Shown here piece by piece: positions 1 through 64,000 of a stretch of DNA of 64,000 nucleotides (position 1 is the first letter of the stretch; each line of letters starts with the position of its first letter). Origin of the DNA: Candidatus Schekmanbacteria bacterium (GTDB lineage: Bacteria; Schekmanbacteria; GWA2-38-11; J061). Position numbers and translations under genes: made by a program. Under the pieces are notes generated by a model. That model had not been told where the DNA came from, made no database searches, and worked only from the letters and a program-made list of their open reading frames with translations. The stretch lies in contig JACRJM010000015.1 in NCBI GenBank assembly GCA_016219965.1, forward strand, positions 281,857 through 345,856, in the 5' to 3' direction.

Positions 1-1109
1 AAAGATTGAATATATGAGGAGGGATTTCTTTTATCCGGGTGCCTATACAGCGTGTTTCGTTCAATAGGAATTTTCCCTGCTGAAATGATTAGCTTTATTA
101 ATTCTTGCTCTGTGATCGAGCTTCCATAAGTTGCTCCTGCTGCCTTTGATATGTTTTCCTCACCTAATGTTCCTCCAATGTCATTTACTCCACAGCTCAG
201 GGATTTTTTCACGTTTTCTTTGCCTATTTTAACCCAACTTGCCTGAATGTTTGGGAGCAAGCTTCCAAAGTAGAGGCGGCTTACTGCAAACAGTCTGAAT
301 ACATTCTGAACATTATAAGCAGGTATCTGATATTCTTTTGCGAGAGCAGTATTTGTAGCGATAAATGGGAGTGGAACCAACTCTGTAAAGCCGAGAGTTT
401 TCTCCTGAATATCTCTTATTATGGACAAGTGAGTTGCCAGCTGTTCTGGTGTCTCGATATGTCCGAACATTACAGTTGCCGTTGTAGGTATATGTAAATT
501 ATGAGCTGTTTTTATAATTCTTATCCATTCATCTGAAGATATTTTTCCCGGACAGATTTTCTTTCTCACATCATCGCACAGTATTTCTGCTGCTGTTCCA
601 GGAATTGATCCGAGGCCATTTTCTTTAAGTATAGATAAAACATTGTCTATTGATATTTTTGATTTTTCTGAAATAAATGCAATCTCCATTGGAGAGAAGG
701 CATGAATGTGTATTGATGGGTGTTTAGCCTTTATTTTTTGTAATATTGTTACATAAAACTCAATGTCAAGGTCTTCATTAAGCCCACCCTGGATACAAAC
801 CTCTGTGATAGATATATCTAAATCATTAATTAGATTTTCAATCGGTGAAATATATGCATCCTTGTCATCATGATTGCGTTTGAAAGCGCAAAACTTACAT
901 TCATTGCGGCAAATATTTGTAAAATTAAAATTTCTGTTTTTTACGTATGTTACTATATCTCCGCAAATTGACTTTCTGAGTTTATCAGCTGCAGCGTATA
1001 GAAGAGTTAGTTCTTCATTTTTTTCTATTTTTAAGAGAAAACTTAACTCACCATGGCTAAGTCTTTCCCCGGAAAGAGCTTTTGAGATTATATTCTGTAT
1101 GTATTCCAT
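1..1109 (-). CDS. cofH: CofH-like radical SAM enzyme (FO synthase subunit 2), 3' end cut by window edge
   Basis: The reverse strand stays open from an ATG at 1109 to base 1, about 369 codons, which is near the full family length, so only a few C-terminal residues are missing. The radical SAM motif CRNECKFC (CX3CX2C) lies near residue 60, followed by TEVCIQGGL. The segment PGTAAEIL and the C-terminal GGTLGEENISKAAGA and RNTLY are typical of CofH; the futalosine enzymes MqnC and MqnE usually have PGGGAEI at the first site. CofH joins tyrosine to 5-amino-6-ribitylaminouracil in the synthesis of the F420 chromophore FO. An in-frame stop about 45 codons upstream and no clear Shine-Dalgarno leave the exact start uncertain. 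No cofG partner is visible here. Confidence 0.82.
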   Translation of the reverse strand, partial: MEYIQNIISKALSGERLSHGELSFLLKIEKNEELTLLYAAADKLRKSICGDIVTYVKNRNFNFTNICRNECKFCAFKRNHDDKDAYISPIENLINDLDISITEVCIQGGLNEDLDIEFYVTILQKIKAKHPSIHIHAFSPMEIAFISEKSKISIDNVLSILKENGLGSIPGTAAEILCDDVRKKICPGKISSDEWIRIIKTAHNLHIPTTATVMFGHIETPEQLATHLSIIRDIQEKTLGFTELVPLPFIATNTALAKEYQIPAYNVQNVFRLFAVSRLYFGSLLPNIQASWVKIGKENVKKSLSCGVNDIGGTLGEENISKAAGATYGSSITEQELIKLIISAGKIPIERNTLYRHPDKRNPSSYIQS

Positions 1110-1260
1110 TGATATAGATGTGGTTTTTGAAAAGGTTATTATCTCTTTTGACCTTCTTTGTCAAATTGCAGATTTTATCGGTGATGTCTTTAAACTTGTG
1201 TCAGAGGAAAGAGGGGTGCATCCTTAAGATGTTTTTCGGTAAACAATTTAATTAATCAGC

Positions 1261-1850
1261 CTAAACCACCTATGAAATTGGTGGTGGGGGGTGGGGGCGA
1301 AGGCCCCACCCCGTTTAAGTCCACCAAAGTGATTGGTGGGAGGTTAATGTTATGGTAATATTAACATATGGGATTATATCAGAAAAGTTCTCATGTTGTA
1401 GACCAATGCAAGTATCATTTTGTGTGGGTTCCGAAGTATCGATTTCGGATACTTGACAAGAAACTAAGGGAAGAGCTTAAGAAGATAATAGAGCAGCTAT
1501 GCAATTGGGAAGATTTTGTGATAATCGAGGGGAGTATCCAGCTAGATCATGTGCATTTGTTTTTGTCTGTGCCTCCGAAATATTCTCCATCCCAAGAGAT
1601 GAAGGTATTGAAAGGCAAGAGTGCAGAGCGGATGATGAAGGCTCATGAAGAATTGAGGAAAAAGTATTGGGGTCAACATATGTGGGCAAGAGGGTATTTT
1701 GTGAACACAGTTGGGATTGATGAGGAAACTATAAAAAAGTACATAGCAGAATAGGAAGAAGAGGAAAGGCAAGAAGAGCAACTACGGATTTGGAAATAAG
1801 AGTGCGTAGCACGATGCTTTTAAAGCCACCGACAAGGTCGGTGGTAATTT
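1261..1850 (+). mobile_element. IS200/IS605-type insertion sequence, single-gene (IS200-like)
   Basis: A solitary Y1 transposase gene (1368-1754) is framed by hairpins as in IS200 elements. The left side has ACCACC/GGTGGT (1265-1285), a 9-bp-stem hairpin GGGGTGGGG/CCCCACCCC (1288-1312) and CCACCAA/TTGGTGG (1321-1339). The right side has CCACCGAC/GTCGGTGG (1826-1844). Single-strand end hairpins and the absence of terminal inverted repeats and target duplications are usual for this family. The hairpin at 1321-1339 sits just before the transposase start and could occlude translation, as known for IS200. Ends are estimated to within about 10 bases. No tnpB is present. Confidence 0.8.
1368..1754 (+). 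CDS. tnpA: IS200-family Y1 transposase TnpA, C-terminus truncated by a nonsense codon
   Basis: This 128-residue protein has the Y1/HUH transposase pattern: FVWVPKYRFRIL near the N-terminus, the HUH metal motif in LDHVHLFLSVPP (about residues 62-73), and WARGYFVNTVG before the helix that carries the catalytic tyrosine (KKYIAE, residue 125). It acts as a dimer on single-stranded DNA. The frame stops at TAG (1752-1754), but in the same frame it continues with 14 more codons rich in Glu, Gln and Arg to a TAA at 1797-1799. The TAG sits where the family usually has a Gln codon, so it looks like a CAG-to-TAG change. The catalytic core is intact, so activity cannot be excluded. Confidence 0.85.
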   Translation: MGLYQKSSHVVDQCKYHFVWVPKYRFRILDKKLREELKKIIEQLCNWEDFVIIEGSIQLDHVHLFLSVPPKYSPSQEMKVLKGKSAERMMKAHEELRKKYWGQHMWARGYFVNTVGIDEETIKKYIAE

Positions 1851-1910
1851 ACTCTATATACTATTCGAAATATCTTAAACAGTAATTTTCCAGAAGCAGT
1901 CAAAAAGTTA

Positions 1911-1940
1911 TTGACAATGTTTTTATTAATTAAATAAACT
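1911..1940 (+). promoter_or_regulatory. Candidate sigma70 promoter for the radical SAM gene
   Basis: A perfect TTGACA at 1911-1916 is followed after 18 bases by TAAACT (1935-1940, 4 of 6 to consensus). Transcription would begin near 1947, about 50 bases before the ATG at 1999. The -10 box is weak and the spacing slightly long, so this is tentative. Confidence 0.4.
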
Positions 1941-1998
1941 TCTAACTCTTGAGGATATTATTATCTAACAAGTATTTAAAGAAAGGATGGGATGTTTC

Positions 1999-3204
1999 AT
2001 GGAGCATTATGAATTATTAGGATTAGAACTTGAACTTGATGGGAGTGGATTTGTACAAGGTAAGGCTACTGGAACACTTTCAAAAGAATTGTCAGGTTTT
2101 TTTGACCTTTATCTTATGAAGCTTAATACCAATAAAGTAATTGCTGTTAAAAGAAATGGGAATGTTTATACTTGCTTTCTTCCTCCTTTACCAAGCAAAG
2201 CAGGTGTTAAGGACCTTACTCGAAAACTATTGAGAAAATTTCTAAATTTTAAAATCCCGTCAACCTGTACTTTAAGCGTGACATATGCCTGTCAGGCAAA
2301 ATGTGTCCATTGCAGTGCAGACAATAATATGAAAAAAAGAGGGAAGGAACTCACAACGGAAGAGTTTAAGAATGTCCTTGATCAGGCAATCGCTCTTGGT
2401 GTTGTGAATATAACTCTTACAGGTGGAGAACCTCTTTTAAGAAAAGATATCTTTGAACTTATAAAACATGTTAATACTGATGATGCAAACTGCATGATGT
2501 TCTCTAACGGGGAATATCTAACGGTGGAAAATTGCAAAAAACTTTCTGATTCAGGGCTGTTCGCGGTAATGGTAAGTATTGACAGTCCAGATCCAACAGT
2601 CCACGATCAGCAAAGAGGTGTCAAAGGACTTTTTGATAAAGCCATTAAAGGAATTCAGAATGCAAAGAATGCTGGAATTCTTGTTGGAATATCAACATAT
2701 GCAACGAGAGAAGATTATCACAATGGAAGTCTTGAAAAAATCCTGACACTTGGCAAAGAAATTGGAGTCAATGAAGTTGTAGTTTTTGATCCGGTTCCTA
2801 CAGGAAAGCTTATGGACAATGTCAATATGATATTATCCATGGAAGAGAAAGAAGAAATAGCTAAACTGACTAATGAATACAGACTCAGACCTGGTTATCC
2901 CGGAGTAATCACTCAGTCCTGGATTAACGGACCTAAAGGATCAGGCTGTTTTGCAGGAAACGAACAATTCTATATGACGGCCTATGGAGATATCTGTCCG
3001 TGCGATTTTACACCCCTGTCTTTTGGAAATATAAAAGATGATTCGCTGGAAACTATATGGTATAGACTACTTTCACATCCTGCTTATGAGAGTAAATGCA
3101 ACCATTGCAGGATGCAGGATTCTGAATTCAGATCTAAATATATAGATACAATACCAGATGATATTATTTATCCTTATGAAATTTATAAAAACAACGTTGT
3201 ATAA
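1999..3204 (+). CDS. Radical SAM/SPASM-domain protein of unknown substrate
   Basis: This 401-residue protein has a radical SAM core with CQAKCVHC (CX3CX2C, C98/C102/C105), the glycine-rich TLTGGEPLL strand, and a C-terminal SPASM/twitch-like cysteine set (C317, C333, C335, C367, C370), so an auxiliary Fe-S cluster is likely. About 90 residues precede the core and may be a recognition domain. Relatives modify peptides (PqqE, anSME) or haem precursors. No precursor peptide gene was found beside it. An ATG at 1987 is in frame, but its AAAGG is immediately adjacent; the ATG at 1999 has GAAAGGATGGG at usable spacing and is preferred. apt starts 26 bases downstream, probably in the same transcript. 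Confidence 0.85.
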
Positions 3205-3230
3205 ATATGTCTGATTGTATGGAGGAAGAA

Positions 3231-3746
3231 ATGGAGGAATTAAAAAAACTAATTAGAGATGTTCATGATTTTCCTAAAAAGGGAATCATTTTTAAAGACA
3301 TTGCTCCACTTATTGGGAATCCGTCAGCATTTAAAAAGGTGATTGATTCTCTTGCTTTGCGACATGCCGGTAAAAAAATTGATAAGGTTGTAAGCGTGGA
3401 AGCAAGAGGGTTTATTTTTGGAGCTGCTCTAGCGTATTGTATTGGTGCAGGCATTATACCTGTAAGAAAACCTGGGAAACTACCATATAAGACGACTAGC
3501 ATTGAATATGAGCTTGAGTATGGTACTGACAAGCTTGAGATTCATGATGATGCGATTAGTGCTGGTGATAATGTTATAATAGTAGATGACCTTCTTGCTA
3601 CCGGCGGAACAATTAATGCTGTTTCCAAGCTGGTAGAAAAAAATGGCGGGATAATTAAAGAAATAGATTTTGTCATTGAGCTGTCATTTCTTGAAGGCAG
3701 AAAAAAACTACTAGGTATGCCAATATTTTCTTTATTAACGTTTTAG
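3231..3746 (+). CDS. apt: Adenine phosphoribosyltransferase
   Basis: The enzyme makes AMP from adenine and PRPP in cytosolic purine salvage. The 171 residues match the usual Apt length and opening ([19 protein letters not shown]), with the [10 protein letters not shown] segment and the PRPP-binding loop [13 protein letters not shown] near residues 118-130, ending in the typical FSLL. The ATG at 3231 was chosen because GGAGG lies at 3221-3225 with ideal spacing and it gives the family N-terminus; in-frame ATGs at 3207 and 3219 would only add a tail. A second purine salvage gene, hpt, lies at 18.7 kb. Confidence 0.95.
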
Positions 3747-3831
3747 AGTTATATTTTTTCTATTGTGTTTTATTTATAATAAAGAACAGATAATGAAAAT
3801 GATAAAAACTATTTTCTGGAGGAAGAGGTTT

Positions 3832-4569
3832 ATGCGTGCGTTGACTAGATACCTGATAGTTGTTATTTTATTGCCTCTTTGTGCATGCGTTCCTTCACCA
3901 GTTGAGCGTCTTGAAAGAATAGAAAAACTACTTAACAACCTTGAAAAGGAAATAAATATCACAAAGACATCTCCGGAACTCGCAGATTTACATATGTATG
4001 TAAATAATTATGGACGTGAAATTGAGCGGGTGTCAAACCTTGAATATAAAGATTCAAATTCATATCAGCAAAATTCTACAGTATTAGCTGAAATAAATAT
4101 TACACTTGATGATATCAGAAAAAATATTCCATCTGTTAGTGCTCAAGAATTAAATGATGAAATGAAGGGCAGTTTTCTTAGAACAACAGAACGGTTTGCA
4201 GAATTTGTTTCTTTTTTAAAGGATAGGGATACGGCAATAGCTAAAGGTGAGGCTATGTATAGAGATTCAGAAGCAGTAATGTCTAAAGCTGATGCAGCTT
4301 TAAAACAGGGTAAAAAGGAAGATGCGGTAAGTTTTTTAAAGGAAGGAAAAGAATATTTTGTATCTGGAAACAGTGAATTTATTAAAGCTGATGAGCTTTC
4401 AAATAAACTTCTACAAACAAGAAGTGCCGTGGCAGAAGCTCATAAACAATTTTCTGTACTTGTTAGGGAAAAACTAGGTATTGAACTTCCTGAAATGGGT
4501 GAGTTGAAGTTTATTGATAAAGATGAAAAACGGCTTGATCGGACAGTGAAAGCTTTAAACAGTAAATAG
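3832..4569 (+). CDS. Putative lipoprotein with long helical (coiled-coil) domain
   Basis: The ATG at 3832 follows a strong GGAGGAAGAGG and starts a lipoprotein signal (MRALTRYLIVVILLPLCAC) with an LCAC lipobox, so the mature protein should be anchored through its Cys about 18 residues in. The remaining 225 residues are charged and helical, with heptad-like VERLERIEKLLNNLEKEI just after the anchor and Ala/Lys-rich helices near residues 140-200. No family is recognised. Upstream in-frame ATGs would bury the signal peptide and are rejected. It follows apt by 85 bases on the same strand; no functional link can be inferred. Confidence 0.7.
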   Translation: MRALTRYLIVVILLPLCACVPSPVERLERIEKLLNNLEKEINITKTSPELADLHMYVNNYGREIERVSNLEYKDSNSYQQNSTVLAEINITLDDIRKNIPSVSAQELNDEMKGSFLRTTERFAEFVSFLKDRDTAIAKGEAMYRDSEAVMSKADAALKQGKKEDAVSFLKEGKEYFVSGNSEFIKADELSNKLLQTRSAVAEAHKQFSVLVREKLGIELPEMGELKFIDKDEKRLDRTVKALNSK

Positions 4570-4572
4570 TAA

Positions 4573-4734
4573 CTAAAAAAAACTCTTTATTGTTTGTAGT
4601 GTGTGCCAGAGGAGAAGTGATAAAAGAGTAGCTGTCGATGACAAACCTACTATGAAAAATAAACGAATCTGGCTATCAATTTGCTTATCTGTTTTTCTTA
4701 TTATAAAATAACGTTGCAAAAAATTCATCTTCAT
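4573..4734 (-). CDS. Possible small membrane protein downstream of the XRE regulator
   Basis: This 53-codon frame starts with an ATG at 4734 preceded by GGGAG at good spacing and encodes a charged N-terminus (MKMNFLQRYFIIRKTDKQ) followed by one hydrophobic segment, FFIVGLSSTATLLSLLLW. It lies 58 bases after the regulator's stop on the same strand. A competing 32-codon frame (4685-4783, starting MKKIFIEPRLF) overlaps it in another phase and also lacks homologues that I recognise. At most one of the two is likely real. Confidence 0.3.
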   Translation of the reverse strand: MKMNFLQRYFIIRKTDKQIDSQIRLFFIVGLSSTATLLSLLLWHTLQTIKSFF

Positions 4735-4792
4735 CGATTCTCCCAAAAATAAATAGTCTTGGTTCAATAAATATTTTTTTCATATGGGCATT

Positions 4793-4987
4793 TTATTGAA
4801 ATAATTCTGCACTTTCAATGCCAAGTAACCTTGAAAGAGCTTCTTCCTCTTCTTTTCGTGGTTTTGTATAACCATGAATTATTCTCGATAATCTTGAAGC
4901 TGATACCCCTGTTTCTCTTGCAATTTCACCCTGTGTCATACCGCTTCTTCTTATAATGTTTTTTAGCAACAGGTTTATTTTTAGCAT
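4793..4987 (-). CDS. Small XRE/Cro-type helix-turn-helix regulator
   Basis: The 64-residue protein is essentially a single Cro/C1-type HTH domain: MTQGEIARETGVSASRLSRI gives helices 2 and 3, followed by HGYTKPRKEEEEALSRLLGI. Such proteins bind DNA as dimers and often control their own gene or a short operon. A strong AAAGGAG precedes the ATG at 4987. Its target may be the small downstream frame or itself; no operator was identified. It is too short to hold a ligand domain. Confidence 0.8.
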   Translation of the reverse strand: MLKINLLLKNIIRRSGMTQGEIARETGVSASRLSRIIHGYTKPRKEEEEALSRLLGIESAELFQ

Positions 4988-5078
4988 TTAATTATTCTCC
5001 TTTCATTTGTGGCTATTTAATCGGAATTATGAATTCCATTATTAATGTTTAAACAAATCATAATCTTACTTTACGGAT

Positions 5079-5116
5079 AAAATAAAAAAGCCTCAGTAAC
5101 TTAAGTTACTAAGGCT
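5079..5116 (-). terminator. Rho-independent terminator of the NmrA-like reductase gene
   Basis: Read on the reverse strand, the 14-bp arms AGCCTTAGTAACTT and AAGTTACTGAGGCT (5089-5116, one mismatch) form a hairpin followed at once by a T-run (TTTTTTATTTT). It begins 28 bases after the stop of the gene at 5144. Confidence 0.85.
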
Positions 5117-5143
5117 CCAATTAAAACTAATTGAAAAGTAAGT

Positions 5144-6070
5144 TTATTTCTGTTGTTTTGCTGCTAATGAAGCTTTTACTGCTGGAACTACCTGTTTTAA
5201 GAAATCTCCAACCTTCTGAAATTCGATTCCGAAGATTGCTTTAATTTGTGCATGGTCAAGAATTGTATCATTAATAAAATCTTTGATTTGCTCAGCTGAG
5301 AAGAAAGATTTCTGAGGATTATTCTTTACCATCTCTATGAGTTGTTCTTTGGAAACGCCTTCAGTGTAATTAGCTTTTATCCCAGCTTCTTTAGCAATCA
5401 TGTTGAGTAGATCGCCCTGTGTTATGCACTCAGGGCCTCCAATCTCAAGGCTTTGATTCGATGCTTTCGGATTTGTTAAAGAATCTATCATGCATTTTGC
5501 AAGATCAATATGAGACAAAGGATTCATATGGAAATGGACAGGACCAAAAGGCCATCTGTTTGTTTCTCCCATTTCTATTACTTTAGGGACATGATAAAAA
5601 CGAAAATCCTTAAACATGCCTGAAGGCTTAAATATGGTATAATTTATACCTGAGTTTCTTATTGTTTCTTCTGCCTGATGCTTTGCCTGATACATATCAG
5701 ATACACAGTGAGAGCCGACTCCAACGGCAGACACATGAATTAGCTTCTTAACTCCTTTCTGCTTTGCAACATCTACAAGGTTTTTAACTCCTGTAAGTTC
5801 AACATCCTGATAAGTACGACCTTTTTTCATTTCACCAGGTGTGAGCCTGATTGAAATTATGAGTGCATCGATTCCTTCCATAGCCTTACCAAGTGAAGTC
5901 TTATCAAGTATATCTCCCTCTATAAATTCAATTTTATCTTTTGCTGAACCAAGTTTATCTCTGTTTGATGTACTTCTTATAAGAGCTTTTACTTTGTGTC
6001 CTTTTTCAACAGCAATTTTTGCTGATTCACATCCAACGTCACCAGTTGCGCCAACAATTAAAATATTCAT
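5144..6070 (-). CDS. NmrA-like/atypical SDR NAD(P)-binding protein
   Basis: This 308-residue protein begins with the Rossmann signature ILIVGATGDVGCESAK, followed by ALIRSTSNRDKL, where the Arg suggests NADP preference, and VSAVGVGSHCVSD in place of a classical YxxxK site. That pattern fits the atypical SDR-a5/NmrA group (NAD(P)H-quinone reductase or redox-sensing proteins). The substrate is unknown. The ATG at 6070 has GGAGGAATAT before it; an in-frame start 15 bases upstream lacks a ribosome site. The gene stands alone, ends in a strong terminator and is divergent from the polysaccharide polymerase gene. Confidence 0.82.
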   Translation of the reverse strand: MNILIVGATGDVGCESAKIAVEKGHKVKALIRSTSNRDKLGSAKDKIEFIEGDILDKTSLGKAMEGIDALIISIRLTPGEMKKGRTYQDVELTGVKNLVDVAKQKGVKKLIHVSAVGVGSHCVSDMYQAKHQAEETIRNSGINYTIFKPSGMFKDFRFYHVPKVIEMGETNRWPFGPVHFHMNPLSHIDLAKCMIDSLTNPKASNQSLEIGGPECITQGDLLNMIAKEAGIKANYTEGVSKEQLIEMVKNNPQKSFFSAEQIKDFINDTILDHAQIKAIFGIEFQKVGDFLKQVVPAVKASLAAKQQK

Positions 6071-6347
6071 ATATTCCTCCATCAAAAATTAGGTTAATTC
6101 TCTTAACTATTATGGGTTTTACTAATTGACATGAGAATAAAGTCAAGATGTTTTTTCTTCTATATGAGTTATTTGTATGCATATCAATCTAATAATTAAG
6201 GACTGCTTTAATAATAAACTAAAAAAATCAAAAATTATTTTTGTATTGTTTGCAAAGTTGAAATCTGTTGAAGTAATATAATCTATTGAAAAAAAGTTTT
6301 TTGACCTGGAATTTATAAAATTACATGTATCAAATTATGGAGAGAAA
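6071..6347. other. AT-rich divergent intergenic region
   Basis: These 277 bases separate the divergent NmrA-like gene and the O-antigen ligase gene. A TATAAT at 6277-6282 on the forward strand could be the -10 box for the ligase gene, with a 5' leader of about 60 bases, but no convincing -35 lies at 16-18 bases. No repeat or coding frame is evident. Confidence 0.35.
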
Positions 6348-9335
6348 ATGGATAATAAAATATCTATATTTTTAATTAGCGCAATAAGGAATTTATTATT
6401 TGCAGCAATTGCTGTTACTCCTGTTTTTTTCAATGTTACATCCAGAAGAATATTCGAGCCAGACAAGATAGCTAACCTAAGAATACTTGCTCTTATGGCT
6501 TTTTTATTTTTTCTGATATATTTTATAGAAAATAAGAAACATACTGTTGCGCCATATTTGAAATATTCTTCTCTGCTTTTAATTTCCGTACTTTTTTATT
6601 TTCTCTCTGAGGTGATTTCAACGATATTCTCTATTATTCCCCAATACAGTATATGGGGTAGTTACTTCAGGCAGCAGGGTATTTATACAGTTTTTGCATA
6701 TTTAATCTTTTTTTTCGGAGCACTATATTTTCTCTCCTCGTCCTTTTTTTACAGGGAATTCTTCATAAATGTCATTATTGCATCGTCTGTTCCGGTTTCA
6801 ATTTGGGGTATTTTCCAGTCCGCAGGGATAGATCCTATTCCGTGGGCAGTTCAAGACATTTCCGCACGAGTAACATCGTCGTTGGGAAATCCAATATTTC
6901 TCTCAGCATATTTAATCATGGTCTTTCCTGTTACACTTAGCAGGGTGATCATTCTTTTTGAAAATAGAAATAAAAGCAAGGGAATGCATATCCCAAATGT
7001 AATTATTCATGTTTTATTTCTCATTGTGCAGATTTTAGCCATTTATATGACCAAAAGCCGGGGCCCACTTCTTGGATTTGCTGCAAGCATGCTCTTTTTT
7101 ATTCTTTGTTACAGCAAGCTATCTGGTAAGAAATTCATGAAGTATGTTTCAACCGTTGTACTGATCATATCAATAATAACCGGGCTTATCCTGGCAAATG
7201 CTATTATGCGGGGGAACGGTGAGGCTCCTTCAAACGTAGGTATAGATGCCAGCGGGAATCCTGAAAGGATACTTAATGTTGCTGAGACGGAGTCTGGAAC
7301 AGGCAAAGTAAGGCTTTTGATCTGGAAGGGAGCTATAAAACTAATTAAAAGCAGTCCATTGTCCAGAATACTCGTTGGTTATGGTCCAGAAAGCATGTAC
7401 GTTTCATACAATAAAGTCTATGAATCAGAACTTTCAAAATATGAGTCATTAGAAGCTGTACCTGACAGGTCACATAATGAACCATTAGATATTCTTTCAT
7501 CAAAAGGTGTAATAGGGATTATAGCATTTATTGCAGTTTACATAGCTCTCTTCTCAATGGCATTCAGGAGGCTGGGGATACTTGCGGACAAAAAAAATGA
7601 GACATATTTTTGGATTGCCGGCTTTTTAATTCCAATCATTCTGACTTTGTTGATTATATGGTTTACTGTTTTTGAGGAATTGACAGGAGTTGCTATAGGG
7701 ACTGGTATTTTTCTTACTATTATTCTTTTCCTCTTCAGAGGCAAAAATACTGGTGAGAATATTAACGATAATGATGTCACTTACAGTAATAAATTATATG
7801 TCGCCGGATTTCTTTCCGGTATTATTGGGCACCTGATTGAAGTACAGACAGGAATTCCCATAGCGTCAACAAATCTCTACTTCTGGGTCTATTCAGGAAG
7901 CATTATAGCTTTTCTTTCTTATAATAATATTGAGGAAGAGAATAAGAATAAATTGTCCCAATTGAGTAATCCTGCGCATTGCAAGACAGGGAATTGGCTC
8001 TCATCAATGATTGTTATAATTCTTCTTATAACGACTATGTTCGATTTTTTATCAAGCGATATTGGCCTTCAAAGAAGTTCATCATTTTACTTTATATTTA
8101 TCTCAATTATATGGATTCTCACCGGTTGTATATTTTGCTTCCAATATCAATATAAAGATGAAGATAAAAAAGGAACGTATAGTAAAGAACTTATCAAGAA
8201 CGGGGCCATAATTTTTGTTTCTTCTGCAGCAGTATTCTCTGTATGTCTTGTGCTTTATTTTATACTCATGAAGCCTGATGTTTCTTTAAAACATTTATTA
8301 GCTGCCGACCAAATTTCAAATTATATAGGTTATTATATAGTGACAATCATATTAATTATATTAGCCGCATCAGTTGCAGAAGTTGCTAACATCCCCGCTA
8401 GTAATAGGCTATCAACAAGTCCATTCAGGCTGGCAGTTTATGTTCTTGCCGGAATAATTTGCGGAGTTTTTGCTTATCGAATTAATATCTTTCCTATAAA
8501 GGCTGACTGTTATTTTAATGTCGGGTCAACGCTCAAGAGTTCAAAGGGTCAGGATCTTTCGATGCCTTTTTTTGAAAAGGCTGTTTTATATAATCCAACC
8601 GAGGAAGTTTATAGAAAAGCACTTGGCGTTGCATTCATGTCTAATGGTGTTCGTGATAGCAAGGATAGGCAGATGTGGTTCGATAAGGCAGAAAATGAAG
8701 TGGAGGCTGCATGCAAGTTAAATCCTGAAAATGCACATAACTTTTATGTTATGGGGTTAATGTATAAACAGTGGGCGACTGTAGAGGCGTCACCTGCTAA
8801 AAGAAAATCTCTTTTAGAGAAAGCAGCAAAAGCTTTTGAGACTTCTATTTCCCTAACCCCTGGGAGAGGATATATTTATCGCGAAGCAGGGGAAAGCTAC
8901 ATGATTTTAGGGGAATTAACAAAAGCAAAGGATTATTTTCAAACCTCTGCAAATCTCAATAACAGAGACGAAAATTCCTGTATACTTCTTGGAGATATTC
9001 TACGCAAACTTGGAAAACCTGATGATGCGCTTAAAGCATATACAGAGGCTGTCAAAAGAAAGCCTGATTCTATCAGAGCATACAGCTCAATGGCTTATAT
9101 ATATACTATGAAAAATGACAACCTGCATGCCATAGAGGGGAACCAAAAAGTTCTTGGAATAAATCCAAATGATTATGATGCGCATAAGAATCTTGCAATT
9201 TTATATGACAGGATTACCCGTTATAACGATGCTTTGAATGAAGCTCAAAAAGCTTTTGCAGTTGCACCAAAAAATCAGAAGGAAAGGATGGGGAAGTATA
9301 TCGAGGAGCTAAAATTACGTATGAAGAGAAGTTAG
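6348..9335 (+). CDS. O-antigen ligase/polymerase (Wzy_C family) with C-terminal TPR domain
   Basis: The 995-residue protein has about a dozen hydrophobic segments, with the family core around residues 225-390: a TKSRGPLLGF turn at the start of the Wzy_C domain and PDRSHNEPLDILSSKG with the conserved His in the large periplasmic loop. From about residue 730 to the end it carries tandem TPRs (for example YIYREAGESYMILGELTKAKDYF). Proteins of this fold join or polymerise lipid-linked glycans in the periplasm; the TPR region may bind partner enzymes or glycan. GGAGAG precedes the ATG. It opens the surface-glycan locus. A glycoprotein oligosaccharyltransferase (PglL-like) is an alternative. Confidence 0.85.
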   Translation: MDNKISIFLISAIRNLLFAAIAVTPVFFNVTSRRIFEPDKIANLRILALMAFLFFLIYFIENKKHTVAPYLKYSSLLLISVLFYFLSEVISTIFSIIPQYSIWGSYFRQQGIYTVFAYLIFFFGALYFLSSSFFYREFFINVIIASSVPVSIWGIFQSAGIDPIPWAVQDISARVTSSLGNPIFLSAYLIMVFPVTLSRVIILFENRNKSKGMHIPNVIIHVLFLIVQILAIYMTKSRGPLLGFAASMLFFILCYSKLSGKKFMKYVSTVVLIISIITGLILANAIMRGNGEAPSNVGIDASGNPERILNVAETESGTGKVRLLIWKGAIKLIKSSPLSRILVGYGPESMYVSYNKVYESELSKYESLEAVPDRSHNEPLDILSSKGVIGIIAFIAVYIALFSMAFRRLGILADKKNETYFWIAGFLIPIILTLLIIWFTVFEELTGVAIGTGIFLTIILFLFRGKNTGENINDNDVTYSNKLYVAGFLSGIIGHLIEVQTGIPIASTNLYFWVYSGSIIAFLSYNNIEEENKNKLSQLSNPAHCKTGNWLSSMIVIILLITTMFDFLSSDIGLQRSSSFYFIFISIIWILTGCIFCFQYQYKDEDKKGTYSKELIKNGAIIFVSSAAVFSVCLVLYFILMKPDVSLKHLLAADQISNYIGYYIVTIILIILAASVAEVANIPASNRLSTSPFRLAVYVLAGIICGVFAYRINIFPIKADCYFNVGSTLKSSKGQDLSMPFFEKAVLYNPTEEVYRKALGVAFMSNGVRDSKDRQMWFDKAENEVEAACKLNPENAHNFYVMGLMYKQWATVEASPAKRKSLLEKAAKAFETSISLTPGRGYIYREAGESYMILGELTKAKDYFQTSANLNNRDENSCILLGDILRKLGKPDDALKAYTEAVKRKPDSIRAYSSMAYIYTMKNDNLHAIEGNQKVLGINPNDYDAHKNLAILYDRITRYNDALNEAQKAFAVAPKNQKERMGKYIEELKLRMKRS

Positions 9336-9430
9336 ATTCAAGAGAAGCTTATACTTCACTCACTTAGAGAAATCTACTGATTAGCGGTTGGGTCGTTAAT
9401 GATTATCTGATTATTGGATGACAAAATTGA

Positions 9431-10438
9431 CTAATTGCGTTTACCTTCGTAAAGCCTTTCCATGAAAACAACACCGATTATTCCGATTAATATCGTTGCG
9501 GCAAATACCATATAACCGGTTATACCCGGGAAATAGAAAATCAATACCCCGAGGGCTCCGAATAATAATGATATAAGGTAAACAACATATGCTACTTTTT
9601 TATGCGACAAACCCAACAGACAGAGCCTGTGAGTTGAATGATCTTTGCCTGGTGTAGTAAATGGGTTTAATCCTTTTTTAGCACGTGAGATGGTTACTAA
9701 TGTTGTATCAAATATTGGAAATGAAAGTATCACAACAGGGATCATCCATGTGTTTTCCACCGCTAACCCCGGGAATCTTAATTTTATGCCGACTGAAGCG
9801 AGAAGAAAACCTATGAACATGCTCCCGGTATCTCCCATGAAAATACGTGCGGGATTCAAATTGTATCTTAAAAAACCTAGACAGGCGCCAAGCATAGCTG
9901 CAGCAAGGCTTCCAACAAGATACTGCCCGTTCATTATCGCAAGTACTAAAAAAGAAAGTGAAGCAATAGATGCAACTCCTCCAGCTATCCCATCCATGTT
10001 GTCAAGGAGGTTGATGGAGTTGGTTATTCCAATAACCCATAATCCTGTTATTAGTATATTTATAAATTCTGACTCGAATATTTCTACTTTTACTCCGGTT
10101 GAAACCAGGACAAAAAGTGGAATTAGCTGACCTCCAAATTTCAAGGCAGGATTAAGCTCCCTCCAGTCGTCGTATAAACCGAAAAATGATACAAGGGTTG
10201 CTCCGGTAAATATACCGAAACACTGATCTATTCTGAATTCTGACCTGAATATGATTAGAGCGATGAGAAATGATAAATAAATTGCAGCACCGCCAAGCAG
10301 AGGGGTAGCAGCCATGTTAAGTCTCTCAGAGCTGGGGGTATTAATTATTCCTGTTTTTATGCCAACTTTTCTTGCAAGTGGTGTCAGTGCCAATGATAAT
10401 ACGAGGGCGCACGCAAATATTAAAATAAAATAGCTCAT
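9431..10438 (-). CDS. WecA/MraY-family undecaprenyl-phosphate sugar-1-phosphate transferase
   Basis: This 335-residue polytopic membrane protein starts surface-glycan assembly by moving a HexNAc-1-phosphate to undecaprenyl phosphate. Diagnostic sites are FGLYDDW, NLLDNMDGIAGG with the catalytic acidic residues, and ARIFMGDTGSMFIGF; a late HRLCLLGLSHKK loop replaces the WecA HIHH motif. GlcNAc or a derivative is the likely donor sugar, but this cannot be fixed. It lies 6 bases after the epimerase gene with AAGGGA before the ATG, so the two are one transcription unit, and the epimerase may make its substrate. A second family member with an added domain is at 57.6 kb. Confidence 0.88.
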   Translation of the reverse strand: MSYFILIFACALVLSLALTPLARKVGIKTGIINTPSSERLNMAATPLLGGAAIYLSFLIALIIFRSEFRIDQCFGIFTGATLVSFFGLYDDWRELNPALKFGGQLIPLFVLVSTGVKVEIFESEFINILITGLWVIGITNSINLLDNMDGIAGGVASIASLSFLVLAIMNGQYLVGSLAAAMLGACLGFLRYNLNPARIFMGDTGSMFIGFLLASVGIKLRFPGLAVENTWMIPVVILSFPIFDTTLVTISRAKKGLNPFTTPGKDHSTHRLCLLGLSHKKVAYVVYLISLLFGALGVLIFYFPGITGYMVFAATILIGIIGVVFMERLYEGKRN

Positions 10439-10444
10439 ATTCCC

Positions 10445-11428
10445 TTATAAAAGCCTTTTTAACGGAACACTCTTAAACCAGTCTATTGTTTTTTTAAGAC
10501 CCTCTTCAAACCCGATTTCTCCTTCAAAACACAGTTCATCTTTTGCAAGAGATACATCAGCAGAACGTGACGGTATATCTTCAAAATTTGTACCATAGAT
10601 ATCTTCAGGCTTGATGAATGTTATTGGTGATTTTGAGCTGGTAAGTCTTTTTATCGCTTTTGCGAGGTCGACGATTTGGATTTTAGAATTGCTTCCCAGG
10701 TTATATAGTTTTCCTATTGAGCGCTTTGATTCCCCTGCAAGCATTGTTCCGCGTGCGGTGTCTCTTACAAAAGTAAAAGAACGTATCTGTGTGCCGTTTC
10801 CGAAGATTGTTATTGGTTTTTCTTCAAGCGCCTGCATGATGAATTTTGCAACTACACTTCCATAGCCGTCGGGTTTTGATTTTGGTCCATACGCATTAAA
10901 GTAGCGGACAACTGTAACCTCAAGCCCGCTTTTTTTAAGGGACATTGCGAGATGTTCTCCAAGTGCCTTTGAAACAGCATAAGACCATCTCGGTACTGAG
11001 GAATTACCGAGTATCATATCCCCGCTCTCTTTGAAGAACTGCCCCGGACTTTTACCGTAAACTTCAGAGGACGAAGTGAATACCATTCTCTTGTTATGCG
11101 TCAGGCAAGTTCTCATTACTTTTTCTGTTCCAGAATAATTGACGTAAATTCCGCGTGCCGGATTATCTACCACATGTTTAACACCGACCAATGCAGCAAG
11201 ATGATAAACAACGTCCACTGTTGGAATAATTTCTTCGAGTATTTTATCATCCAGGATATCTCCTCTGACAAAGTTTATAAGACCTTTTTCGAGGAGGTTG
11301 CTTAAATTTTCAAGGCTGCCGATGGACAGGTCATCAAGAACCGTTACCTCATATCCCTTCCCGACAAGAATATCCGTGAGATGAGATCCTATGAACCCCG
11401 CTCCACCTGTAACAAGACATTTCATCAT
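10445..11428 (-). CDS. NAD-dependent nucleotide-sugar epimerase/dehydratase
   Basis: The 327-residue extended SDR has the NAD motif TGGAGFIGSHL at the N-terminus, SSSEVYG with the catalytic Ser/Thr region, the YAVSK YxxxK site and RYFNAYGPKS. This fits the UDP-glucose/UDP-GlcNAc 4-epimerase group acting on UDP-sugars in the cytosol. The ATG at 11428 follows AAAGG by 6 bases; a TTG one codon earlier is less likely. The gene lies directly upstream of the initiating sugar-phosphate transferase. Galactose- or GalNAc-type epimerisation is plausible, but decarboxylase or dehydratase relatives cannot be excluded. Confidence 0.85.
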   Translation of the reverse strand: MMKCLVTGGAGFIGSHLTDILVGKGYEVTVLDDLSIGSLENLSNLLEKGLINFVRGDILDDKILEEIIPTVDVVYHLAALVGVKHVVDNPARGIYVNYSGTEKVMRTCLTHNKRMVFTSSSEVYGKSPGQFFKESGDMILGNSSVPRWSYAVSKALGEHLAMSLKKSGLEVTVVRYFNAYGPKSKPDGYGSVVAKFIMQALEEKPITIFGNGTQIRSFTFVRDTARGTMLAGESKRSIGKLYNLGSNSKIQIVDLAKAIKRLTSSKSPITFIKPEDIYGTNFEDIPSRSADVSLAKDELCFEGEIGFEEGLKKTIDWFKSVPLKRLL

Positions 11429-11540
11429 CAAATACCTTTCATCAAAGACTATGGTTTATAACACAGTACAGAATTAAACTAATAAATAATTGTGTGATTA
11501 TACTTTACGCTTATGTTTTGGCAAACCTTTTATCATGGCA

Positions 11541-12638
11541 TCAAATAGAATGGTATAGGGAGAGAATTCTGTCGGACATAACGGAAATGGTAAAATTATC
11601 TACCACACGTTTTTTTGCATTGTCGCCGAATGTTTTCATAAGTCCCGGGTTGTTTAAAATTTTAGTGGCTGATGATGATATGCCATCAGGGGCTTTCGCC
11701 TTTACGACAAATCCGGTTACGCCATCTATGTTCACAAACGATGTTCCTGTACCAAGCTCTGTGCTTATGAGGGGCTTTGCGCAGGCCATAGCTTCAAGAA
11801 GTACCGTCCCAAAAGCTTCACTTTTTTCTGTAGAAGGAAGGACAAATATATCGCAGGCATGGAAATAATCGGGCAAATTCTCATAAGAAACTTCACCTGT
11901 GAAAAAAACCTTTTCTTCAAGTTGTAAACTCTTTACCATCTCCTTGAGCTCAGTTTCCATAGGCCCCGTTCCTACTATCAACAGAAATGCGTTTATTTCT
12001 TTCATCGCCTCTATCAATACAGGGAGTCCCTTATAATAACGGAGTTTTCCTACAAAAAGAAGAAGAGGGGTGCCGTATCTGGTTCTGATCGCATCCTGCC
12101 CCTTAGTATTAATGTTTTCAAAAGGTGCTAAATCTATCCCGAGCGGAATTACTGCGCATTTATCCCGAAACCGTGAAAGGAAAGGGGATTTGGTGATATA
12201 GTTTTCGCTTGTAGCAATCAGACGGTCGGCTTTGTTAAGAACCCTTTCAAGCACGGGACGGTACAGCATGGCAATATATTTTTGTCTTACTATATCGCTG
12301 TGATAAGTAATCACTGTTTTTGCTTTGATACCTGAAATAAGATAAAAAGTCTCTCCAAGCGGGTAAGGAAAATGGAGATGGACGATCTGCGGCTTTAATT
12401 TTTTTAATATAGCAAGCATTGAGATGCTCAGCGGAGTAGACGCAACTGTCGCTATTCTTGAGGCTTTGATTATTTTTACTCCATTGAGAATTTCCGTAAC
12501 TGTTTTATTGGTATTATTGGTCACCAGAACAGTTACATCGTATCCCTTTGATGACTCATATTCTGCAAGCATCTTTATATGGTTTTCGATCCCACCCAGA
12601 ACAGGGTAGTAATCTTTATATATGTGAAGGATTTTCAA
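11541..12638 (-). CDS. GT4-family glycosyltransferase
   Basis: This 365-residue GT-B retaining glycosyltransferase opens with MKILHIYKDYYPVLGGIE, has the acceptor-side HLHFPYPLGE, and a C-terminal nucleotide-sugar domain (LLFVGKLRYYKGLPVLIEAM) ending in the EX7E motif ExFGTVLLE. It probably adds a hexose to the growing lipid-linked glycan at the inner membrane face. Its start overlaps the 3' end of the GT39 gene by 23 bases, which indicates translational coupling. Donor and linkage cannot be read from the sequence. Confidence 0.9.
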   Translation of the reverse strand: MKILHIYKDYYPVLGGIENHIKMLAEYESSKGYDVTVLVTNNTNKTVTEILNGVKIIKASRIATVASTPLSISMLAILKKLKPQIVHLHFPYPLGETFYLISGIKAKTVITYHSDIVRQKYIAMLYRPVLERVLNKADRLIATSENYITKSPFLSRFRDKCAVIPLGIDLAPFENINTKGQDAIRTRYGTPLLLFVGKLRYYKGLPVLIEAMKEINAFLLIVGTGPMETELKEMVKSLQLEEKVFFTGEVSYENLPDYFHACDIFVLPSTEKSEAFGTVLLEAMACAKPLISTELGTGTSFVNIDGVTGFVVKAKAPDGISSSATKILNNPGLMKTFGDNAKKRVVDNFTISVMSDRILSLYHSI

Positions 12639-14190
12639 TTGTCTCTCTGCCAGTTAAAAAAGGTATTTTCTTGAAGACTTTTGTTGTGACTTTATACTGA
12701 TATGATTTTTTTTTAAACAAGAATTCCTTCAAAGCAAGGAACGTTTTATCGCTCTTAAGATAATTAATTTGTTTTTCAAAGGAATAGCCAATTTGTGTAA
12801 CTGCCTCTTCAGGGTCATCTTCATATAGCTTTTGCATCCTGTCTCTTCCCAGAGAGACAATTATTACAAACTCCGGCCTCTTCTCCTTTATGGCAGAGAT
12901 GGCATTCATCCTGTTGTCATATTCATATGTTTCAGGCCTCCTGGCGAGGCGTTCCAGATATTCAGGAACCGCTGAATCGGCAGGAGCAATTACTAAATCA
13001 TTTTGGCTGTAATTGGCTGCGATTTCATGCGCTATCTCTCTTGATGGTATTGCATAAATTGGGTTTAGGAAAGAATCCCCCGAGAAATAAGATTTGATAG
13101 GGAAAAAGTTCAATATCACAAATATGGGAATGATAAGTTTCTTAAATCCCGGGAACGAATAAAATCCTTTTGCCAGTATGACGGTAAAAACCGGGAACAG
13201 GAAAAAACATCTTGAAGCAAATAAGATGAAAGAATGGTTTGAGGCTATCGTATTAAATATAATGAGCATTCCTGCGGCAGGTATTAAAAAAAGCGTTATT
13301 AACAGTAAAAAGATTTTCTTTTCCTCTTTCCAGAGAAAAAACAATCCTCTTGCTGTAAATATCGAAGTAATTGCCAGCAGCAGGAGAGCAGATATACCCC
13401 ATGGGAATATAGTGCCACCACATGAGAACTCATAGAGCATATCGCCTGCAGCAGCAATAGTTCCCAGAGGAGAAGCAGAAAGGTCAGCATTAATATCATT
13501 AGAGAACCTGGATGTCTGATTCATTGAAAGAAGCAGTGCTGGAAGAATACAAAGTGCTATGATTGATTGAGTAATTATCCAGTATTTTGCTGGAATATTA
13601 TGATAACGTTTAAGGATAAAAAAACATGCAGTGTGCGAGACGATAAGCAGCGCTGCCGGATAAAAACACCAGGGCACTGCTGCTGAAAATACAATGTATG
13701 ACATCGTAACCGGCAGGGTTCTTTTGCCTTCCATTATTTTCAAGAATAAAATGTTGCATACACAGACTAAAAGTGCCTCCAGTACGTAATATCTTGCCAT
13801 CCTGGAATAGAGAAGAAAAAAAGGTGATATGCCAATAATGAAGGAAGAAAGGATAGCTGTACTGCGAGTTAAAATTTTTTTTGTAAAGAAGTAATTAGCT
13901 GCAATGACGAGGAGTGCGCAGAGCACGGAAAAAAATCTTATTGATATGTCACTGTCTCCGGAAAGCTTTGCCCATAAAGAAAGTAGAAGAAAGTAGAGAG
14001 GAGGATGAACGTCGCCTGCTATGAAACTGAAAAAATCCCCGAAGGAATTGTTGAAATGCCGTACCGCATTAACTGAAAAAATCTCATCTACCCAAAGACT
14101 TTTTTCTCCAAGATCCATTGAAAGCAAGGCTGTTGCAATAAAGACGCCAAACAATATGAGAGCTGCATTAATATTTCCTTTTTTATCCAT
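12616..14190 (-). CDS. GT39/ArnT-like polyprenyl-sugar-dependent glycosyltransferase (membrane)
   Basis: The 524-residue protein has the N-terminal LWVDEIFSVN site with the catalytic acidic pair, GDVHPPLYFLLL in the first periplasmic loop, and about 10-12 membrane spans. This is the PMT_2/GT39 superfamily, which uses polyprenyl-phosphate sugars in the periplasm to modify lipids, glycans or proteins. It is first in a two-gene unit with the overlapping GT4. The ATG at 14190 has no clear ribosome site; a TATAAA 13 bases before it would give a very short leader. It diverges from the GT4 gene at 14288. Confidence 0.82.
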   Translation of the reverse strand: MDKKGNINAALILFGVFIATALLSMDLGEKSLWVDEIFSVNAVRHFNNSFGDFFSFIAGDVHPPLYFLLLSLWAKLSGDSDISIRFFSVLCALLVIAANYFFTKKILTRSTAILSSFIIGISPFFLLYSRMARYYVLEALLVCVCNILFLKIMEGKRTLPVTMSYIVFSAAVPWCFYPAALLIVSHTACFFILKRYHNIPAKYWIITQSIIALCILPALLLSMNQTSRFSNDINADLSASPLGTIAAAGDMLYEFSCGGTIFPWGISALLLLAITSIFTARGLFFLWKEEKKIFLLLITLFLIPAAGMLIIFNTIASNHSFILFASRCFFLFPVFTVILAKGFYSFPGFKKLIIPIFVILNFFPIKSYFSGDSFLNPIYAIPSREIAHEIAANYSQNDLVIAPADSAVPEYLERLARRPETYEYDNRMNAISAIKEKRPEFVIIVSLGRDRMQKLYEDDPEEAVTQIGYSFEKQINYLKSDKTFLALKEFLFKKKSYQYKVTTKVFKKIPFLTGRETIENPSHI

Positions 14191-14287
14191 TTTTATGATT
14201 TTTTTATAGTTAATCCATGTAACAATATGTTATGGATATGATAAATTAGCGTAGCGTGACAAGTAAACCTGTTTTTTAAAAAAAAGA

Positions 14288-15469
14288 ATGGTAGCTCATA
14301 AAAATAACAAAAAACCAGTAGTCCTTTTCTGGGAAGCACTTCCAAATGTTGCCGGAGGACAGAGGGTCTGCCTTGATGTCATCAGAGCACTTCGGGGAAG
14401 ATGTGAGATGGTAGCGATCGTGCCTTCAAAAGGTGAATTTTCAGATGCTGCGGAAAGAGAAGGGGTTAAGTGTGTAGAGATCCCTTTTAAATCATATTCG
14501 CTCGTTAAGAAAAACGTTTCAGATGTTTTGTCATTCTTTACAGATACTCCGTCTGTTGTAAGCAAGGCGGTAGATATAATTAAGGGAATGGGTGTTACAG
14601 CAATATATGCAAGCAGTACAAGGGTGTTTTCGTGGGCTGCAATTGCCGGAAGAAAGGCTTCTGTCCCTGTTATATGGCATCTTCATAATATCCTTGGTGA
14701 TTTTAAAACAAAGGCACTTGTAAAGATTTTATCCAATATGAAAAGCGTAAATCTTATACTTTCAGATTCAAAGTCAGCCGCCTTGCAGTATGGGAAAATG
14801 GCTGAAAGAGTTACCGTAATATACAATGGAGTTGACCTTACAAGGTTTTATCCTGATAAGAGAAAGCGCGTTGCTTTCAGAGACCTCTGCAGGATACCTC
14901 AAGATGCTGTTGTTGCCGGTACGGTCAGCGACCTTATCCCTCACAAAGGGCAAATAACATTTATAGAGTCAATGGGTAAACTTTGCAGGGACAATCCAAA
15001 ACTTTTCGGAGTAATAGTTGGAAGGGCAAGGAGCGGATTTGAATGGTATGATGAAAAGCTCAAATCTGAGATTGCAAAATTAGGGCTCGATGGAAGGATT
15101 GTATTTACAGGTTACAGAAAAGATGTTGAGAATGTCCTTAACGGAATGGACATTCTTGTTGTCCCCTCATATTCTTCGGAGTCCTTCCCTCTGATAATCC
15201 TTGAAGCTTTTGCCTGCGGTACAGTTGTCGTGGCTTCAGCTTTCAGCGGAATGATGGAAGTAATCAATGACGGCGTAAGCGGTTTTTTATTTAAAACAGC
15301 CAGCAGCAATGAACTTGCTTCCAAGCTAGCGCTTCTTGCCGGTGACCCGCAATTGCTCCAAAAAATGGGACAATATGTAGAAGAAGAAGCAAAAAATCTT
15401 TACGATATGGAAATATTTAATGCGTCTGTAAGAAAAAGTTTTGCTCCTTTTATACAACCTGCTGAGTAA
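14288..15469 (+). CDS. GT4-family glycosyltransferase
   Basis: The 393-residue protein has the two-domain GT-B pattern: PNVAGGQRVCLDVIRAL in the acceptor domain, IWHLHNILGDF, then VSDLIPHKGQITFIESM in the donor domain and the EX7E motif ESFPLIILE (about residues 300-310). It is cytosolic or membrane-associated and adds a sugar to the surface-glycan precursor. The next GT4 begins 9 bases downstream, so both are probably co-transcribed. No Shine-Dalgarno precedes the ATG, which follows an A-rich run. The donor sugar is unknown. Confidence 0.88.
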   Translation: MVAHKNNKKPVVLFWEALPNVAGGQRVCLDVIRALRGRCEMVAIVPSKGEFSDAAEREGVKCVEIPFKSYSLVKKNVSDVLSFFTDTPSVVSKAVDIIKGMGVTAIYASSTRVFSWAAIAGRKASVPVIWHLHNILGDFKTKALVKILSNMKSVNLILSDSKSAALQYGKMAERVTVIYNGVDLTRFYPDKRKRVAFRDLCRIPQDAVVAGTVSDLIPHKGQITFIESMGKLCRDNPKLFGVIVGRARSGFEWYDEKLKSEIAKLGLDGRIVFTGYRKDVENVLNGMDILVVPSYSSESFPLIILEAFACGTVVVASAFSGMMEVINDGVSGFLFKTASSNELASKLALLAGDPQLLQKMGQYVEEEAKNLYDMEIFNASVRKSFAPFIQPAE

Positions 15470-15478
15470 TTTTCAAAG

Positions 15479-16633
15479 ATGCCTGATATTAGAATCTGTT
15501 CCCCATGCATGGGCATTTCTCCTGATTCCGACCTTGGGGGAGAAGTTTATGAAAGAGAACTCTTATTAAGAATACCTAAATACGGCGGAAAACTCAGTCT
15601 AATACTTCCGAAGAACAGTAAAATCAGGGAAGATATGGTTTTTGAAAGCATCAATTATCTTCCAATTTCGCGACGGCTCAGATGGTTTGTTTCAAATCCA
15701 CTTTATTTCAATGCCATAAAAAAAAATTATGCAGAAGAGGGCTTTGATCTGTTGCGTGTCCACTCGCTTCGGTTTATTGGTCCGGCAGCTATTATGTTCA
15801 GAAGTATTTATGGCGCAGGCATTCCGCTGATAGGGCATCATCATCATATAGACCCCGAGGTATTGAGCTTTGTCATTGACAGGAGAGTTGCCTCTGCCCT
15901 CGATCTTATCATAACTGTGAGCGAGTTTTCAAAAAAACAGATTATCAATGATTATGGAGTGGAAGAAGACAGGATTGTGGCTGTCTATAATGGTGTTGAT
16001 GATAAATATAAGCCGTTTCCAAAAGATCCTGTTATGGAAAATAAATATGGGACCAATGGGAAGAAGGTTCTGATGTATATAGGGGGAATGAAGAAAAGAA
16101 AGAACCTGTCATTTCTCCTCGAGTGTCTGGCAGAGATAAGGAATGAAGAGTGGCTCTGTCTCATCTTCGGCAGAGGTGAAGAGCTTGCTTCTCTTAAGAG
16201 GAAAAGCGCAGCACTTGGGATTTCAAATCTTGTCAGATTTTGCGGCTATCTGCCTGAAGAGGAAAAATGCAGAGTTCTGAATATTTGCGATGTATATGTT
16301 TTTCCGTCACTGCTCGAGGGATTCGGGATGGCGGCTGTTGAAGCTATGGCTTGCGGAAAGCCTGTAGTGGGGCTAAATACAGCGTCGCTCCCTGAGATAA
16401 TAGACGATGAGAAGACAGGGCTTTTATCTGTTCCGGGAGATAAAAGGGCTTATATAAACAATATCCTGTTGCTTTTGAAAGATGAAAATCTCAGGCAGAA
16501 ATTAGGGAACAATGCAAGAGCTAAAACAGAGAAGTGTTATAGCTGGGATGAATCCGCAAGGAAGGTTATGGGCCACTATGAAGCGGTTACTGAAAGATTC
16601 AGGAAAACAGGAACAGATACTCAACGACCATAA
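15479..16633 (+). CDS. GT4-family glycosyltransferase
   Basis: This 384-residue protein carries GEVYERELLLRIPKYGG at the N-terminus, GHHHHIDPEV in the linker region, YIGGMKKRKNLSFLLECLAE in the donor domain and EGFGMAAVEAMACGKPVVG with the EX7E motif. It belongs to the mannosyltransferase-like GT4 group. It lies 9 bases after the previous GT4 and lacks a clear ribosome site, which suggests coupling. Its last 13 bases overlap the 3' end of the convergent GT2 gene. Confidence 0.88.
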   Translation: MPDIRICSPCMGISPDSDLGGEVYERELLLRIPKYGGKLSLILPKNSKIREDMVFESINYLPISRRLRWFVSNPLYFNAIKKNYAEEGFDLLRVHSLRFIGPAAIMFRSIYGAGIPLIGHHHHIDPEVLSFVIDRRVASALDLIITVSEFSKKQIINDYGVEEDRIVAVYNGVDDKYKPFPKDPVMENKYGTNGKKVLMYIGGMKKRKNLSFLLECLAEIRNEEWLCLIFGRGEELASLKRKSAALGISNLVRFCGYLPEEEKCRVLNICDVYVFPSLLEGFGMAAVEAMACGKPVVGLNTASLPEIIDDEKTGLLSVPGDKRAYINNILLLLKDENLRQKLGNNARAKTEKCYSWDESARKVMGHYEAVTERFRKTGTDTQRP

Positions 16634-17430
16634 AGGCTGCTTTTGAAGAAAGTCTTTCTAATAAATTTTCTCAATTGTTGAGGGGTAAGATAGGCAACGA
16701 GCGGTTTTATTACGTGTATTAAAGCGTAAGCAGGAAAATATCCTGCGAATATGTATTTAAGCCGCAGTTTGACTCCGGCAAGAAGCTGTGCATTGTCGGT
16801 TGTAAGGCACACGTTTCCTTCATGATAGCGCCTTTTAATCAGGGATTCGTCCAAATTGGCGAGTTTACATTTCTTAGACATCCTGATCCATAGGTCATAA
16901 TCCTCAAGCATCCTAAGTGAACCGTTATAATAGCCTGCCTCTTCAAGTGATTCTTTCTTCATCATTATAGAGGCATGAAAGAATGGGTTTATTTTTATCA
17001 TCAGGCTTTTTATATCTTTGTCATCTGATGGAAATTTTTTCTCGCCGATGATTTCCCCTGATGAATCTATCTCATAATATGATGTCCCAAGAACTGAAAT
17101 ATCCTGATTTTTTCTGAAGAATAATATCTGTCTTTCAAATCGTTCTTTCACTGAAATATCATCTGAATCCATCCTGGCGATGTATTTCCCTTGCGATTCT
17201 TTTGCGGCAATGTTCAACGCATATGCCAGCCCGTGATTTCTATCCAGCCTGATGATTTTTATTCGAGGGTCGTTATAGCTTTTTATTATTTCGTTTGTAC
17301 GGTCAGTCGAGCAGTCATCAACTATGATAAATTCGAAATCATCATAACTCTGCGAGAGTATGCTTTCTATCGCCTCGCTTACATAGCGTTCACCGTTATA
17401 TACTCCCATTATTACGCTTATTTCCGGCAT
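16621..17430 (-). CDS. GT2-family glycosyltransferase
   Basis: The 269-residue protein is a GT-A inverting glycosyltransferase: MPEISVIMGVYNGERYVSEA starts the nucleotide-binding fold, FIIVDDCSTDRTNEI holds the first Asp pair, and YIARMDSDDIS is the DXD metal site (about residue 92). A helical C-terminal tail may contact the membrane. It lies inside the polysaccharide locus, convergent with the GT4 gene and divergent from wzx, with AGAGGAAAGA upstream of the ATG. Confidence 0.9.
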   Translation of the reverse strand: MPEISVIMGVYNGERYVSEAIESILSQSYDDFEFIIVDDCSTDRTNEIIKSYNDPRIKIIRLDRNHGLAYALNIAAKESQGKYIARMDSDDISVKERFERQILFFRKNQDISVLGTSYYEIDSSGEIIGEKKFPSDDKDIKSLMIKINPFFHASIMMKKESLEEAGYYNGSLRMLEDYDLWIRMSKKCKLANLDESLIKRRYHEGNVCLTTDNAQLLAGVKLRLKYIFAGYFPAYALIHVIKPLVAYLTPQQLRKFIRKTFFKSSLYGR

Positions 17431-17498
17431 AAATATTCCATCTTTCCTCTCTTATATTTTCAATCTCTATTATATGGAATTGTATCTCTCTCTTGTTG

Positions 17499-17504
17499 TA
17501 TAGT
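17499..17504 (+). promoter_or_regulatory. Candidate -10 box giving a leaderless wzx mRNA
   Basis: TATAGT lies with 7 bases between it and the ATG at 17512, so transcription would begin at or next to the start codon. No Shine-Dalgarno is present and the -35 region is weak (GGAATT at 17-base spacing). Confidence 0.4.
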
Positions 17505-17511
17505 AAATCAA

Positions 17512-18741
17512 ATGATGATGAAAAGTAAAAAAGCAATGTCCATAGTGGAAGGAGGGAGCTATCTCATTGCATCAAGGATTTTTTCTGTTGTGACCGGTGT
17601 AGTTCTTGTGGTCGCCTTTACAAACCTTGCTGATAAAGAATTGTTTGGAAGCTTTCGGTATTTTATAACTATCCTTGGAGTGCTCAGCCCTTTTTCACTT
17701 CCCGAGATAAACACAGCAATAATAAGGACTGTCGCCGCAGGGAAGGGGAAGGCATATATAAATGGTACGCGCACCAGACTTAAGGCAGGAGTTGTAACCG
17801 CCCTGATTGCAGCAGTGACGGGGGGAGTATTTTATAAATTAAGATGGAACGCAGATATCGGGATTGCGCTTATTTTTGCATCTCCTTTTTTGCCGCTTTA
17901 TTTTGCTTTAGATTCAGCCTTTTCATATCTTAACGGCAGGTCGCTTTTCAGGTCTCTTGCTTTCTTTCGTGCTGCATTTGCCTTAGTAACTTTTTCATTT
18001 GCTTTTGCGGGGATATATTTTTTCTCAGCCAATATAGAAGTAGTCTGTGTTTTTTATGTTGCCTCTGCCTCGGTGTTTTACTTTTTCTGCACTCTTTATG
18101 TAAGAAGGCTTAGCCGCAGCTATGTTCAGGGAGAAGATGACGGAGGAGTAGTGAGACTTGGAACTCATCTTTCTGTAAGGTCTGCCATAGCGAGCGTGGA
18201 AGAGAAATTGGATACATTATTCATAGGGTCATTTTTTTCAATGACCCAGCTTGCAGTGTTTTCCGTTGGAAGGTTGTTTAATGATCAGATGGGAGAGTTT
18301 TCAAGGATAATACAAACCCTTTTGCTCCCGGGCTTTTCCAGAGAGAAAGAAGCAAGAAGAACGTCTACGGTTAAACTCATTATTGTTGCCACTTCGCTTT
18401 TTGCTGTGATGGCGCTCATTATAATAATCGTTATTCCATGGATAGTCCCATTACTTTTTACATCTGCCTATTCGGAGAGTATTCGTTATGCAAAGTTTTT
18501 TTGCATCCTTCAGGTCATTGGCGTCAGCGGTGGGATAATCGAAGCTGAGTTTGTTTCACAGGAGAGAATAAAGGAGCTATATCTTGTAAAGATTGCCGTG
18601 CCCATTGCATACTTTGCAGTATTTCTCATTCTTGTCCCTTACTTTGGCATGGATGGCATAATATATGCCCTCTTTATAAGGATGATTTCCTTTTCAGGGC
18701 TTTCACTTTATCTTCGTTCGGCGAGGGCACATGCAGAGTGA
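17512..18741 (+). CDS. Wzx/MATE-type polysaccharide flippase
   Basis: The 409-residue protein is hydrophobic through most of its length with about 12 spans, starting with IVEGGSYLIASRIFSVVTG, as in RfbX/Wzx and PST exporters. It would flip undecaprenyl-linked repeat units to the periplasm, where the Wzy_C protein at 6.3 kb acts. The frame is open back to 17191, but that part lies antisense to the GT2 gene and has no membrane-protein character, so a start in the ATG cluster at 17512-17518 was chosen, supported by the -10-like box 7 bases upstream. Its end overlaps hpt by 11 bases. Confidence 0.85.
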   Translation: MMMKSKKAMSIVEGGSYLIASRIFSVVTGVVLVVAFTNLADKELFGSFRYFITILGVLSPFSLPEINTAIIRTVAAGKGKAYINGTRTRLKAGVVTALIAAVTGGVFYKLRWNADIGIALIFASPFLPLYFALDSAFSYLNGRSLFRSLAFFRAAFALVTFSFAFAGIYFFSANIEVVCVFYVASASVFYFFCTLYVRRLSRSYVQGEDDGGVVRLGTHLSVRSAIASVEEKLDTLFIGSFFSMTQLAVFSVGRLFNDQMGEFSRIIQTLLLPGFSREKEARRTSTVKLIIVATSLFAVMALIIIIVIPWIVPLLFTSAYSESIRYAKFFCILQVIGVSGGIIEAEFVSQERIKELYLVKIAVPIAYFAVFLILVPYFGMDGIIYALFIRMISFSGLSLYLRSARAHAE

Positions 18742-19279
18742 CATTGAGAAAATAATAATTACAGAAGAAGAGATTAAGGAAAGGCTAAAAGAACTGGTAT
18801 CTGAAGTTATGGAATACTATGTTGACAAGCCCCTTGTAATAATCGCCATACTTAAAGGGAGCGTTATATTCCTTGCTGATTTTATACGGCTTATGCCTAT
18901 AAAGATGTCATTCGATTTCATCACTCTTTCTAGTTATGGCAATTCATCGGTTTCCACGGGCAAAGTTAAGCTTGATAAGGACATCAGGATTGACATAAAG
19001 AATAAGTATGTGCTTCTCATTGATGACATCTATGATTCCGGGCTAACATTTGACTTTGCCAAAGAATATCTTGCCCGTATGAAACCAGCAGAAATAAGAA
19101 CATGCGCTTTTATCGTTAAAAGAAAGAAACGTCAATGCGATGTCAGCATAGACTATTCAGGGTTCGAGATAGAAGACAGATATGTTGTAGGATACGGACT
19201 TGATTATATGGATCTATACCGGAATCTTCCTTATGTGGCAGTGATAGACCCCAGGATTATTTCAGATAATTCTCCATAG
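18731..19279 (+). CDS. hpt: Hypoxanthine phosphoribosyltransferase
   Basis: This 182-residue type I PRTase makes IMP or GMP from hypoxanthine or guanine and PRPP. Visible are LVIIAILKGSVIFLADFIR, SSYGNSS in the flexible loop, and the PRPP motif YVLLIDDIYDSGLTF (about residues 93-107), close to the family VEDIIDTGLT, followed by FIVKRKK and VVGYGLDY. The start lies inside wzx, which suggests translational coupling, although the functions are unrelated. Purine salvage is also served by apt at 3.2 kb. Confidence 0.92.
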   Translation: MQSDIEKIIITEEEIKERLKELVSEVMEYYVDKPLVIIAILKGSVIFLADFIRLMPIKMSFDFITLSSYGNSSVSTGKVKLDKDIRIDIKNKYVLLIDDIYDSGLTFDFAKEYLARMKPAEIRTCAFIVKRKKRQCDVSIDYSGFEIEDRYVVGYGLDYMDLYRNLPYVAVIDPRIISDNSP

Positions 19280-19398
19280 GGCTTATTGTTAATTGTAAAT
19301 ATTTCGCAAAGTTTCTACAAAGTTTGCTTACAATATTTGTTAAACTTTTAAAATAAATAAAGACAAACTAACTTTTAAAAGCGTGGAGGAATTTAGAT
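19280..19398. other. Intergenic region upstream of the flavoprotein gene
   Basis: This 119-base AT-rich gap holds GCAAAG/GTTTGC-like short inverted repeats and A/T runs but no terminator with a T-tract and no convincing promoter. A strong GGAGGAATTTAG just precedes the ATG at 19399. Confidence 0.3.
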
Positions 19399-20310
19399 AT
19401 GGCAGAGTTACCGCTTTCGTCTAAAGCAGAAGAACTGCTACAAAAGATGCTTCTTGCCTGGCCGGCAATCATAAGGGGAAGGTGGCGCGAAAAGCTTATG
19501 ATCATTGCAAATCTCCATGCAGCAGCCAATGGGGAAAAGGAAATAAGCGCTGATACCCTGCTTAATATTCTCAATGTCTGGCCCTTTTCAGAACATAGCT
19601 GGGTAATTAAAGGCACGCTTCTTCATTTAGGTCTGATAACCAGAGAAGAAATGTTTAGAGGCAGGGAAGCTGTTCTAAAACCTACTATAAGGTTTTGGAG
19701 CACTGATGAAAGTAGCAAAATCAAGATAGCCCCTTCCGGAAAGACAAAGGTTGCTGCCATACTTGGAAGCCCTCGTAAGGGAGGGAATACGGATATTATT
19801 ATCGACGAACTGCTTAAAGGCGCTGAATCAGCAGGTGCAGAGGTTGAGAAGGTACATCTTAACAAGCTTAATATACGCTACTGCACAGGATGCGATAAGT
19901 GCAGAGACAATAACTTTAAGGGCTTTTGCTCTCTTAAGGATGACATGACGCCGGTTTTATATAAGCAGTTTCTTGAATGTGATGTTCTTATAGTCGGCTT
20001 CCCGATTTACACAGGGAGGGAATCGGCAGTTCTCGCAAATTATCATGACAGGCTTTACGGGCTGGGGAGTTTCCCGTGGGTGTTCGAGGGGAAAAAGAGA
20101 AGGGGGGCTCTTGTGGTGACATGGGGTGCTCCGAATGCAAGAGCCTTTGAGCGGATTATAGATCATCATGTGAGCCTTATGTCATGGTACGGCGTGACTG
20201 TGGAAGAAGCAGTATATGGCTCAGGGTGCACAGAGAAGGGGGTAATCGCTCAGGATAAGGAAGGATTACAAAAGACATTTGAGACAGGTAAGAGACTTGT
20301 GATGGTCTGA
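19399..20310 (+). CDS. Iron-sulfur flavoprotein-like NAD(P)H-dependent FMN reductase with extra N-terminal domain
   Basis: Residues 116-303 form a flavodoxin-like domain: the FMN phosphate loop AAILGSPRKGGNT (119-131), then CTGCDKCRD...GFCSLKDDM with cysteines 162, 165, 168 and 177, the compact CX2CX2CX8C motif typical of Isf proteins that bind a 4Fe-4S cluster and FMN. Residues 1-100 are a separate, mostly helical domain (LLAWPAIIRGRWREKLM) that vaguely resembles the small PCP_red helical domain; this is only a suggestion. Isf proteins transfer single electrons and often reduce oxygen species or quinones. The gene is convergent with the heme-Cache sensor, 20 bases away. Confidence 0.82.
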   Translation: MAELPLSSKAEELLQKMLLAWPAIIRGRWREKLMIIANLHAAANGEKEISADTLLNILNVWPFSEHSWVIKGTLLHLGLITREEMFRGREAVLKPTIRFWSTDESSKIKIAPSGKTKVAAILGSPRKGGNTDIIIDELLKGAESAGAEVEKVHLNKLNIRYCTGCDKCRDNNFKGFCSLKDDMTPVLYKQFLECDVLIVGFPIYTGRESAVLANYHDRLYGLGSFPWVFEGKKRRGALVVTWGAPNARAFERIIDHHVSLMSWYGVTVEEAVYGSGCTEKGVIAQDKEGLQKTFETGKRLVMV

Positions 20311-20330
20311 AATTAAGAAAAGATCTGAAA

Positions 20331-22031
20331 CTATTTCTTCTCTTCGGGCTTGGCAGAGTCTGTTGCTTTGCGGATGTCGATCATCTTTATTCCATCGATA
20401 TAATCAGTGGTTTCGACATCACGGATCCCCTCGACCTTCTTTATTACATCTCGAATGCGGAATGCCATTTTGAGCATATCTTTGAGCCTTCGCAGATTAT
20501 CTTCAGCGTAATTTTCAGGGTGCTTTAACATTAATTCGCAATAGCCAATTATCCCGCCTAAGGGATTATTTATTTCATGTTTTACTGTTATACCTATCTG
20601 CCCCACTGCGGAAAGTCGCTGTGCATCTATAAGGGCCTGTTCAAGCTTTTTCTTCTCAGTGATGTCTCTGAAGATTACAATTCCGCCTTTGTAATCACCA
20701 TTCTCATCCTTGAAAAGGCTGTTTGTTGAGTCACAGGGGAATATCTCTCCATTTTTTCTTTTCCACATGTTTTCATATGATCTAAGTCTGCCTGTAGTAA
20801 AAAGTTCGTTCAGGGAGTCAAGTCTTTTCTGGCGTGCTTCCGGGTCAGGTGAAGACAGAAATGCAGTATGCATCCCTATTAGCTCATTTTTATCGTATCC
20901 GATAATATTGCATGCTGCTTCATTTACATCTTTCATAATTCCTTTTTCATCTACAATCAATATTCCGTCAGCTGAGTTTTCTATTAGCTTTTCAAGAACC
21001 TGCTTTGTTGCAAGTATATCTGCAGTGTATTTCTCCCTGTTTTCTGCAACAATCCTTTCCCTGTTGATACGAAGTATAAGAATTGAACCTAAAAGAATTG
21101 TCGCGGCAATAAAAAACATAAGCACCAATGTCTGCTCAAAGTTCTTCTGATTAGCATTATCAAGCTGGGTTACAGGAGTGTTTATTGCAATAACCCATTT
21201 TTTTGAAGCAACGTTAGTGGGCATGGAAACAATATAGTTTTCATTTGAACCTTTAACTTCATATCTATATATGCCGCCATCCCCCATTAATATCTTTTTT
21301 AATGGTTCCAGTGTTTCATGACATTCATAGCATCTTTTATCTTTTGTGAATATGTTGTTGAACACCATCTCCGGGTGCCTGATCTGGCTTAAAAGAGTCC
21401 CATTTTCGTCCATCATCCATATATATCCCTCTTTCTCTGGTCTTACAGAAGCAAGGAAGTTTTGTGTCAGCCAATCCAAATCAACGTCAGCAGTGACAAT
21501 ACCTTTGAAAATTTGCCCCTTCTCTTCAATGGCAAATACAGGGACAGACACATGTATTTCTTTTTTCCCATTTTCATGGGTAAGTGAATTTGAAATATAT
21601 TTATCACCGGTTGCAAGGCATTTTTGGAAATATTCTTTAGAACTATAATCTTTGCCGAGAAGGGCGTTATTCTCTTTTGTCTCAGGCAAGATCCTGACTA
21701 ATATCCCTTTTTCATTGATATAACGTAAAGAGGTTACCCTGTCCTTCATAGAGTTAAAAAAATTGTTCGTCACTCTGTTTATTTTCGCAGTGTCGCCGCT
21801 AACAATAGGAGGAGCCATTGAAAGTGTGTGAAGGTCGCCTGAAAGGTCGTTGAAAAAATCTTCAACACGCGCTTTTACCTGACGTGCAATGATTAGCTGC
21901 CTCGTCTTAAAATCATTTAGGTGTTCTTTTTTGTTTGTATTGTAAATAGAGTATGCCATGTAAAAGGCGAAGACTTCTAATAAGAGGACGCCAGCTACTA
22001 TAATGAAAATTTTCTTTGTGTCAGCTCTCAT
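20331..22031 (-). CDS. Membrane sensor: periplasmic dCache with heme c motif, PAS, HisKA; ATPase domain absent
   Basis: The 566-residue protein has a membrane span near residues 8-28, a double-Cache-like periplasmic region (about 30-295), a second span (about 303-322), a PAS domain (about 345-455, ending in the PAC-like GGIVIFRDITEKKK) and a HisKA helix with H-box VKHEINNPLGG (His about 485). It then ends within 85 residues with no N, G1 or G2 boxes, so it cannot bind ATP as a normal kinase. The periplasmic region holds CYECH (21318-21332), a CXXCH heme c site, so it may sense redox state, NO, CO or oxygen. Start ATG 22031 was preferred over a TTG 15 bases upstream. No response regulator is adjacent. 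Confidence 0.85.
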   Translation of the reverse strand: MRADTKKIFIIVAGVLLLEVFAFYMAYSIYNTNKKEHLNDFKTRQLIIARQVKARVEDFFNDLSGDLHTLSMAPPIVSGDTAKINRVTNNFFNSMKDRVTSLRYINEKGILVRILPETKENNALLGKDYSSKEYFQKCLATGDKYISNSLTHENGKKEIHVSVPVFAIEEKGQIFKGIVTADVDLDWLTQNFLASVRPEKEGYIWMMDENGTLLSQIRHPEMVFNNIFTKDKRCYECHETLEPLKKILMGDGGIYRYEVKGSNENYIVSMPTNVASKKWVIAINTPVTQLDNANQKNFEQTLVLMFFIAATILLGSILILRINRERIVAENREKYTADILATKQVLEKLIENSADGILIVDEKGIMKDVNEAACNIIGYDKNELIGMHTAFLSSPDPEARQKRLDSLNELFTTGRLRSYENMWKRKNGEIFPCDSTNSLFKDENGDYKGGIVIFRDITEKKKLEQALIDAQRLSAVGQIGITVKHEINNPLGGIIGYCELMLKHPENYAEDNLRRLKDMLKMAFRIRDVIKKVEGIRDVETTDYIDGIKMIDIRKATDSAKPEEKK

Positions 22032-22182
22032 AATCTCAGCAGTCAATATTTAAATTGGTTGTCACTTCTCAAATACATTGATTAAATTTTACTTTACAAT
22101 AGCACTAATAGTGCAAGAAATATACTGTAATTATTTTATAATAAAATTGAATTCGATTAACGGTTTAAAGGAGAATAATATT

Positions 22183-22986
22183 ATGAAAACAGTTGTTGTG
22201 ACAGGGAGTACAAAAGGGATTGGATTAGGATTGGCAAAAGAGTTCTTGAAAAGAGAATGTTCGGTCACTTTGAGCGGCAGAAACAAAGAGAAGCTGGAAG
22301 ATGAGGTAAAGAAATTAAGCAAGGAGTTTGGACAGGACAGAGTTTTAGGGCAGAGCTGTGATGTGACAGATATTAATGAGGTACGCACGCTTTGGAATTC
22401 TGCAAAGCAGAAATTCGGGAAGATTGATATCTGGATCAACAATGCAGGCAGAGATACAAATTCAAAGGTTCTATGGGAACTGGATCCGGCAGAAATCGCC
22501 CCGACTGTAAACACGAACATAACCGGACTTATTTATGGGACTATGGTGGCATTAAAAGGTATGCTTGAGCAGGGGTCTGGCCAGATATACAGCATGGAGG
22601 GTTTTGGCAGCAGCGACATGATGCGTCCGGGTTTGACTGTGTATGGGACAACCAAAAGAGCTGTCCGATATTTTACTGAATCAATGATTGAAGAAACAAA
22701 TGATAAGCCGGTTCAGATCGGGACTCTTAGCCCTGGCATGGTAATCACGGACTTTCTCCTTAATAATCTGAAAAAGATGCCTGAAGAAAAGCGGGCAGAG
22801 GTAAAACTTATCTATAATATGCTTGCTGACAAAGTAGAAACAGTTACAGAGTTCTTAGCCAGCGAAGTCCTTAAAAATGATAAGACCGGTGCAAAGATTG
22901 AATGGCTTACAAGTGAAAAAGCAATGGAACGGATGAATTCGGATGAATATATAAACAGGGATTTATTAAGCGAATTTGGAGTCTGA
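22183..22986 (+). CDS. Short-chain dehydrogenase/reductase
   Basis: The 267-residue classical SDR has VVVTGSTKGIGLGLA (TGxxxGIG cofactor loop), DVTD, WINNAGRDTNS (NNAG), and YGTTK as the YxxxK catalytic site; the usual catalytic Ser lies in SMEGFGSSD. The SGRN after the second strand suggests NADP(H). The substrate is unknown. AAAGGAG precedes the ATG at 22183; upstream in-frame codons are AT-rich and rejected. A strong terminator follows directly, so it is probably monocistronic. Confidence 0.88.
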   Translation: MKTVVVTGSTKGIGLGLAKEFLKRECSVTLSGRNKEKLEDEVKKLSKEFGQDRVLGQSCDVTDINEVRTLWNSAKQKFGKIDIWINNAGRDTNSKVLWELDPAEIAPTVNTNITGLIYGTMVALKGMLEQGSGQIYSMEGFGSSDMMRPGLTVYGTTKRAVRYFTESMIEETNDKPVQIGTLSPGMVITDFLLNNLKKMPEEKRAEVKLIYNMLADKVETVTEFLASEVLKNDKTGAKIEWLTSEKAMERMNSDEYINRDLLSEFGV

Positions 22987-23000
22987 CGATGCGCCGCAAT

Positions 23001-23034
23001 CCCCCAGCTAATGTCTGGGGGTGTTTCATTTTGG
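23001..23034 (+). terminator. Rho-independent terminator of the SDR gene
   Basis: CCCCCAG (23001-23007), a 7-base loop and CTGGGGG (23015-23021) form a GC-rich hairpin 14 bases after the stop codon, followed by TGTTTCATTTT. It lies between the SDR and the convergent tRNA and may serve both strands. Confidence 0.8.
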
Positions 23035-23047
23035 TGAAATAAAAAAA

Positions 23048-23120
23048 TAGTCCCAACGGGAGTCGAACCCGTGTCTTCGGCGTGAGAGGCCAATATCCTA
23101 GACCACTAGACGATGGGACC
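23048..23120 (-). tRNA. tRNA-Glu (anticodon CTC)
   Basis: The reverse strand folds as a 73-base tRNA. The acceptor GGTCCCA pairs with TGGGACT (G-U at 1-72) with discriminator A. The D arm has GTCTAGTGG, the anticodon arm TTGGC/GCCGA encloses CTCTCAC with CTC at positions 34-36, and the T arm ACGGG-TTCGACT-CCCGT is canonical. The overall sequence resembles bacterial tRNA-Glu. CCA is not encoded, and a T7 run follows. Confidence 0.95.
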
Positions 23121-23137
23121 AAAATGCTCACATGCTA

Positions 23138-23164
23138 TTAATAGAAATTAACCCCTTATGTCAA
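23138..23164 (-). promoter_or_regulatory. Candidate promoter of tRNA-Glu
   Basis: On the reverse strand TTGACA (23164-23159) is followed after 15 bases by TATTAA (23143-23138), or after 17 by TTAATA. Transcription would begin about 10 bases before the tRNA 5' end at 23120. Confidence 0.5.
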
Positions 23165-23279
23165 TATAGAAAATAGGTAAAATTTTTTTTGACGTAAAAT
23201 AAAGAGTGTAGTAGTTGAAAGAAGATCTGTTATTTTCAGCAGATAAATCTTATCAGTTATAGTATACGGAGGGAAAGGT

Positions 23280-24281
23280 ATGAGAAAGTGTATTGTCTTT
23301 ATCGCAGTTCTGTTTCTTGTGCTTCTTGCAGGCAGAGGCTTTGCGGATGAAAGGGCAGGTATATTGCTTCTCGAGCATGGCGGGGATCAGGAATTTAATG
23401 AAGGCGCAGAAGAGCTTCGTGATGCTGTAAGATCTGCAACAGGTGTTCCTGTAGAGCTCGGTTATGTATGCTGTGTCACGTGGGGGAACTCCGGAAGCAT
23501 GCAGTATGCAGTAAACAAGCTTGCAAAACAGGGGGTGACCAAAGTAGTGGCAATTCCCGCGTTTGTGCATAGCAAGGATAACGGGCTTCTTTCAAGGGCA
23601 CACAACATACTGGGTATAGGTCCTGTCGGGACTCCTCCTTTTAACAAGGAAATGACAGGAGCGCCTCTCAAGTTTGCCTCGGTCCCTCAAAATATGACAT
23701 TTGCAGTAACAGATGGCTGGCGCGGAGATGAACTTATTGCAGGTATCCTTTTGGACAGGGGAAAGGATATAAGTAAGAATCCCAAAGAAGAAACATTGTT
23801 CGTACTTGACCATGGCGCAACTTATGATTGGGAAATGCCTGAGTATGATAAGACACTTAATGAACTGATAGAAACAGTGAAGTCAAAGTCCCCTTATAAG
23901 AGAGTCGCCTACGGGTACTGGAGGGATGATGCTGACAAAGAGATAAAAGTTGTACAGAAAGAGAAGATAAGAAATACCATTGCTGAGGCGTCAAAAGACA
24001 GCAAAGTCCTTGTTGTCTGTGCACAGACACAGGACATAAGGTCAATGAAGCCGAATGGAAAATGGATCAAGGAGCTTTCAGGACTAACCTTTGATTTCAA
24101 CAGCCACGGACTTAACCGCCACCCGAACTTTGCACTCTGGTTTAAGAAAAAGTTCAACGAAGCCATGGCAACAGGTCAGTTCGTAAAATCAGATCCTTCA
24201 AAATATAATCAGGTCGCAGAAATCCCTGCACATTCCGGGATGCAAGGAATGGAAGGAGTGCAAGGCGGACATAAGATGTAA
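23280..24281 (+). CDS. Exported CbiX/SirB-like (chelatase-fold) protein with Met/Gly/His-rich tail
   Basis: The 333-residue protein has a signal peptide (MRKCIVFIAVLFLVLLAGRG, cleavage near FADE) and then AGILLLEHGGDQEFNEGAE, which resembles the metal-binding opening of sirohydrochlorin chelatases (LLVGHGS). AIPAFVHSKDNGLLSRAHNIL matches the second strand region. The fold is probably duplicated, as in CbiK, but the catalytic His pair is not fully conserved, and the C-terminus (HSGMQGMEGVQGGHKM) looks suited to Cu or Co. An exported location fits periplasmic CbiK-like metal or haem binding rather than cytosolic corrin synthesis. GGAGGG precedes the ATG. No cobalamin genes are adjacent. Confidence 0.7.
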   Translation: MRKCIVFIAVLFLVLLAGRGFADERAGILLLEHGGDQEFNEGAEELRDAVRSATGVPVELGYVCCVTWGNSGSMQYAVNKLAKQGVTKVVAIPAFVHSKDNGLLSRAHNILGIGPVGTPPFNKEMTGAPLKFASVPQNMTFAVTDGWRGDELIAGILLDRGKDISKNPKEETLFVLDHGATYDWEMPEYDKTLNELIETVKSKSPYKRVAYGYWRDDADKEIKVVQKEKIRNTIAEASKDSKVLVVCAQTQDIRSMKPNGKWIKELSGLTFDFNSHGLNRHPNFALWFKKKFNEAMATGQFVKSDPSKYNQVAEIPAHSGMQGMEGVQGGHKM

Positions 24282-24287
24282 ATTGCT

Positions 24288-25223
24288 TTATTTTTTTCTC
24301 AGAATCTGCAGTACATCATTCATGTCATCCGGCATCGGTGAGTCGAACTCAAAAGACTTGCCGGTGCGGGGATGAATGAATCTCAGAAAATGTGAATGTA
24401 ATGCCTGGCGTTTGATCTTTATCCCTAAGCTCTGCTCTGATTCCGCAAATCCTTTTCCATAAACAGAATCCCCGATTACAGGACATTTGATGCTTTTAAG
24501 ATGCACTCTTATCTGATGGGTCCGTCCGGTTTTAAGTGTAAGCTCAAGAAGAGCGTGACTTTTAAAGCGTTCAATCACTTTGTAAAAGGTTATGGCTTCC
24601 CTGCCTCCTTCTTTGACAACTGCCATCTTCTTTCTGTCCGTACGGCTTCGTCCGATCATTTTATCTATCTTTCCTTCATCCTGCGGCGGAGTTCCGTGGA
24701 TTATGGCAAAATATTTCCGTGTAAGGGATTTATCTTTTAGCTGTTTTGAAAGATTGATGTGCGCCAGATCATTTTTTGCAACGATCATAAGCCCCGATGT
24801 ATCCTTGTCTAATCTGTGGACGATTCCTGGCCTCAGCTTTCCTCCAATACCGGAAAGATCCTTGCAGTGATGGAGTAGTGCATTTACCAATGTCCCCGTG
24901 TAATTGCCTGCGGCGGGATGGACAACCATGCCGGCAGATTTGTCTATTACAAGCAGGTCTTTATCCTCATATTTAATATTGATTGGTATTTCTTCAGGGA
25001 TTGCAGAAAGCTCGTCCAGCTCGGGAAGCGTTCCTGTTATTATTTCTCCAGCTTTCACCTTATGGCTCATTTTAGATAAAGCCGAGTTTACTTTTATGTC
25101 TCCATTTTTTATGAGACGCTGAATAGCAGCGCGGGAGAGCTCCGGAGCTTTTGAATGTATTAAACTGTCAAGGCGTTCTCCGGTATCTTGGTTTAAAACA
25201 GTGATTTTGATATTTTTATTCAT
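24288..25223 (-). CDS. rluD: RluD-family 23S rRNA pseudouridine synthase
   Basis: The 311-residue protein has an N-terminal S4 RNA-binding domain (RAAIQRLIKNGDIKVN) and the RsuA/RluA catalytic domain: GIVHRLDKDTSGLMIVAK with the catalytic Asp in HRLD, then KTGRTHQIRVHLK and VIGDSVYG. RluD-type enzymes make pseudouridines in helix 69 of 23S rRNA. The match to all canonical motifs makes this the better RluD candidate of the two paralogues in the window. It is convergent with the CbiX-like gene, with a gap of 6 bases. Confidence 0.9.
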   Translation of the reverse strand: MNKNIKITVLNQDTGERLDSLIHSKAPELSRAAIQRLIKNGDIKVNSALSKMSHKVKAGEIITGTLPELDELSAIPEEIPINIKYEDKDLLVIDKSAGMVVHPAAGNYTGTLVNALLHHCKDLSGIGGKLRPGIVHRLDKDTSGLMIVAKNDLAHINLSKQLKDKSLTRKYFAIIHGTPPQDEGKIDKMIGRSRTDRKKMAVVKEGGREAITFYKVIERFKSHALLELTLKTGRTHQIRVHLKSIKCPVIGDSVYGKGFAESEQSLGIKIKRQALHSHFLRFIHPRTGKSFEFDSPMPDDMNDVLQILRKK

Positions 25224-25280
25224 GTAATTAATATAATTAAGAATGTAATTATAAAGCTACTATAATTTAATAGAACGTGT

Positions 25281-25286
25281 TATAAT
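25281..25286 (+). promoter_or_regulatory. -10 box TATAAT giving a likely leaderless mRNA
   Basis: A perfect TATAAT lies 6 bases before the ATG at 25293, so transcription should begin at the start codon. There is no Shine-Dalgarno, and the -35 region at 17-base spacing (TACTAT) is weak. Confidence 0.45.
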
Positions 25287-25292
25287 AAAAAA

Positions 25293-26264
25293 ATGCGTGG
25301 ACTATATTTTGACAAGAACCTGAGTTTTAGAAGCGACCTGCCGCTGCCTGTAGCAGAGAAGGGTACGTCCCTTGTAAAGATTATCAAGGCCGGAATCTGC
25401 AATACTGACATCGAGATAACAAAGGGATATTTGGGATTCGATGGAGTTCCCGGGCATGAGTTTGTAGGGATTGTAGAGGAGTCTTCAAACAGGAAGTTAC
25501 AGGGCAAAAGGGTTGTGGGCGAAATAAACATTCCCTGCGGGAAATGCACATACTGCAGAAAAGAACTGGGCAATCACTGTTCTAAAAGGCAGGTCCTTGG
25601 AATAGCTAATAAATGGGGATGCTTCGCTGAGTATATTACGCTTCCAGATGAAAACCTTCACCTGATCACGAACATAAGCGATGAAGAGGCTGTTTTCGTC
25701 GAGCCTCTTGCAGCATGTCTCGAAGTGCTACGGCAGACAGTAATAAAACCAAATGCAAGAGTCGGGATAATAGGCGACGGCAAACTTGGTTTGTTGATGG
25801 CTCAGGTCATGTTGTTGAAGACCAAGAGCGTAATACTTGTAGGCAAACATAAGGTAAAACTCAATGTAGCTTCAAAGCTTGGAATAAGCACGATTGATAT
25901 AGCTCAGGCTAAACCATTGCAATCTCTGAAAGATAAAAAACTGGATGTATTGATTGACTGTGCGGGAAACACATCAGGCCTTGAAATGGCTATTGAGCTT
26001 GTAAAACCTCGTGGAGTAATAGTTTTAAAAAGCACGGTTGCCAGCTCGTACAATATCAACCTTGCACCTCTGGTGGTTAACGAAGTTACGGTTGTTGGTT
26101 CAAGGTGCGGCCCCTTCGAAGACGCAATCAAGATACTTGCCGGGAAAAAAGTAAAAATATCTCATCTCATCTCGCAAGTATTCCCGCTTTCTCAGGGTGT
26201 AAAGGCCATTGAGGCTGCAAAAGAAAAGAATGTAATAAAGGTACTCATTGATGTAGCAAAGTGA
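25293..26264 (+). CDS. Zinc-dependent medium-chain dehydrogenase/reductase
   Basis: The 323-residue MDR has the catalytic zinc ligands in AGICNTDIE (Cys) and PGHEFVG (His-Glu), the structural zinc loop PCGKCTYCRKELGNHC with four cysteines, and the Rossmann motif VGIIGDGKLGLLMA. It would oxidise an alcohol or polyol with NAD(P). It is shorter than most MDRs (about 340-350). It lies between two convergent RluD paralogues, and a second MDR with the same architecture is at 55.6 kb. The substrate is unknown. Confidence 0.87.
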   Translation: MRGLYFDKNLSFRSDLPLPVAEKGTSLVKIIKAGICNTDIEITKGYLGFDGVPGHEFVGIVEESSNRKLQGKRVVGEINIPCGKCTYCRKELGNHCSKRQVLGIANKWGCFAEYITLPDENLHLITNISDEEAVFVEPLAACLEVLRQTVIKPNARVGIIGDGKLGLLMAQVMLLKTKSVILVGKHKVKLNVASKLGISTIDIAQAKPLQSLKDKKLDVLIDCAGNTSGLEMAIELVKPRGVIVLKSTVASSYNINLAPLVVNEVTVVGSRCGPFEDAIKILAGKKVKISHLISQVFPLSQGVKAIEAAKEKNVIKVLIDVAK

Positions 26265-26285
26265 TTTGTCTTGCCAAGCCGATAT

Positions 26286-27245
26286 TTATTTTGTTTCTAT
26301 AAGTCTTGCCATGTAATCTTCAAAATCCTCAGGTACCGGTGCAGTGACCTCTAATGCTGATATTTCATTTCTTTTGGGAATACATATCTTCCATGCATGA
26401 AGGAGGTGGCGCGAAGGTGCCAGTGTGTCTGCCTTCTTTTGGCGGTGCGATTGATAAAGACTGTCTCCAGATATGGGATGATTGATTGATGCAAGATGGC
26501 ATCTTATCTGGTGCATTACAGCGGACTTGATAGTGACTTCAAGAAGCGAATAGCCGTTGAATGATTTTGCGACCTTGTAAGTTGTCTCAGCCTCATAGAT
26601 TTTTCCTCCCTCTTCATCTTTTGATGAAAGACAGGCTTTCATTTTTCTTTTATCTTTCTCATGGTGTCTGATGGAAGAAGTTATGACTCCATTTTCTTCA
26701 GGTTTGCCGAGGACTAGTGCAAGATAGGTCTTTATGATTAACCTGTCTTTCATCATTGCTCTCATCCTTGCAAATGTTTCTTCATTCTTTGCTGCCATCA
26801 AAAGCCCTGATGTATTGATGTCGAGACGATGGAGGATTGCAGGCTCAAGGGGCGAATAGCCAAAGCCTGACGCCTCGGGGCATAGGTTAAGTATAAAGTT
26901 TACAACCGTGTTATTTTCAAGGGGAGCCAGAGGATGTGAGGGCATTCCGGCAGGCTTGTTTACGATTATGAGATTTTTATCCTCATATACGATATCGATT
27001 AAAATGGAAGGATTTGCTGAGGGGAACATGTCAGATGGCTCAGGCATTTCTTTTATCTCAATATTATCTCCCTCACTTAGCATTATGCCTTTCTTGCCGG
27101 CTTTTCCGTTTACAAGTATAAACCCTTTGGTAATGGTTTCCTGAACAGTCCTTCGCGAAATATGAGGGAACAGGATGGCTATGAATTTATCAAGACGTTC
27201 CCCTGAATCTGTTTTTCCGACAGTGAGTATTTTATTAGTTATCAT
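26286..27245 (-). CDS. Second RluA/RluD-family pseudouridine synthase (divergent)
   Basis: The 319-residue protein has an N-terminal S4 domain (RTVQETITKGFILVNGK) and the catalytic PAILHRLDINTSGLLMAAKN with the HRLD Asp. The usual GRTHQIR is replaced by SAVMHQIR, while ISGDSLYQ is kept. This points to an active-site-competent paralogue with altered RNA contacts; its target may be a different rRNA or tRNA site. It ends 21 bases from the dehydrogenase gene on the opposite strand. No clear ribosome site precedes the ATG at 27245; a long stem-loop lies 28 bases upstream. Confidence 0.85.
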   Translation of the reverse strand: MITNKILTVGKTDSGERLDKFIAILFPHISRRTVQETITKGFILVNGKAGKKGIMLSEGDNIEIKEMPEPSDMFPSANPSILIDIVYEDKNLIIVNKPAGMPSHPLAPLENNTVVNFILNLCPEASGFGYSPLEPAILHRLDINTSGLLMAAKNEETFARMRAMMKDRLIIKTYLALVLGKPEENGVITSSIRHHEKDKRKMKACLSSKDEEGGKIYEAETTYKVAKSFNGYSLLEVTIKSAVMHQIRCHLASINHPISGDSLYQSHRQKKADTLAPSRHLLHAWKICIPKRNEISALEVTAPVPEDFEDYMARLIETK

Positions 27246-27272
27246 TATTTGCGTATGTCATTTGTATATATC

Positions 27273-27333
27273 AGCGGCGGCAGTCTGCATTTCGCTTCAA
27301 ACTTCAGGCGCCCTTATGCAGACCGCCGCCGCT
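27273..27333 (-). other. 18-bp stem-loop in the leader of the second RluD paralogue
   Basis: Arms 27273-27290 (AGCGGCGGCAGTCTGCAT) and 27316-27333 pair over 18 positions around a 25-base loop. The only forward-strand mismatch (A/C at 27282/27324) becomes a U-G pair if the reverse strand is transcribed, so an RNA of the rluD-like leader would pair fully. It stands out as GC-rich in an AT-rich gap. It could be a regulatory leader structure, a terminator or a mobile palindrome. Confidence 0.5.
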
Positions 27334-27631
27334 TTCATAGTAATATATTTTATCTTCCACTGCATAGAAAAACCTATTTGATTTAGTTTTTTTTCTAACT
27401 GAAGTTCTGTTTTCGTGATTATAAAACAATAAGAATTATAAAAGTAATCAAAAGTATTAAATATTTTATTGAAATTTAACATTCAAATGTGTATGGTAGT
27501 TAAAAATAGATAAAATTAATTAATATGGTGTAATTTTGGCTTTAATATTGCAATCAATCAATCAATCAATCAAATTTTTTATCTAAATGGTTTTCCTTTT
27601 TTGCTGAAAAAATTCTTTGGAGATGTCTGAT
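27334..27631. other. AT-rich intergenic region before the LVIVD-repeat gene
   Basis: This stretch of about 300 bases holds only A/T-rich sequence, the CAAT repeat at 27551-27573 and the ribosome site for the ATG at 27632. No other frame or hairpin of note is seen. Confidence 0.4.
27551..27573 (+). repeat. Tetranucleotide (CAAT) tandem repeat
   Basis: Five complete CAAT units plus CAA run without interruption, ending 58 bases before the ATG at 27632. Tetranucleotide tracts of this kind can change length by slippage. Confidence 0.9.
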
Positions 27632-28903
27632 ATGCAGAAAAAAATAATTGGGTTTTTTCTATCGGTTGTAACTTTCTTTGTTTGTCTGGTCAGCTATTCA
27701 AACTCAGAAGTTCAAGAAATTAAAACCGGCAAATTATCTTCAAAGAATCTAATTGGTTCATACTCTAGCAAAAAAAATAAAATATATCCTCAGGAAATTA
27801 TTATTAAAAATGATATTGCGTATCTTTCATGTTCAGATCTCGGTTTATTGATTTTAGATATTTCAGATCAGGCAAAACCAAGGCGTTTGGGACTTTTTAA
27901 AGTAAAAATAGTTGAAAATAACAATTTAATTACTGACATGTTTGTTGAGAATGAGCTTGTTTATCTGGTTGGCCCGTATATTGGTCTTAAGATTATTGAT
28001 GTGTCGAATCCAAAAAAAACAACCCATTTGGGTGACTACGATATAGAAGGTGCATATTATGTTTACGTATCAAATGGCCTGGCATATGTAACAAATGGGG
28101 ATTTAAATATTATAGATGTTTCAATTCCTTCTTCTCCTTTGCTTATTTCAAGTATAAGTACAGGCACTCCTGTAAGCGGGATTTATGTTTCTGGAAATTA
28201 TGCTTATATGGGGAGTAGCGAGGCCAGTGACGGTCTCCAAATATACGATATTTCTAATCCCTCTTTACCTGTATATGTAGGTCATTCGACGGATGCTGGA
28301 GCTGAGCAATTTATATATGCTGATGGATATCTGTATGGAAGGCAATACCAACCAGTTAAGATAGATATAAGTAACCCTGAATCACCGTTTGTAGTATCTC
28401 ATCTAGCGGGTGAAGATGTCGGTGCTTTTGATATTAATGATAGTAAGCTCTATGAATATACGCAGAGTGATGAAAATCCATTCACTGGTATATTAGCTTT
28501 TGATCTGAGATCAGAAGAAATAGTTGAGCAATATAACTATCATAGAGAAAACGTAAGTGACATAAAGGTTGTTAATGGAGTACTTTATTCAGTTGCAGAT
28601 AATGCATTTGAGATTTTTGATTTAGAAGGCCCACCTATACTTTCTTCTTTAAGCAATAAAAAAACAATGCCAGGAAGTACATTGACTGTTAATGGTAAAT
28701 ATTTTGGAGAAAATGCAGGAACAGTTTTTGTAACTCAGGATGCCAAAACTTATAAGTGCAGTGTGGTTTCGTGGAGTGCTGAAAAGATTGATGTGACATT
28801 GCCAAAAAAGCTTGAAGAGGGTGATGCATCCATAGGGGTGAAGAAAGCAACAGATATGAAATCCATGAACTCAAAAACTATTACTATAATAAAAAAGAAG
28901 TAA
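27632..28903 (+). CDS. Exported LVIVD-repeat beta-propeller with C-terminal IPT/TIG domain
   Basis: The protein starts with a signal peptide (QKKIIGFFLSVVTFFVCLVS), then at least four LVIVD-type repeats such as LGLLILDISDQAKPRRLG and GLQIYDISNPSLPVYVGHS, which form a beta-propeller. Residues from about 335 to the end (PPILSSLSNKKTMPGSTLTV) form an IPT/TIG immunoglobulin-like domain. Such proteins are secreted or surface-bound and mediate adhesion or ligand binding. The ATG at 27632 has GGAG 9 bases upstream; earlier in-frame starts have none. The next exported gene follows after 37 bases and shares an IPT domain. Confidence 0.82.
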   Translation: MQKKIIGFFLSVVTFFVCLVSYSNSEVQEIKTGKLSSKNLIGSYSSKKNKIYPQEIIIKNDIAYLSCSDLGLLILDISDQAKPRRLGLFKVKIVENNNLITDMFVENELVYLVGPYIGLKIIDVSNPKKTTHLGDYDIEGAYYVYVSNGLAYVTNGDLNIIDVSIPSSPLLISSISTGTPVSGIYVSGNYAYMGSSEASDGLQIYDISNPSLPVYVGHSTDAGAEQFIYADGYLYGRQYQPVKIDISNPESPFVVSHLAGEDVGAFDINDSKLYEYTQSDENPFTGILAFDLRSEEIVEQYNYHRENVSDIKVVNGVLYSVADNAFEIFDLEGPPILSSLSNKKTMPGSTLTVNGKYFGENAGTVFVTQDAKTYKCSVVSWSAEKIDVTLPKKLEEGDASIGVKKATDMKSMNSKTITIIKKK

Positions 28904-28940
28904 CCAGAAATTTAATAGATTCAATATAGAGGTTTATGAA

Positions 28941-30725
28941 ATGCGAATAAAAATATTTGTGTTTGTTCTAATGTTTTTAAGTTTATTTATTTCAACAGCA
29001 CTAGCTGGAGGTGTGATCAAACTTCCTCAGACAGGACAGACAAAGTGTTATGATAATGATGGAAACGAAATAGCCTGTGTGGGTACTGGACAGGACGGAG
29101 ATATTCAGGCGGGAGTTGCATGGCCTAATCCTCGGTTTACTGATAATGCAGATGAAACTGTCTCAGACAATCTTACAGGTTTAATTTGGGCAAAGGATGG
29201 GAATGTTATAGCAACAAAAGATTCGGACTATGATAGTGATTATAAACCTGGCGATGGTGCTGTATATTGGACGCATGCTTTAAGCTATATAGATAAACTT
29301 AATTCTGAAAGTTATCTTGGATACACTGATTGGCGTCTTCCAAATAGTAATGAGCTTCAAAGTCTTATAAATAGCGGTGAAGAAGATACATCAATATGGC
29401 TTAATAACCAAGGCTTTGTCAATGTGAAGTCGGCTGGATATTGGTCTTCTTCAACTTATGGAGATGCTAACACATGTGCATGGGATATCTTTATGTGGAG
29501 TGCTCACCTGATTGGACGTCAGAAGAATAACGGAGATTATTACGTCTGGCCTGTTCGTTCCGGACAGTGTGGAGAAGTTGATAATTTTGCTATATGTTTG
29601 CCTCAGACCGGGCAAACACATAGCTATGTAGAAGGAGACGATGCTGCGATTCTGGCAGGAGTTGCATGGCCTGATCCAAGGTTTACTGACAATGGCGATG
29701 AAACAATAACAGATAATCTGACAGGTCTGATTTGGGCAAAAAACGGGAATCCTTTCGGCAATGCAAAAACATGGCAGGATACTCTTGACTATGTTTCATC
29801 TCTTAACGCCAGCAACTATCTTGGGTATAATGACTGGTATCTTCCAAATAGAAACGAGCTTGTAAGCCTTCTGAATGTGGACAAGATAGATCAAGCTTGG
29901 CACTGGATTAATATTGAAGGTTTCACAAATGTGTGGTCACTGGACTATTGGACATCTACTACATACTCATTCAACAAAAAATTTGCGTGGGGCGTCTCTA
30001 TGGCGGATGGCAGTGTTCATTACGGCAATAAGGCATATGCCTATTATTATCTTTTGCCGGTACGCTCCGGACAAGCTGTTGTTTCAGGACCGGCTGTTGT
30101 TGAGGTAAATCCAAATTCCGGAGAGCAGGGGAATATGCTCGATGTCACTATAAGTGGCGCCCGCTTTACCGATGCCACTGCAGTAAGTTTTGGCTCTGGA
30201 ATAGAGATAAATAGTTTTTCAGTGATAAGCAGCACAGAGATTACTGCAAGCATCTCAATTGATCCTTTCGCAATAACAGGCACAAGGGATGTGAGTGTTA
30301 CAACTCCTGATGGTATTAGCGCATTGCCAGCAGGGTTTAGTATTATTACAGTTACAGTGCCGGCAAAATTGCCAGATCTTATTGTCCAATCAATTAACTT
30401 TCAAGGTAAAGCGAAAAATGGAAAGAAGATTACCTTGATTGCAGATGTAAAAAATATTGGGAATAAGAGTGCTCCTAATTCTTCTGTACAGTTTTATCTG
30501 TCATCTAACAATAGTGATACTGTTGAAGGAGGAGACTCTCCAGTAGGACAACCCAAAAAGACGGGAAATATTAAAGGTAAAAAAGGCGCAACTATTAAAC
30601 TTACATGGAAAGTCAATGCAACGCCAGGTGCTTATTATATAAAAGCTTTTTGTGATGATGGTCGTGACGTGACAGAGTCTGATGAAAACAACAACATAAA
30701 GTCAAAACCAATTACAGTAAAATAA
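28941..30725 (+). CDS. Exported protein: two DUF1566 (Lcl_C) domains, IPT/TIG and CARDB domains
   Basis: After a signal peptide (residues 1-21, ending in STALAGG) come two homologous DUF1566 repeats. Each has FTDNxDET..DNLTGLIWAK, a TDWRLPN or NDWYLPN motif and a final PVRSGQ (about residues 60-212 and 235-375). An IPT/TIG domain follows (about 383-470, PAVVEVNPNSGEQGN), then a CARDB domain (about 480-594, LPDLIVQSINFQGK...DESDENNN). All four are extracellular binding or adhesion modules. AGAGG lies 8 bases before the ATG. Role inferred: cell-surface or secreted lectin-like protein; ligand unknown. Confidence 0.85.
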   Translation: MRIKIFVFVLMFLSLFISTALAGGVIKLPQTGQTKCYDNDGNEIACVGTGQDGDIQAGVAWPNPRFTDNADETVSDNLTGLIWAKDGNVIATKDSDYDSDYKPGDGAVYWTHALSYIDKLNSESYLGYTDWRLPNSNELQSLINSGEEDTSIWLNNQGFVNVKSAGYWSSSTYGDANTCAWDIFMWSAHLIGRQKNNGDYYVWPVRSGQCGEVDNFAICLPQTGQTHSYVEGDDAAILAGVAWPDPRFTDNGDETITDNLTGLIWAKNGNPFGNAKTWQDTLDYVSSLNASNYLGYNDWYLPNRNELVSLLNVDKIDQAWHWINIEGFTNVWSLDYWTSTTYSFNKKFAWGVSMADGSVHYGNKAYAYYYLLPVRSGQAVVSGPAVVEVNPNSGEQGNMLDVTISGARFTDATAVSFGSGIEINSFSVISSTEITASISIDPFAITGTRDVSVTTPDGISALPAGFSIITVTVPAKLPDLIVQSINFQGKAKNGKKITLIADVKNIGNKSAPNSSVQFYLSSNNSDTVEGGDSPVGQPKKTGNIKGKKGATIKLTWKVNATPGAYYIKAFCDDGRDVTESDENNNIKSKPITVK

Positions 30726-30784
30726 TTTGAACTTGGGATTGCCATAATAAATAAAGAACTACCTAGAAGTTTATAGTTTTGTTT

Positions 30785-31648
30785 TTATTTCGCAAATGCA
30801 AGTATTATGATTCCTGCAAGCATTATAATGCTGCCTGTCATTCGTTGGGCAAGACCTTTTTCTCCGAAAAAAACAGCGCCGTAAAGAACGCTGAAGATAA
30901 GATTGCTCCTTTTTACTGAAATCATGTAAGCGACTTCCACCATTGATAGCGCAGCAAAGTGAGTAATGATGGATGCAGTATAGACAAATCCTGTTAATGT
31001 TAAAATTAATATTCCACTCTTTATCTCATTGAATATGTTGCTTTTGTTAGTTTTAATAAAAGGGATGAGAAGAATGGGTTGGAGCATGAAATATGTGCAT
31101 CCAAAGAACATGGGGCTTGAATGAGTTATCCCCATCTTACCGAAGTTTGATGTTATGCTATAGAGGAAAGCCACACAAACCATCATCATCACACCTTTAT
31201 CTTTTGTTATTCTTCGAAATGGTTCAAAGAACCCTGTTTTAAGATGGGATATATTAAGCACATATGCCCCACCGGCTATAAGCATTATTCCTGCAATTCC
31301 GGAGAGACCTGTCTTCTCACCGAGCATGAGATATGAAGTCGGGATGAGAAACACAGGTGTAAGCGCAAGAAAGGGAATAGTAAGAGAGAGCGGCGAAATC
31401 TGTATCGATCTCATGTATAGAAGAAGTGCCAATATTTCAATAGGAAGTCCTAAGATTACTGAAGTAAAATAATAACCATCCAGCTTGGGTAATCCGGTCG
31501 CAATCAGCAGAGGAAGAAGAAAGGGGATACAGAAGATGAGCCTTATCCATGATATGAAATAGATGTTGTTTTTTTCGAGTGCTTTTTTTGACAGCGCATC
31601 ACTCGTTGCAGTCAGGAAAGCACAGACAAGCGAAAGAACAAACCACAT
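30785..31648 (-). CDS. DMT/EamA-family permease
   Basis: The 287-residue protein has ten hydrophobic segments in two EamA repeats, with SKKALEKNNIYFISW in the first half and MVEVAYMISVKRSNLIF in the second, and a short GEKGLAQR loop near the end. Such drug/metabolite transporters export small molecules such as amino acids or cofactors across the inner membrane. The substrate cannot be told. It diverges from the DUF763 gene and stands alone on its strand; GGAG lies about 11 bases before the ATG. Confidence 0.85.
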   Translation of the reverse strand: MWFVLSLVCAFLTATSDALSKKALEKNNIYFISWIRLIFCIPFLLPLLIATGLPKLDGYYFTSVILGLPIEILALLLYMRSIQISPLSLTIPFLALTPVFLIPTSYLMLGEKTGLSGIAGIMLIAGGAYVLNISHLKTGFFEPFRRITKDKGVMMMVCVAFLYSITSNFGKMGITHSSPMFFGCTYFMLQPILLIPFIKTNKSNIFNEIKSGILILTLTGFVYTASIITHFAALSMVEVAYMISVKRSNLIFSVLYGAVFFGEKGLAQRMTGSIIMLAGIIILAFAK

Positions 31649-31714
31649 ATTTAAGAGTCTCCATAAAAATTTCAGAATATTGCATTTATCATACTTATCT
31701 GTTACAAAAAAGAC

Positions 31715-32803
31715 ATGAAAACCGGAACAGCCAATTTACCGCTTCACGGAGGGAAAGCTCCAGCCTGGCTTTTTAACAGGATGGTAAAGCTTGCCGGAGC
31801 AGTGATTGAAATAATAGCTGAAGACAGCGGGCCGGAAGAGGTGTTACGGAAGATATCTGATCCTTTCTGGTTTCAGGCGCTTGGGTGCATACTGGGTTTT
31901 GACTGGCATTCAAGCGGTGTCACTACCACTGTTTGCGGCGCCATGAAGGAATCAATGAAGGGGAAAGAAAGGGCATTAGGATTGTTTATAGCAGGAGGTA
32001 AGGGGGGAGCTTCAAGAAAGACTCCTAAAGAGATTGAAAATGCTGCGATGCGCACAGGCTGCGACGGCGGCTCTCTTGTCTATGCAAGCCGGATGTCTGC
32101 AAAGGTTGACAGCTCTGCGGTACAGGATGGCTACCAGCTCTATCATCACTGTTTTTTCTTCACTGTAAACGGCAAATGGGCGGTTGTCCAGCAGGGGATG
32201 AATGATGACAATGGCTATGCGCGCCGTTACCACTGGTTTTCGGAGAAAGTTGCAGACTTTGTGGAAGAGCCTCACACAGCGATATGCTGTGATGACAGGA
32301 GGGAAGCACTTGACATGACTGCAAAGCAGAGCGAAGGTGCAAGGAGCTCTTCATCGCGCCTTTCCTGCGAAGACCCTGCGTTCTGGTTAAAGGAGACTGA
32401 AAAGCTTAGAAGCCTTAACCTTCCGGCAAGGCACCAGATTTTAAAGGAAGATATAAGCTCAAGATATTTTTCGCAGATTATGCTTAAAACTTACGAAGCA
32501 AGACCGGCAAATTTTGAAAAACTCCTTTCAATGGAAGGAGTGGGACCAAAGACAATACGTTCACTTAGTCTTTTGAGCGAACTTTTATTTGGTGAAAAAG
32601 CAAGCTATGATGATCCTGCCCGGTTTAGCTTTGCACATGGCGGCAAGGACAGGATACCATACCCCGTTGACAGGGAGACCTATGACCGCACGACGGAAAT
32701 ATTAAACGGCTGGATAGGACGCGCAAAGGTTGATACTACCGAGAAAGTAAAGGCATCAGAAAGATTGAAGAGATTTTTAAAACCACAATTAAAAATCGTT
32801 TAA
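31715..32803 (+). CDS. DUF763 family protein
   Basis: The 362 residues match DUF763, opening with TGTANLPLHGGKAPAWLF, then FQALGCILGFDWHSSGVTT, RKTPKEIE and HHCFFFTVNGKWAVVQQGMN. A helix-hairpin-helix-like LLSMEGVGPKTIRSL lies near residue 275, which suggests nucleic-acid contact. The family is common in archaea and thermophilic or anaerobic bacteria and has no assigned function. No Shine-Dalgarno precedes the ATG; TACAAA 6 bases upstream and a weak TTGCAT could make a leaderless promoter. Enolase follows after 16 bases. Confidence 0.85.
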   Translation: MKTGTANLPLHGGKAPAWLFNRMVKLAGAVIEIIAEDSGPEEVLRKISDPFWFQALGCILGFDWHSSGVTTTVCGAMKESMKGKERALGLFIAGGKGGASRKTPKEIENAAMRTGCDGGSLVYASRMSAKVDSSAVQDGYQLYHHCFFFTVNGKWAVVQQGMNDDNGYARRYHWFSEKVADFVEEPHTAICCDDRREALDMTAKQSEGARSSSSRLSCEDPAFWLKETEKLRSLNLPARHQILKEDISSRYFSQIMLKTYEARPANFEKLLSMEGVGPKTIRSLSLLSELLFGEKASYDDPARFSFAHGGKDRIPYPVDRETYDRTTEILNGWIGRAKVDTTEKVKASERLKRFLKPQLKIV

Positions 32804-32810
32804 TGTATAA

Positions 32811-34109
<1,299 letters not shown>

Positions 34110-34119
34110 TAAATAGATA

Positions 34120-36135
34120 ATGATATCCTTCGGTAAGGATGTTGTAAGCAACCTGAAGATTGCCCTGAGAAAAGAGTGGCTTCTAACCAACGGGCTTGGC
34201 GGGTATGCATCATCTACGGTAATTGGCTGCAATACAAGACGCCATCATGGTTTGCTTGTGGTCCCTGCCGGCACTTCAGACGACCCCGGACGGAAGGCAG
34301 TCCTTCTATCCAAGTTCGAGGAAGTTCTTCAGGTCGGCAACAATGCCTACAAGATTTCCACAAACAAGTATCCAAAGACTGTCCATCCGCAGGGATATCT
34401 CCTCATACAGGAGTTCACCCTCTCGCCATTTCCGAGGATGGTCTTCATGATGGAAGATATAATCCTTGAAAAAGAAGTTTTCATGCCGCAGGGGATAAAT
34501 GCAGTGGTAATAACATACAGGATATTCCCGGCCGACCGTGATGTTAACTTTATAATCTCCCCCCTTGTTGCATTCAGGGAAGCAGGCATGCTTATTGAGC
34601 CGCACTCTGATGATTATGACCTCAAGATGAAAAATGGAAAAGGCTTTACTATGTTCCATCCTGAGCCTGAGCTTCCGCCCCTTTATCTCTATTATCCTGA
34701 TGATATAACTTTTGTGACCGGCGGATGCTGGTACCATAACTTCGAGTATGACACCGACAAAAACACTGAGAAAGAATTTGCTGAAGATCTTTTTGATGCA
34801 GGTTATTTTATGGCGGTGCTCAAATCAAAGACAGAGTTTTCCCTCATTGCCTCGTCCGAAGAGTTGCCTGCCGGCTTTGATGCTGGTGAGGAAAGAATGA
34901 GGGAGCTTAAGAGATTAAATTCCATAAGAGAGAAATGCGGGTCTCAAACTGACTGGAATGAGTTCATGCTCATGAAAGCGGCTGAATCATTTATATCTCA
35001 GGAAAGAACGCCTGTTGAAGGGTTTTCTGGAAGAAGTTCTATTGTTTCAGGTTACCACTGGGGAAGCGAATCAAAAAGGGATGCCATGATGGCTATGACA
35101 GGGCTTCTCATATCTACCGGGAAAAAAGAGGAATGTGAGAAGGAATTTGTAAGGGCTGTGCCATTGCTCAGGGAGAGCATCGTTTCAGAGAATCCAACCG
35201 GTAGTAATAATGATTTAGTCGCCGATGCTGTTGAAGCATGTCTCTGGATGATAAATTCATCATATCATTATTCCTCAGAGTTCAGCGGCTGTGCATTTAT
35301 CAAGGATAATCTTTTTGGCATATTCAAAGAAATCATTTCATTCCTTACCGGCGCAGGTATTTCGTCAGGCATAAAAATGGATACCGACGGACTTCTGGTT
35401 TCACACAGAAGAAAAACTGATGTCCCATATCACAGTTTATGTTCCGGAGTTGAAGGTTCGGCCCCGAAGTACGGCAAAGAGATAGAGGTTCAGTCGTTGT
35501 GGTACAACGCACTTCGAATAATGGAAAAATATTCGAAAGAGTATGGAGTGGATGGCGGGTCATATTCAGCGCTTGCAGACAGGGTGTCTCAAAGCATTGT
35601 ATCTCAGTTCTGGTATGCGAATGGAAGCTATCTCTGCGATTTTGTCTCAGATTGGGGGCAGGACACATCTTTTACGTCCAATCAGATTTTTGCTGTTGCC
35701 CTTCCTTTCACTGCTCTTCCCATGGACAAAGCGGAAAGAGTTGTTGAAGTTGTTCACAGGCATCTGCTTTTCGCTTTTGGTCTTCGTTGCTGCGGAGAGA
35801 TTAACAGATATATCTATGCAGGCGACCATGATCACCCATCGGAATCTCTGTTTGCAGAAAAGGTTATGCTTCGCCCATGGACTCTTGCCGCATTTATTGA
35901 CGCCTATCTTTATGTTAAGGGTTATTCCAGGGTGGCTCTTGTAAAGGCGAATATGATTCTGGAACCTCTGCTTTTACACTTGAATGATGCAGGGCTCGGC
36001 TACATTTCGGAGTGCTTTGATGCGGACAAACCTAACTCTCCTGAGGGATGTATTGCCCATGCTTTATCTCTGGCAGAGGTATTGAGAATAAAAAAGAAAA
36101 TAGATAAATTATTAATGAGCAGCAGTACAATATAA
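34120..36135 (+). CDS. Glycogen debranching enzyme (amylo-alpha-1,6-glucosidase type)
   Basis: The 671-residue protein has the GDE N-terminal domain (EWLLTNGLGGYASSTVIG and NTRRHHGLLVV near residues 20-50) and a C-terminal (alpha/alpha)6 domain with YHWGSESKRDAMMAMTGLL, EVQSLWYNAL and RPWTLAAFIDAYL. This is the archaeal-type, single-activity debranching family that trims 1,6-branches from glycogen. It starts 10 bases after enolase without a ribosome site, consistent with coupling. The lack of a glucanotransferase domain separates it from GlgX and eukaryotic AGL. Confidence 0.9.
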   Translation: MISFGKDVVSNLKIALRKEWLLTNGLGGYASSTVIGCNTRRHHGLLVVPAGTSDDPGRKAVLLSKFEEVLQVGNNAYKISTNKYPKTVHPQGYLLIQEFTLSPFPRMVFMMEDIILEKEVFMPQGINAVVITYRIFPADRDVNFIISPLVAFREAGMLIEPHSDDYDLKMKNGKGFTMFHPEPELPPLYLYYPDDITFVTGGCWYHNFEYDTDKNTEKEFAEDLFDAGYFMAVLKSKTEFSLIASSEELPAGFDAGEERMRELKRLNSIREKCGSQTDWNEFMLMKAAESFISQERTPVEGFSGRSSIVSGYHWGSESKRDAMMAMTGLLISTGKKEECEKEFVRAVPLLRESIVSENPTGSNNDLVADAVEACLWMINSSYHYSSEFSGCAFIKDNLFGIFKEIISFLTGAGISSGIKMDTDGLLVSHRRKTDVPYHSLCSGVEGSAPKYGKEIEVQSLWYNALRIMEKYSKEYGVDGGSYSALADRVSQSIVSQFWYANGSYLCDFVSDWGQDTSFTSNQIFAVALPFTALPMDKAERVVEVVHRHLLFAFGLRCCGEINRYIYAGDHDHPSESLFAEKVMLRPWTLAAFIDAYLYVKGYSRVALVKANMILEPLLLHLNDAGLGYISECFDADKPNSPEGCIAHALSLAEVLRIKKKIDKLLMSSSTI

Positions 36136-36167
36136 AAACTGTTTTTTTGAGATGAGAGATTTTAGAT

Positions 36168-36461
36168 ATGCCTATTTACGAATATAAGTGTAAAAAATGC
36201 GGTCATGTCACCTCTTTTATAGAAAAGGTGGATGAGTTTAAATTTTTCGGCAGGAAATGCAGTAAATGCGGAAGCCGGAAAACCAGGAAAGTAATGTCCG
36301 GCTTTGCCACGGCAAGGCGGGTTGATATGCCTTCAATGATAAATGAGTTAAAAAAATATGGTCCTGTTAACTTTGTCCCGGGACCGCCTCCAGCACAAGG
36401 TCCTCCGTCTGGCGGCTGTCCATTTGAAAAACAAGAGGCAAAGGATGAAAAAAAGCCATAG
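36168..36461 (+). CDS. FmdB-family zinc ribbon protein
   Basis: The 97-residue protein has the FmdB opening MPIYEYKCKKCGHVTSFIEKV with CKKC, then CSKCGS, making a four-Cys zinc ribbon. A Gly/Pro-rich tail (about 75-90) is typical. FmdB proteins are putative regulators, first noted with formamidase genes; the function is uncertain. It overlaps the start of ppc by 17 bases, so the two are probably co-translated. Confidence 0.85.
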   Translation: MPIYEYKCKKCGHVTSFIEKVDEFKFFGRKCSKCGSRKTRKVMSGFATARRVDMPSMINELKKYGPVNFVPGPPPAQGPPSGGCPFEKQEAKDEKKP

Positions 36462-39297
36462 AAAAAGTGTTGTTGGCAGGATGCAGAAAGGCAAGCCCCA
36501 GTTATCCCGGCAGTTAAAAGACAAACCATTAAGCCATGATGTCAGATACCTTGGCAATCTCCTTGGCGAAGTGCTTTTCGAACAGGCAGGCAAGGAAGTT
36601 TTCGATATAGAGGAGAAAGTACGCCTGTTGAGCAAAGAACTCCGTAACCGCTACAATCAGGACTCGGACAAAAAAATCAGGCAGATTATCGGTAAAATTG
36701 ACAATGGGAAACTTGTCAGCGTTATTCGCGCTTTTTCCCATTATTTCCAGCTTGTGAATATGGCTGAGCAGTACCACAGGATAAGAAGACGCAAGGCTTA
36801 CAAGCAGGTCAAGGAACCGGTATTCCAGCAAGGCTCTATTGAAGAGCTTGGTCTCTGGCTTAAAGAAAAAGGAGTTACATCCCGCGAACTGGATTCCTGT
36901 CTTCAAAAAATCGCTGTTGAGCTTGTAACAACAGCCCACCCCACAGAAGCCGTGCGAAGAACATCTCTCGCAAAGCTTAAACATATTGCAGAGCTTCTTG
37001 AAAAAAAAGACAGGATGTTTCTAAGTTCGGTTGAAGGTGAATCCCTGCAGGAAGAGTTTAAAAGAGAGATCACTCTCCTCTGGCAGACTGATGAAGTACG
37101 GCGGGATAAACCTACAGTGATGGATGAGATAAGAAACGGACTCTATTATTATGACGAGATATTCTACAACTCCCTTCCGCAGCTGCACAGGGAGTTTGAG
37201 CAGGTTGTGGCTAAGAATATAGGGAGTGGAATGTTCAAGTCGCCTGAGCTGATAACCTTCGGCACATGGATTGGAGGAGACCGCGACGGCAACCCGCTCG
37301 TGACCAACGATGTCACCATCACAGCCGCGCGTTATCAGAAAGACCTGATCCTTAACCGCTACAGATCTGACTGCAGGAATCTTCTTGAATCATTGAGCGT
37401 TTCAACGAGAATTGTGCCGGCAGATGACTGCCTGATGGCATCAATATCCGGGGATGAAAAGAACATGCCTGCTCTGGCCCTTTCGCTTTCAGGGAGGAAC
37501 AGTAACGAGCCTTACAGGAAAAAGCTTTCTTTTATGATAGAGAAGCTTAACAACACCATCCAGAAGAACTATGCATCACCTCCAAAGGGCCCTGTGGAAA
37601 AAATAGAGCTAAAGAAAATCTATAGCGAGGAAGCTGAGTTTATCTCCGATCTCGAATGTCTTAAAAAAAGCCTCGAAGAAAACAATGGAGAGATTATTTC
37701 AAGGGGAGAACTTGGGACTCTCATAAGAAAGGCGAGGCTTTTCGGATTTTATCTTGCAAGGTTTGATATCCGCGAATATTCAAAAAAAATAACTTCTGCC
37801 GCAGGTGAAGTATGCGAAGCCGCCGGGATTTGCAAGGCTTCCGATTATGCTCAGATGAAAGATGAGGAACGGACAAATTTATTATCTCTGGCTATGGAAT
37901 CTGCGGAGAATGTGCGGACAAAGACAGGTAAGCTTTCTGAAGAAACATTAAAAATTACAGGTGCCTTCGAAACTATTAAAAAGCTTTTGAATGAGATATC
38001 TCCTAAATCCGTTCAAAGCTTCATCATAAGCAATACAAGCGGTGCAAGCCATGTGATGGAAGTGCTTTTATTATGCAGGAAAAGCCTGATAGACATTGTT
38101 CCTCTTTTTGAATCCATTGAAACATTAAGAAATGCCCCTCAAGTAATGAAAATATTGTGGGAAAATCCTGTTTACTCCAGCCACCTTGAAAAGCGCGGTA
38201 TGCTTCAGGAAGTAATGCTCGGTTATTCTGACAGCAACAAGGACGGCGGCTATTTTACATCCACATGGGAGCTTTATAAGGCGCAAAAAGAACTTTCATG
38301 TCTTGCAGAAAGACATTCAGTAGAGCTCAAATTGTTCCACGGAAGAGGCGGTACAGTAGGAAGAGGAGGAGGACCTACCAATGCTGCCATACTTGCATTG
38401 CCTGATGGATGCATGAACGGAAAGATAAAACTCACCGAACAGGGAGAGGTGATTTCATCCAAATATCTGCTTAAAGATATTGCCATGAGAAATCTTGAAC
38501 TCGTACTCAGCGCTGTGGTCATGAAAACCATGAGTCTATTGGATGACGCAAAAAGGGATGACGCAAAAAGAAGCAATGTATGCGAAACTGACAGCCGGGA
38601 AGAGGTGATGGAAGAAATTTCCCTGTATTCGTTTAAAAATTACAGGGAACTTGTTTATGATGACGAGGGGTTCATAGATTATTTTTACGAGGCTTCTCCC
38701 ATTGAAGAGATTGGTCTTTTGAACATTGGCTCAAGGCCTGCGAAAAGGAAAAGTTCGAGAAGAATAGAGGATCTTCGTGCCATACCATGGGTTTTCAGCT
38801 GGACACAGAACAGGCATATACTGCCGGGATGGTTTGCAGTGGGCTCCGCTCTTAAAAAATTTATCGGGAATTCGAATGTGAGGAAAAAAACTATCAGGGA
38901 TATCTATTTGAACTGGCCCTTCTTCAGGGTCATGATTGATAATCTTGAAATGACGCTTCTTAAAACTGATATGCGGATAGCAAGGAATTATACTGAGCTT
39001 GTAAATGACAGGAAAATAGCAAATAGGATTTTTAAACGCATAGAAGATGAGTATAAACTCACAACTGCTATGACACTTTTTATTACGGGACACAATAAAC
39101 TTCTTGAAAATAACCAGATACTGAGGCGTTCAATAGAACTGAGAAATCCTTATATCGATCCTTTAAGTTACATTCAGGTCAAACTTTTAAAGGAGCTGAG
39201 AAATCGCAGGCTTTCATCCTCAGAAAGGCAGAGACTTACATTTATGGTCCTTCTGACGATAAACGGAATCGCAGCAGGAATGAGAAATACCGGATAG
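36445..39297 (+). CDS. ppc: Phosphoenolpyruvate carboxylase
   Basis: The 950-residue enzyme carboxylates PEP to oxaloacetate and replenishes the TCA cycle. The signature sites are present: VTTAHPTEAVRR (catalytic His), GTWIGGDRDGNPLVTNDVT, MLGYSDSNKDGGYFTS, LFHGRGGTVGRGGGPTNAA, and the C-terminal INGIAAGMRNTG. The frame opens earlier (36358), but that part lies within fmdB; the ATG at 36445 has GAGG 7 bases upstream. It is about 65 residues longer than the E. coli enzyme, part of it a short repeat-like insertion (DDAKRDDAKRSN). Confidence 0.95.
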   Translation: MKKSHRKSVVGRMQKGKPQLSRQLKDKPLSHDVRYLGNLLGEVLFEQAGKEVFDIEEKVRLLSKELRNRYNQDSDKKIRQIIGKIDNGKLVSVIRAFSHYFQLVNMAEQYHRIRRRKAYKQVKEPVFQQGSIEELGLWLKEKGVTSRELDSCLQKIAVELVTTAHPTEAVRRTSLAKLKHIAELLEKKDRMFLSSVEGESLQEEFKREITLLWQTDEVRRDKPTVMDEIRNGLYYYDEIFYNSLPQLHREFEQVVAKNIGSGMFKSPELITFGTWIGGDRDGNPLVTNDVTITAARYQKDLILNRYRSDCRNLLESLSVSTRIVPADDCLMASISGDEKNMPALALSLSGRNSNEPYRKKLSFMIEKLNNTIQKNYASPPKGPVEKIELKKIYSEEAEFISDLECLKKSLEENNGEIISRGELGTLIRKARLFGFYLARFDIREYSKKITSAAGEVCEAAGICKASDYAQMKDEERTNLLSLAMESAENVRTKTGKLSEETLKITGAFETIKKLLNEISPKSVQSFIISNTSGASHVMEVLLLCRKSLIDIVPLFESIETLRNAPQVMKILWENPVYSSHLEKRGMLQEVMLGYSDSNKDGGYFTSTWELYKAQKELSCLAERHSVELKLFHGRGGTVGRGGGPTNAAILALPDGCMNGKIKLTEQGEVISSKYLLKDIAMRNLELVLSAVVMKTMSLLDDAKRDDAKRSNVCETDSREEVMEEISLYSFKNYRELVYDDEGFIDYFYEASPIEEIGLLNIGSRPAKRKSSRRIEDLRAIPWVFSWTQNRHILPGWFAVGSALKKFIGNSNVRKKTIRDIYLNWPFFRVMIDNLEMTLLKTDMRIARNYTELVNDRKIANRIFKRIEDEYKLTTAMTLFITGHNKLLENNQILRRSIELRNPYIDPLSYIQVKLLKELRNRRLSSSERQRLTFMVLLTINGIAAGMRNTG

Positions 39298-39337
39298 AAA
39301 ATTTATTTAAATTACAATGGGTTTCGCATCAAAGCGG

Positions 39338-39366
39338 TTGACATGACACCAACTAGATGTTATAAA
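39338..39366 (+). promoter_or_regulatory. Consensus sigma70 promoter, leaderless or near-leaderless start
   Basis: TTGACA (39338-39343), a 17-base spacer and TATAAA (39361-39366) match the sigma70 consensus almost fully. Six bases (AAAAGT) separate the -10 box from the ATG at 39373, so transcription should begin at that codon. Confidence 0.75.
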
Positions 39367-39372
39367 AAAAGT

Positions 39373-40086
39373 ATGCAGTCCCGTATAAAAAAAATCATTA
39401 TTATTCTGTTTGTAAGTCTATTTATAAATCTGGGATGTTTTATCTTCACCGGGCTTTCCAATGCTGTTATTTATAAAATAATAAATTCTGACGGCTCCAT
39501 ACACTTTACCGATGATCCCTATAATGGCGCTGCCAGTGGAGCTGTACGGAAAGCAGTTTATAAATCATCTTCATATACACCCAAATATACTTCCAAAGTG
39601 CTCAGCAATGCCTATTCCAGCGTTATTGATGAGGTTGCCCAGAAGTACAATCATGATCCAAAGCTGATAAAGAGCATAATCAAGCATGAATCCAATTTTG
39701 ACCCGGAAGCAGTTTCAAACAAGGGGGCAGTAGGTCTTATGCAGCTTATGCCTGACACTGCTTCGAGGTTTGGAGTGACTGATACATTCGATCCCAAGCA
39801 GAATATCGAAGGGGGCGCTGCTTATCTTGATTACCTTATGAAGCACTTCGAAGGGGACCTTCCGTTAGTGATTGCGGCATATAATGCAGGGGAGGGAGCA
39901 GTACAGAAGTACAGCGGGATTCCCCCTTACAATGAAACACAGGAATTCGTCGGAAGAGTGCTCGGAACGTATACCGGCTCAGGGGATATATCAGCATCCG
40001 GTTCAAAAACAAAAAGCACAACACGGGCTTCAAGGACGCGTTTAGTCAAAAAAAATGATGGTTCGATAATGATTACAAACCGTTAA
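39373..40086 (+). CDS. Exported lytic murein transglycosylase (DUF4124 + SLT domain)
   Basis: The 237-residue protein has a signal peptide (IIIILFVSLFINLGCF), a short DUF4124 module (YKIINSDGSIHFTDDP) and a goose-type SLT domain: SIIKHESNFDPEAVSNKGAVG with the catalytic Glu, GLMQLMPDTA and IAAYNAGEGAVQKY. It cleaves peptidoglycan to anhydromuropeptides in the periplasm. An earlier in-frame ATG (39343) lies inside the promoter, so 39373 was chosen. A tail rich in Ser, Thr and Lys follows the domain. Confidence 0.87.
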   Translation: MQSRIKKIIIILFVSLFINLGCFIFTGLSNAVIYKIINSDGSIHFTDDPYNGAASGAVRKAVYKSSSYTPKYTSKVLSNAYSSVIDEVAQKYNHDPKLIKSIIKHESNFDPEAVSNKGAVGLMQLMPDTASRFGVTDTFDPKQNIEGGAAYLDYLMKHFEGDLPLVIAAYNAGEGAVQKYSGIPPYNETQEFVGRVLGTYTGSGDISASGSKTKSTTRASRTRLVKKNDGSIMITNR

Positions 40087-40142
40087 AGTTGATAAAGCAA
40101 TAAAGACGCAACGATATCATTGATTGAAGGAGGAAACTTAAA

Positions 40143-40538
40143 GTGGCAAAGAAAATGAGGATATTGATAGCTAAACCGGGACTTGACGGGCATGACAGAG
40201 GAGCAAAGATAGTAGCCCGCGCCCTTAGAGATGCCGGTTATGAAGTGATTTACACAGGCCTTCACCAGACGCCGGACCAGATAGTGGCAACAGCTCTGCA
40301 GGAAGACGTTGATGGAATAGGTCTTAGCATACTTTCCGGATCCCATGATTACCAGTTTAAAAGAATAATGGAGCTTCTTAAGGAAAAGAAGATGGACGAT
40401 GTCGTAGTTTTTGGAGGCGGCATCATTCCCGATGATGATATATCAAAGCTTAAAAGTTATGGCGTAAAAGAGGTATTTACCCCGGGTGCTTCCACTGAAG
40501 ATATAATCAAATTTGTCCAGGAGAATATCGGAAAGTGA
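40143..40538 (+). CDS. Methylmalonyl-CoA mutase C-terminal (B12-binding) subunit
   Basis: The 131-residue protein starts at a GTG with GGAGG before it and contains the B12 motifs of acyl-CoA mutases: [18 protein letters not shown] (DxHxxG, base-off cobalamin ligand His), GLSILSGSH (SxL) and GGGIIPDDD (GG). It provides the cobalamin domain for a separate catalytic large subunit in methylmalonyl-CoA, ethylmalonyl-CoA or related mutases. No large subunit is in the window. It overlaps meaB by 4 bases (GTGA), so they are co-translated. Confidence 0.92.
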
Positions 40539-41482
40539 GCCTTGCTCAGAACGCCCTTAGCGGTGAATTAAGGGCCATAGCAAAAATCCTGACTGCCATT
40601 GAAGACGAAAGAGAAGGATGGATTGAACTTATAAAAGAGCTTCATCCTTATTCTGGCAGAGCTTATGTGTTAGGTATTACAGGGATTCCGGGCGCCGGAA
40701 AATCCACGCTTACAGATAAGATTATAACGCATCTGCGCAGGGAAAATGATTCGAAAGTTGCCGTAATTGCAGTAGATCCTTCAAGTCCATTTTCAGGAGG
40801 AGCTATTCTCGCTGACAGGATACGCATGCATGAACATTTTCTCGATGAAAAGGTCTTTATAAGGAGCATGGCAACCAGAGGGTGTCTTGGAGGGCTCTCA
40901 AAAAAGACTGTTGATGTTGCAGGAGTTCTTGATGCGAGTGGTTTTGACTGGGTAGTGATAGAGACAGTTGGTGTGGGGCAGGATGAGATAGATGTTGTGA
41001 AAGTCGCGGATACAACGGTGGTGGTCTTTGCTCCCGGCACCGGGGACGAGATGCAGGCTATGAAGGCAGGGATAATGGAGATAGGAGATATCTTCGTTGT
41101 GAACAAAGCAGACAATGACGGGGCAGAAAAGCTTGAAAGAGAACTTAATGCAATACTTGATTTAAGCTCATCGAGGAGAAAAGAGTCGAATTGGGATGTA
41201 CCAGTAGTCAAGACCATAGGGACTACGGGAGAAGGAGTTGACAAACTCATCAGCACTGTTATGGAGCACAGAAAATACCTTGAAAGCATGCATAATATCC
41301 GTCTCGAAAAAAATATATCGAGGAACAAGGAAGAGATAATCAATATCATAAAAGACAAATTGCTCAGTGAAGTTATGAGTCATTCTACTAATGGTACGTT
41401 AACGGATCTTGCAAGGCGCGTTGCTCTGCGGGAGATAGACCCATATACGGCGGCGGAAAGTATGATAAAGGGAGTTTCTTAA
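40535..41482 (+). CDS. meaB: MeaB/ArgK-family GTPase chaperone of B12-dependent mutase
   Basis: The 315-residue G3E GTPase has the P-loop [10 protein letters not shown] (about residues 49-58), [43 protein letters not shown] (switch II) and VVNKADNDG (NKxD). MeaB protects and reloads adenosylcobalamin on methylmalonyl-CoA mutase. It directly follows the B12 subunit with a GTGA overlap, which supports that role. The older annotation as lysine/arginine/ornithine transport kinase is not supported by context. Confidence 0.93.
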
Positions 41483-41499
41483 TTTCTGAGGATTTATCT

Positions 41500-41961
41500 A
41501 TGAATAAAAATAGTGAGAGCAAAGTTTCCAAAGAGTTAAGAGATAGGCTGAATGAAAAGGACAGGGTTGCTTTTATATCTGCAGTTGACACTAACAGCAT
41601 ACCTGCATTAACTATTATTCCCTTTTTTATTGCGAAGGATGAGGAAAGCCTGCTTTTTGCGGTTCACCGTGATGATTCCACATACAAGAACCTTGTGAAG
41701 AACAAAAAAATAGTCTTTGGCGTTTTTGATTCAGGAAACTTCTGCTGCAGGATAACCGGAAGGGCAGGAGTAGTAAAAGCCCCGTCCGATACCCATCCAT
41801 TGATGAACATAGTGAGGCTCGATGTAATAAGCATTGAAAAGGAGCCTTCTCCTTTCATGGATGTTGTTGATGGCATAAAGATTAAGTATGTTGATCAGAA
41901 AGCATCGCGGTTCGCTGTGGCAATGCTTGGAGAGCTAAAGAAGGTTGCCGCTCAGTTATGA
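41500..41961 (+). CDS. Pyridoxamine 5'-phosphate oxidase-like FMN-binding protein
   Basis: The 153-residue protein has the split-barrel flavin-reductase/PPOX pattern: RVAFISAVDTNSIPALTIIP, FAVHRDDSTYKNLVKNKKIV and CRITGRAGVV near the middle. Such proteins bind FMN, F420 or heme as dimers; substrates vary. With a CofH gene in the window, an F420-dependent role is possible but unproven. It lies 17 bases after meaB with GAGGA before the ATG and may be in that operon. Confidence 0.75.
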   Translation: MNKNSESKVSKELRDRLNEKDRVAFISAVDTNSIPALTIIPFFIAKDEESLLFAVHRDDSTYKNLVKNKKIVFGVFDSGNFCCRITGRAGVVKAPSDTHPLMNIVRLDVISIEKEPSPFMDVVDGIKIKYVDQKASRFAVAMLGELKKVAAQL

Positions 41962-42013
41962 TTGACGGCGCTGAATAATCTCTTATACTTTCTTTCTATC
42001 TATACATATCAGG

Positions 42014-42042
42014 TTGAACCTGCCATCCTTTTGAGCTATTAC
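42014..42042 (+). promoter_or_regulatory. Candidate leaderless promoter of the TIGR03960-type gene
   Basis: TTGAAC (42014-42019), a 17-base spacer and TATTAC (42037-42042) form a sigma70-like pair. Seven bases separate the -10 box from the ATG at 42050, and no Shine-Dalgarno is present. Confidence 0.55.
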
Positions 42043-42049
42043 AATCTTC

Positions 42050-44653
42050 ATGAATAAAAGAATTATAGACTGCCTAAACTCAGTTCAAAAACCCACACGC
42101 TATACCGGTGGGGAACTTGGCTCTATTGTCAAATCAAAGGAAGAAGTGGAGCTGACATTTGCCCTCGTGTTCCCCGAGGTCTATGAGCTTGGGGTTTCGA
42201 ACCTCGGGCTGCGCATACTTTACAGCATCCTTAACAAGATGAAGGGTGTGCAGGCAGAGAGAGTTTATTCTCCGTGGGTTGACATGGAGGAGATTATGCG
42301 GCGCGAAGGTTTTTCACCCTTCGGTCTTGAAACAGGAATGCCTCTCGGGGATTTTGACATAGTAGGTTTTTCACTTCAGTACGAGCTTCTTTATACAAAT
42401 ATCCTGAATATCCTAGAGCTTTCCGGCATACCTCTTAAAGCCTCTGAAAGAGATGAAAGATTCCCGCTCATAATAGGCGGAGGTCCATGCGCATTCAATC
42501 CAGAGCCTCTCGCAGATTTCTTCGATGCTTTTTTTATCGGCGATGGCGAGGAAGGTATAGTTGACATTGTTAATGTTTTTAACATTTGGAAGAAAGATGA
42601 GAAGAGAGATAAAAGAAAGCTCCTTAAAGCCATAAGCGGTATTGACGGAGTCTATGTCCCGTCATTTTATGAGGTCAACTACAATGATGACGGCACGATT
42701 AAATCCATAATTAATAAGGAAGGGGAGCAGTCAGCGCAAATCCGCAAAAGAAGCATTCTTTCTCTTATGTCTTCTCATAATCCGGCAAAAACCATAATTC
42801 CTTTCTGCGAGGCTGTGCATGACAGAGTGAACATCGAAATCGGTAGAGGATGCTCTGCCGGATGCAGATTCTGCCAGGCAGGCATTATATACAGGCCTGT
42901 CCGTGAACGGAGTGCTCTGGACGTAATAGCTCTTGCTGATGAAAGTATAAAAGAAACAGGGTACGAAGAGGTGGCGCTTACAAGCCTGAACGTGGCAGAT
43001 TATCCATATATAGAGGATGTGGTTACCAGACTGATTGCCATGATGGAGGAGAAAAGGGTTTCTGTGTCGCTTCCATCTTTAAGGGCAACACTTCTGAAGA
43101 ACGGGAAAATCGCTGAAGAGATCGCAAAGGTAAGAAAGACAGGTTTTACCATTGCGCCTGAAGCAGGGTCACAGAGGCTTCGCGATGTCATAAACAAAGG
43201 AATAACAGAAGAAGAGATCCTTGAATCCGTTGAGAGTGCTTTTTCAAAGGGGTGGAGGGCGGTGAAACTCTACTTCATGATATCCCTTCCAACGGAAACT
43301 GAGAAAGACATTGAAGAGATAGCAGGTCTTGTGAACAGGATTATGAAAATTATAAAGACAGCAGGAAAAAGGATAAAAAGGATTTCCGTTTCAATATCCC
43401 CCTTTGTCCCAAAGGCACATACCCCATTTCAATGGACAGGAATGGAAGACAGGGCAGATATCGAACATAAGATAAGGATGCTTCAGGCAATGCTCAAAAG
43501 AGGGAGTGTTGACCTTGAATGGCATGACTCTACTTCAAGCCTTGTGGAAGGGGCAATGGCAAGAGGCGACAGAAGGACGGGAGACGCGATATTAAGGGCA
43601 TTCCGCATGGGGGCGAGGTTTGACGGATGGCGGGACTTTTTTAATTTCAGTATTTGGGAAAAGGCTTTTGCTAGCTCAGGACTCAGTATGGAGTTCTACG
43701 CCAGGAGGGTCAGGCATGAGGATGAGATATTCCCGTGGGAACATATTGACTGCGGTGTAAAAAAGAAATTCCTGTCAGATGAATATGCGGCGTCGTTGAA
43801 AGAGGAAAAAACAGTTGATTGCAGGTTTGGAAGATGCAATTCCTGCGGCTTTGAGAAAGAGTGCGCAGATATAAGGCAAATAAATCAGATGACCACAGAG
43901 GGCACAGAGAAAGAACAGAAGAAAGACGGAGGAGATGCAAAAAAGGTATCGCACTTTAAAGCTTCAGACAGGGAGAGATTTTTCTACAGGATAAAGTATT
44001 CAAAAAAAGGGAATATGCGGTTTATCTCGCATCGTGAATTTCAGAAGATGTTCAGCAGGGTGCTTGCACGTGCGGAAATGCCTATAGAATATTCAGATGG
44101 ATTTAATCCTCATCCTTCTATTGCATATGGTATGCCGCTTTCTGTGGGAGTCGAGTCTGAATGTGAATATATTGATATCGAGCTTTTGCATGATATGGGA
44201 TTGCCGGAAATTATGGAAAAGCTAAACAGCGAACTTCCCTCCGGATTCATGGTAACTGATGTGGAAAAAATGCAGAGTCTTAAGTCTTCTCTTCAGGCAA
44301 GCGTCAGACAGTTTATTTACTATGTGGTGTTCGGAACTGAGATGCTGCAAAAGGAAAAACTTTCTATTGAAACAGTCCATGAAAAAATCAGGCTATTTGA
44401 GGAAAGTGAACGATTCAATGTTGTCAGAGATACCGGTAAAAAAAAGTCCGACATAGATCTTAGAGAGTTTGTAAGCTTTCTTAAAAGCCCCGGAGAAAAC
44501 AGAGACGGTTCAGTGAACCTGTCCATAAGTGTTGATGTCAAAAACGGAGTTGCCCCTGCAATATACCTTGTTTTATGCTCGGTCTTCGGGTTATCGTTTC
44601 CATTGCCTAAAGGCATTCAGGTCGTCAGGAAACAGGTTGCCTTATCCATCTAA
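42050..44653 (+). CDS. TIGR03960-family B12-binding-like radical SAM protein fused to a TIGR03936/DUF2344 domain
   Basis: The 867-residue protein has a B12-binding-like N-terminus (EVYELGVSNLGLRILYSILN; GGGPCAFNPEPLADFF), a radical SAM core with GRGCSAGCRFCQAG (CX3CX2C, about residue 270) and GFTIAPEAGSQRLRDVINKG, and from about residue 645 a DUF2344 domain (YRIKYSKKGNMRFISHREFQ; YSDGFNPHPSIAYGMPL). The two parts are often adjacent genes; here they are fused. The family often lies beside rng and is thought to act on RNA or ribosomes; its reaction is unknown to me. Confidence 0.9.
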   Translation: MNKRIIDCLNSVQKPTRYTGGELGSIVKSKEEVELTFALVFPEVYELGVSNLGLRILYSILNKMKGVQAERVYSPWVDMEEIMRREGFSPFGLETGMPLGDFDIVGFSLQYELLYTNILNILELSGIPLKASERDERFPLIIGGGPCAFNPEPLADFFDAFFIGDGEEGIVDIVNVFNIWKKDEKRDKRKLLKAISGIDGVYVPSFYEVNYNDDGTIKSIINKEGEQSAQIRKRSILSLMSSHNPAKTIIPFCEAVHDRVNIEIGRGCSAGCRFCQAGIIYRPVRERSALDVIALADESIKETGYEEVALTSLNVADYPYIEDVVTRLIAMMEEKRVSVSLPSLRATLLKNGKIAEEIAKVRKTGFTIAPEAGSQRLRDVINKGITEEEILESVESAFSKGWRAVKLYFMISLPTETEKDIEEIAGLVNRIMKIIKTAGKRIKRISVSISPFVPKAHTPFQWTGMEDRADIEHKIRMLQAMLKRGSVDLEWHDSTSSLVEGAMARGDRRTGDAILRAFRMGARFDGWRDFFNFSIWEKAFASSGLSMEFYARRVRHEDEIFPWEHIDCGVKKKFLSDEYAASLKEEKTVDCRFGRCNSCGFEKECADIRQINQMTTEGTEKEQKKDGGDAKKVSHFKASDRERFFYRIKYSKKGNMRFISHREFQKMFSRVLARAEMPIEYSDGFNPHPSIAYGMPLSVGVESECEYIDIELLHDMGLPEIMEKLNSELPSGFMVTDVEKMQSLKSSLQASVRQFIYYVVFGTEMLQKEKLSIETVHEKIRLFEESERFNVVRDTGKKKSDIDLREFVSFLKSPGENRDGSVNLSISVDVKNGVAPAIYLVLCSVFGLSFPLPKGIQVVRKQVALSI

Positions 44654-44727
44654 TTATGTTTTAAACCTGATTGTGTTTTAAACAACAAAAATTTATTTAA
44701 TTTAAAGAAAAGAACGGAGATTGTCAG

Positions 44728-46272
44728 TTGGCCAAAGAGTTTATCGTAAATACCACAAGCTATGAGACACGTGTTGCAATCCTTGAGGACAGCGGAGTAG
44801 CTGAGATATTCATTGAGAGGAAAAAAGACAAGGGGTTCGTGGGGAACATTTATAAGGGAAGAGTCACAAAGGTACTTCCTGGTATGCAGGCCGCCTTTGT
44901 TGACATAGGAAATGAAAAGGCAGGATTCCTCTATGTCGGTGATATATGCGATGATAAGCGCGCCTATGAGGGTTTTCTTGAAGGAGAAAAAGATCTCAGC
45001 GACGAGGAAAATGAAGAAGAGCTTTACAATGAGGAAATCCCCGGGAAGAATGTGAGAAAGAGTGAATCTGAACCGCAGATAGAGGACCTTTTGAAAAATG
45101 GACAGGAGCTTCTTGTTCAGGTTTCAAGAGACCCGATAGGAACAAAGGGTCCGCGCCTTACATCCTATATTACACTTCCGGGAAGATACATTGTGTTTAT
45201 GCCCACTGTTGACCACATAGGCGTTTCAAGGAAGATTGAAGACAGGAATGAAAGGTTCAGGCTTAAGAAAATAATATCAGACCTTAACCCGAATAATTAT
45301 GGTTTTATAGTGCGGACTGTCAGCGACGGAAGGACGGAAGAAGAGTTTAAAACGGACATAAACTTCCTTATGAAGCTATGGGAGTCTATAAAAAACAAGT
45401 CAGAGAACAAGACTGCTCCGTCTCTCATCCACACTGACCTTGACCTTATACTGCGTGTCATAAGAGACCTTCTCACGTCAGATGTGGACCGTGTCATAAT
45501 CGATTCTAACGAGGACTACGAGAGATGCCTCAGGTTCGTTCGTGAATACCTGCCAATATATGAAGACAGGATTAAAAAATATGAAGGTACAGAGCCTATA
45601 TTTGATGCCTATGGCATAGAAATAGAGGTAGACAAGGCATTGGGGAAAAAGGTCTGGTTGAAATCAGGCGGCTATATCATCATAGATGAAACTGAAGCGC
45701 TTGTTTCCATAGATGTGAATACCGGACGTTATGTAGGGAAGAAGAACCTTGAAGAGACAATATTAAAGACCAATTTAGAAGCGGTCAAAGAGATTGCTTA
45801 CCAGTTAAGGCTGAGAAACCTGGGCGGGATAATCATTATAGACTTTATAGACATGCAGAAAGAGGATAACCGCGACAAGGTTTTTAGAGCTCTTGAGCAT
45901 GAGATAAGCAAGGACAGGATAAAAACAAATATTCTCAAGATTTCAGAACTCGGGCTTGTCCAGATGACAAGGAAACGCGTAAGGGAATCGCTCAGCAAGT
46001 CGCTATGTCAGCCATGCGAATATTGCGACGGAAGGGGCATGGTGAAATCAGCCACTACCATATGTTTCGAGATACTTCGGAAAATCTCAAAAGAGCTTGG
46101 CAAGGTATCCGGCAGAAAAGTCATGGTGAGCGTGAACCCCGTCATAGCGGACAAGCTTTACGAGGAAGAGAGCAAGGCAATCGAAGAGCTTGAACGGATC
46201 CACCGCAAGAAGCTGGTCATTAAGACGGATTTTGATAGTCATCTGGAAGAGTATGATATCATGGTCATCTGA
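44728..46272 (+). CDS. rng: Ribonuclease G/E family endoribonuclease
   Basis: The 514-residue protein starts at TTG (44728) behind CGGAG. It has an N-terminal S1-like domain (FVGNIYKGRVTKVLPGMQAAFVDIG) with an acidic insert (DLSDEENEEELYNEE), the RNase H-like/DNase I-like catalytic part with SIDVNTGRYVGK and IIIIDFIDM (metal-binding Asp residues), and the zinc-link CQPCEYCDGRG. It processes rRNA and degrades mRNA at the 5' end. It lacks the long RNase E scaffold tail, hence RNase G type. The usual rplU-rpmA genes do not follow. Confidence 0.93.
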   Translation: MAKEFIVNTTSYETRVAILEDSGVAEIFIERKKDKGFVGNIYKGRVTKVLPGMQAAFVDIGNEKAGFLYVGDICDDKRAYEGFLEGEKDLSDEENEEELYNEEIPGKNVRKSESEPQIEDLLKNGQELLVQVSRDPIGTKGPRLTSYITLPGRYIVFMPTVDHIGVSRKIEDRNERFRLKKIISDLNPNNYGFIVRTVSDGRTEEEFKTDINFLMKLWESIKNKSENKTAPSLIHTDLDLILRVIRDLLTSDVDRVIIDSNEDYERCLRFVREYLPIYEDRIKKYEGTEPIFDAYGIEIEVDKALGKKVWLKSGGYIIIDETEALVSIDVNTGRYVGKKNLEETILKTNLEAVKEIAYQLRLRNLGGIIIIDFIDMQKEDNRDKVFRALEHEISKDRIKTNILKISELGLVQMTRKRVRESLSKSLCQPCEYCDGRGMVKSATTICFEILRKISKELGKVSGRKVMVSVNPVIADKLYEEESKAIEELERIHRKKLVIKTDFDSHLEEYDIMVI

Positions 46273-46316
46273 CCATCCTTCAGTAAATTTGACCTTTGGT
46301 GGCATACTTTGTCAGT

Positions 46317-46378
46317 GGCCAACTCGCAAATGCTCACATACGGAAAAGTATGCTCCGCTTTTCTCGTTGTCCGCTTTC
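46317..46378 (+). repeat. 62-bp dispersed intergenic repeat, copy 1
   Basis: This element matches 56682-56743 at 56 of 62 positions by eye. It contains a small hairpin CATAC/GTATG and the core GTATGCTCCGCTTT. It lies just after rng, in a gap with no gene, and runs into a tandem repeat block. Confidence 0.85.
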
Positions 46379-46640
46379 GCGTCTGCCATCCAAATCTCAA
46401 ATTTACAAAAAAATATATCTTCCTCGCCTGACGTCAAATCCCGCATTTGCGAAAAACATAAACAATCTGCTTTCGCGTCTGCTATCTAAATCTTACGTTT
46501 GCAAAAAAATATTGCTTCGTCGCCTGACTCCAAATCCGAGAACATAAACTATCAGCTTTCGCGTCTGCCATCCAAATCTCAAATTTACAAAAAATATTGC
46601 TTTCTCGCCTCACATCCAAATCCCACATTTGCGAAAAAAT
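46373..46640 (+). repeat. Three degenerate tandem units of about 90 bp
   Basis: Three units begin with GCTTTCGCGTCTGC at 46373, 46469 and 46555 and share ATCCAAATCTCAAATTTACA-like and TCGCCTGAC-like blocks, with lengths of about 96, 86 and 86 bases. The third is closest to the first. No long frame covers them. They fill most of the 400-base gap between rng and the HEPN remnant. Confidence 0.8.
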
Positions 46641-46676
46641 AGCTAAGCAGCCATTTCCTCTTTCAGGTGTAATCAG

Positions 46677-47085
46677 TTAAAACAATGGCAAATGGGAAAG
46701 CTTGAGTTTTTTTGACACGAATTGTTTAACAGTTTCCGCAAGCTTGATTGCTTTTTCAGTTTCTTCAGCAGTTGGCATATAGAAATCATCAGGATACCGT
46801 GCTTCAACTGCATAATCCGTCAGATTTTCAATTTTATCATTATTTAATATCTCAAAACTATTGTCTATTGTCATACATTGCGAGATAAGCAAAGAGATGT
46901 TGTGAGTTTTGCTTATCTCCTTGCCATGAAAGATGAGATACGCCTTAAGATATTTCTCAACGCATTGCTGCATGTGAAAGCAGACCATATCTGTTGCAGG
47001 CATCTACGGATGCCTGTTCATCTCGACCTGTTTTCAGATCGTTCTCTGCTTTTATGATCCATTTTTTCACAATATCTTCATTCAT
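46677..47085 (-). pseudogene. HEPN-domain toxin gene broken by a frameshift
   Basis: The proper start is the ATG at 47085, overlapping the stop of the nucleotidyltransferase gene (ATGA), giving MNEDIVKKWIIKAENDLKTG, the usual HEPN opening. This frame ends after about 38 codons. The rest of the domain (ATDMVCFHMQQCVEKYLKAY, GKEISKTHNISLL, YAVEARYPDDFYMPTAEE) lies in another frame from about 47003. The shift lies within or near an inverted repeat CAGGCAT/ATGCCTG (46997-47016). HEPN/MNT pairs act as toxin-antitoxin modules; this toxin may be inactive unless an internal ATG at 47003 is used. Confidence 0.75.
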
Positions 47086-47417
47086 AACAGTATGCCTTCT
47101 TTTGCAGCATAATAGGTTACATAGCCGACATTCTTAGACTGTTCCAGATAACTTTCTTCAGATTTAACTATTACGTCAACATCAATAAAAGCTTCAGCCA
47201 GGCGATGGCGGATTCTTCCAACTATATTAAGCCTATCTCTGCGTTCAATCTCTCTGTCCACAACCACCAGAAAGTCCCAGTCGCTGTCAGGTTTTGATGC
47301 CCCTTTTGCCCTGCTACCGAATAGCAGGATTGACTTAACGTTAATGTTGTTTGCAGCAAATTCTTCTTTAATTGCCTTAACAACCATATCTTTTTGTAAA
47401 AGTTCTTCTTCTGTCAT
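47082..47417 (-). CDS. MNT-type nucleotidyltransferase (antitoxin of HEPN/MNT pair)
   Basis: The 111-residue protein has the minimal nucleotidyltransferase signature SILLFGSRAKGASKPDSDWD, with GSRA and the DSDWD metal-binding Asp pair, and a third Asp in FIDVDVIV. Such MNT proteins modify and silence their HEPN partner by AMPylation. The ATG at 47417 has AGGGA before it; an upstream GTG is less likely. It overlaps the HEPN start by 4 bases, as usual for the pair, although the HEPN frame is broken here. Confidence 0.85.
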   Translation of the reverse strand: MTEEELLQKDMVVKAIKEEFAANNINVKSILLFGSRAKGASKPDSDWDFLVVVDREIERRDRLNIVGRIRHRLAEAFIDVDVIVKSEESYLEQSKNVGYVTYYAAKEGILL

Positions 47418-47543
47418 ATATTTCCCTGCAGATTTAATATACCTCACATTTTATATTATCTTCTTTAATGGCGAGCCTCAAGGATTAATTGCCCAAACTT
47501 AATTAAAAAAAGATAATTGTGTGGTGCAAAAGCAGAAAGATAT

Positions 47544-48167
47544 TCAGAACAAATTCACCAGCAGCTTTGATACCGCCGGCAATGCCAGGTCGGATTCGAT
47601 GATGAGGATAAGAACGCCGCAGACTTTCAGCGTCCAGAGGCTGATATTGATGCCCGGAGGGCAGAGGGTTGAGAGGGTTCGCAAAACTTTTGGGAAATCT
47701 TTTTGCTCCAAAGGCTGTTCTTTGTTGTGAAGGGAAGAGATTACAATAAGAAAAGAGCCGCAGAGAAACCGGAGAAGAAAAATCGAGATTGTGTGAATCT
47801 TCACTGAGTCCTCAGAGAGAAATGTTGCGATAAAAAGCAGAATCAGGATAAATATCAGCGATGCGATCAGAGCTTTTCTTCTCTGGATAAAAGAAGCGAA
47901 TTTCAGCATTCCCTCCATGTGCTTTTTACTGCACACTGCAAAACTTATATTTGTGCTTTCAGTCTGTTCAACCAATTCTTTGCCGCACCATAAGCATTGT
48001 TTCCCTGCATTAAGGGCAGTATGAATCCTCCCTGAGAGGAAACATATTATTAAAAACCCGGCTGCTATCAGAATAGCTGTAAGGATGTTTTTCCCGGGGA
48101 ATAGAAGAATGAATATTGAGATTGGAAGAAGCGAGAAAATGAAATAATCGGTGGTTCTTTTAACCAT
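47544..48167 (-). CDS. Membrane protein of unknown function with a Cys pair
   Basis: The 207-residue protein has two hydrophobic helices at the N-terminus (SLLPISIFILLFPG, ILIAAGFLIICFL), a cytosolic or periplasmic loop with CLWCGKELVEQ (CxxC, about residues 58-61) followed by SFAVCSKKHMEG, and three further membrane spans. A zinc-ribbon-like site is possible. No family is recognised. It overlaps the 3' end of the MFS gene by 8 bases, so it is the last gene of the TetR-EmrAB operon and may be an accessory component. Confidence 0.65.
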   Translation of the reverse strand: MVKRTTDYFIFSLLPISIFILLFPGKNILTAILIAAGFLIICFLSGRIHTALNAGKQCLWCGKELVEQTESTNISFAVCSKKHMEGMLKFASFIQRRKALIASLIFILILLFIATFLSEDSVKIHTISIFLLRFLCGSFLIVISSLHNKEQPLEQKDFPKVLRTLSTLCPPGINISLWTLKVCGVLILIIESDLALPAVSKLLVNLF

Positions 48168-49695
48168 GACGGCGCCTTGTGTTGTTTAACAGGAAAGCAA
48201 GAGGAAGGATACAGAGATTAAGTATGCAGAGAAGATAGAACATATCAGCGAATGAGTACATTAATGCCTGCCGAAGTGTCATATTGTAAATCATCTCAAG
48301 TGTGGTTTGGGCAGTGGCTGTACCTGCGGCTAAAGTCCGTTTTAAAAGCTCGCTTGTCCTCTCATATGCCATTACGAAACTGAAGTTATAGATATTTAGT
48401 TTTTCACTGAGCATTGATTGATGAAACTGCGCCCTTCTTGAAAGCTGTGTCATGACAAAGGCTGTACCAAAACTTCCTCCAAGATTTCTCAGAAGGTTGA
48501 ACATCCCTGTGGCGTTTCCCATCTGTTCTTTCGGGATGGTGCTCATTGTGGCAGTCATTAATGGCACAAAGAAGAAGGCGACTCCCACACCCTGCACAAT
48601 TCTTGGTATAAGAATATTTGTAAAGCTTGCATCAAGGCTAAGCTGTGACATCATGTAAACAGCATAGCTTCCAATTATAAGCCCTACGACAAGTATTTTC
48701 CTTGCATCAAAAAATCTAAGAAGAATTCCTGTTATAGGCATGAAAAGAAGTATTGTAAGACCCCCGGGTCCAAGGACCATTCCGGCAAGTGTTGCTGTGT
48801 AACCCATGAGCGTTTGAAGAAAAATAGGGTAGAGTACTATGCTTGCGAACATTCCGAAGAAACCGAAAAACATCATCATGCTTCCGCTGGTGAAAGAAAT
48901 ATCTTTCATTACCCTTAAGTTCACAACAGGATTTTTAACGAAGAATAGTTCTATCACAACGAAGACTACAAGGCTCACGGCTGCGATTGCAGTTAAATAA
49001 ATGATGAAGTTCGATGAAAACCAATCCTCCCTTTCACCCTTGTCGAGGACTATCTGCAAAGCGCCAAGTCCAATGGCAAGAAAGCTCAATCCGAAATAAT
49101 CAATCTTCCCCGGAGCCTTCCTGATGTAGGGAGGATCATAGATAAAGAGCATGACCATTATTACAGACAAAATACAGATAGGAATGTTGATGTAAAATAT
49201 CCATCTCCATGAAAGGTTGTCGGTGATCCATCCGCCGACTATGGGTCCGATGACAGGCGCGATGACGACACCAATTCCGTATGCAGCCATTGCCATACCG
49301 TGTTCAGCCACTGGAAATGTCTCAAGGAGTATTGCCTGTGATAAAGGTTGTAAAGCGCCTCCTCCAAGACCCTGTAATACCCTGAAGAATACAAGGCTCA
49401 TAAGATTTGGGGCAGACCCGCAAAGAAACGATGAGACACTGAAGATCATAATGCAAAAAATCAGAAAACGTTTTCTTCCCATCAAACTGCTAAGCCAGCC
49501 TGTTATGGGCAATATTATCGCATTTGATACGAGATAGGATGTCAGAACCCAGGTGGCTTCATCAACGGAAGCGCTGAATGTTCCCCTGATATGATTTAAT
49601 GACACGTTTGCAACGCTTGTGTCCATTATCTCAACAAAAGTCGGCAGTATGACTGTGAAAGCCACAAGCCACTTGTTTATTTTTGGAACTGACAT
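48160..49695 (-). CDS. EmrB/QacA-type DHA2 multidrug efflux permease
   Basis: The 511-residue MFS protein has 14 predicted spans and DHA2 sites: FVEIMDTSVANVSLNHI in helix 1, WLSSLMGRKRFLI in loop 2-3 (motif A), FRVLQGLGGGALQPLSQA in helix 4 and GPIVGGWITDNLSWRWIFYIN at helices 5-6 (motif C region). It exports hydrophobic toxic compounds with the membrane fusion protein encoded just upstream. The two form the EmrAB arrangement. Confidence 0.92.
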   Translation of the reverse strand: MSVPKINKWLVAFTVILPTFVEIMDTSVANVSLNHIRGTFSASVDEATWVLTSYLVSNAIILPITGWLSSLMGRKRFLIFCIMIFSVSSFLCGSAPNLMSLVFFRVLQGLGGGALQPLSQAILLETFPVAEHGMAMAAYGIGVVIAPVIGPIVGGWITDNLSWRWIFYINIPICILSVIMVMLFIYDPPYIRKAPGKIDYFGLSFLAIGLGALQIVLDKGEREDWFSSNFIIYLTAIAAVSLVVFVVIELFFVKNPVVNLRVMKDISFTSGSMMMFFGFFGMFASIVLYPIFLQTLMGYTATLAGMVLGPGGLTILLFMPITGILLRFFDARKILVVGLIIGSYAVYMMSQLSLDASFTNILIPRIVQGVGVAFFFVPLMTATMSTIPKEQMGNATGMFNLLRNLGGSFGTAFVMTQLSRRAQFHQSMLSEKLNIYNFSFVMAYERTSELLKRTLAAGTATAQTTLEMIYNMTLRQALMYSFADMFYLLCILNLCILPLAFLLNNTRRRHG

Positions 49696-49715
49696 GAAGT
49701 GCCCGTTAGCCTTAG

Positions 49716-50780
49716 TTATTCTGAAAGTGGTACTATAATATTACAGGACATTCCTACCCGCAGAATATGATCCGGGTCCTGATCTTTATCAAGGAGGATC
49801 TTTACAGGAATTCGCTGCACGACCTTGACCCAGTTTCCGGTGGCATTCTCAGGAGGAAGGAGAGAAAATGCGCCGCCTGTACCTGCCATTATGGATTCGA
49901 TGTGTCCGCTGAATTTCATGTCAGGGAAAGTGTCAACTTCTATGTCTGCCTTCATTCCGGGTTTCAGCTTTTCAACCTGATTTTCCTTGAAATTGGCTTC
50001 TATCCATACATCATTTAAAGGAATAATCGCAAAAAGCGGCTGTCCCTCAGATATCCTGTTTCCCGTTTCGATGCTCTTTTTCGTTATATAGCCGTCTGCA
50101 GGGGAATATATCGAAGTATATTCATAGTCAAGTTCTGACTGTCTGAGCTCGGCAGCTTTTTCGCGGATGATCGCTTCGTCATTGTCTTTCGAGACCATTG
50201 CCTCGGCCTGCTTTAGATTTTCCTCATCAGCTTTAACCTGAGCTACAGCGACATTATAATTGGTCAGCGCAAGGTCATATTTTTCCTTTGGATAAACGGC
50301 TTTTTCGTAAAGCGTTTTCGCCCTGTTCAGTTCGATTTTTGAAAGCTCAAGTTTTGATTTTGAATATTCTATTTGCGCTTTTGCTGATTCTACTGCGGCA
50401 TATCTTCGTTTTATTTCCTGTTTGGCAACCTCAAGGGCTGCACGATTTTTTTCTATAGTTACTTCATAGTCAGCAGGGTCTATTTTTACCAGAATATCTC
50501 CCTGCTTTACCGGCATATTGTCTCTTACAAAAACCTCCTTGACCGTGCCGTCAATCCGCGAACTTATTGTGAAAAGGTGTCCTTTTACATAGGCATTGTC
50601 GGTGATTATGTTAGTCGAAAGGTATTTCCAGTAATAGTAGCCTGCTGTACTTCCGGCAGCTAAAATAATAAGCAGGATTATAATACCGGTTATCTTTCTG
50701 CCTCCGTTATTATTGTTCCTGCTTGCAGGTTTCTTATCTTTCTCCACTTTGCTTTCAGACAATTTACTTTCCTCGCTCAT
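49716..50780 (-). CDS. EmrA/HlyD-family membrane fusion protein
   Basis: The 354-residue protein has one N-terminal membrane span (GIIILLIILAAGSTAGYYYW), the lipoyl half-motif TVKEVFVRDNMPVKQGDILVKIDP, a long coiled-coil hairpin (about residues 120-205) and the second half YSPADGYITKKSIETGNRISEGQPL. It bridges the inner membrane EmrB to an outer membrane channel, which is not encoded nearby. AAGGGA lies inside the end of the tetR gene, which it overlaps by 17 bases. Confidence 0.92.
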   Translation of the reverse strand: MSEESKLSESKVEKDKKPASRNNNNGGRKITGIIILLIILAAGSTAGYYYWKYLSTNIITDNAYVKGHLFTISSRIDGTVKEVFVRDNMPVKQGDILVKIDPADYEVTIEKNRAALEVAKQEIKRRYAAVESAKAQIEYSKSKLELSKIELNRAKTLYEKAVYPKEKYDLALTNYNVAVAQVKADEENLKQAEAMVSKDNDEAIIREKAAELRQSELDYEYTSIYSPADGYITKKSIETGNRISEGQPLFAIIPLNDVWIEANFKENQVEKLKPGMKADIEVDTFPDMKFSGHIESIMAGTGGAFSLLPPENATGNWVKVVQRIPVKILLDKDQDPDHILRVGMSCNIIVPLSE

Positions 50781-51384
50781 CGTTTACAGTCCCTTTAAGA
50801 AAGAGTTGTACATATTCACGGACAACATGTTTTTGATTGAATTTCTTTATCTCCTTTTCAAAGAAGAATTCCTGGTTCATAAAATAAAAGAAGAACATCC
50901 CGAAAAACGCCCTTGCTGCAAGAGGAGAATCAAACTTTCTGAGCTTGCGCGATTTTGAAAACTTGCCCAGATAATTAACGAAATGTTTGAACACCTTTTC
51001 TACAAGATTCTTGTATATCATCCGCGCATGGGTAGGGTGATTATATGCCTCGGTTGTCATTATTCTTACGAGATTCTTGTTCCTGTATAGATTGTCAATG
51101 AAACTACCGGCAAGAAGCTCAAGTGCTTCGGTATATGAAAGATGTTCGAGCTTTGGTTCCAGTTCCTCTATGCGGGCAAGAAAGGAGTAATGCTCTATGA
51201 CCTTTTTGAACAGGTTTTCCTTGCTATCAAAATGGCGGAAAAGGGTTATCTCGTTTACACCTGAAGCATCTGCCAGCATCTTCGTGGTGCTCCCCCTGTA
51301 GCCATATTGCGAGAAGACATCGAAGGCTTTCTCAAGTATCTGTTCTTCAGTCAAAGCCGTGTTCGTATTTTTAGGCCGCGCCAT
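50764..51384 (-). CDS. TetR-family regulator of the efflux operon
   Basis: The 206-residue regulator has an N-terminal HTH: ILEKAFDVFSQYGYRGSTTKMLADASGVNEITLFRHF ends with the typical LFRHFDSKENLF. The C-terminal helices bind an unknown ligand, presumably an EmrB substrate. The ATG at 51384 has AGGAT 6 bases upstream and gives MARPK; an earlier in-frame start is not supported. It is first in a four-gene operon and has a palindrome in its own promoter, so autorepression is likely. Confidence 0.9.
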   Translation of the reverse strand: MARPKNTNTALTEEQILEKAFDVFSQYGYRGSTTKMLADASGVNEITLFRHFDSKENLFKKVIEHYSFLARIEELEPKLEHLSYTEALELLAGSFIDNLYRNKNLVRIMTTEAYNHPTHARMIYKNLVEKVFKHFVNYLGKFSKSRKLRKFDSPLAARAFFGMFFFYFMNQEFFFEKEIKKFNQKHVVREYVQLFLKGTVNDERGK

Positions 51385-51411
51385 ATCTATCCTGTAATAT
51401 ATCAAAAGAAT

Positions 51412-51448
51412 GTAAGTACTTACTACATAATTCGCAATTCACTGTCAA
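51412..51448 (-). promoter_or_regulatory. Promoter and palindromic operator of the TetR-EmrAB operon
   Basis: On the reverse strand TTGACA (51448-51443) is followed after 17 bases by TAGTAA (51425-51420). The perfect 12-bp palindrome GTAAGTACTTAC (51412-51423) overlaps the -10 box and the start region, 28 bases before the ATG at 51384. This is a classical place for a TetR operator. Confidence 0.65.
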
Positions 51449-51526
51449 GAAAATCCAGGACTGTTAAGCTACGACCTTTTTATCTCAAACTCCCATATCT
51501 CAAAATTATCCACTTGCTGAATGTTT

Positions 51527-51556
51527 TTGACTTGGAGGCGACCTCTCCTGTATAAA
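51527..51556 (+). promoter_or_regulatory. Promoter of the LarA-like gene cluster with palindrome in the spacer
   Basis: TTGACT (51527-51532), 18 bases and TATAAA (51551-51556) precede the ATG at 51567 by 10 bases, so the leader would be 0-4 bases. The spacer holds GAGG-CGA-CCTC (51535-51545), which could be a short operator. No Shine-Dalgarno is seen. Confidence 0.6.
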
Positions 51557-51566
51557 AATAATCCTT

Positions 51567-52862
51567 ATGAATATAAAATTTTTATCAGGAACGAAGCCGC
51601 AGGGGCTGTATAGCGAAAAACTCCCCAGATTCATTGATATAGTCTGCGATTTTAAGAGACCAAAGGTTCCTAATATAGAGGACTCCTTGAGGAAGAATAT
51701 CCTCTCACTCGCTTCTCTAAAAAAACTTCCTAAAGGCGCATCTGTCGGAATAACGGCAGGAAGCCGCGGAATAAGCGGATATTGTGACATTCTTAAGATT
51801 GCAGGCGAGCTTCTTCGCTCGCAGGGATTAAAACCTTTTGCAATCCCTGCAATGGGAAGCCACGGAGGAGGAACTGCGGAAGGGAGAAGAGAGATACTGA
51901 AAGGAATGGGTATTACGGAAAAGTCATGCGGCATACCAATAAGGGGAGGAGATAGCTATGTTAAGATAGGCACTCTTCCCAACGGCATTACAGTTTATAC
52001 CGACAGGGAAGCGCTTGGTGCTGACGGAATAATAATCTTTAACAGGATAAAGCCTCACACTGATTTCGAGGGTACGCATGAGAGTGGGCTGCTCAAGATG
52101 ACGGCAGTCGGTCTTGGAGGACCTCAGGGAGCTGCCCAGATACACAGCATGGGAATCAAAGGACTAAAAGAATGCATAATCCCGGCTGCAAAAAAAATCT
52201 TTTCAGCCATTCATCTTATGGCAGGTCTCGGAATAGTTGAAAACAGCGCCGGTGAGACAGCGATTATAAAAGCCTTTGAAGCAGATGAGATAATTGACGG
52301 AGAAAAGAAGCTCCTAAAGATTGCAAAAAAACTTCATCCTTCTTTACCTGCCGGCAACATTGACCTCCTTGTTGTTGACCGCATGGGAAAAGAGATAAGC
52401 GGGACAGGGATGGACACGCATGTGATAGGCAGGAAGGTGATTCGTTTTGAACATGAGAGTGAAAAGCCGCGTATAACAAGGATTGTAGTTTTAGATCTTA
52501 CACGGCAGTCGAAGGGGAATGCTGCGGGGCTTGCGCTTGCTGACATAATAACTGAGAGATTTTTCAAGAAAATAGATTTTGATGCCTTTTATTTTAATGC
52601 CATAACTTCAACATTCATTGACAGGGGGAAGATCCCTGTTGTGGTTAAAAACGACCGTGAGGCCTTTGCTCTTGCTATAAAATCAGCATGGGTAAGAGCT
52701 CCGGAAAGGGCAAGGATTATCAGAATAAAAGATACTCTGAGCTTAGAACGCATGTCGGTTTCAGAGGATGTGTACCGTTCAATTGCTGGAAATAAATCTA
52801 TTTCAAAAAAAGGTGGTTTTTATAATTTAAGATTTGATGCACGGGGAAATCTGGTAAGATAG
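51567..52862 (+). CDS. LarA-like (DUF2088-related) protein, possible nickel-pincer epimerase
   Basis: The 431-residue protein has features of the lactate racemase superfamily: GASVGITAGSRGISGY near residue 60, FAIPAMGSHGGGTAEGRREI (about 91-110), GIIIFNRIKPHTDFEG with His, and a C-terminal half with TGMDTHVIGRK. LarA enzymes use a covalent nickel-pincer nucleotide to racemise 2-hydroxy acids. The match is to the superfamily, not to LarA itself, so the substrate is open. It starts a four-gene forward cluster with an aminotransferase, a sugar kinase and a dehydrogenase. larB, larC and larE maturation genes are not in the window. Confidence 0.65.
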   Translation: MNIKFLSGTKPQGLYSEKLPRFIDIVCDFKRPKVPNIEDSLRKNILSLASLKKLPKGASVGITAGSRGISGYCDILKIAGELLRSQGLKPFAIPAMGSHGGGTAEGRREILKGMGITEKSCGIPIRGGDSYVKIGTLPNGITVYTDREALGADGIIIFNRIKPHTDFEGTHESGLLKMTAVGLGGPQGAAQIHSMGIKGLKECIIPAAKKIFSAIHLMAGLGIVENSAGETAIIKAFEADEIIDGEKKLLKIAKKLHPSLPAGNIDLLVVDRMGKEISGTGMDTHVIGRKVIRFEHESEKPRITRIVVLDLTRQSKGNAAGLALADIITERFFKKIDFDAFYFNAITSTFIDRGKIPVVVKNDREAFALAIKSAWVRAPERARIIRIKDTLSLERMSVSEDVYRSIAGNKSISKKGGFYNLRFDARGNLVR

Positions 52863-52887
52863 AAAATAAAAAAACTGAGGATAATTT

Positions 52888-53979
52888 ATGGAAAAGCTTT
52901 TAATGGGACCTGGTCCATCTAATGTTGATCCGCGTGTATTAAAGGCGATGTCGCAGCCGCTTGTTGGTCACCTTGACCCGGATTTTTTAAAAATCATGGA
53001 TTCAACTATGGAATGCTTGAGGCAGATTTTCAAAACTAAGAACAGGCTGACCATGCCCGTTTCCGGGACAGGGAGCGCGGGGATGGAGGCAGCGTGCGTA
53101 AACTTCATAGAGCCGGGAGACAAAGTTATAGTCGGTGTTAATGGTGTGTTTGGTGCAAGGGTAGCAGACCTCATGGGAAGGATAGGCGCCGAGGTTACAG
53201 AGATAAAAGAGAAATGGGGAAGCCCCATAGAGATAGAGAAGATCGTGAAAGCATTTTCAGCAGCCAAAGGGAAAGTAAAAGCCCTTGTGCTTGTCCATGC
53301 CGAGACATCCACCGGAGTGCATCAGCCGCTTGATGAAGCGGGCTGGATTGCGCGGGAGGAGGGAGCGCTTTTTATAGTCGATACCGTTACATCGCTTGGC
53401 GGCGTGGATGTAAGAATTGACGACTGGCTTATTGATGTATCTTACAGCGGAACGCAGAAGTGCCTGAGCTGTCCTCCGGGACTTTCACCGTTTACCGCCA
53501 ATGAACGTGCAATGGAAGTCTTGCGGAAAAGAAAGACAAAGGTTCCGTCATGGTATTTTGATTTTTCCATGATCGAGAAATACTGGGGGAGTGAAAGGGT
53601 ATATCATCACACGGCGCCAATAAGCATGATATTCGGACTCCATGAGGGATTAAAGATCATACTTGAAGAAGGGCTTGAAAAAAGGTTTAGCCGCCATATG
53701 GAAAACCATATTTATCTGAGGGATGAACTTGAAAAAATGGGAATCCGCTTTGTAGTTGATTCCGAGTACCGCCTGCCCAATCTTAATTCTGTCTATGTGC
53801 CTGCTGATATAGATGAGAAAAAGGTGCGTATGAGAATGCTTTCGGAGTATAATATTGAAATCGGTGCAGGGCTTGGAGAGTTTGCGGGAAAGGTATGGAG
53901 AATAGGGCTTATGGGTCACACTTCGAGAAAGGAAAACGTTGATACCTTAATCAATACTTTGAAAAAAGTTATGTATTGA
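52888..53979 (+). CDS. Class V aminotransferase (alanine/serine-glyoxylate type)
   Basis: The 363-residue PLP enzyme has LLMGPGPSNVDPRVLKAM at the N-terminus, PVSGTGSAGMEAACVNF (PLP phosphate site), VDTVTSLGG with the Asp that holds the pyridine nitrogen, and SYSGTQKCLSCPPGL with the Schiff-base Lys (about residue 194). This group transfers amino groups from alanine or serine to glyoxylate. It lies 25 bases after the LarA-like gene with TGAGGA before the ATG, so both are likely co-transcribed. Confidence 0.9.
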   Translation: MEKLLMGPGPSNVDPRVLKAMSQPLVGHLDPDFLKIMDSTMECLRQIFKTKNRLTMPVSGTGSAGMEAACVNFIEPGDKVIVGVNGVFGARVADLMGRIGAEVTEIKEKWGSPIEIEKIVKAFSAAKGKVKALVLVHAETSTGVHQPLDEAGWIAREEGALFIVDTVTSLGGVDVRIDDWLIDVSYSGTQKCLSCPPGLSPFTANERAMEVLRKRKTKVPSWYFDFSMIEKYWGSERVYHHTAPISMIFGLHEGLKIILEEGLEKRFSRHMENHIYLRDELEKMGIRFVVDSEYRLPNLNSVYVPADIDEKKVRMRMLSEYNIEIGAGLGEFAGKVWRIGLMGHTSRKENVDTLINTLKKVMY

Positions 53980-54029
53980 GATTGCTTCGGGTTCCTTCGC
54001 TTTGCTCAGGACAAGCCTCGCAGTGACGA
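53978..54029 (+). repeat. Dispersed REP-like sequence
   Basis: Starting in the aminotransferase stop codon, GAGATTGCTTCGG, TTCGCTTTGCTCAGGAC and CCTCGCAGTGACGAG form the kind of intergenic repeat seen in many bacterial genomes. Only one copy is in this window, so assignment rests on resemblance. Confidence 0.45.
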
Positions 54030-54103
54030 GGTAGTAGATAAAAATTACAGGCTAATGAAGCGTTATAATCATAATTAACAGTTATTATTTGGAGGAAAAG
54101 ATA

Positions 54104-55615
54104 GTGCCAAAGAAGAATGGTCTCATCCTCTCGATCGACGTTGGAACTTCAAGATGCAAGGCTGCGCTTTTTAAAACAAATGGTGAGCCGGCAGGTTTTG
54201 CTTCAACATCATATTCCATCAAGTTCTCTCAGAACGGAAGAGTTGAGGCAGATGCGGTGGAAGACTGGTGGAAGCCTACAATCAGGAATATAAAGGAACT
54301 TATTAAAAAGACAAAAGGAGCTCCGTCGAATATCATTGCTGTCGGTGTTTCCTGTACGAACGGCATCGTCCCTGTAAATGAAGAAGGTAAGCCTGTGGGC
54401 AATGCCATAATGCAGTTCGACAAGAGGACCACTGAGCTGGTTGGATTTTATTCAAAAAAGCTGAACGACGAGGAGCTTTTCGAGATCACCGGGAACCGCC
54501 TTGCCGCAGGCTCCTATGCGCTTCCGACCATAGTCTGGCTTAAGGAGAATGCAAAGGATGTTTATAAGAAGGCAGCTTCGTTCCTTTATCCTTCAGGTTA
54601 TATCGCTTCAAACCTCACCGGGAAGTTTTCAATAGATTATACGAGGGCAGCAACCACATTATTTTATGATATGCAGAAAAAAGTATGGTCCACCGAACTG
54701 CTGAATTTCTTTTCTGTAAAACCTGAGAAGCTGCCTCCAATATTTTCTTCTTCCGATGTGATTGGAACAGTTACCAAGTCAGCATCTAAGGAAACAGGAC
54801 TGCCGGAAGGAATCCCCGTAGTAGCGGGCGCTATGGATACATATTCAGCCGTTGTGGGGCTGGATAAAATAAAACACAATGACACGTCTCTTATCCTCGG
54901 GACAGTGGCAAGGCTTTGCAAGACAGTTATAGCTCGTGGTGTATTGAAAAGTGATTTTACGAATATTGAGTGCGGTTCCAAAAAATTCCTGTCAATAGCA
55001 TGCATGGACGGGATAGGGACATCTTACAACTGGTTTAACGATGCCGTGGGGAGTAAAAACGGAGCCGGAGGAACAGCTTCCATCGATCCCTGTTCCGGAG
55101 GTCTCATTTATCTGCCATATCTCGTGGGCGAGCGCTCTCCTATATGGGATCCATATGTAAAAGGAGTTTTGTTTGGAATAGAGCCGGGTCACAGGCGGGA
55201 GCATATTTATCGCGCCATAATCGAAGGGTGTGGTTTTGCAGTAAGATCCAACATTGAGATAATGAGCTCTGAAGCAGGACTTGAGACAGGAAATCTTGTT
55301 GTTCCCGAGACAGGATTCGGGAATTATCCTGAGTGGCTGCAGACCATATCTGACATTACGGGATGCGAGATTAACACTGTAAAGATAGAAGACCCGGAAT
55401 GTACCGGTACAGCGGCATTGGCTGCAATTGGTGCAGGAGAGGCTAAAGAGACTTCATCTTTTGTAAAGAGAAGCGCAAAGTCAGGGAAAAAGTACAAGCC
55501 TTCGAAGGAAAGGAAAAAGGCATACGACTCTTATTTTATCATCTATAACAAACTCTATACTGACCTCAAAGGCGATTTCAGGATATTAAAAGAGATAAGG
55601 AATTCCCTTAGATGA
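54104..55615 (+). CDS. FGGY-family carbohydrate kinase
   Basis: The 503-residue kinase has GLILSIDVGTSRCKAALF (phosphate 1), the central GIPVVAGAMDTYSAVVGL with the catalytic Asp, YLVGERSPIWDP, and VPETGFGNYPEWLQTISDI near the adenosine site. It phosphorylates a sugar, ketose or polyol; xylulokinase-like enzymes are closest by eye, but specificity is not readable. A GTG at 54104 follows GGAGGAAAAG; the TTG at 54089 lies before that site and is rejected. It overlaps the dehydrogenase gene by 4 bases (ATGA). Confidence 0.88.
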   Translation: MPKKNGLILSIDVGTSRCKAALFKTNGEPAGFASTSYSIKFSQNGRVEADAVEDWWKPTIRNIKELIKKTKGAPSNIIAVGVSCTNGIVPVNEEGKPVGNAIMQFDKRTTELVGFYSKKLNDEELFEITGNRLAAGSYALPTIVWLKENAKDVYKKAASFLYPSGYIASNLTGKFSIDYTRAATTLFYDMQKKVWSTELLNFFSVKPEKLPPIFSSSDVIGTVTKSASKETGLPEGIPVVAGAMDTYSAVVGLDKIKHNDTSLILGTVARLCKTVIARGVLKSDFTNIECGSKKFLSIACMDGIGTSYNWFNDAVGSKNGAGGTASIDPCSGGLIYLPYLVGERSPIWDPYVKGVLFGIEPGHRREHIYRAIIEGCGFAVRSNIEIMSSEAGLETGNLVVPETGFGNYPEWLQTISDITGCEINTVKIEDPECTGTAALAAIGAGEAKETSSFVKRSAKSGKKYKPSKERKKAYDSYFIIYNKLYTDLKGDFRILKEIRNSLR

Positions 55616-56643
55616 AAGCAGCAGTATTTAAAGGAATAAATATCCTTTCTGTCGAGGACGTAAAAGAACCTCCTCTCCCTAAAGGCGGGCTCTTGCTTAA
55701 AGTTCAGGCTACCGGAATATGCGGAACAGACGTCCGTATTTTCAGGGGGAGAAAAATGGTCACTCCTCCCCGTATCATAGGCCATGAATTCTCAGGCATT
55801 GTTGCCGGTGTTTCAGAGGGGACCGGAGGGCTCAAAGAAGGTGACCGTGTCGTTGTTGAGGCGATAATACCGTGCGGTACATGTTATGCGTGCAGGCGGG
55901 GCGAGGCGAATATCTGTGTTTCAAGAAAAACATTGGGTTACGAGCTTGACGGCGGATTTGCAGAATATGTGGCCATCCCTGCTGAAGCAGTTGCAGCAGG
56001 TTGCGTTATCAAACTGCCGGACAATGTTTCATTTGCGGAAGCCGCAGCGTGCGAGCCTGCGGCAGCATGTATAAACGGAAGAAACAAGATAAGCAGCAAT
56101 CTCAGAGAAAGCATTCTTATTGCAGGTGACGGACCAGTCGGACTCATACATATGGAGCTTGCAAAGGCATCAGGTTTTAAAAAAGTTCTTATGGCCGGCA
56201 CAGATAGTGGGAAGCTCGCACTAGCAAAGAAACTTGGAGCAGATGCTGTTTTAAATGTAAGGGAAGGTGATATTGCACCATTTATAAAGAGCGTCTGCGG
56301 CGAAGATGGCGTTGATTGCGTTATCGTCGCAAATAACAACAGAGCTTCTCTTGAAGAATGTATCAAGCTTTTGCGGAAAGGGGGAGAGGTTGTCATTTTC
56401 GCAGGATACAAGAGCGAGGAAGCAATAGAGATAAACCTTAATTTAATCCACTACAGGGAAATAAAGATAAAAGGTTCATCCGGTCATTCTAAAGTTCACA
56501 TGAAAGAGGCTGTAGAGCTTGTCAGCAACGGCAGCCTTGATCTTAAAAGCCTTATAACCCATGAGCTTAAACCTGAGCAGATTGTCGAAGGGATAAAGAT
56601 GAAGGAGGAGCTGGTGGGGATCAAGCACATCATTAAGTTTTAA
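55612..56643 (+). CDS. Zinc-dependent medium-chain alcohol/polyol dehydrogenase
   Basis: The 343-residue MDR has the catalytic zinc ligands in TGICGTDVRIFRG and IGHEFSGI, the structural zinc set PCGTCYACRRGEANIC, and the NAD motif ILIAGDGPVGLIHMELA. It is close to sorbitol/threonine-dehydrogenase-like enzymes. The ATGA overlap with the kinase gene shows co-translation, and oxidation of a polyol before phosphorylation would be a sensible order. It resembles the MDR at 25.3 kb in architecture. Confidence 0.9.
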   Translation: MKAAVFKGINILSVEDVKEPPLPKGGLLLKVQATGICGTDVRIFRGRKMVTPPRIIGHEFSGIVAGVSEGTGGLKEGDRVVVEAIIPCGTCYACRRGEANICVSRKTLGYELDGGFAEYVAIPAEAVAAGCVIKLPDNVSFAEAAACEPAAACINGRNKISSNLRESILIAGDGPVGLIHMELAKASGFKKVLMAGTDSGKLALAKKLGADAVLNVREGDIAPFIKSVCGEDGVDCVIVANNNRASLEECIKLLRKGGEVVIFAGYKSEEAIEINLNLIHYREIKIKGSSGHSKVHMKEAVELVSNGSLDLKSLITHELKPEQIVEGIKMKEELVGIKHIIKF

Positions 56644-56681
56644 GTTAAAAAACGCAATATTTGCTTTAATACTTCGCGAGC

Positions 56682-56743
56682 GGCCAGCTCGCAAATGCTC
56701 ACATACAGAAAAGTATGCTCCGCTTTGCTCGAAGTCCGCTTCC
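56682..56743 (+). repeat. 62-bp dispersed intergenic repeat, copy 2
   Basis: It shares 56 of 62 positions with 46317-46378, including GCTCACATAC and AAGTATGCTCCGCTTT. It lies after the end of a gene, as does copy 1, and is followed by a partial ~90-bp-unit-like tail (AACACAAATCTTGCATTTTG). Confidence 0.85.
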
Positions 56744-56848
56744 TTGTCTTAAACACAAATCTTGCATTTTGTAAAAAATATTAAGCTTACCAAGTTAACT
56801 CATTAGCTGCGGGTGATTGATGGATTGGTAGTTCCGCTTCTTTTTATT

Positions 56849-56919
56849 GTCATCCCCGCGAAAGCGGGGATCCAGAAATAATAAGTAACCATGGATTCCG
56901 CATCATGTGCGGAATGACA
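56849..56919 (+). repeat. 71-bp two-hairpin palindromic repeat, copy 1
   Basis: GTCATCCCCGC-GAAA-GCGGGGATCCAG forms the first hairpin and TGGATTCCGC...GCGGAATGACA the second; the outer ends are also complementary. The second copy is at 61277-61347, the same length. This resembles the widespread REP/MITE-like palindromes of many bacteria. Confidence 0.9.
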
Positions 56920-56932
56920 GCATTTCTAATTT

Positions 56933-57367
56933 CTATGGCAGGTTGGTTCTGCCGCTCATTACCTTTAGCGGGATACGTATGGAGTTTGATTCTTCAGAAT
57001 TTGCAGCAATTCTGTCAGCCATTCCATCAAATGCATTTTCAGGACGTCCCATTTTTTTGGATAGAAGCCTGAGGAAGACAAGTATATCTTCCTTTTTGGT
57101 GAGACGTTCAGCTTTGCCTTCAACTATGGCCGCGCGCCATTTCATATGATTGGGGTCTGAGTCGCAGATTTTAAAGGCAACATTTAAATTTGATTTTACA
57201 CATTTTGCCATGCGTCCACCGGGTCTGGAGCCGCAGTAAAGATAATTGTCATCGCTCGCATAAGATACCTCGACTGCATAAGGCTTGTTTCCGTCAACTG
57301 CCAGAATCATTCCCCATCTCCATTCAGCGATAAAACTCCTGATTTCCTTCTCTGTCATTTCTCTCAT
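56933..57367 (-). CDS. Pyridoxamine 5'-phosphate oxidase-like FMN-binding protein
   Basis: The 144-residue protein has a compact split-barrel pattern: WRWGMILAVDGNKPYAVEV, LYCGSRPGGRMAKCVKSN and FKICDSDPNHMKWRAAIVEG. These are typical of the small PPOX-like FMN proteins related to NimA nitroreductases. The ATG at 57367 follows GGAGGCGCGTT; an upstream in-frame start lacks a site. It is divergent from the WecA-GAF gene. Function is not assigned; it differs clearly from the PPOX-like protein at 41.5 kb. Confidence 0.8.
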   Translation of the reverse strand: MREMTEKEIRSFIAEWRWGMILAVDGNKPYAVEVSYASDDNYLYCGSRPGGRMAKCVKSNLNVAFKICDSDPNHMKWRAAIVEGKAERLTKKEDILVFLRLLSKKMGRPENAFDGMADRIAANSEESNSIRIPLKVMSGRTNLP

Positions 57368-57578
57368 AACGCGCCTCCTGTTCAAAAATGAAAAAAGTTT
57401 TGTGACATATTAATTTATCAGTGCAAAATGAAATATATCCATAAAAAAAGCAAATCAATTTTACGTATGAAAATATTGTCAAATATAGAATTAACGCTTT
57501 ATTAGGATTACTTTGTTCAGAATTTATGTTGACACTTTAGAAAAAGTCAATATATACAAAGGGTACGAGGTTCCACAA

Positions 57579-59294
57579 ATGACCATTGATACAATATATC
57601 AAAGCCTACTATTTCTTTTTTTGACTTCAGGTTTTCTTTGTCTGATATTGACGCCTGCGGTAAAGCTTTTTGCTATACAGACAGGGATTCTCAGAAAACC
57701 GGGAATCCGGACTGTCCACTCAAAGCCTATGCCTCTTCTTGGAGGACTGGCGATTTTCATGTCAGCATCAATTTCGCTTGCGTTGATGAATCTTTTTGGA
57801 ATCGGGTATTTCAACATAACCTCTTTTGAGGAAAACAAGTATATCCCGGTTATAGCAGGTGCCTTAGTGATAATGATTGTTGGCATAATTGATGATGTCC
57901 GCGGCATGAAGGCTTCAACAAAATTTATTGCCCAGTTTGCAGTGGCATTGGCAGTGTGGCATGCAGGTATCAGGCTTGACCTTTTAAAAACTTATACTGG
58001 TGCTGAAATTCCATTTTTGAATTCCGGTCTCTCACTCATTTTTACCATATTCTGGCTCCTTGCTTTTACCAATGCAATAAACCTGATTGACGGTCTTGAC
58101 GGACTGGCTACAGGGATTTCTTCCATAGCCTTTCTATCCCTTGGAGTTGTTGCACTGTTCAATGACTGTTTTGTTCAGTCCTATATATGCTTTGCCATCG
58201 GGGGAGCTGCAATAGCATTTTTGAAATATAATTTTAACCCGGCAAAGATATTTCTTGGCGATACCGGTTCACTTTCCCTTGGTTTCCTCCTTGGCGGGGT
58301 TTCCATTACTGGCTCTATGAAAACCGCTACTATCGGGACTATCCTTGTGAGTATCGTGCTGATGGGGCTTCCCGTGCTTGATACAAGTCTTTCCATTATC
58401 AGAAGGGTCCTTAAAAATATCAACATATTCCAGGCAGACAAGGAACACATTCACCATAAGCTTCTTGATATGGGGTTATCTCATAGAAGAGCTGTGATAA
58501 TCCTTTATTGCGTGTCATTGATTTTTGCTGTTTCGGCGGTTTATATATCATTTTCCACAGCCAGAAACATCGGGTTTATTGTGCTGATATTCTCCGGTAT
58601 GGCGTACGTGGCTCTTAATAAGCTTGGATACAAAGAATACCTTAAGCTTATCAAATACAGAAATTCAAACGGTACAAATGAGAATGTGCCCTTTGAAATC
58701 CAGTATTTCAACCTGGTTTCTAAAATGAACCTTGCTGTAACACCTGAGAAGATATGGGAACATGCGGCAAAGATCCTTAAACTTATAGGCTTTGAACGCG
58801 TATCAATGCATATGCTTAATAATGACAGAACAAAGCTTTCAACCATTTTTACATGGTCTGTTGATCCGGATAAAATAAAAAACATCATGAAAGAATATGA
58901 GAAGATAACGAGAGACCAGAAGCTTGGTCAGGGCGGGTCTATAGTTTCCTATGTTCTTTCGCTTTCGAACAATGACATGATGGTGGTGAGGGACAAAGAG
59001 GAGATGAGGGGAAAAGTCTCAGACCAGATATTAGACCATATAGCCGCTGATGAATTCATCTGCATCCCATTGGTCGGGACATCAGGAATGCTTGGCGCTA
59101 TTATTGCTGATAAGTATTTTACCAATAACAGGATAGAAGAAGATGAGATTGCCCTCCTTGCTTCCCTGTCATCACTCATAATCGCGGTTATAGAGCGGAA
59201 CAGCCTGCTTAGCTACGAAGGTAAAGAGATAATTTTATCGAATAACGAAGTCAAGCTCAGGACCCGGAATGGCAAATTCGAGCATCTCCACTAA
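57579..59294 (+). CDS. WecA-family sugar-1-phosphate transferase fused to a GAF-like domain
   Basis: Residues 1-345 form a polytopic undecaprenyl-phosphate sugar-phosphate transferase: IVGIIDDVRGMKAS, NLIDGLDGLATGI, NFNPAKIFLGDTGSLSLGF and KEHIHHKLLDMGLSHRR (HIHH motif of WecA). Residues 375-560 are a soluble GAF-like domain (KIWEHAAKILKLIGFERVSM; LGQGGSIVSYVLS; FICIPLVGTSGMLGAIIADK). The ATG at 57579 has GAGG 8 bases upstream; a TTG at 57513 has no such site. It starts the rml gene block, so it likely initiates a rhamnose-containing glycan, and the GAF part could regulate it. Confidence 0.87.
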   Translation: MTIDTIYQSLLFLFLTSGFLCLILTPAVKLFAIQTGILRKPGIRTVHSKPMPLLGGLAIFMSASISLALMNLFGIGYFNITSFEENKYIPVIAGALVIMIVGIIDDVRGMKASTKFIAQFAVALAVWHAGIRLDLLKTYTGAEIPFLNSGLSLIFTIFWLLAFTNAINLIDGLDGLATGISSIAFLSLGVVALFNDCFVQSYICFAIGGAAIAFLKYNFNPAKIFLGDTGSLSLGFLLGGVSITGSMKTATIGTILVSIVLMGLPVLDTSLSIIRRVLKNINIFQADKEHIHHKLLDMGLSHRRAVIILYCVSLIFAVSAVYISFSTARNIGFIVLIFSGMAYVALNKLGYKEYLKLIKYRNSNGTNENVPFEIQYFNLVSKMNLAVTPEKIWEHAAKILKLIGFERVSMHMLNNDRTKLSTIFTWSVDPDKIKNIMKEYEKITRDQKLGQGGSIVSYVLSLSNNDMMVVRDKEEMRGKVSDQILDHIAADEFICIPLVGTSGMLGAIIADKYFTNNRIEEDEIALLASLSSLIIAVIERNSLLSYEGKEIILSNNEVKLRTRNGKFEHLH

Positions 59295-59396
59295 ATGGGT
59301 TTTAATCGCTTCCTGTACTTAAATTTTCCTTGTATGCCTGCCTGATATTATGTATGTTTATTTTTTTTGAACTGACCAAATAAGGGGGTTTATCTT

Positions 59397-60128
59397 ATGA
59401 AAGGTATAATACTTGGAGGCGGGCTTGGAACAAGGCTTAGCCCTCTTACGAAAATTACCAACAAACATCTTCTCCCGGTATTCGATAAGCCAATGATATA
59501 TTACCCCATAACTGCGCTTATAAATGCCGGTATAAGGGACATACTCATTGTCACCGGCGGAAACAATGCCGGCGATTTCTTGAAGCTTCTCGGGAATGGC
59601 AAGGAATTCGGGCTTAAACATATTAATTACACATACCAGGAAGGTGAGGGGGGAATAGCCGAGGCGCTTGCCCTTGCCGAGCATTTCTCTGACAAAGAGA
59701 AGATATGCATAATTCTTGGAGATAATATCATTGAAAAAAATATAAAACAGCAGGCAGATGCTTTTATAAAACAGGAGAAGGGTGCAAGGATTCTTTTAAA
59801 GGAAGTTCCTGACCCTCATAGGTTCGGAGTTCCTGAGCTAAAAGGCGACAAGGTTGTCTGCATTGAAGAAAAACCGAAGGATCCAAAATCCAATTATGCT
59901 GTTACTGGAATATATATGTATGACAGCAAGGTATTTGATATTATAAAAACGCTGAAGCCTTCGGACCGCGGAGAACTCGAAATAACTGATGTCAACAATG
60001 CGTATATAAAGCTTGGCGAGATGCAATGGGATCTGCTTGAAGGATGGTGGACAGATGCAGGGACATTCGAATCACTAAGACGTGCTTCGAACCTTGTTGC
60101 AGAAACAGGAGCGAATAAAATAAATTAA
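59397..60128 (+). CDS. rmlA: Glucose-1-phosphate thymidylyltransferase (short form)
   Basis: The 243-residue nucleotidyltransferase has GIILGGGLGTRLSPLTKITN, LLPVFDKPMIYYPI, ILGDNIIE and EEKPKDPKSNYAVTGIYMYD, matching RmlA. It makes dTDP-glucose from glucose-1-phosphate. It is about 45-50 residues shorter than the E. coli enzyme and lacks its C-terminal extension; short forms are known. A strong AAGGGGG precedes the ATG. rmlB follows within 60 bases. Confidence 0.9.
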   Translation: MKGIILGGGLGTRLSPLTKITNKHLLPVFDKPMIYYPITALINAGIRDILIVTGGNNAGDFLKLLGNGKEFGLKHINYTYQEGEGGIAEALALAEHFSDKEKICIILGDNIIEKNIKQQADAFIKQEKGARILLKEVPDPHRFGVPELKGDKVVCIEEKPKDPKSNYAVTGIYMYDSKVFDIIKTLKPSDRGELEITDVNNAYIKLGEMQWDLLEGWWTDAGTFESLRRASNLVAETGANKIN

Positions 60129-60187
60129 CAGCATGTATGTATATTGTTTAAAATCAACTAGATACATTGAAATAGGTAATGTGTGAC

Positions 60188-61192
60188 ATGAATATACTTG
60201 TAACAGGCGGGGCAGGCTTCATTGGTTCAAACTTTATCAGGATGATGCTAAAAAAGCATCCTGACTGGAATATAATAAACGTTGATTTGCTCACATATGC
60301 GGGTTGCATAGAAAACCTTGAAGATGTTTCTACAGACAAGCGCTACAGATTTGTTAAAGGAGATATTAACGATTCTGGTCTTGTTTCCTCACTTTTAGAC
60401 GGCGTTGATGCAATCATAAATTTTGCGGCAGAATCACATGTTGACAGGAGTATTGAAGATCCATCAGTTTTTTTAAAAACCAATATCTTCGGGACTTACA
60501 CACTCCTTGAACAAGCTATGAAAAAAAAGATAAAGAGGTTTATACAGATATCAACTGATGAGGTTTACGGCTCTCTGGGTAAAGAAGGATATTTTACTGA
60601 AACGACCCCACTTTCACCTAACAGTCCATATTCAGCGAGCAAGGCTTCAGCAGATATGATTGCAAGGAGCTATTTTGAGACCTACGGTTTCCCTGCAATC
60701 ATCACACGCTGTTCCAATAATTACGGCCCGTACCAGTTTCCGGAGAAGTTTATCCCTCTGATGATTACAAATGCCATTGAGGACAGAGAGCTTCCTGTTT
60801 ACGGAGACGGGATGAACATAAGGGACTGGATACATGTAGATGACCACTGCGCTGCCATTGAGGCAGTGTTTCTCAAAGGACGGGAAGGGGAAGTCTATAA
60901 TGTAGGCGGCGGATGCGAGAAAAACAATATTGACGTTGTGAAGATGATTTTAAGGAAAATAGGCAAGCCTGAATCCTTTATAAGATTTGTCAAAGACAGA
61001 CTTGGACACGACCGGAGATATGCCATAGATTCATCAAAGATAGAAAAAGAGCTCGGCTGGAAGCCGTCGGTTGAGTTTGAGCGGGGTCTTGAAGCAACGA
61101 TAGGGTGGTATAAGACAAACACGAAATGGTGGGAGAACATCAAGAGCGGAGAATACCGCGATTACTACCGCAAGCATTATGAAAACAGATAA
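60188..61192 (+). CDS. rmlB: dTDP-glucose 4,6-dehydratase
   Basis: The 334-residue extended SDR has NILVTGGAGFIGSNF (NAD loop), FAAESHVDRSIEDP, STDEVYGS (Thr-Asp-Glu catalytic set), YSASKAS (YxxxK), NNYGPYQFPEKFIP and IRDWIHVDDH. It turns dTDP-glucose into the 4-keto-6-deoxy sugar. An ATG at 60179 is in frame, but AGG is only 2 bases before it; the ATG at 60188 starts the usual N-terminus. Confidence 0.95.
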   Translation: MNILVTGGAGFIGSNFIRMMLKKHPDWNIINVDLLTYAGCIENLEDVSTDKRYRFVKGDINDSGLVSSLLDGVDAIINFAAESHVDRSIEDPSVFLKTNIFGTYTLLEQAMKKKIKRFIQISTDEVYGSLGKEGYFTETTPLSPNSPYSASKASADMIARSYFETYGFPAIITRCSNNYGPYQFPEKFIPLMITNAIEDRELPVYGDGMNIRDWIHVDDHCAAIEAVFLKGREGEVYNVGGGCEKNNIDVVKMILRKIGKPESFIRFVKDRLGHDRRYAIDSSKIEKELGWKPSVEFERGLEATIGWYKTNTKWWENIKSGEYRDYYRKHYENR

Positions 61193-61443
61193 TGCCGGAA
61201 GTGCTCCAGTTTTAGTTAATCAAAAGAATTCCTCGATGCTTTGTATTGGGGTGAATGTTATCATTTTCTTTGTTTTGTCATCCCCTCGAAAGAGGGGATC
61301 CAGAAATAATGGGTAAAACTGGATTCCGCATCAAGTGCGGAATGACAGTGTTGTATTAATATTTGGATTGCTGGGTAATTCATTTGTTTTAGATTCAGAG
61401 AATTGCCTGGCTCGTCATTGATTACAAATAAAGGAATAATCGG
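61193..61443. other. Intergenic region between rmlB and rmlD
   Basis: This gap of 251 bases holds the second 71-bp palindromic repeat (61277-61347). No frame resembling rmlC (dTDP-4-dehydrorhamnose 3,5-epimerase) is seen here, and AAAGGAATAATCGG just precedes the rmlD ATG. Confidence 0.6.
61277..61347 (+). repeat. 71-bp two-hairpin palindromic repeat, copy 2
   Basis: Same structure and length as 56849-56919, with CCCCTC-GAAA-GAGGGG in the first hairpin, where the first copy has CCCCGC/GCGGGG. Both arms changed together, which keeps the pairing, so the structure is conserved and not just the sequence. Confidence 0.9.
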
Positions 61444-62295
61444 ATGAGTTGTGCTTTACTGGTTGGTGCCGGAGGAATGCTCTCAAGGGATGTTGCAGCA
61501 AGGCTTTCCAAAGACTTCGATGTAAAAGGTTTCAGCATACATGAGCTTGATATCAGAGACAGGGAGAATGTCTCTGTAATGTTCGGGAAATTGAGACCTG
61601 CTGTCGTGGTTAACTGTGCAGCTTATACTAATGTTGATGGATGTGAGACAAACAGGGATGAGGCTATGTCGGTAAATTCCGCAGGTGTTTTGAACCTTGC
61701 CTTAGAAGCAAAGAAACATGGCTCTTTAATGGTTCATTTCAGCACTGACTATATTTTTGACGGCACGAAGAAATCTCCCTACAAAGAAGATGATATGCCC
61801 AATCCTATTAACTTTTACGGCAAGTCAAAGTTTGAAGGGGAAAGGTGGTTGATTGAGAGCGGGTGCGAGTACATAATCGTTAGAACTGAGTGGCTCTATG
61901 GAGCGGTCGGGAAGAACTTCGTATTCACGATGCTTGAAAAGCAGAAGAATCAGGGAACGATATCTGTTGTAGATGACCAGCGCGGTTCCCCTACATGGAC
62001 TGACGAGCTTGCTGTGGCTGTCACGAAATTATTACAAAAGAAGTGCAGGGGAATTTATAATGTGACAGCATCAGGGGATTGCACGTGGTATAATTTTGCA
62101 CTGAAAATATTTGATGCGGCAAAACTTAAAGCAGAAGTGTTGCCAATAAAGACTTCTCAATCCAACAGGACGGCGTCAAGGCCGACTTATTCAGTCCTTG
62201 ATTGTTCAAAGTTTGAGAAAGATACTGGGATGAGGATGAAGAACTGGGATGATGCGCTTCTGTCTTTTTTGAGAGAGGTTAAGATTACATGCTGA
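61444..62295 (+). CDS. rmlD: dTDP-4-dehydrorhamnose reductase
   Basis: The 283-residue SDR has LLVGAGGMLSRDVAARL (NAD(P) loop), VVNCAAYTNVDGCE, HFSTDYIFDGTKKSPYKE, YGKSKFEGE (YxxxK), VRTEWLYG and DQRGSPTWTDELA, all typical of RmlD. It makes dTDP-L-rhamnose in the last step. rmlC is not seen in the window. It overlaps the multiheme cytochrome gene by 7 bases. Confidence 0.93.
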   Translation: MSCALLVGAGGMLSRDVAARLSKDFDVKGFSIHELDIRDRENVSVMFGKLRPAVVVNCAAYTNVDGCETNRDEAMSVNSAGVLNLALEAKKHGSLMVHFSTDYIFDGTKKSPYKEDDMPNPINFYGKSKFEGERWLIESGCEYIIVRTEWLYGAVGKNFVFTMLEKQKNQGTISVVDDQRGSPTWTDELAVAVTKLLQKKCRGIYNVTASGDCTWYNFALKIFDAAKLKAEVLPIKTSQSNRTASRPTYSVLDCSKFEKDTGMRMKNWDDALLSFLREVKITC

Positions 62296-63425
62296 AGAAA
62301 TCGTTTTATAAAATCAGAGGCAAGGCTTTCGTCTGTTTCCTTATTGCTTTTGTCGCGATTATTCTGTCAGCGGACAATTCATCTGCTGTGTCAAGGCTCG
62401 TGATGAAACAGTTTCAGCCCCTTTTTGACAAGGGTGCCGAGTTTACAGGAAATAAAGAGTGCCGCACGTGCCACGAAGATATTTCAAAGAGTTTTTCAGA
62501 GACAAAGCACCAAAATGCTTTTCTCACACTCACTTCAAGGGGAAAAGAAGATGATACCAAATGCATTGTCTGCCATGTGACAGGAAACAGAGAAAGCGGC
62601 GGATTTAAAAGTCTTGATGAGACTCCTGCAATGGCAGGCGTTCAATGTGAATCATGCCACGGTCCTGCAAGCCTTCATGTGGTGAAGATAGAAGTCGCGG
62701 ATTTCAGCCTTTCGCTTTGTACGCCCTGTCATACACTTGGGACTGTCGAGGGCATGGCGGGAGAATGCAACAGATGTCATCCTGATTATAAGCGTCATGT
62801 CGAGAAATTAAAAAGAAGGGAACGGATAATCAGGAAGCCTGATTCTGCCACCTGCACAGAATGTCACGACAATGATAATGACCCTCAGTTCAACTATGAA
62901 AGAAATTTCATTGAAGTAAGCCACAAGCCACCTGCACAGCCTTTGCCTGAAGTTAAGTCAAATGATAATGTCGTACTCCTTCCTTCAAAGCCCAATGTAA
63001 AAGGAGATGTAGATTATGTTGGAAACAACGCCTGCATAAAGTGCCATGCAAGCGCTTACAAAAAATGGGCTTCAACACCTCATGCGAAAAGTTTTGAGAC
63101 TCTCGTTGAAAAAAAAGAAGAGATGACAACAAGATGTCTTAGATGCCACTCAACAGGATACGGGAAGAAAAGCGGTTTCCTCGATGAGAAGAATACGCCT
63201 TCATTAAAAGAAGTAGGATGCGAGACATGTCATGGCCCAGGCAAAGACCATATCGAAGCTGACGATGACAGGAAGATGAAGACTATCTACGGCATTACAA
63301 GCGACTGCCCGTCATGCTCGGCGGCACGCACATGTAAGCGCTGCCACACCATAAGGGAAGATTCCGAGTTCGACACAGCCCGCGACCTTGAACTGATCCG
63401 CTGCGACAGGCCGATAATAAAGTAA
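62289..63425 (+). CDS. Periplasmic ten-heme c-type cytochrome (c554-like, duplicated)
   Basis: The 378-residue protein has a signal peptide (AFVCFLIAFVAIILSA) and ten CXXCH heme sites at residues 58, 92, 120, 144, 160, 189, 249, 283, 311 and 349. Residues 55-165 and 246-356 are homologous: each has CRTCH/CIKCH, CIVCH/CLRCH with TG, and CESCHGP/CETCHGP followed by a His, as in the cytochrome c554 fold. In the second repeat the fourth site reads CPSCS (residues 340-344), where the first has CTPCH. The protein likely carries electrons in respiration; partner and acceptor are unknown. Confidence 0.9.
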   Translation: MLKKSFYKIRGKAFVCFLIAFVAIILSADNSSAVSRLVMKQFQPLFDKGAEFTGNKECRTCHEDISKSFSETKHQNAFLTLTSRGKEDDTKCIVCHVTGNRESGGFKSLDETPAMAGVQCESCHGPASLHVVKIEVADFSLSLCTPCHTLGTVEGMAGECNRCHPDYKRHVEKLKRRERIIRKPDSATCTECHDNDNDPQFNYERNFIEVSHKPPAQPLPEVKSNDNVVLLPSKPNVKGDVDYVGNNACIKCHASAYKKWASTPHAKSFETLVEKKEEMTTRCLRCHSTGYGKKSGFLDEKNTPSLKEVGCETCHGPGKDHIEADDDRKMKTIYGITSDCPSCSAARTCKRCHTIREDSEFDTARDLELIRCDRPIIK

Positions 63426-63431
63426 TGCCGT

Positions 63432-63458
63432 GTCATTCCTGTACAAACAGGAATCCAG
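63432..63458 (+). repeat. Half copy of the palindromic repeat
   Basis: GTCATTCCTGT-ACAA-ACAGGAATCCAG is a single hairpin with the same flanks as the first half of the 71-bp elements. It lies 6 bases after the cytochrome stop and could act as a terminator-like hairpin, though no T-run follows. Confidence 0.7.
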
Positions 63459-63524
63459 TTTATTGAAATACCTTATTGTTGTGAGATAGTGAAGAAATTA
63501 TGCAGGGAGCGGGAATGGTCTACT

Positions 63525-63971
63525 TTATAAATAATCCTTCAAAACTATAACTTTTATTTCTTTTATCTGCTTTAGTTTTACATCATTAGTAATAAATGCA
63601 TCAGCCCCAGAATTAATTGCAGCTGAAATCTGGATAGCATCAATAGTTCTGAGGGAAGGATATCTCCCCCTTAATTTGCCTGCGGCTTCGGCAATGACCT
63701 CTGAGATTTCAATCATGGTAAGATTTTTTCCATGTTTAAGGAATTCTGCAAATTTACGGGTAAGTTTTTCATCTCCCTGTTCTACCGGTTTTGATAAGAC
63801 CTCTGTAAGGGTTATTACAGAAGAAAAGGCAATCAAATCTCCTGACTGAAAAGCTGAAACGACTTCTTTGGCGAGCGGGCCAAACTGATAATGGGCTTCT
63901 ATGAAATATATAACTGGGGCTGTATCTATGAAGATAGTGTTGGTTTTATCAAGTTCATCAGAAAGAGTCAT
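63525..63971 (-). CDS. PIN-domain toxin (VapC-like)
   Basis: The 148-residue protein has the PIN acidic set: TIFIDTAPVIYFIEAH (first Asp), SVITLTEVLSKP (Glu), RTIDAIQISAAINSGADAF (Asp) and FITNDVKLKQI (final Asp). PIN toxins of type II modules cut RNA, typically tRNA or rRNA. Its ATG overlaps the stop of an upstream gene by 4 bases (ATGA), the usual antitoxin-toxin arrangement. The antitoxin gene continues beyond the window edge. Confidence 0.87.
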   Translation of the reverse strand: MTLSDELDKTNTIFIDTAPVIYFIEAHYQFGPLAKEVVSAFQSGDLIAFSSVITLTEVLSKPVEQGDEKLTRKFAEFLKHGKNLTMIEISEVIAEAAGKLRGRYPSLRTIDAIQISAAINSGADAFITNDVKLKQIKEIKVIVLKDYL

Positions 63972-64000
63972 GCCCGATCTTCTCTAATTTGGTTAACGTA
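63968..64000 (-). CDS. 3' end of probable antitoxin gene of the PIN toxin
   Basis: The last ten codons before TGA (YVNQIREDRA) are open to the window edge and overlap the toxin ATG. The position and overlap fit an antitoxin; the fragment is too short to assign a family. Confidence 0.45.
   Translation of the reverse strand, partial: YVNQIREDRA

Follow-up and report, generated by a model that had tools for sequence, protein, structure and literature searches.

Promoters at leaderless spacing precede a minority of first genes in a sparsely sampled bacterial lineage

In the Candidatus Schekmanbacteria genome investigated in this study, promoters of the sigma70 type very likely place a minority of first genes, including those starting at positions 39373 and 51567 of the window, in a leaderless or near-leaderless class that exists alongside a leadered majority, to which the gene at 42050 more likely belongs. 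This interpretation draws on the observed promoter grammar, its position, the absence of Shine-Dalgarno (SD) sites, the preference for ATG and the conservation of the arrangement at 39373, from which we infer where the transcripts begin and how they are translated. It revises a first-pass annotation of the same DNA, which was based on six -10-like boxes close to start codons: the phenomenon described there is real, whereas the criterion was too loose to serve as proof, the frequency was overstated and the class was named after a weaker example.

Methods

The window is the whole 64,000-nucleotide stretch of DNA that was analysed (G000:C15:281857-345856), located in a genome of 3.58 Mb in 18 contigs. 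Genome-scale counts refer to 2.42 Mb of joined stretches, equivalent to 68% of this one genome, where genes and starts were assigned by our own caller, so that some starts are wrong. The caller is a periodic Markov model and makes no use of upstream signals. As first genes we counted 1006 genes that are either divergent or separated by 60 nt or more from a preceding codirectional gene; another 690 genes were classified as operon-internal. A two-box sigma70 model was learned from the 2.42 Mb with the 20 bases immediately preceding every start hidden. Expectation-maximization (EM) seeded with the sigma70 consensus led to the canonical dyad TTGACA-17-TATAAT, both with these bases visible and with them hidden. 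Promoters were counted at an LLR of at least 5.5 with dinucleotide shuffles as null, and SD sites at a value of at least 4. Among the 40 relatives searched, only three share the order of this genome (G001, which is of the same family, and G002 and G003, which are of the same order), the others being classified as 'same domain', and the lineage is thus sparsely sampled. The 3' end of the 16S rRNA carries the canonical GGATCACCTCCTTT, and initiation by SD interactions is therefore available. The 16S rRNA gene itself is divided over two contigs (G000:C7:20-908 and G000:C17:45791-46453), probably by an assembly break.

Results

The distribution of promoters upstream of first genes reveals a distinct class next to the start codon. 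In 29 of the 1006 first genes, a promoter above threshold has its -10 box ending 6-11 bases before the start, compared to 3.1±1.7 in shuffles, whereas the flanking bins are close to the shuffle level (5 vs 2.8 at 0-5 and 3 vs 2.8 at 12-17). When counted in 6-nt bins outward from the start codon (5, 29, 3, 7, 23, 30, 27, 29 and onward, with about 3 in each bin of the shuffles), the profile has two modes, the class at 6-11 and a hump of leadered promoters that begins at 24, separated by a trough at 12-23. The same feature is evident in the promoter mass assigned by the blind model to spacers 6-10, which amounts to 35.4 compared to 11.5±1.8 in shuffles (maximum 16.1). The sharp lower edge at 6 nt is expected if transcription must begin at or before the ATG.

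The -10 box alone hardly reveals this class. Among SD-less first genes starting with ATG, 25.6% contain a hexamer starting with TA and matching TATAAT in at least four of six positions at spacers 6-10, and the same loose criterion is satisfied in 18-25% in other 5-base windows, so that a -10-like hexamer 6-10 bases before the ATG of an SD-less gene barely exceeds chance. Similarly, the frequency of TAnnnT per position is 4.03% at spacers 6-10 compared to 3.70% at 20-59, and counts of -10 hexamers alone show no clear positional peak across the first genes sampled. The positional peak that the first-pass annotation had anticipated over many genes thus emerges once a -35 box is required but not from the -10 box by itself, and in an AT-rich genome such as this a two-box promoter model is needed for the leaderless class to become visible. 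As controls, a Deinococcus deserti plasmid analysed with the same gene caller shows TAnnnT in 3.4% per position at 6-10 compared to 0.58%, an approximately six-fold enrichment, and the -10 profile of Escherichia coli shows no enrichment at 6-10. The comparison with both controls rests on this -10 profile, as they contain too few detectable promoters for the two-box model.

The excess near the start of about 26 promoters compared to about 202 leadered ones assigns to the class about 11% of identifiable promoters and, at an LLR of at least 5.5, about 3% of first genes, which does not support the previous suggestion that first genes would often be leaderless. That a large share of operon first genes in the lineage is leaderless is compatible with the real positional peak and with the incomplete detection of promoters, which exceed the threshold in only about a quarter of first genes so that some leaderless genes must escape notice. 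Still, in light of the small fractions obtained and the near absence of a peak of the -10 box alone, compared to its pronounced enrichment in D. deserti, we regard such a large share as very improbable and favor a small minority. Most SD-less first genes with a recognizable promoter are leadered; for those starting with ATG the numbers are about 100 compared to 28, where wrong start calls inflate the leadered figure. Initiation without SD on leadered mRNAs is thus a larger unexplained class than the leaderless one. The notion that good ribosome sites are the rule for operon-internal genes holds only in part, since SD sites precede 52% of operon-internal genes compared to 42% of first genes and 15% in a null region.

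The members of the 6-11 class share properties beyond spacing. Their start codon is ATG in 28 of 29 cases, and none of the 29 has an SD site compared to 92 of 166 leadered genes (p=2e-9), a contrast that partly follows from the overlap of a -10 box at this distance with the bases of the SD test, an overlap that affects neither the ATG preference nor the trough. The promoter mass at 6-11 is concentrated at SD-less ATG starts (36.8), with little at SD-led ATG (2.2) and GTG or TTG starts (1.0). Leaderless mRNAs predict such a confinement to first genes with an SD-less ATG start. A peak is absent at 6-11 with wrong dyad spacings, at operon-internal starts (2/690) and, at leaderless spacing, at downstream in-frame ATGs (1/372). 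Intergenic ATGs that are not starts carry such a promoter in 1.2% of cases compared to 2.9% of true starts.

All six boxes of the first-pass annotation are present at the described distances (TTGAAC-17-TATTAC-7-ATG42050, TTGACA-17-TATAAA-6-ATG39373, TTGACT-18-TATAAA-10-ATG51567, TATAAT-6-ATG25293, TATAGT-7-ATG17512 and TACAAA-6-ATG31715), and the SD test confirmed that none of the six genes has an SD site. As promoters they differ, with those at 39373 and 51567 passing the threshold, the one at 31715 being weak, the one at 42050 outscored by an upstream element and those at 25293 and 17512 lacking a -35 box. The genes at 39373 and 51567 are solid predicted members of the leaderless class in the window:

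39338..39372, + strand: predicted leaderless promoter with -35 box TTGACA (39338-39343), 17-nt spacer, extended -10 TGtTATAAA (TATAAA at 39361-39366) and 6 nt to ATG (LLR 8.4, posterior 0.97, blind model)
39373..40086, + strand: lytic transglycosylase with SLT domain, predicted leaderless ORF (Pfam PF01464, 3.7e-33)
51527..51566, + strand: predicted near-leaderless promoter with TTGACT (51527-51532), 18 nt, TATAAA (51551-51556) and 10 nt to ATG (LLR 7.1, posterior 0.87)
51567..52862, + strand: nickel-pincer-cofactor isomerase group 22, predicted near-leaderless with a leader of about 3-4 nt (NCBIfam NF052515, 4.1e-140)

At 39373, the arrangement TTGACA-17-TGnTAtnnA-5/6-ATG is retained in each of the four genomes examined from the order, at a protein identity of about 50%. 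The LLR of 8.4 found here is paralleled by values of 8.7 in G001 (spacer 6), 7.9 in G002 (spacer 5) and 8.5 in G003 (spacer 5), and the four promoters share the boxes, the TGn and the spacing but differ in the letters of the spacer. The hydrophobic N-terminus of the protein, an export segment, resembles those of its orthologues in the four genomes compared and supports ATG39373 as start. In G002 and G003 (L187, L189), the aligned start of the orthologues is preceded by an extra in-frame ATG that falls within the conserved promoter. The hydrophobic N-termini also argue against the idea of real promoters combined with misassigned ATGs, in which case the true starts would be located downstream and the genes ordinarily leadered. 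Although starts are computational calls and some genes contain downstream in-frame ATGs, the latter lack a peak at leaderless spacing, and neither the sharp onset at 6 nt nor the restriction to SD-less ATG starts would be expected, which makes this explanation very unlikely compared to the leaderless reading.

In other genes, the geometry is less constant. The promoter of 51567 is located 10 nt from the ATG here, 12 nt in G001 (LLR 7.1) and 17 nt in G003 (LLR 7.1), and the length of its leader thus drifts. A spacer of 8 is kept for MurJ in the sister genus G001, and the leaderless geometry is not kept in orthologues of Lnt, an MFS transporter and an AAA-DUF4143 protein, with the MFS transporter gene of the sister genus being SD-led. 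The spacing profile of G002 contains little signal in a weakly powered 375-kb sample.

The remaining boxes next to start codons are less convincing, with the one at 31715 residing in a short divergent gap:

31680..31714, + strand: TTGCAT-17-TACAAA-6-ATG, a possible leaderless promoter within a divergent gap of 66 nt (LLR 2.7, posterior 0.15, no better rival upstream)
31715..32803, + strand: DUF763 protein, possibly leaderless (Pfam PF05559, 3.9e-133)
25278..25292, + strand: extended -10 TGTTATAAT, 6 nt before ATG25293, without -35; the gene product is a relative of zinc-type alcohol dehydrogenases
17499..17511, + strand: TATAGT, spaced 7 nt from the first of three ATGs in tandem, without -35 and without TGn

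The TATAGT preceding 17512 is likely a chance match. The SD test of this gene used the start of the caller, which is the third of the three ATGs (17518), and a profile search with its protein found no family match. That AT-rich intergenic DNA produced all six boxes by chance, as might be suspected from the near-background yield of the loose criterion and from four of the six having no convincing two-box promoter adjoining the ATG, is highly improbable in light of the excess of 29 over 3.1 in shuffles, its confinement to SD-less ATG starts and the conservation at 39373 in four genomes.

The gene at 42050, which had been put forward as leaderless example, is preceded by two candidate promoters:

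42014..42049, + strand: ATG-adjacent element TTGAAC-17-TATTAC-7, weak (LLR 3.9, posterior 0.02)
41962..41989, + strand: stronger upstream promoter TTGACG-16-TATACT (LLR 7.6, posterior 0.77), predicted leader of about 53 nt
42050..44653, + strand: TIGR03960/TIGR03936 fused B12-binding radical SAM protein, SD-less and probably leadered (NCBIfam TIGR03960, 3.7e-230)

The ATG-proximal element was rejected as the best and conserved promoter of this gene, since it is outscored by the one 60 nt upstream and not kept in relatives, where none of three orthologues has an ATG-proximal promoter above an LLR of 5.5. In G003, the best promoter is found 45 nt upstream (LLR 8.7), compared to 60 nt here. The gene is thus probably not an example of the class and is more likely transcribed with a leader from TTGACG-16-TATACT.

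Discussion

The described features suggest a mechanism where a housekeeping polymerase of the sigma70 type, recognizing TTGACA-17-TATAAT, would transcribe the genome and where, in a minority of first genes, the promoter would be placed with its -10 box ending 6-11 nt before the ATG. RNA synthesis would consequently begin with the A of the start codon or a few nucleotides earlier, and the ribosome would engage the 5'-terminal or near-terminal AUG without SD. This class might comprise some tens of genes, about one tenth of identifiable promoters. Judged from the geometry of 39373 kept in four genomes, it is conceivable, albeit doubtful, that the leaderless start of particular genes is a selected, long-standing property of the lineage rather than a result of drift, perhaps for translation when SD-dependent initiation is impaired. 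The gene and its orthologues offer a clean test for leaderlessness. Leaderless mRNAs are reported to be spared by kasugamycin.

Leaderless mRNAs are already well known from several bacterial phyla, and what is new here is their prediction for a sparsely sampled lineage; a literature search on candidate-phylum and uncultured bacteria found nothing. TA-led leaderless genes have been predicted on the basis of a TANNNT -10 box located about 10-12 bp upstream of the start, in a survey that found leaderless genes in bacteria to be widespread although not dominant (Zheng et al., 2011; PMC3160421). Our class resembles these genes in its signal and position, in lacking SD sites and in being a minority restricted to first genes, but differs in a -10 box that hardly rises above the AT-rich background, with the -35 box needed to see the class, and in the sparse sampling of the lineage. 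In D. deserti, for which 1174 leaderless mRNAs are cited in PMC5243855, the -10 box is likewise located 6-10 nt before SD-less starts, but the class is large there and a small minority here. Leptospira interrogans, with about 440 leaderless or short-leader mRNAs with a UTR below 10 nt (PMC5243855), similarly combines short or absent 5' UTRs with leadered genes within one bacterium, but its transcripts were mapped by dRNA-seq, whereas ours are predicted and fewer. Modelling of ATG-proximal promoters would improve the annotation of start sites in such genomes.

A further feature concerns divergent gaps, which are shorter for leaderless candidates (median 125 vs 205 nt, p=0.001). Since the room upstream of the -35 box is not significantly different (p=0.11), geometry may explain this difference, and the idea that short gaps impose leaderless starts was set aside. 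In the window, divergent gaps of 69 nt (25223-25293) and 66 nt (31648-31715) must each house two promoters. Elsewhere in the genome, strong back-to-back promoters at leaderless spacing for both members are found between the genes of an MFS transporter and a radical SAM protein (gap 105 nt, G000:C15:216343-218952, L012) and between those of an aminotransferase and Lnt (gap 84 nt, G000:C1:54499-57252, L034).
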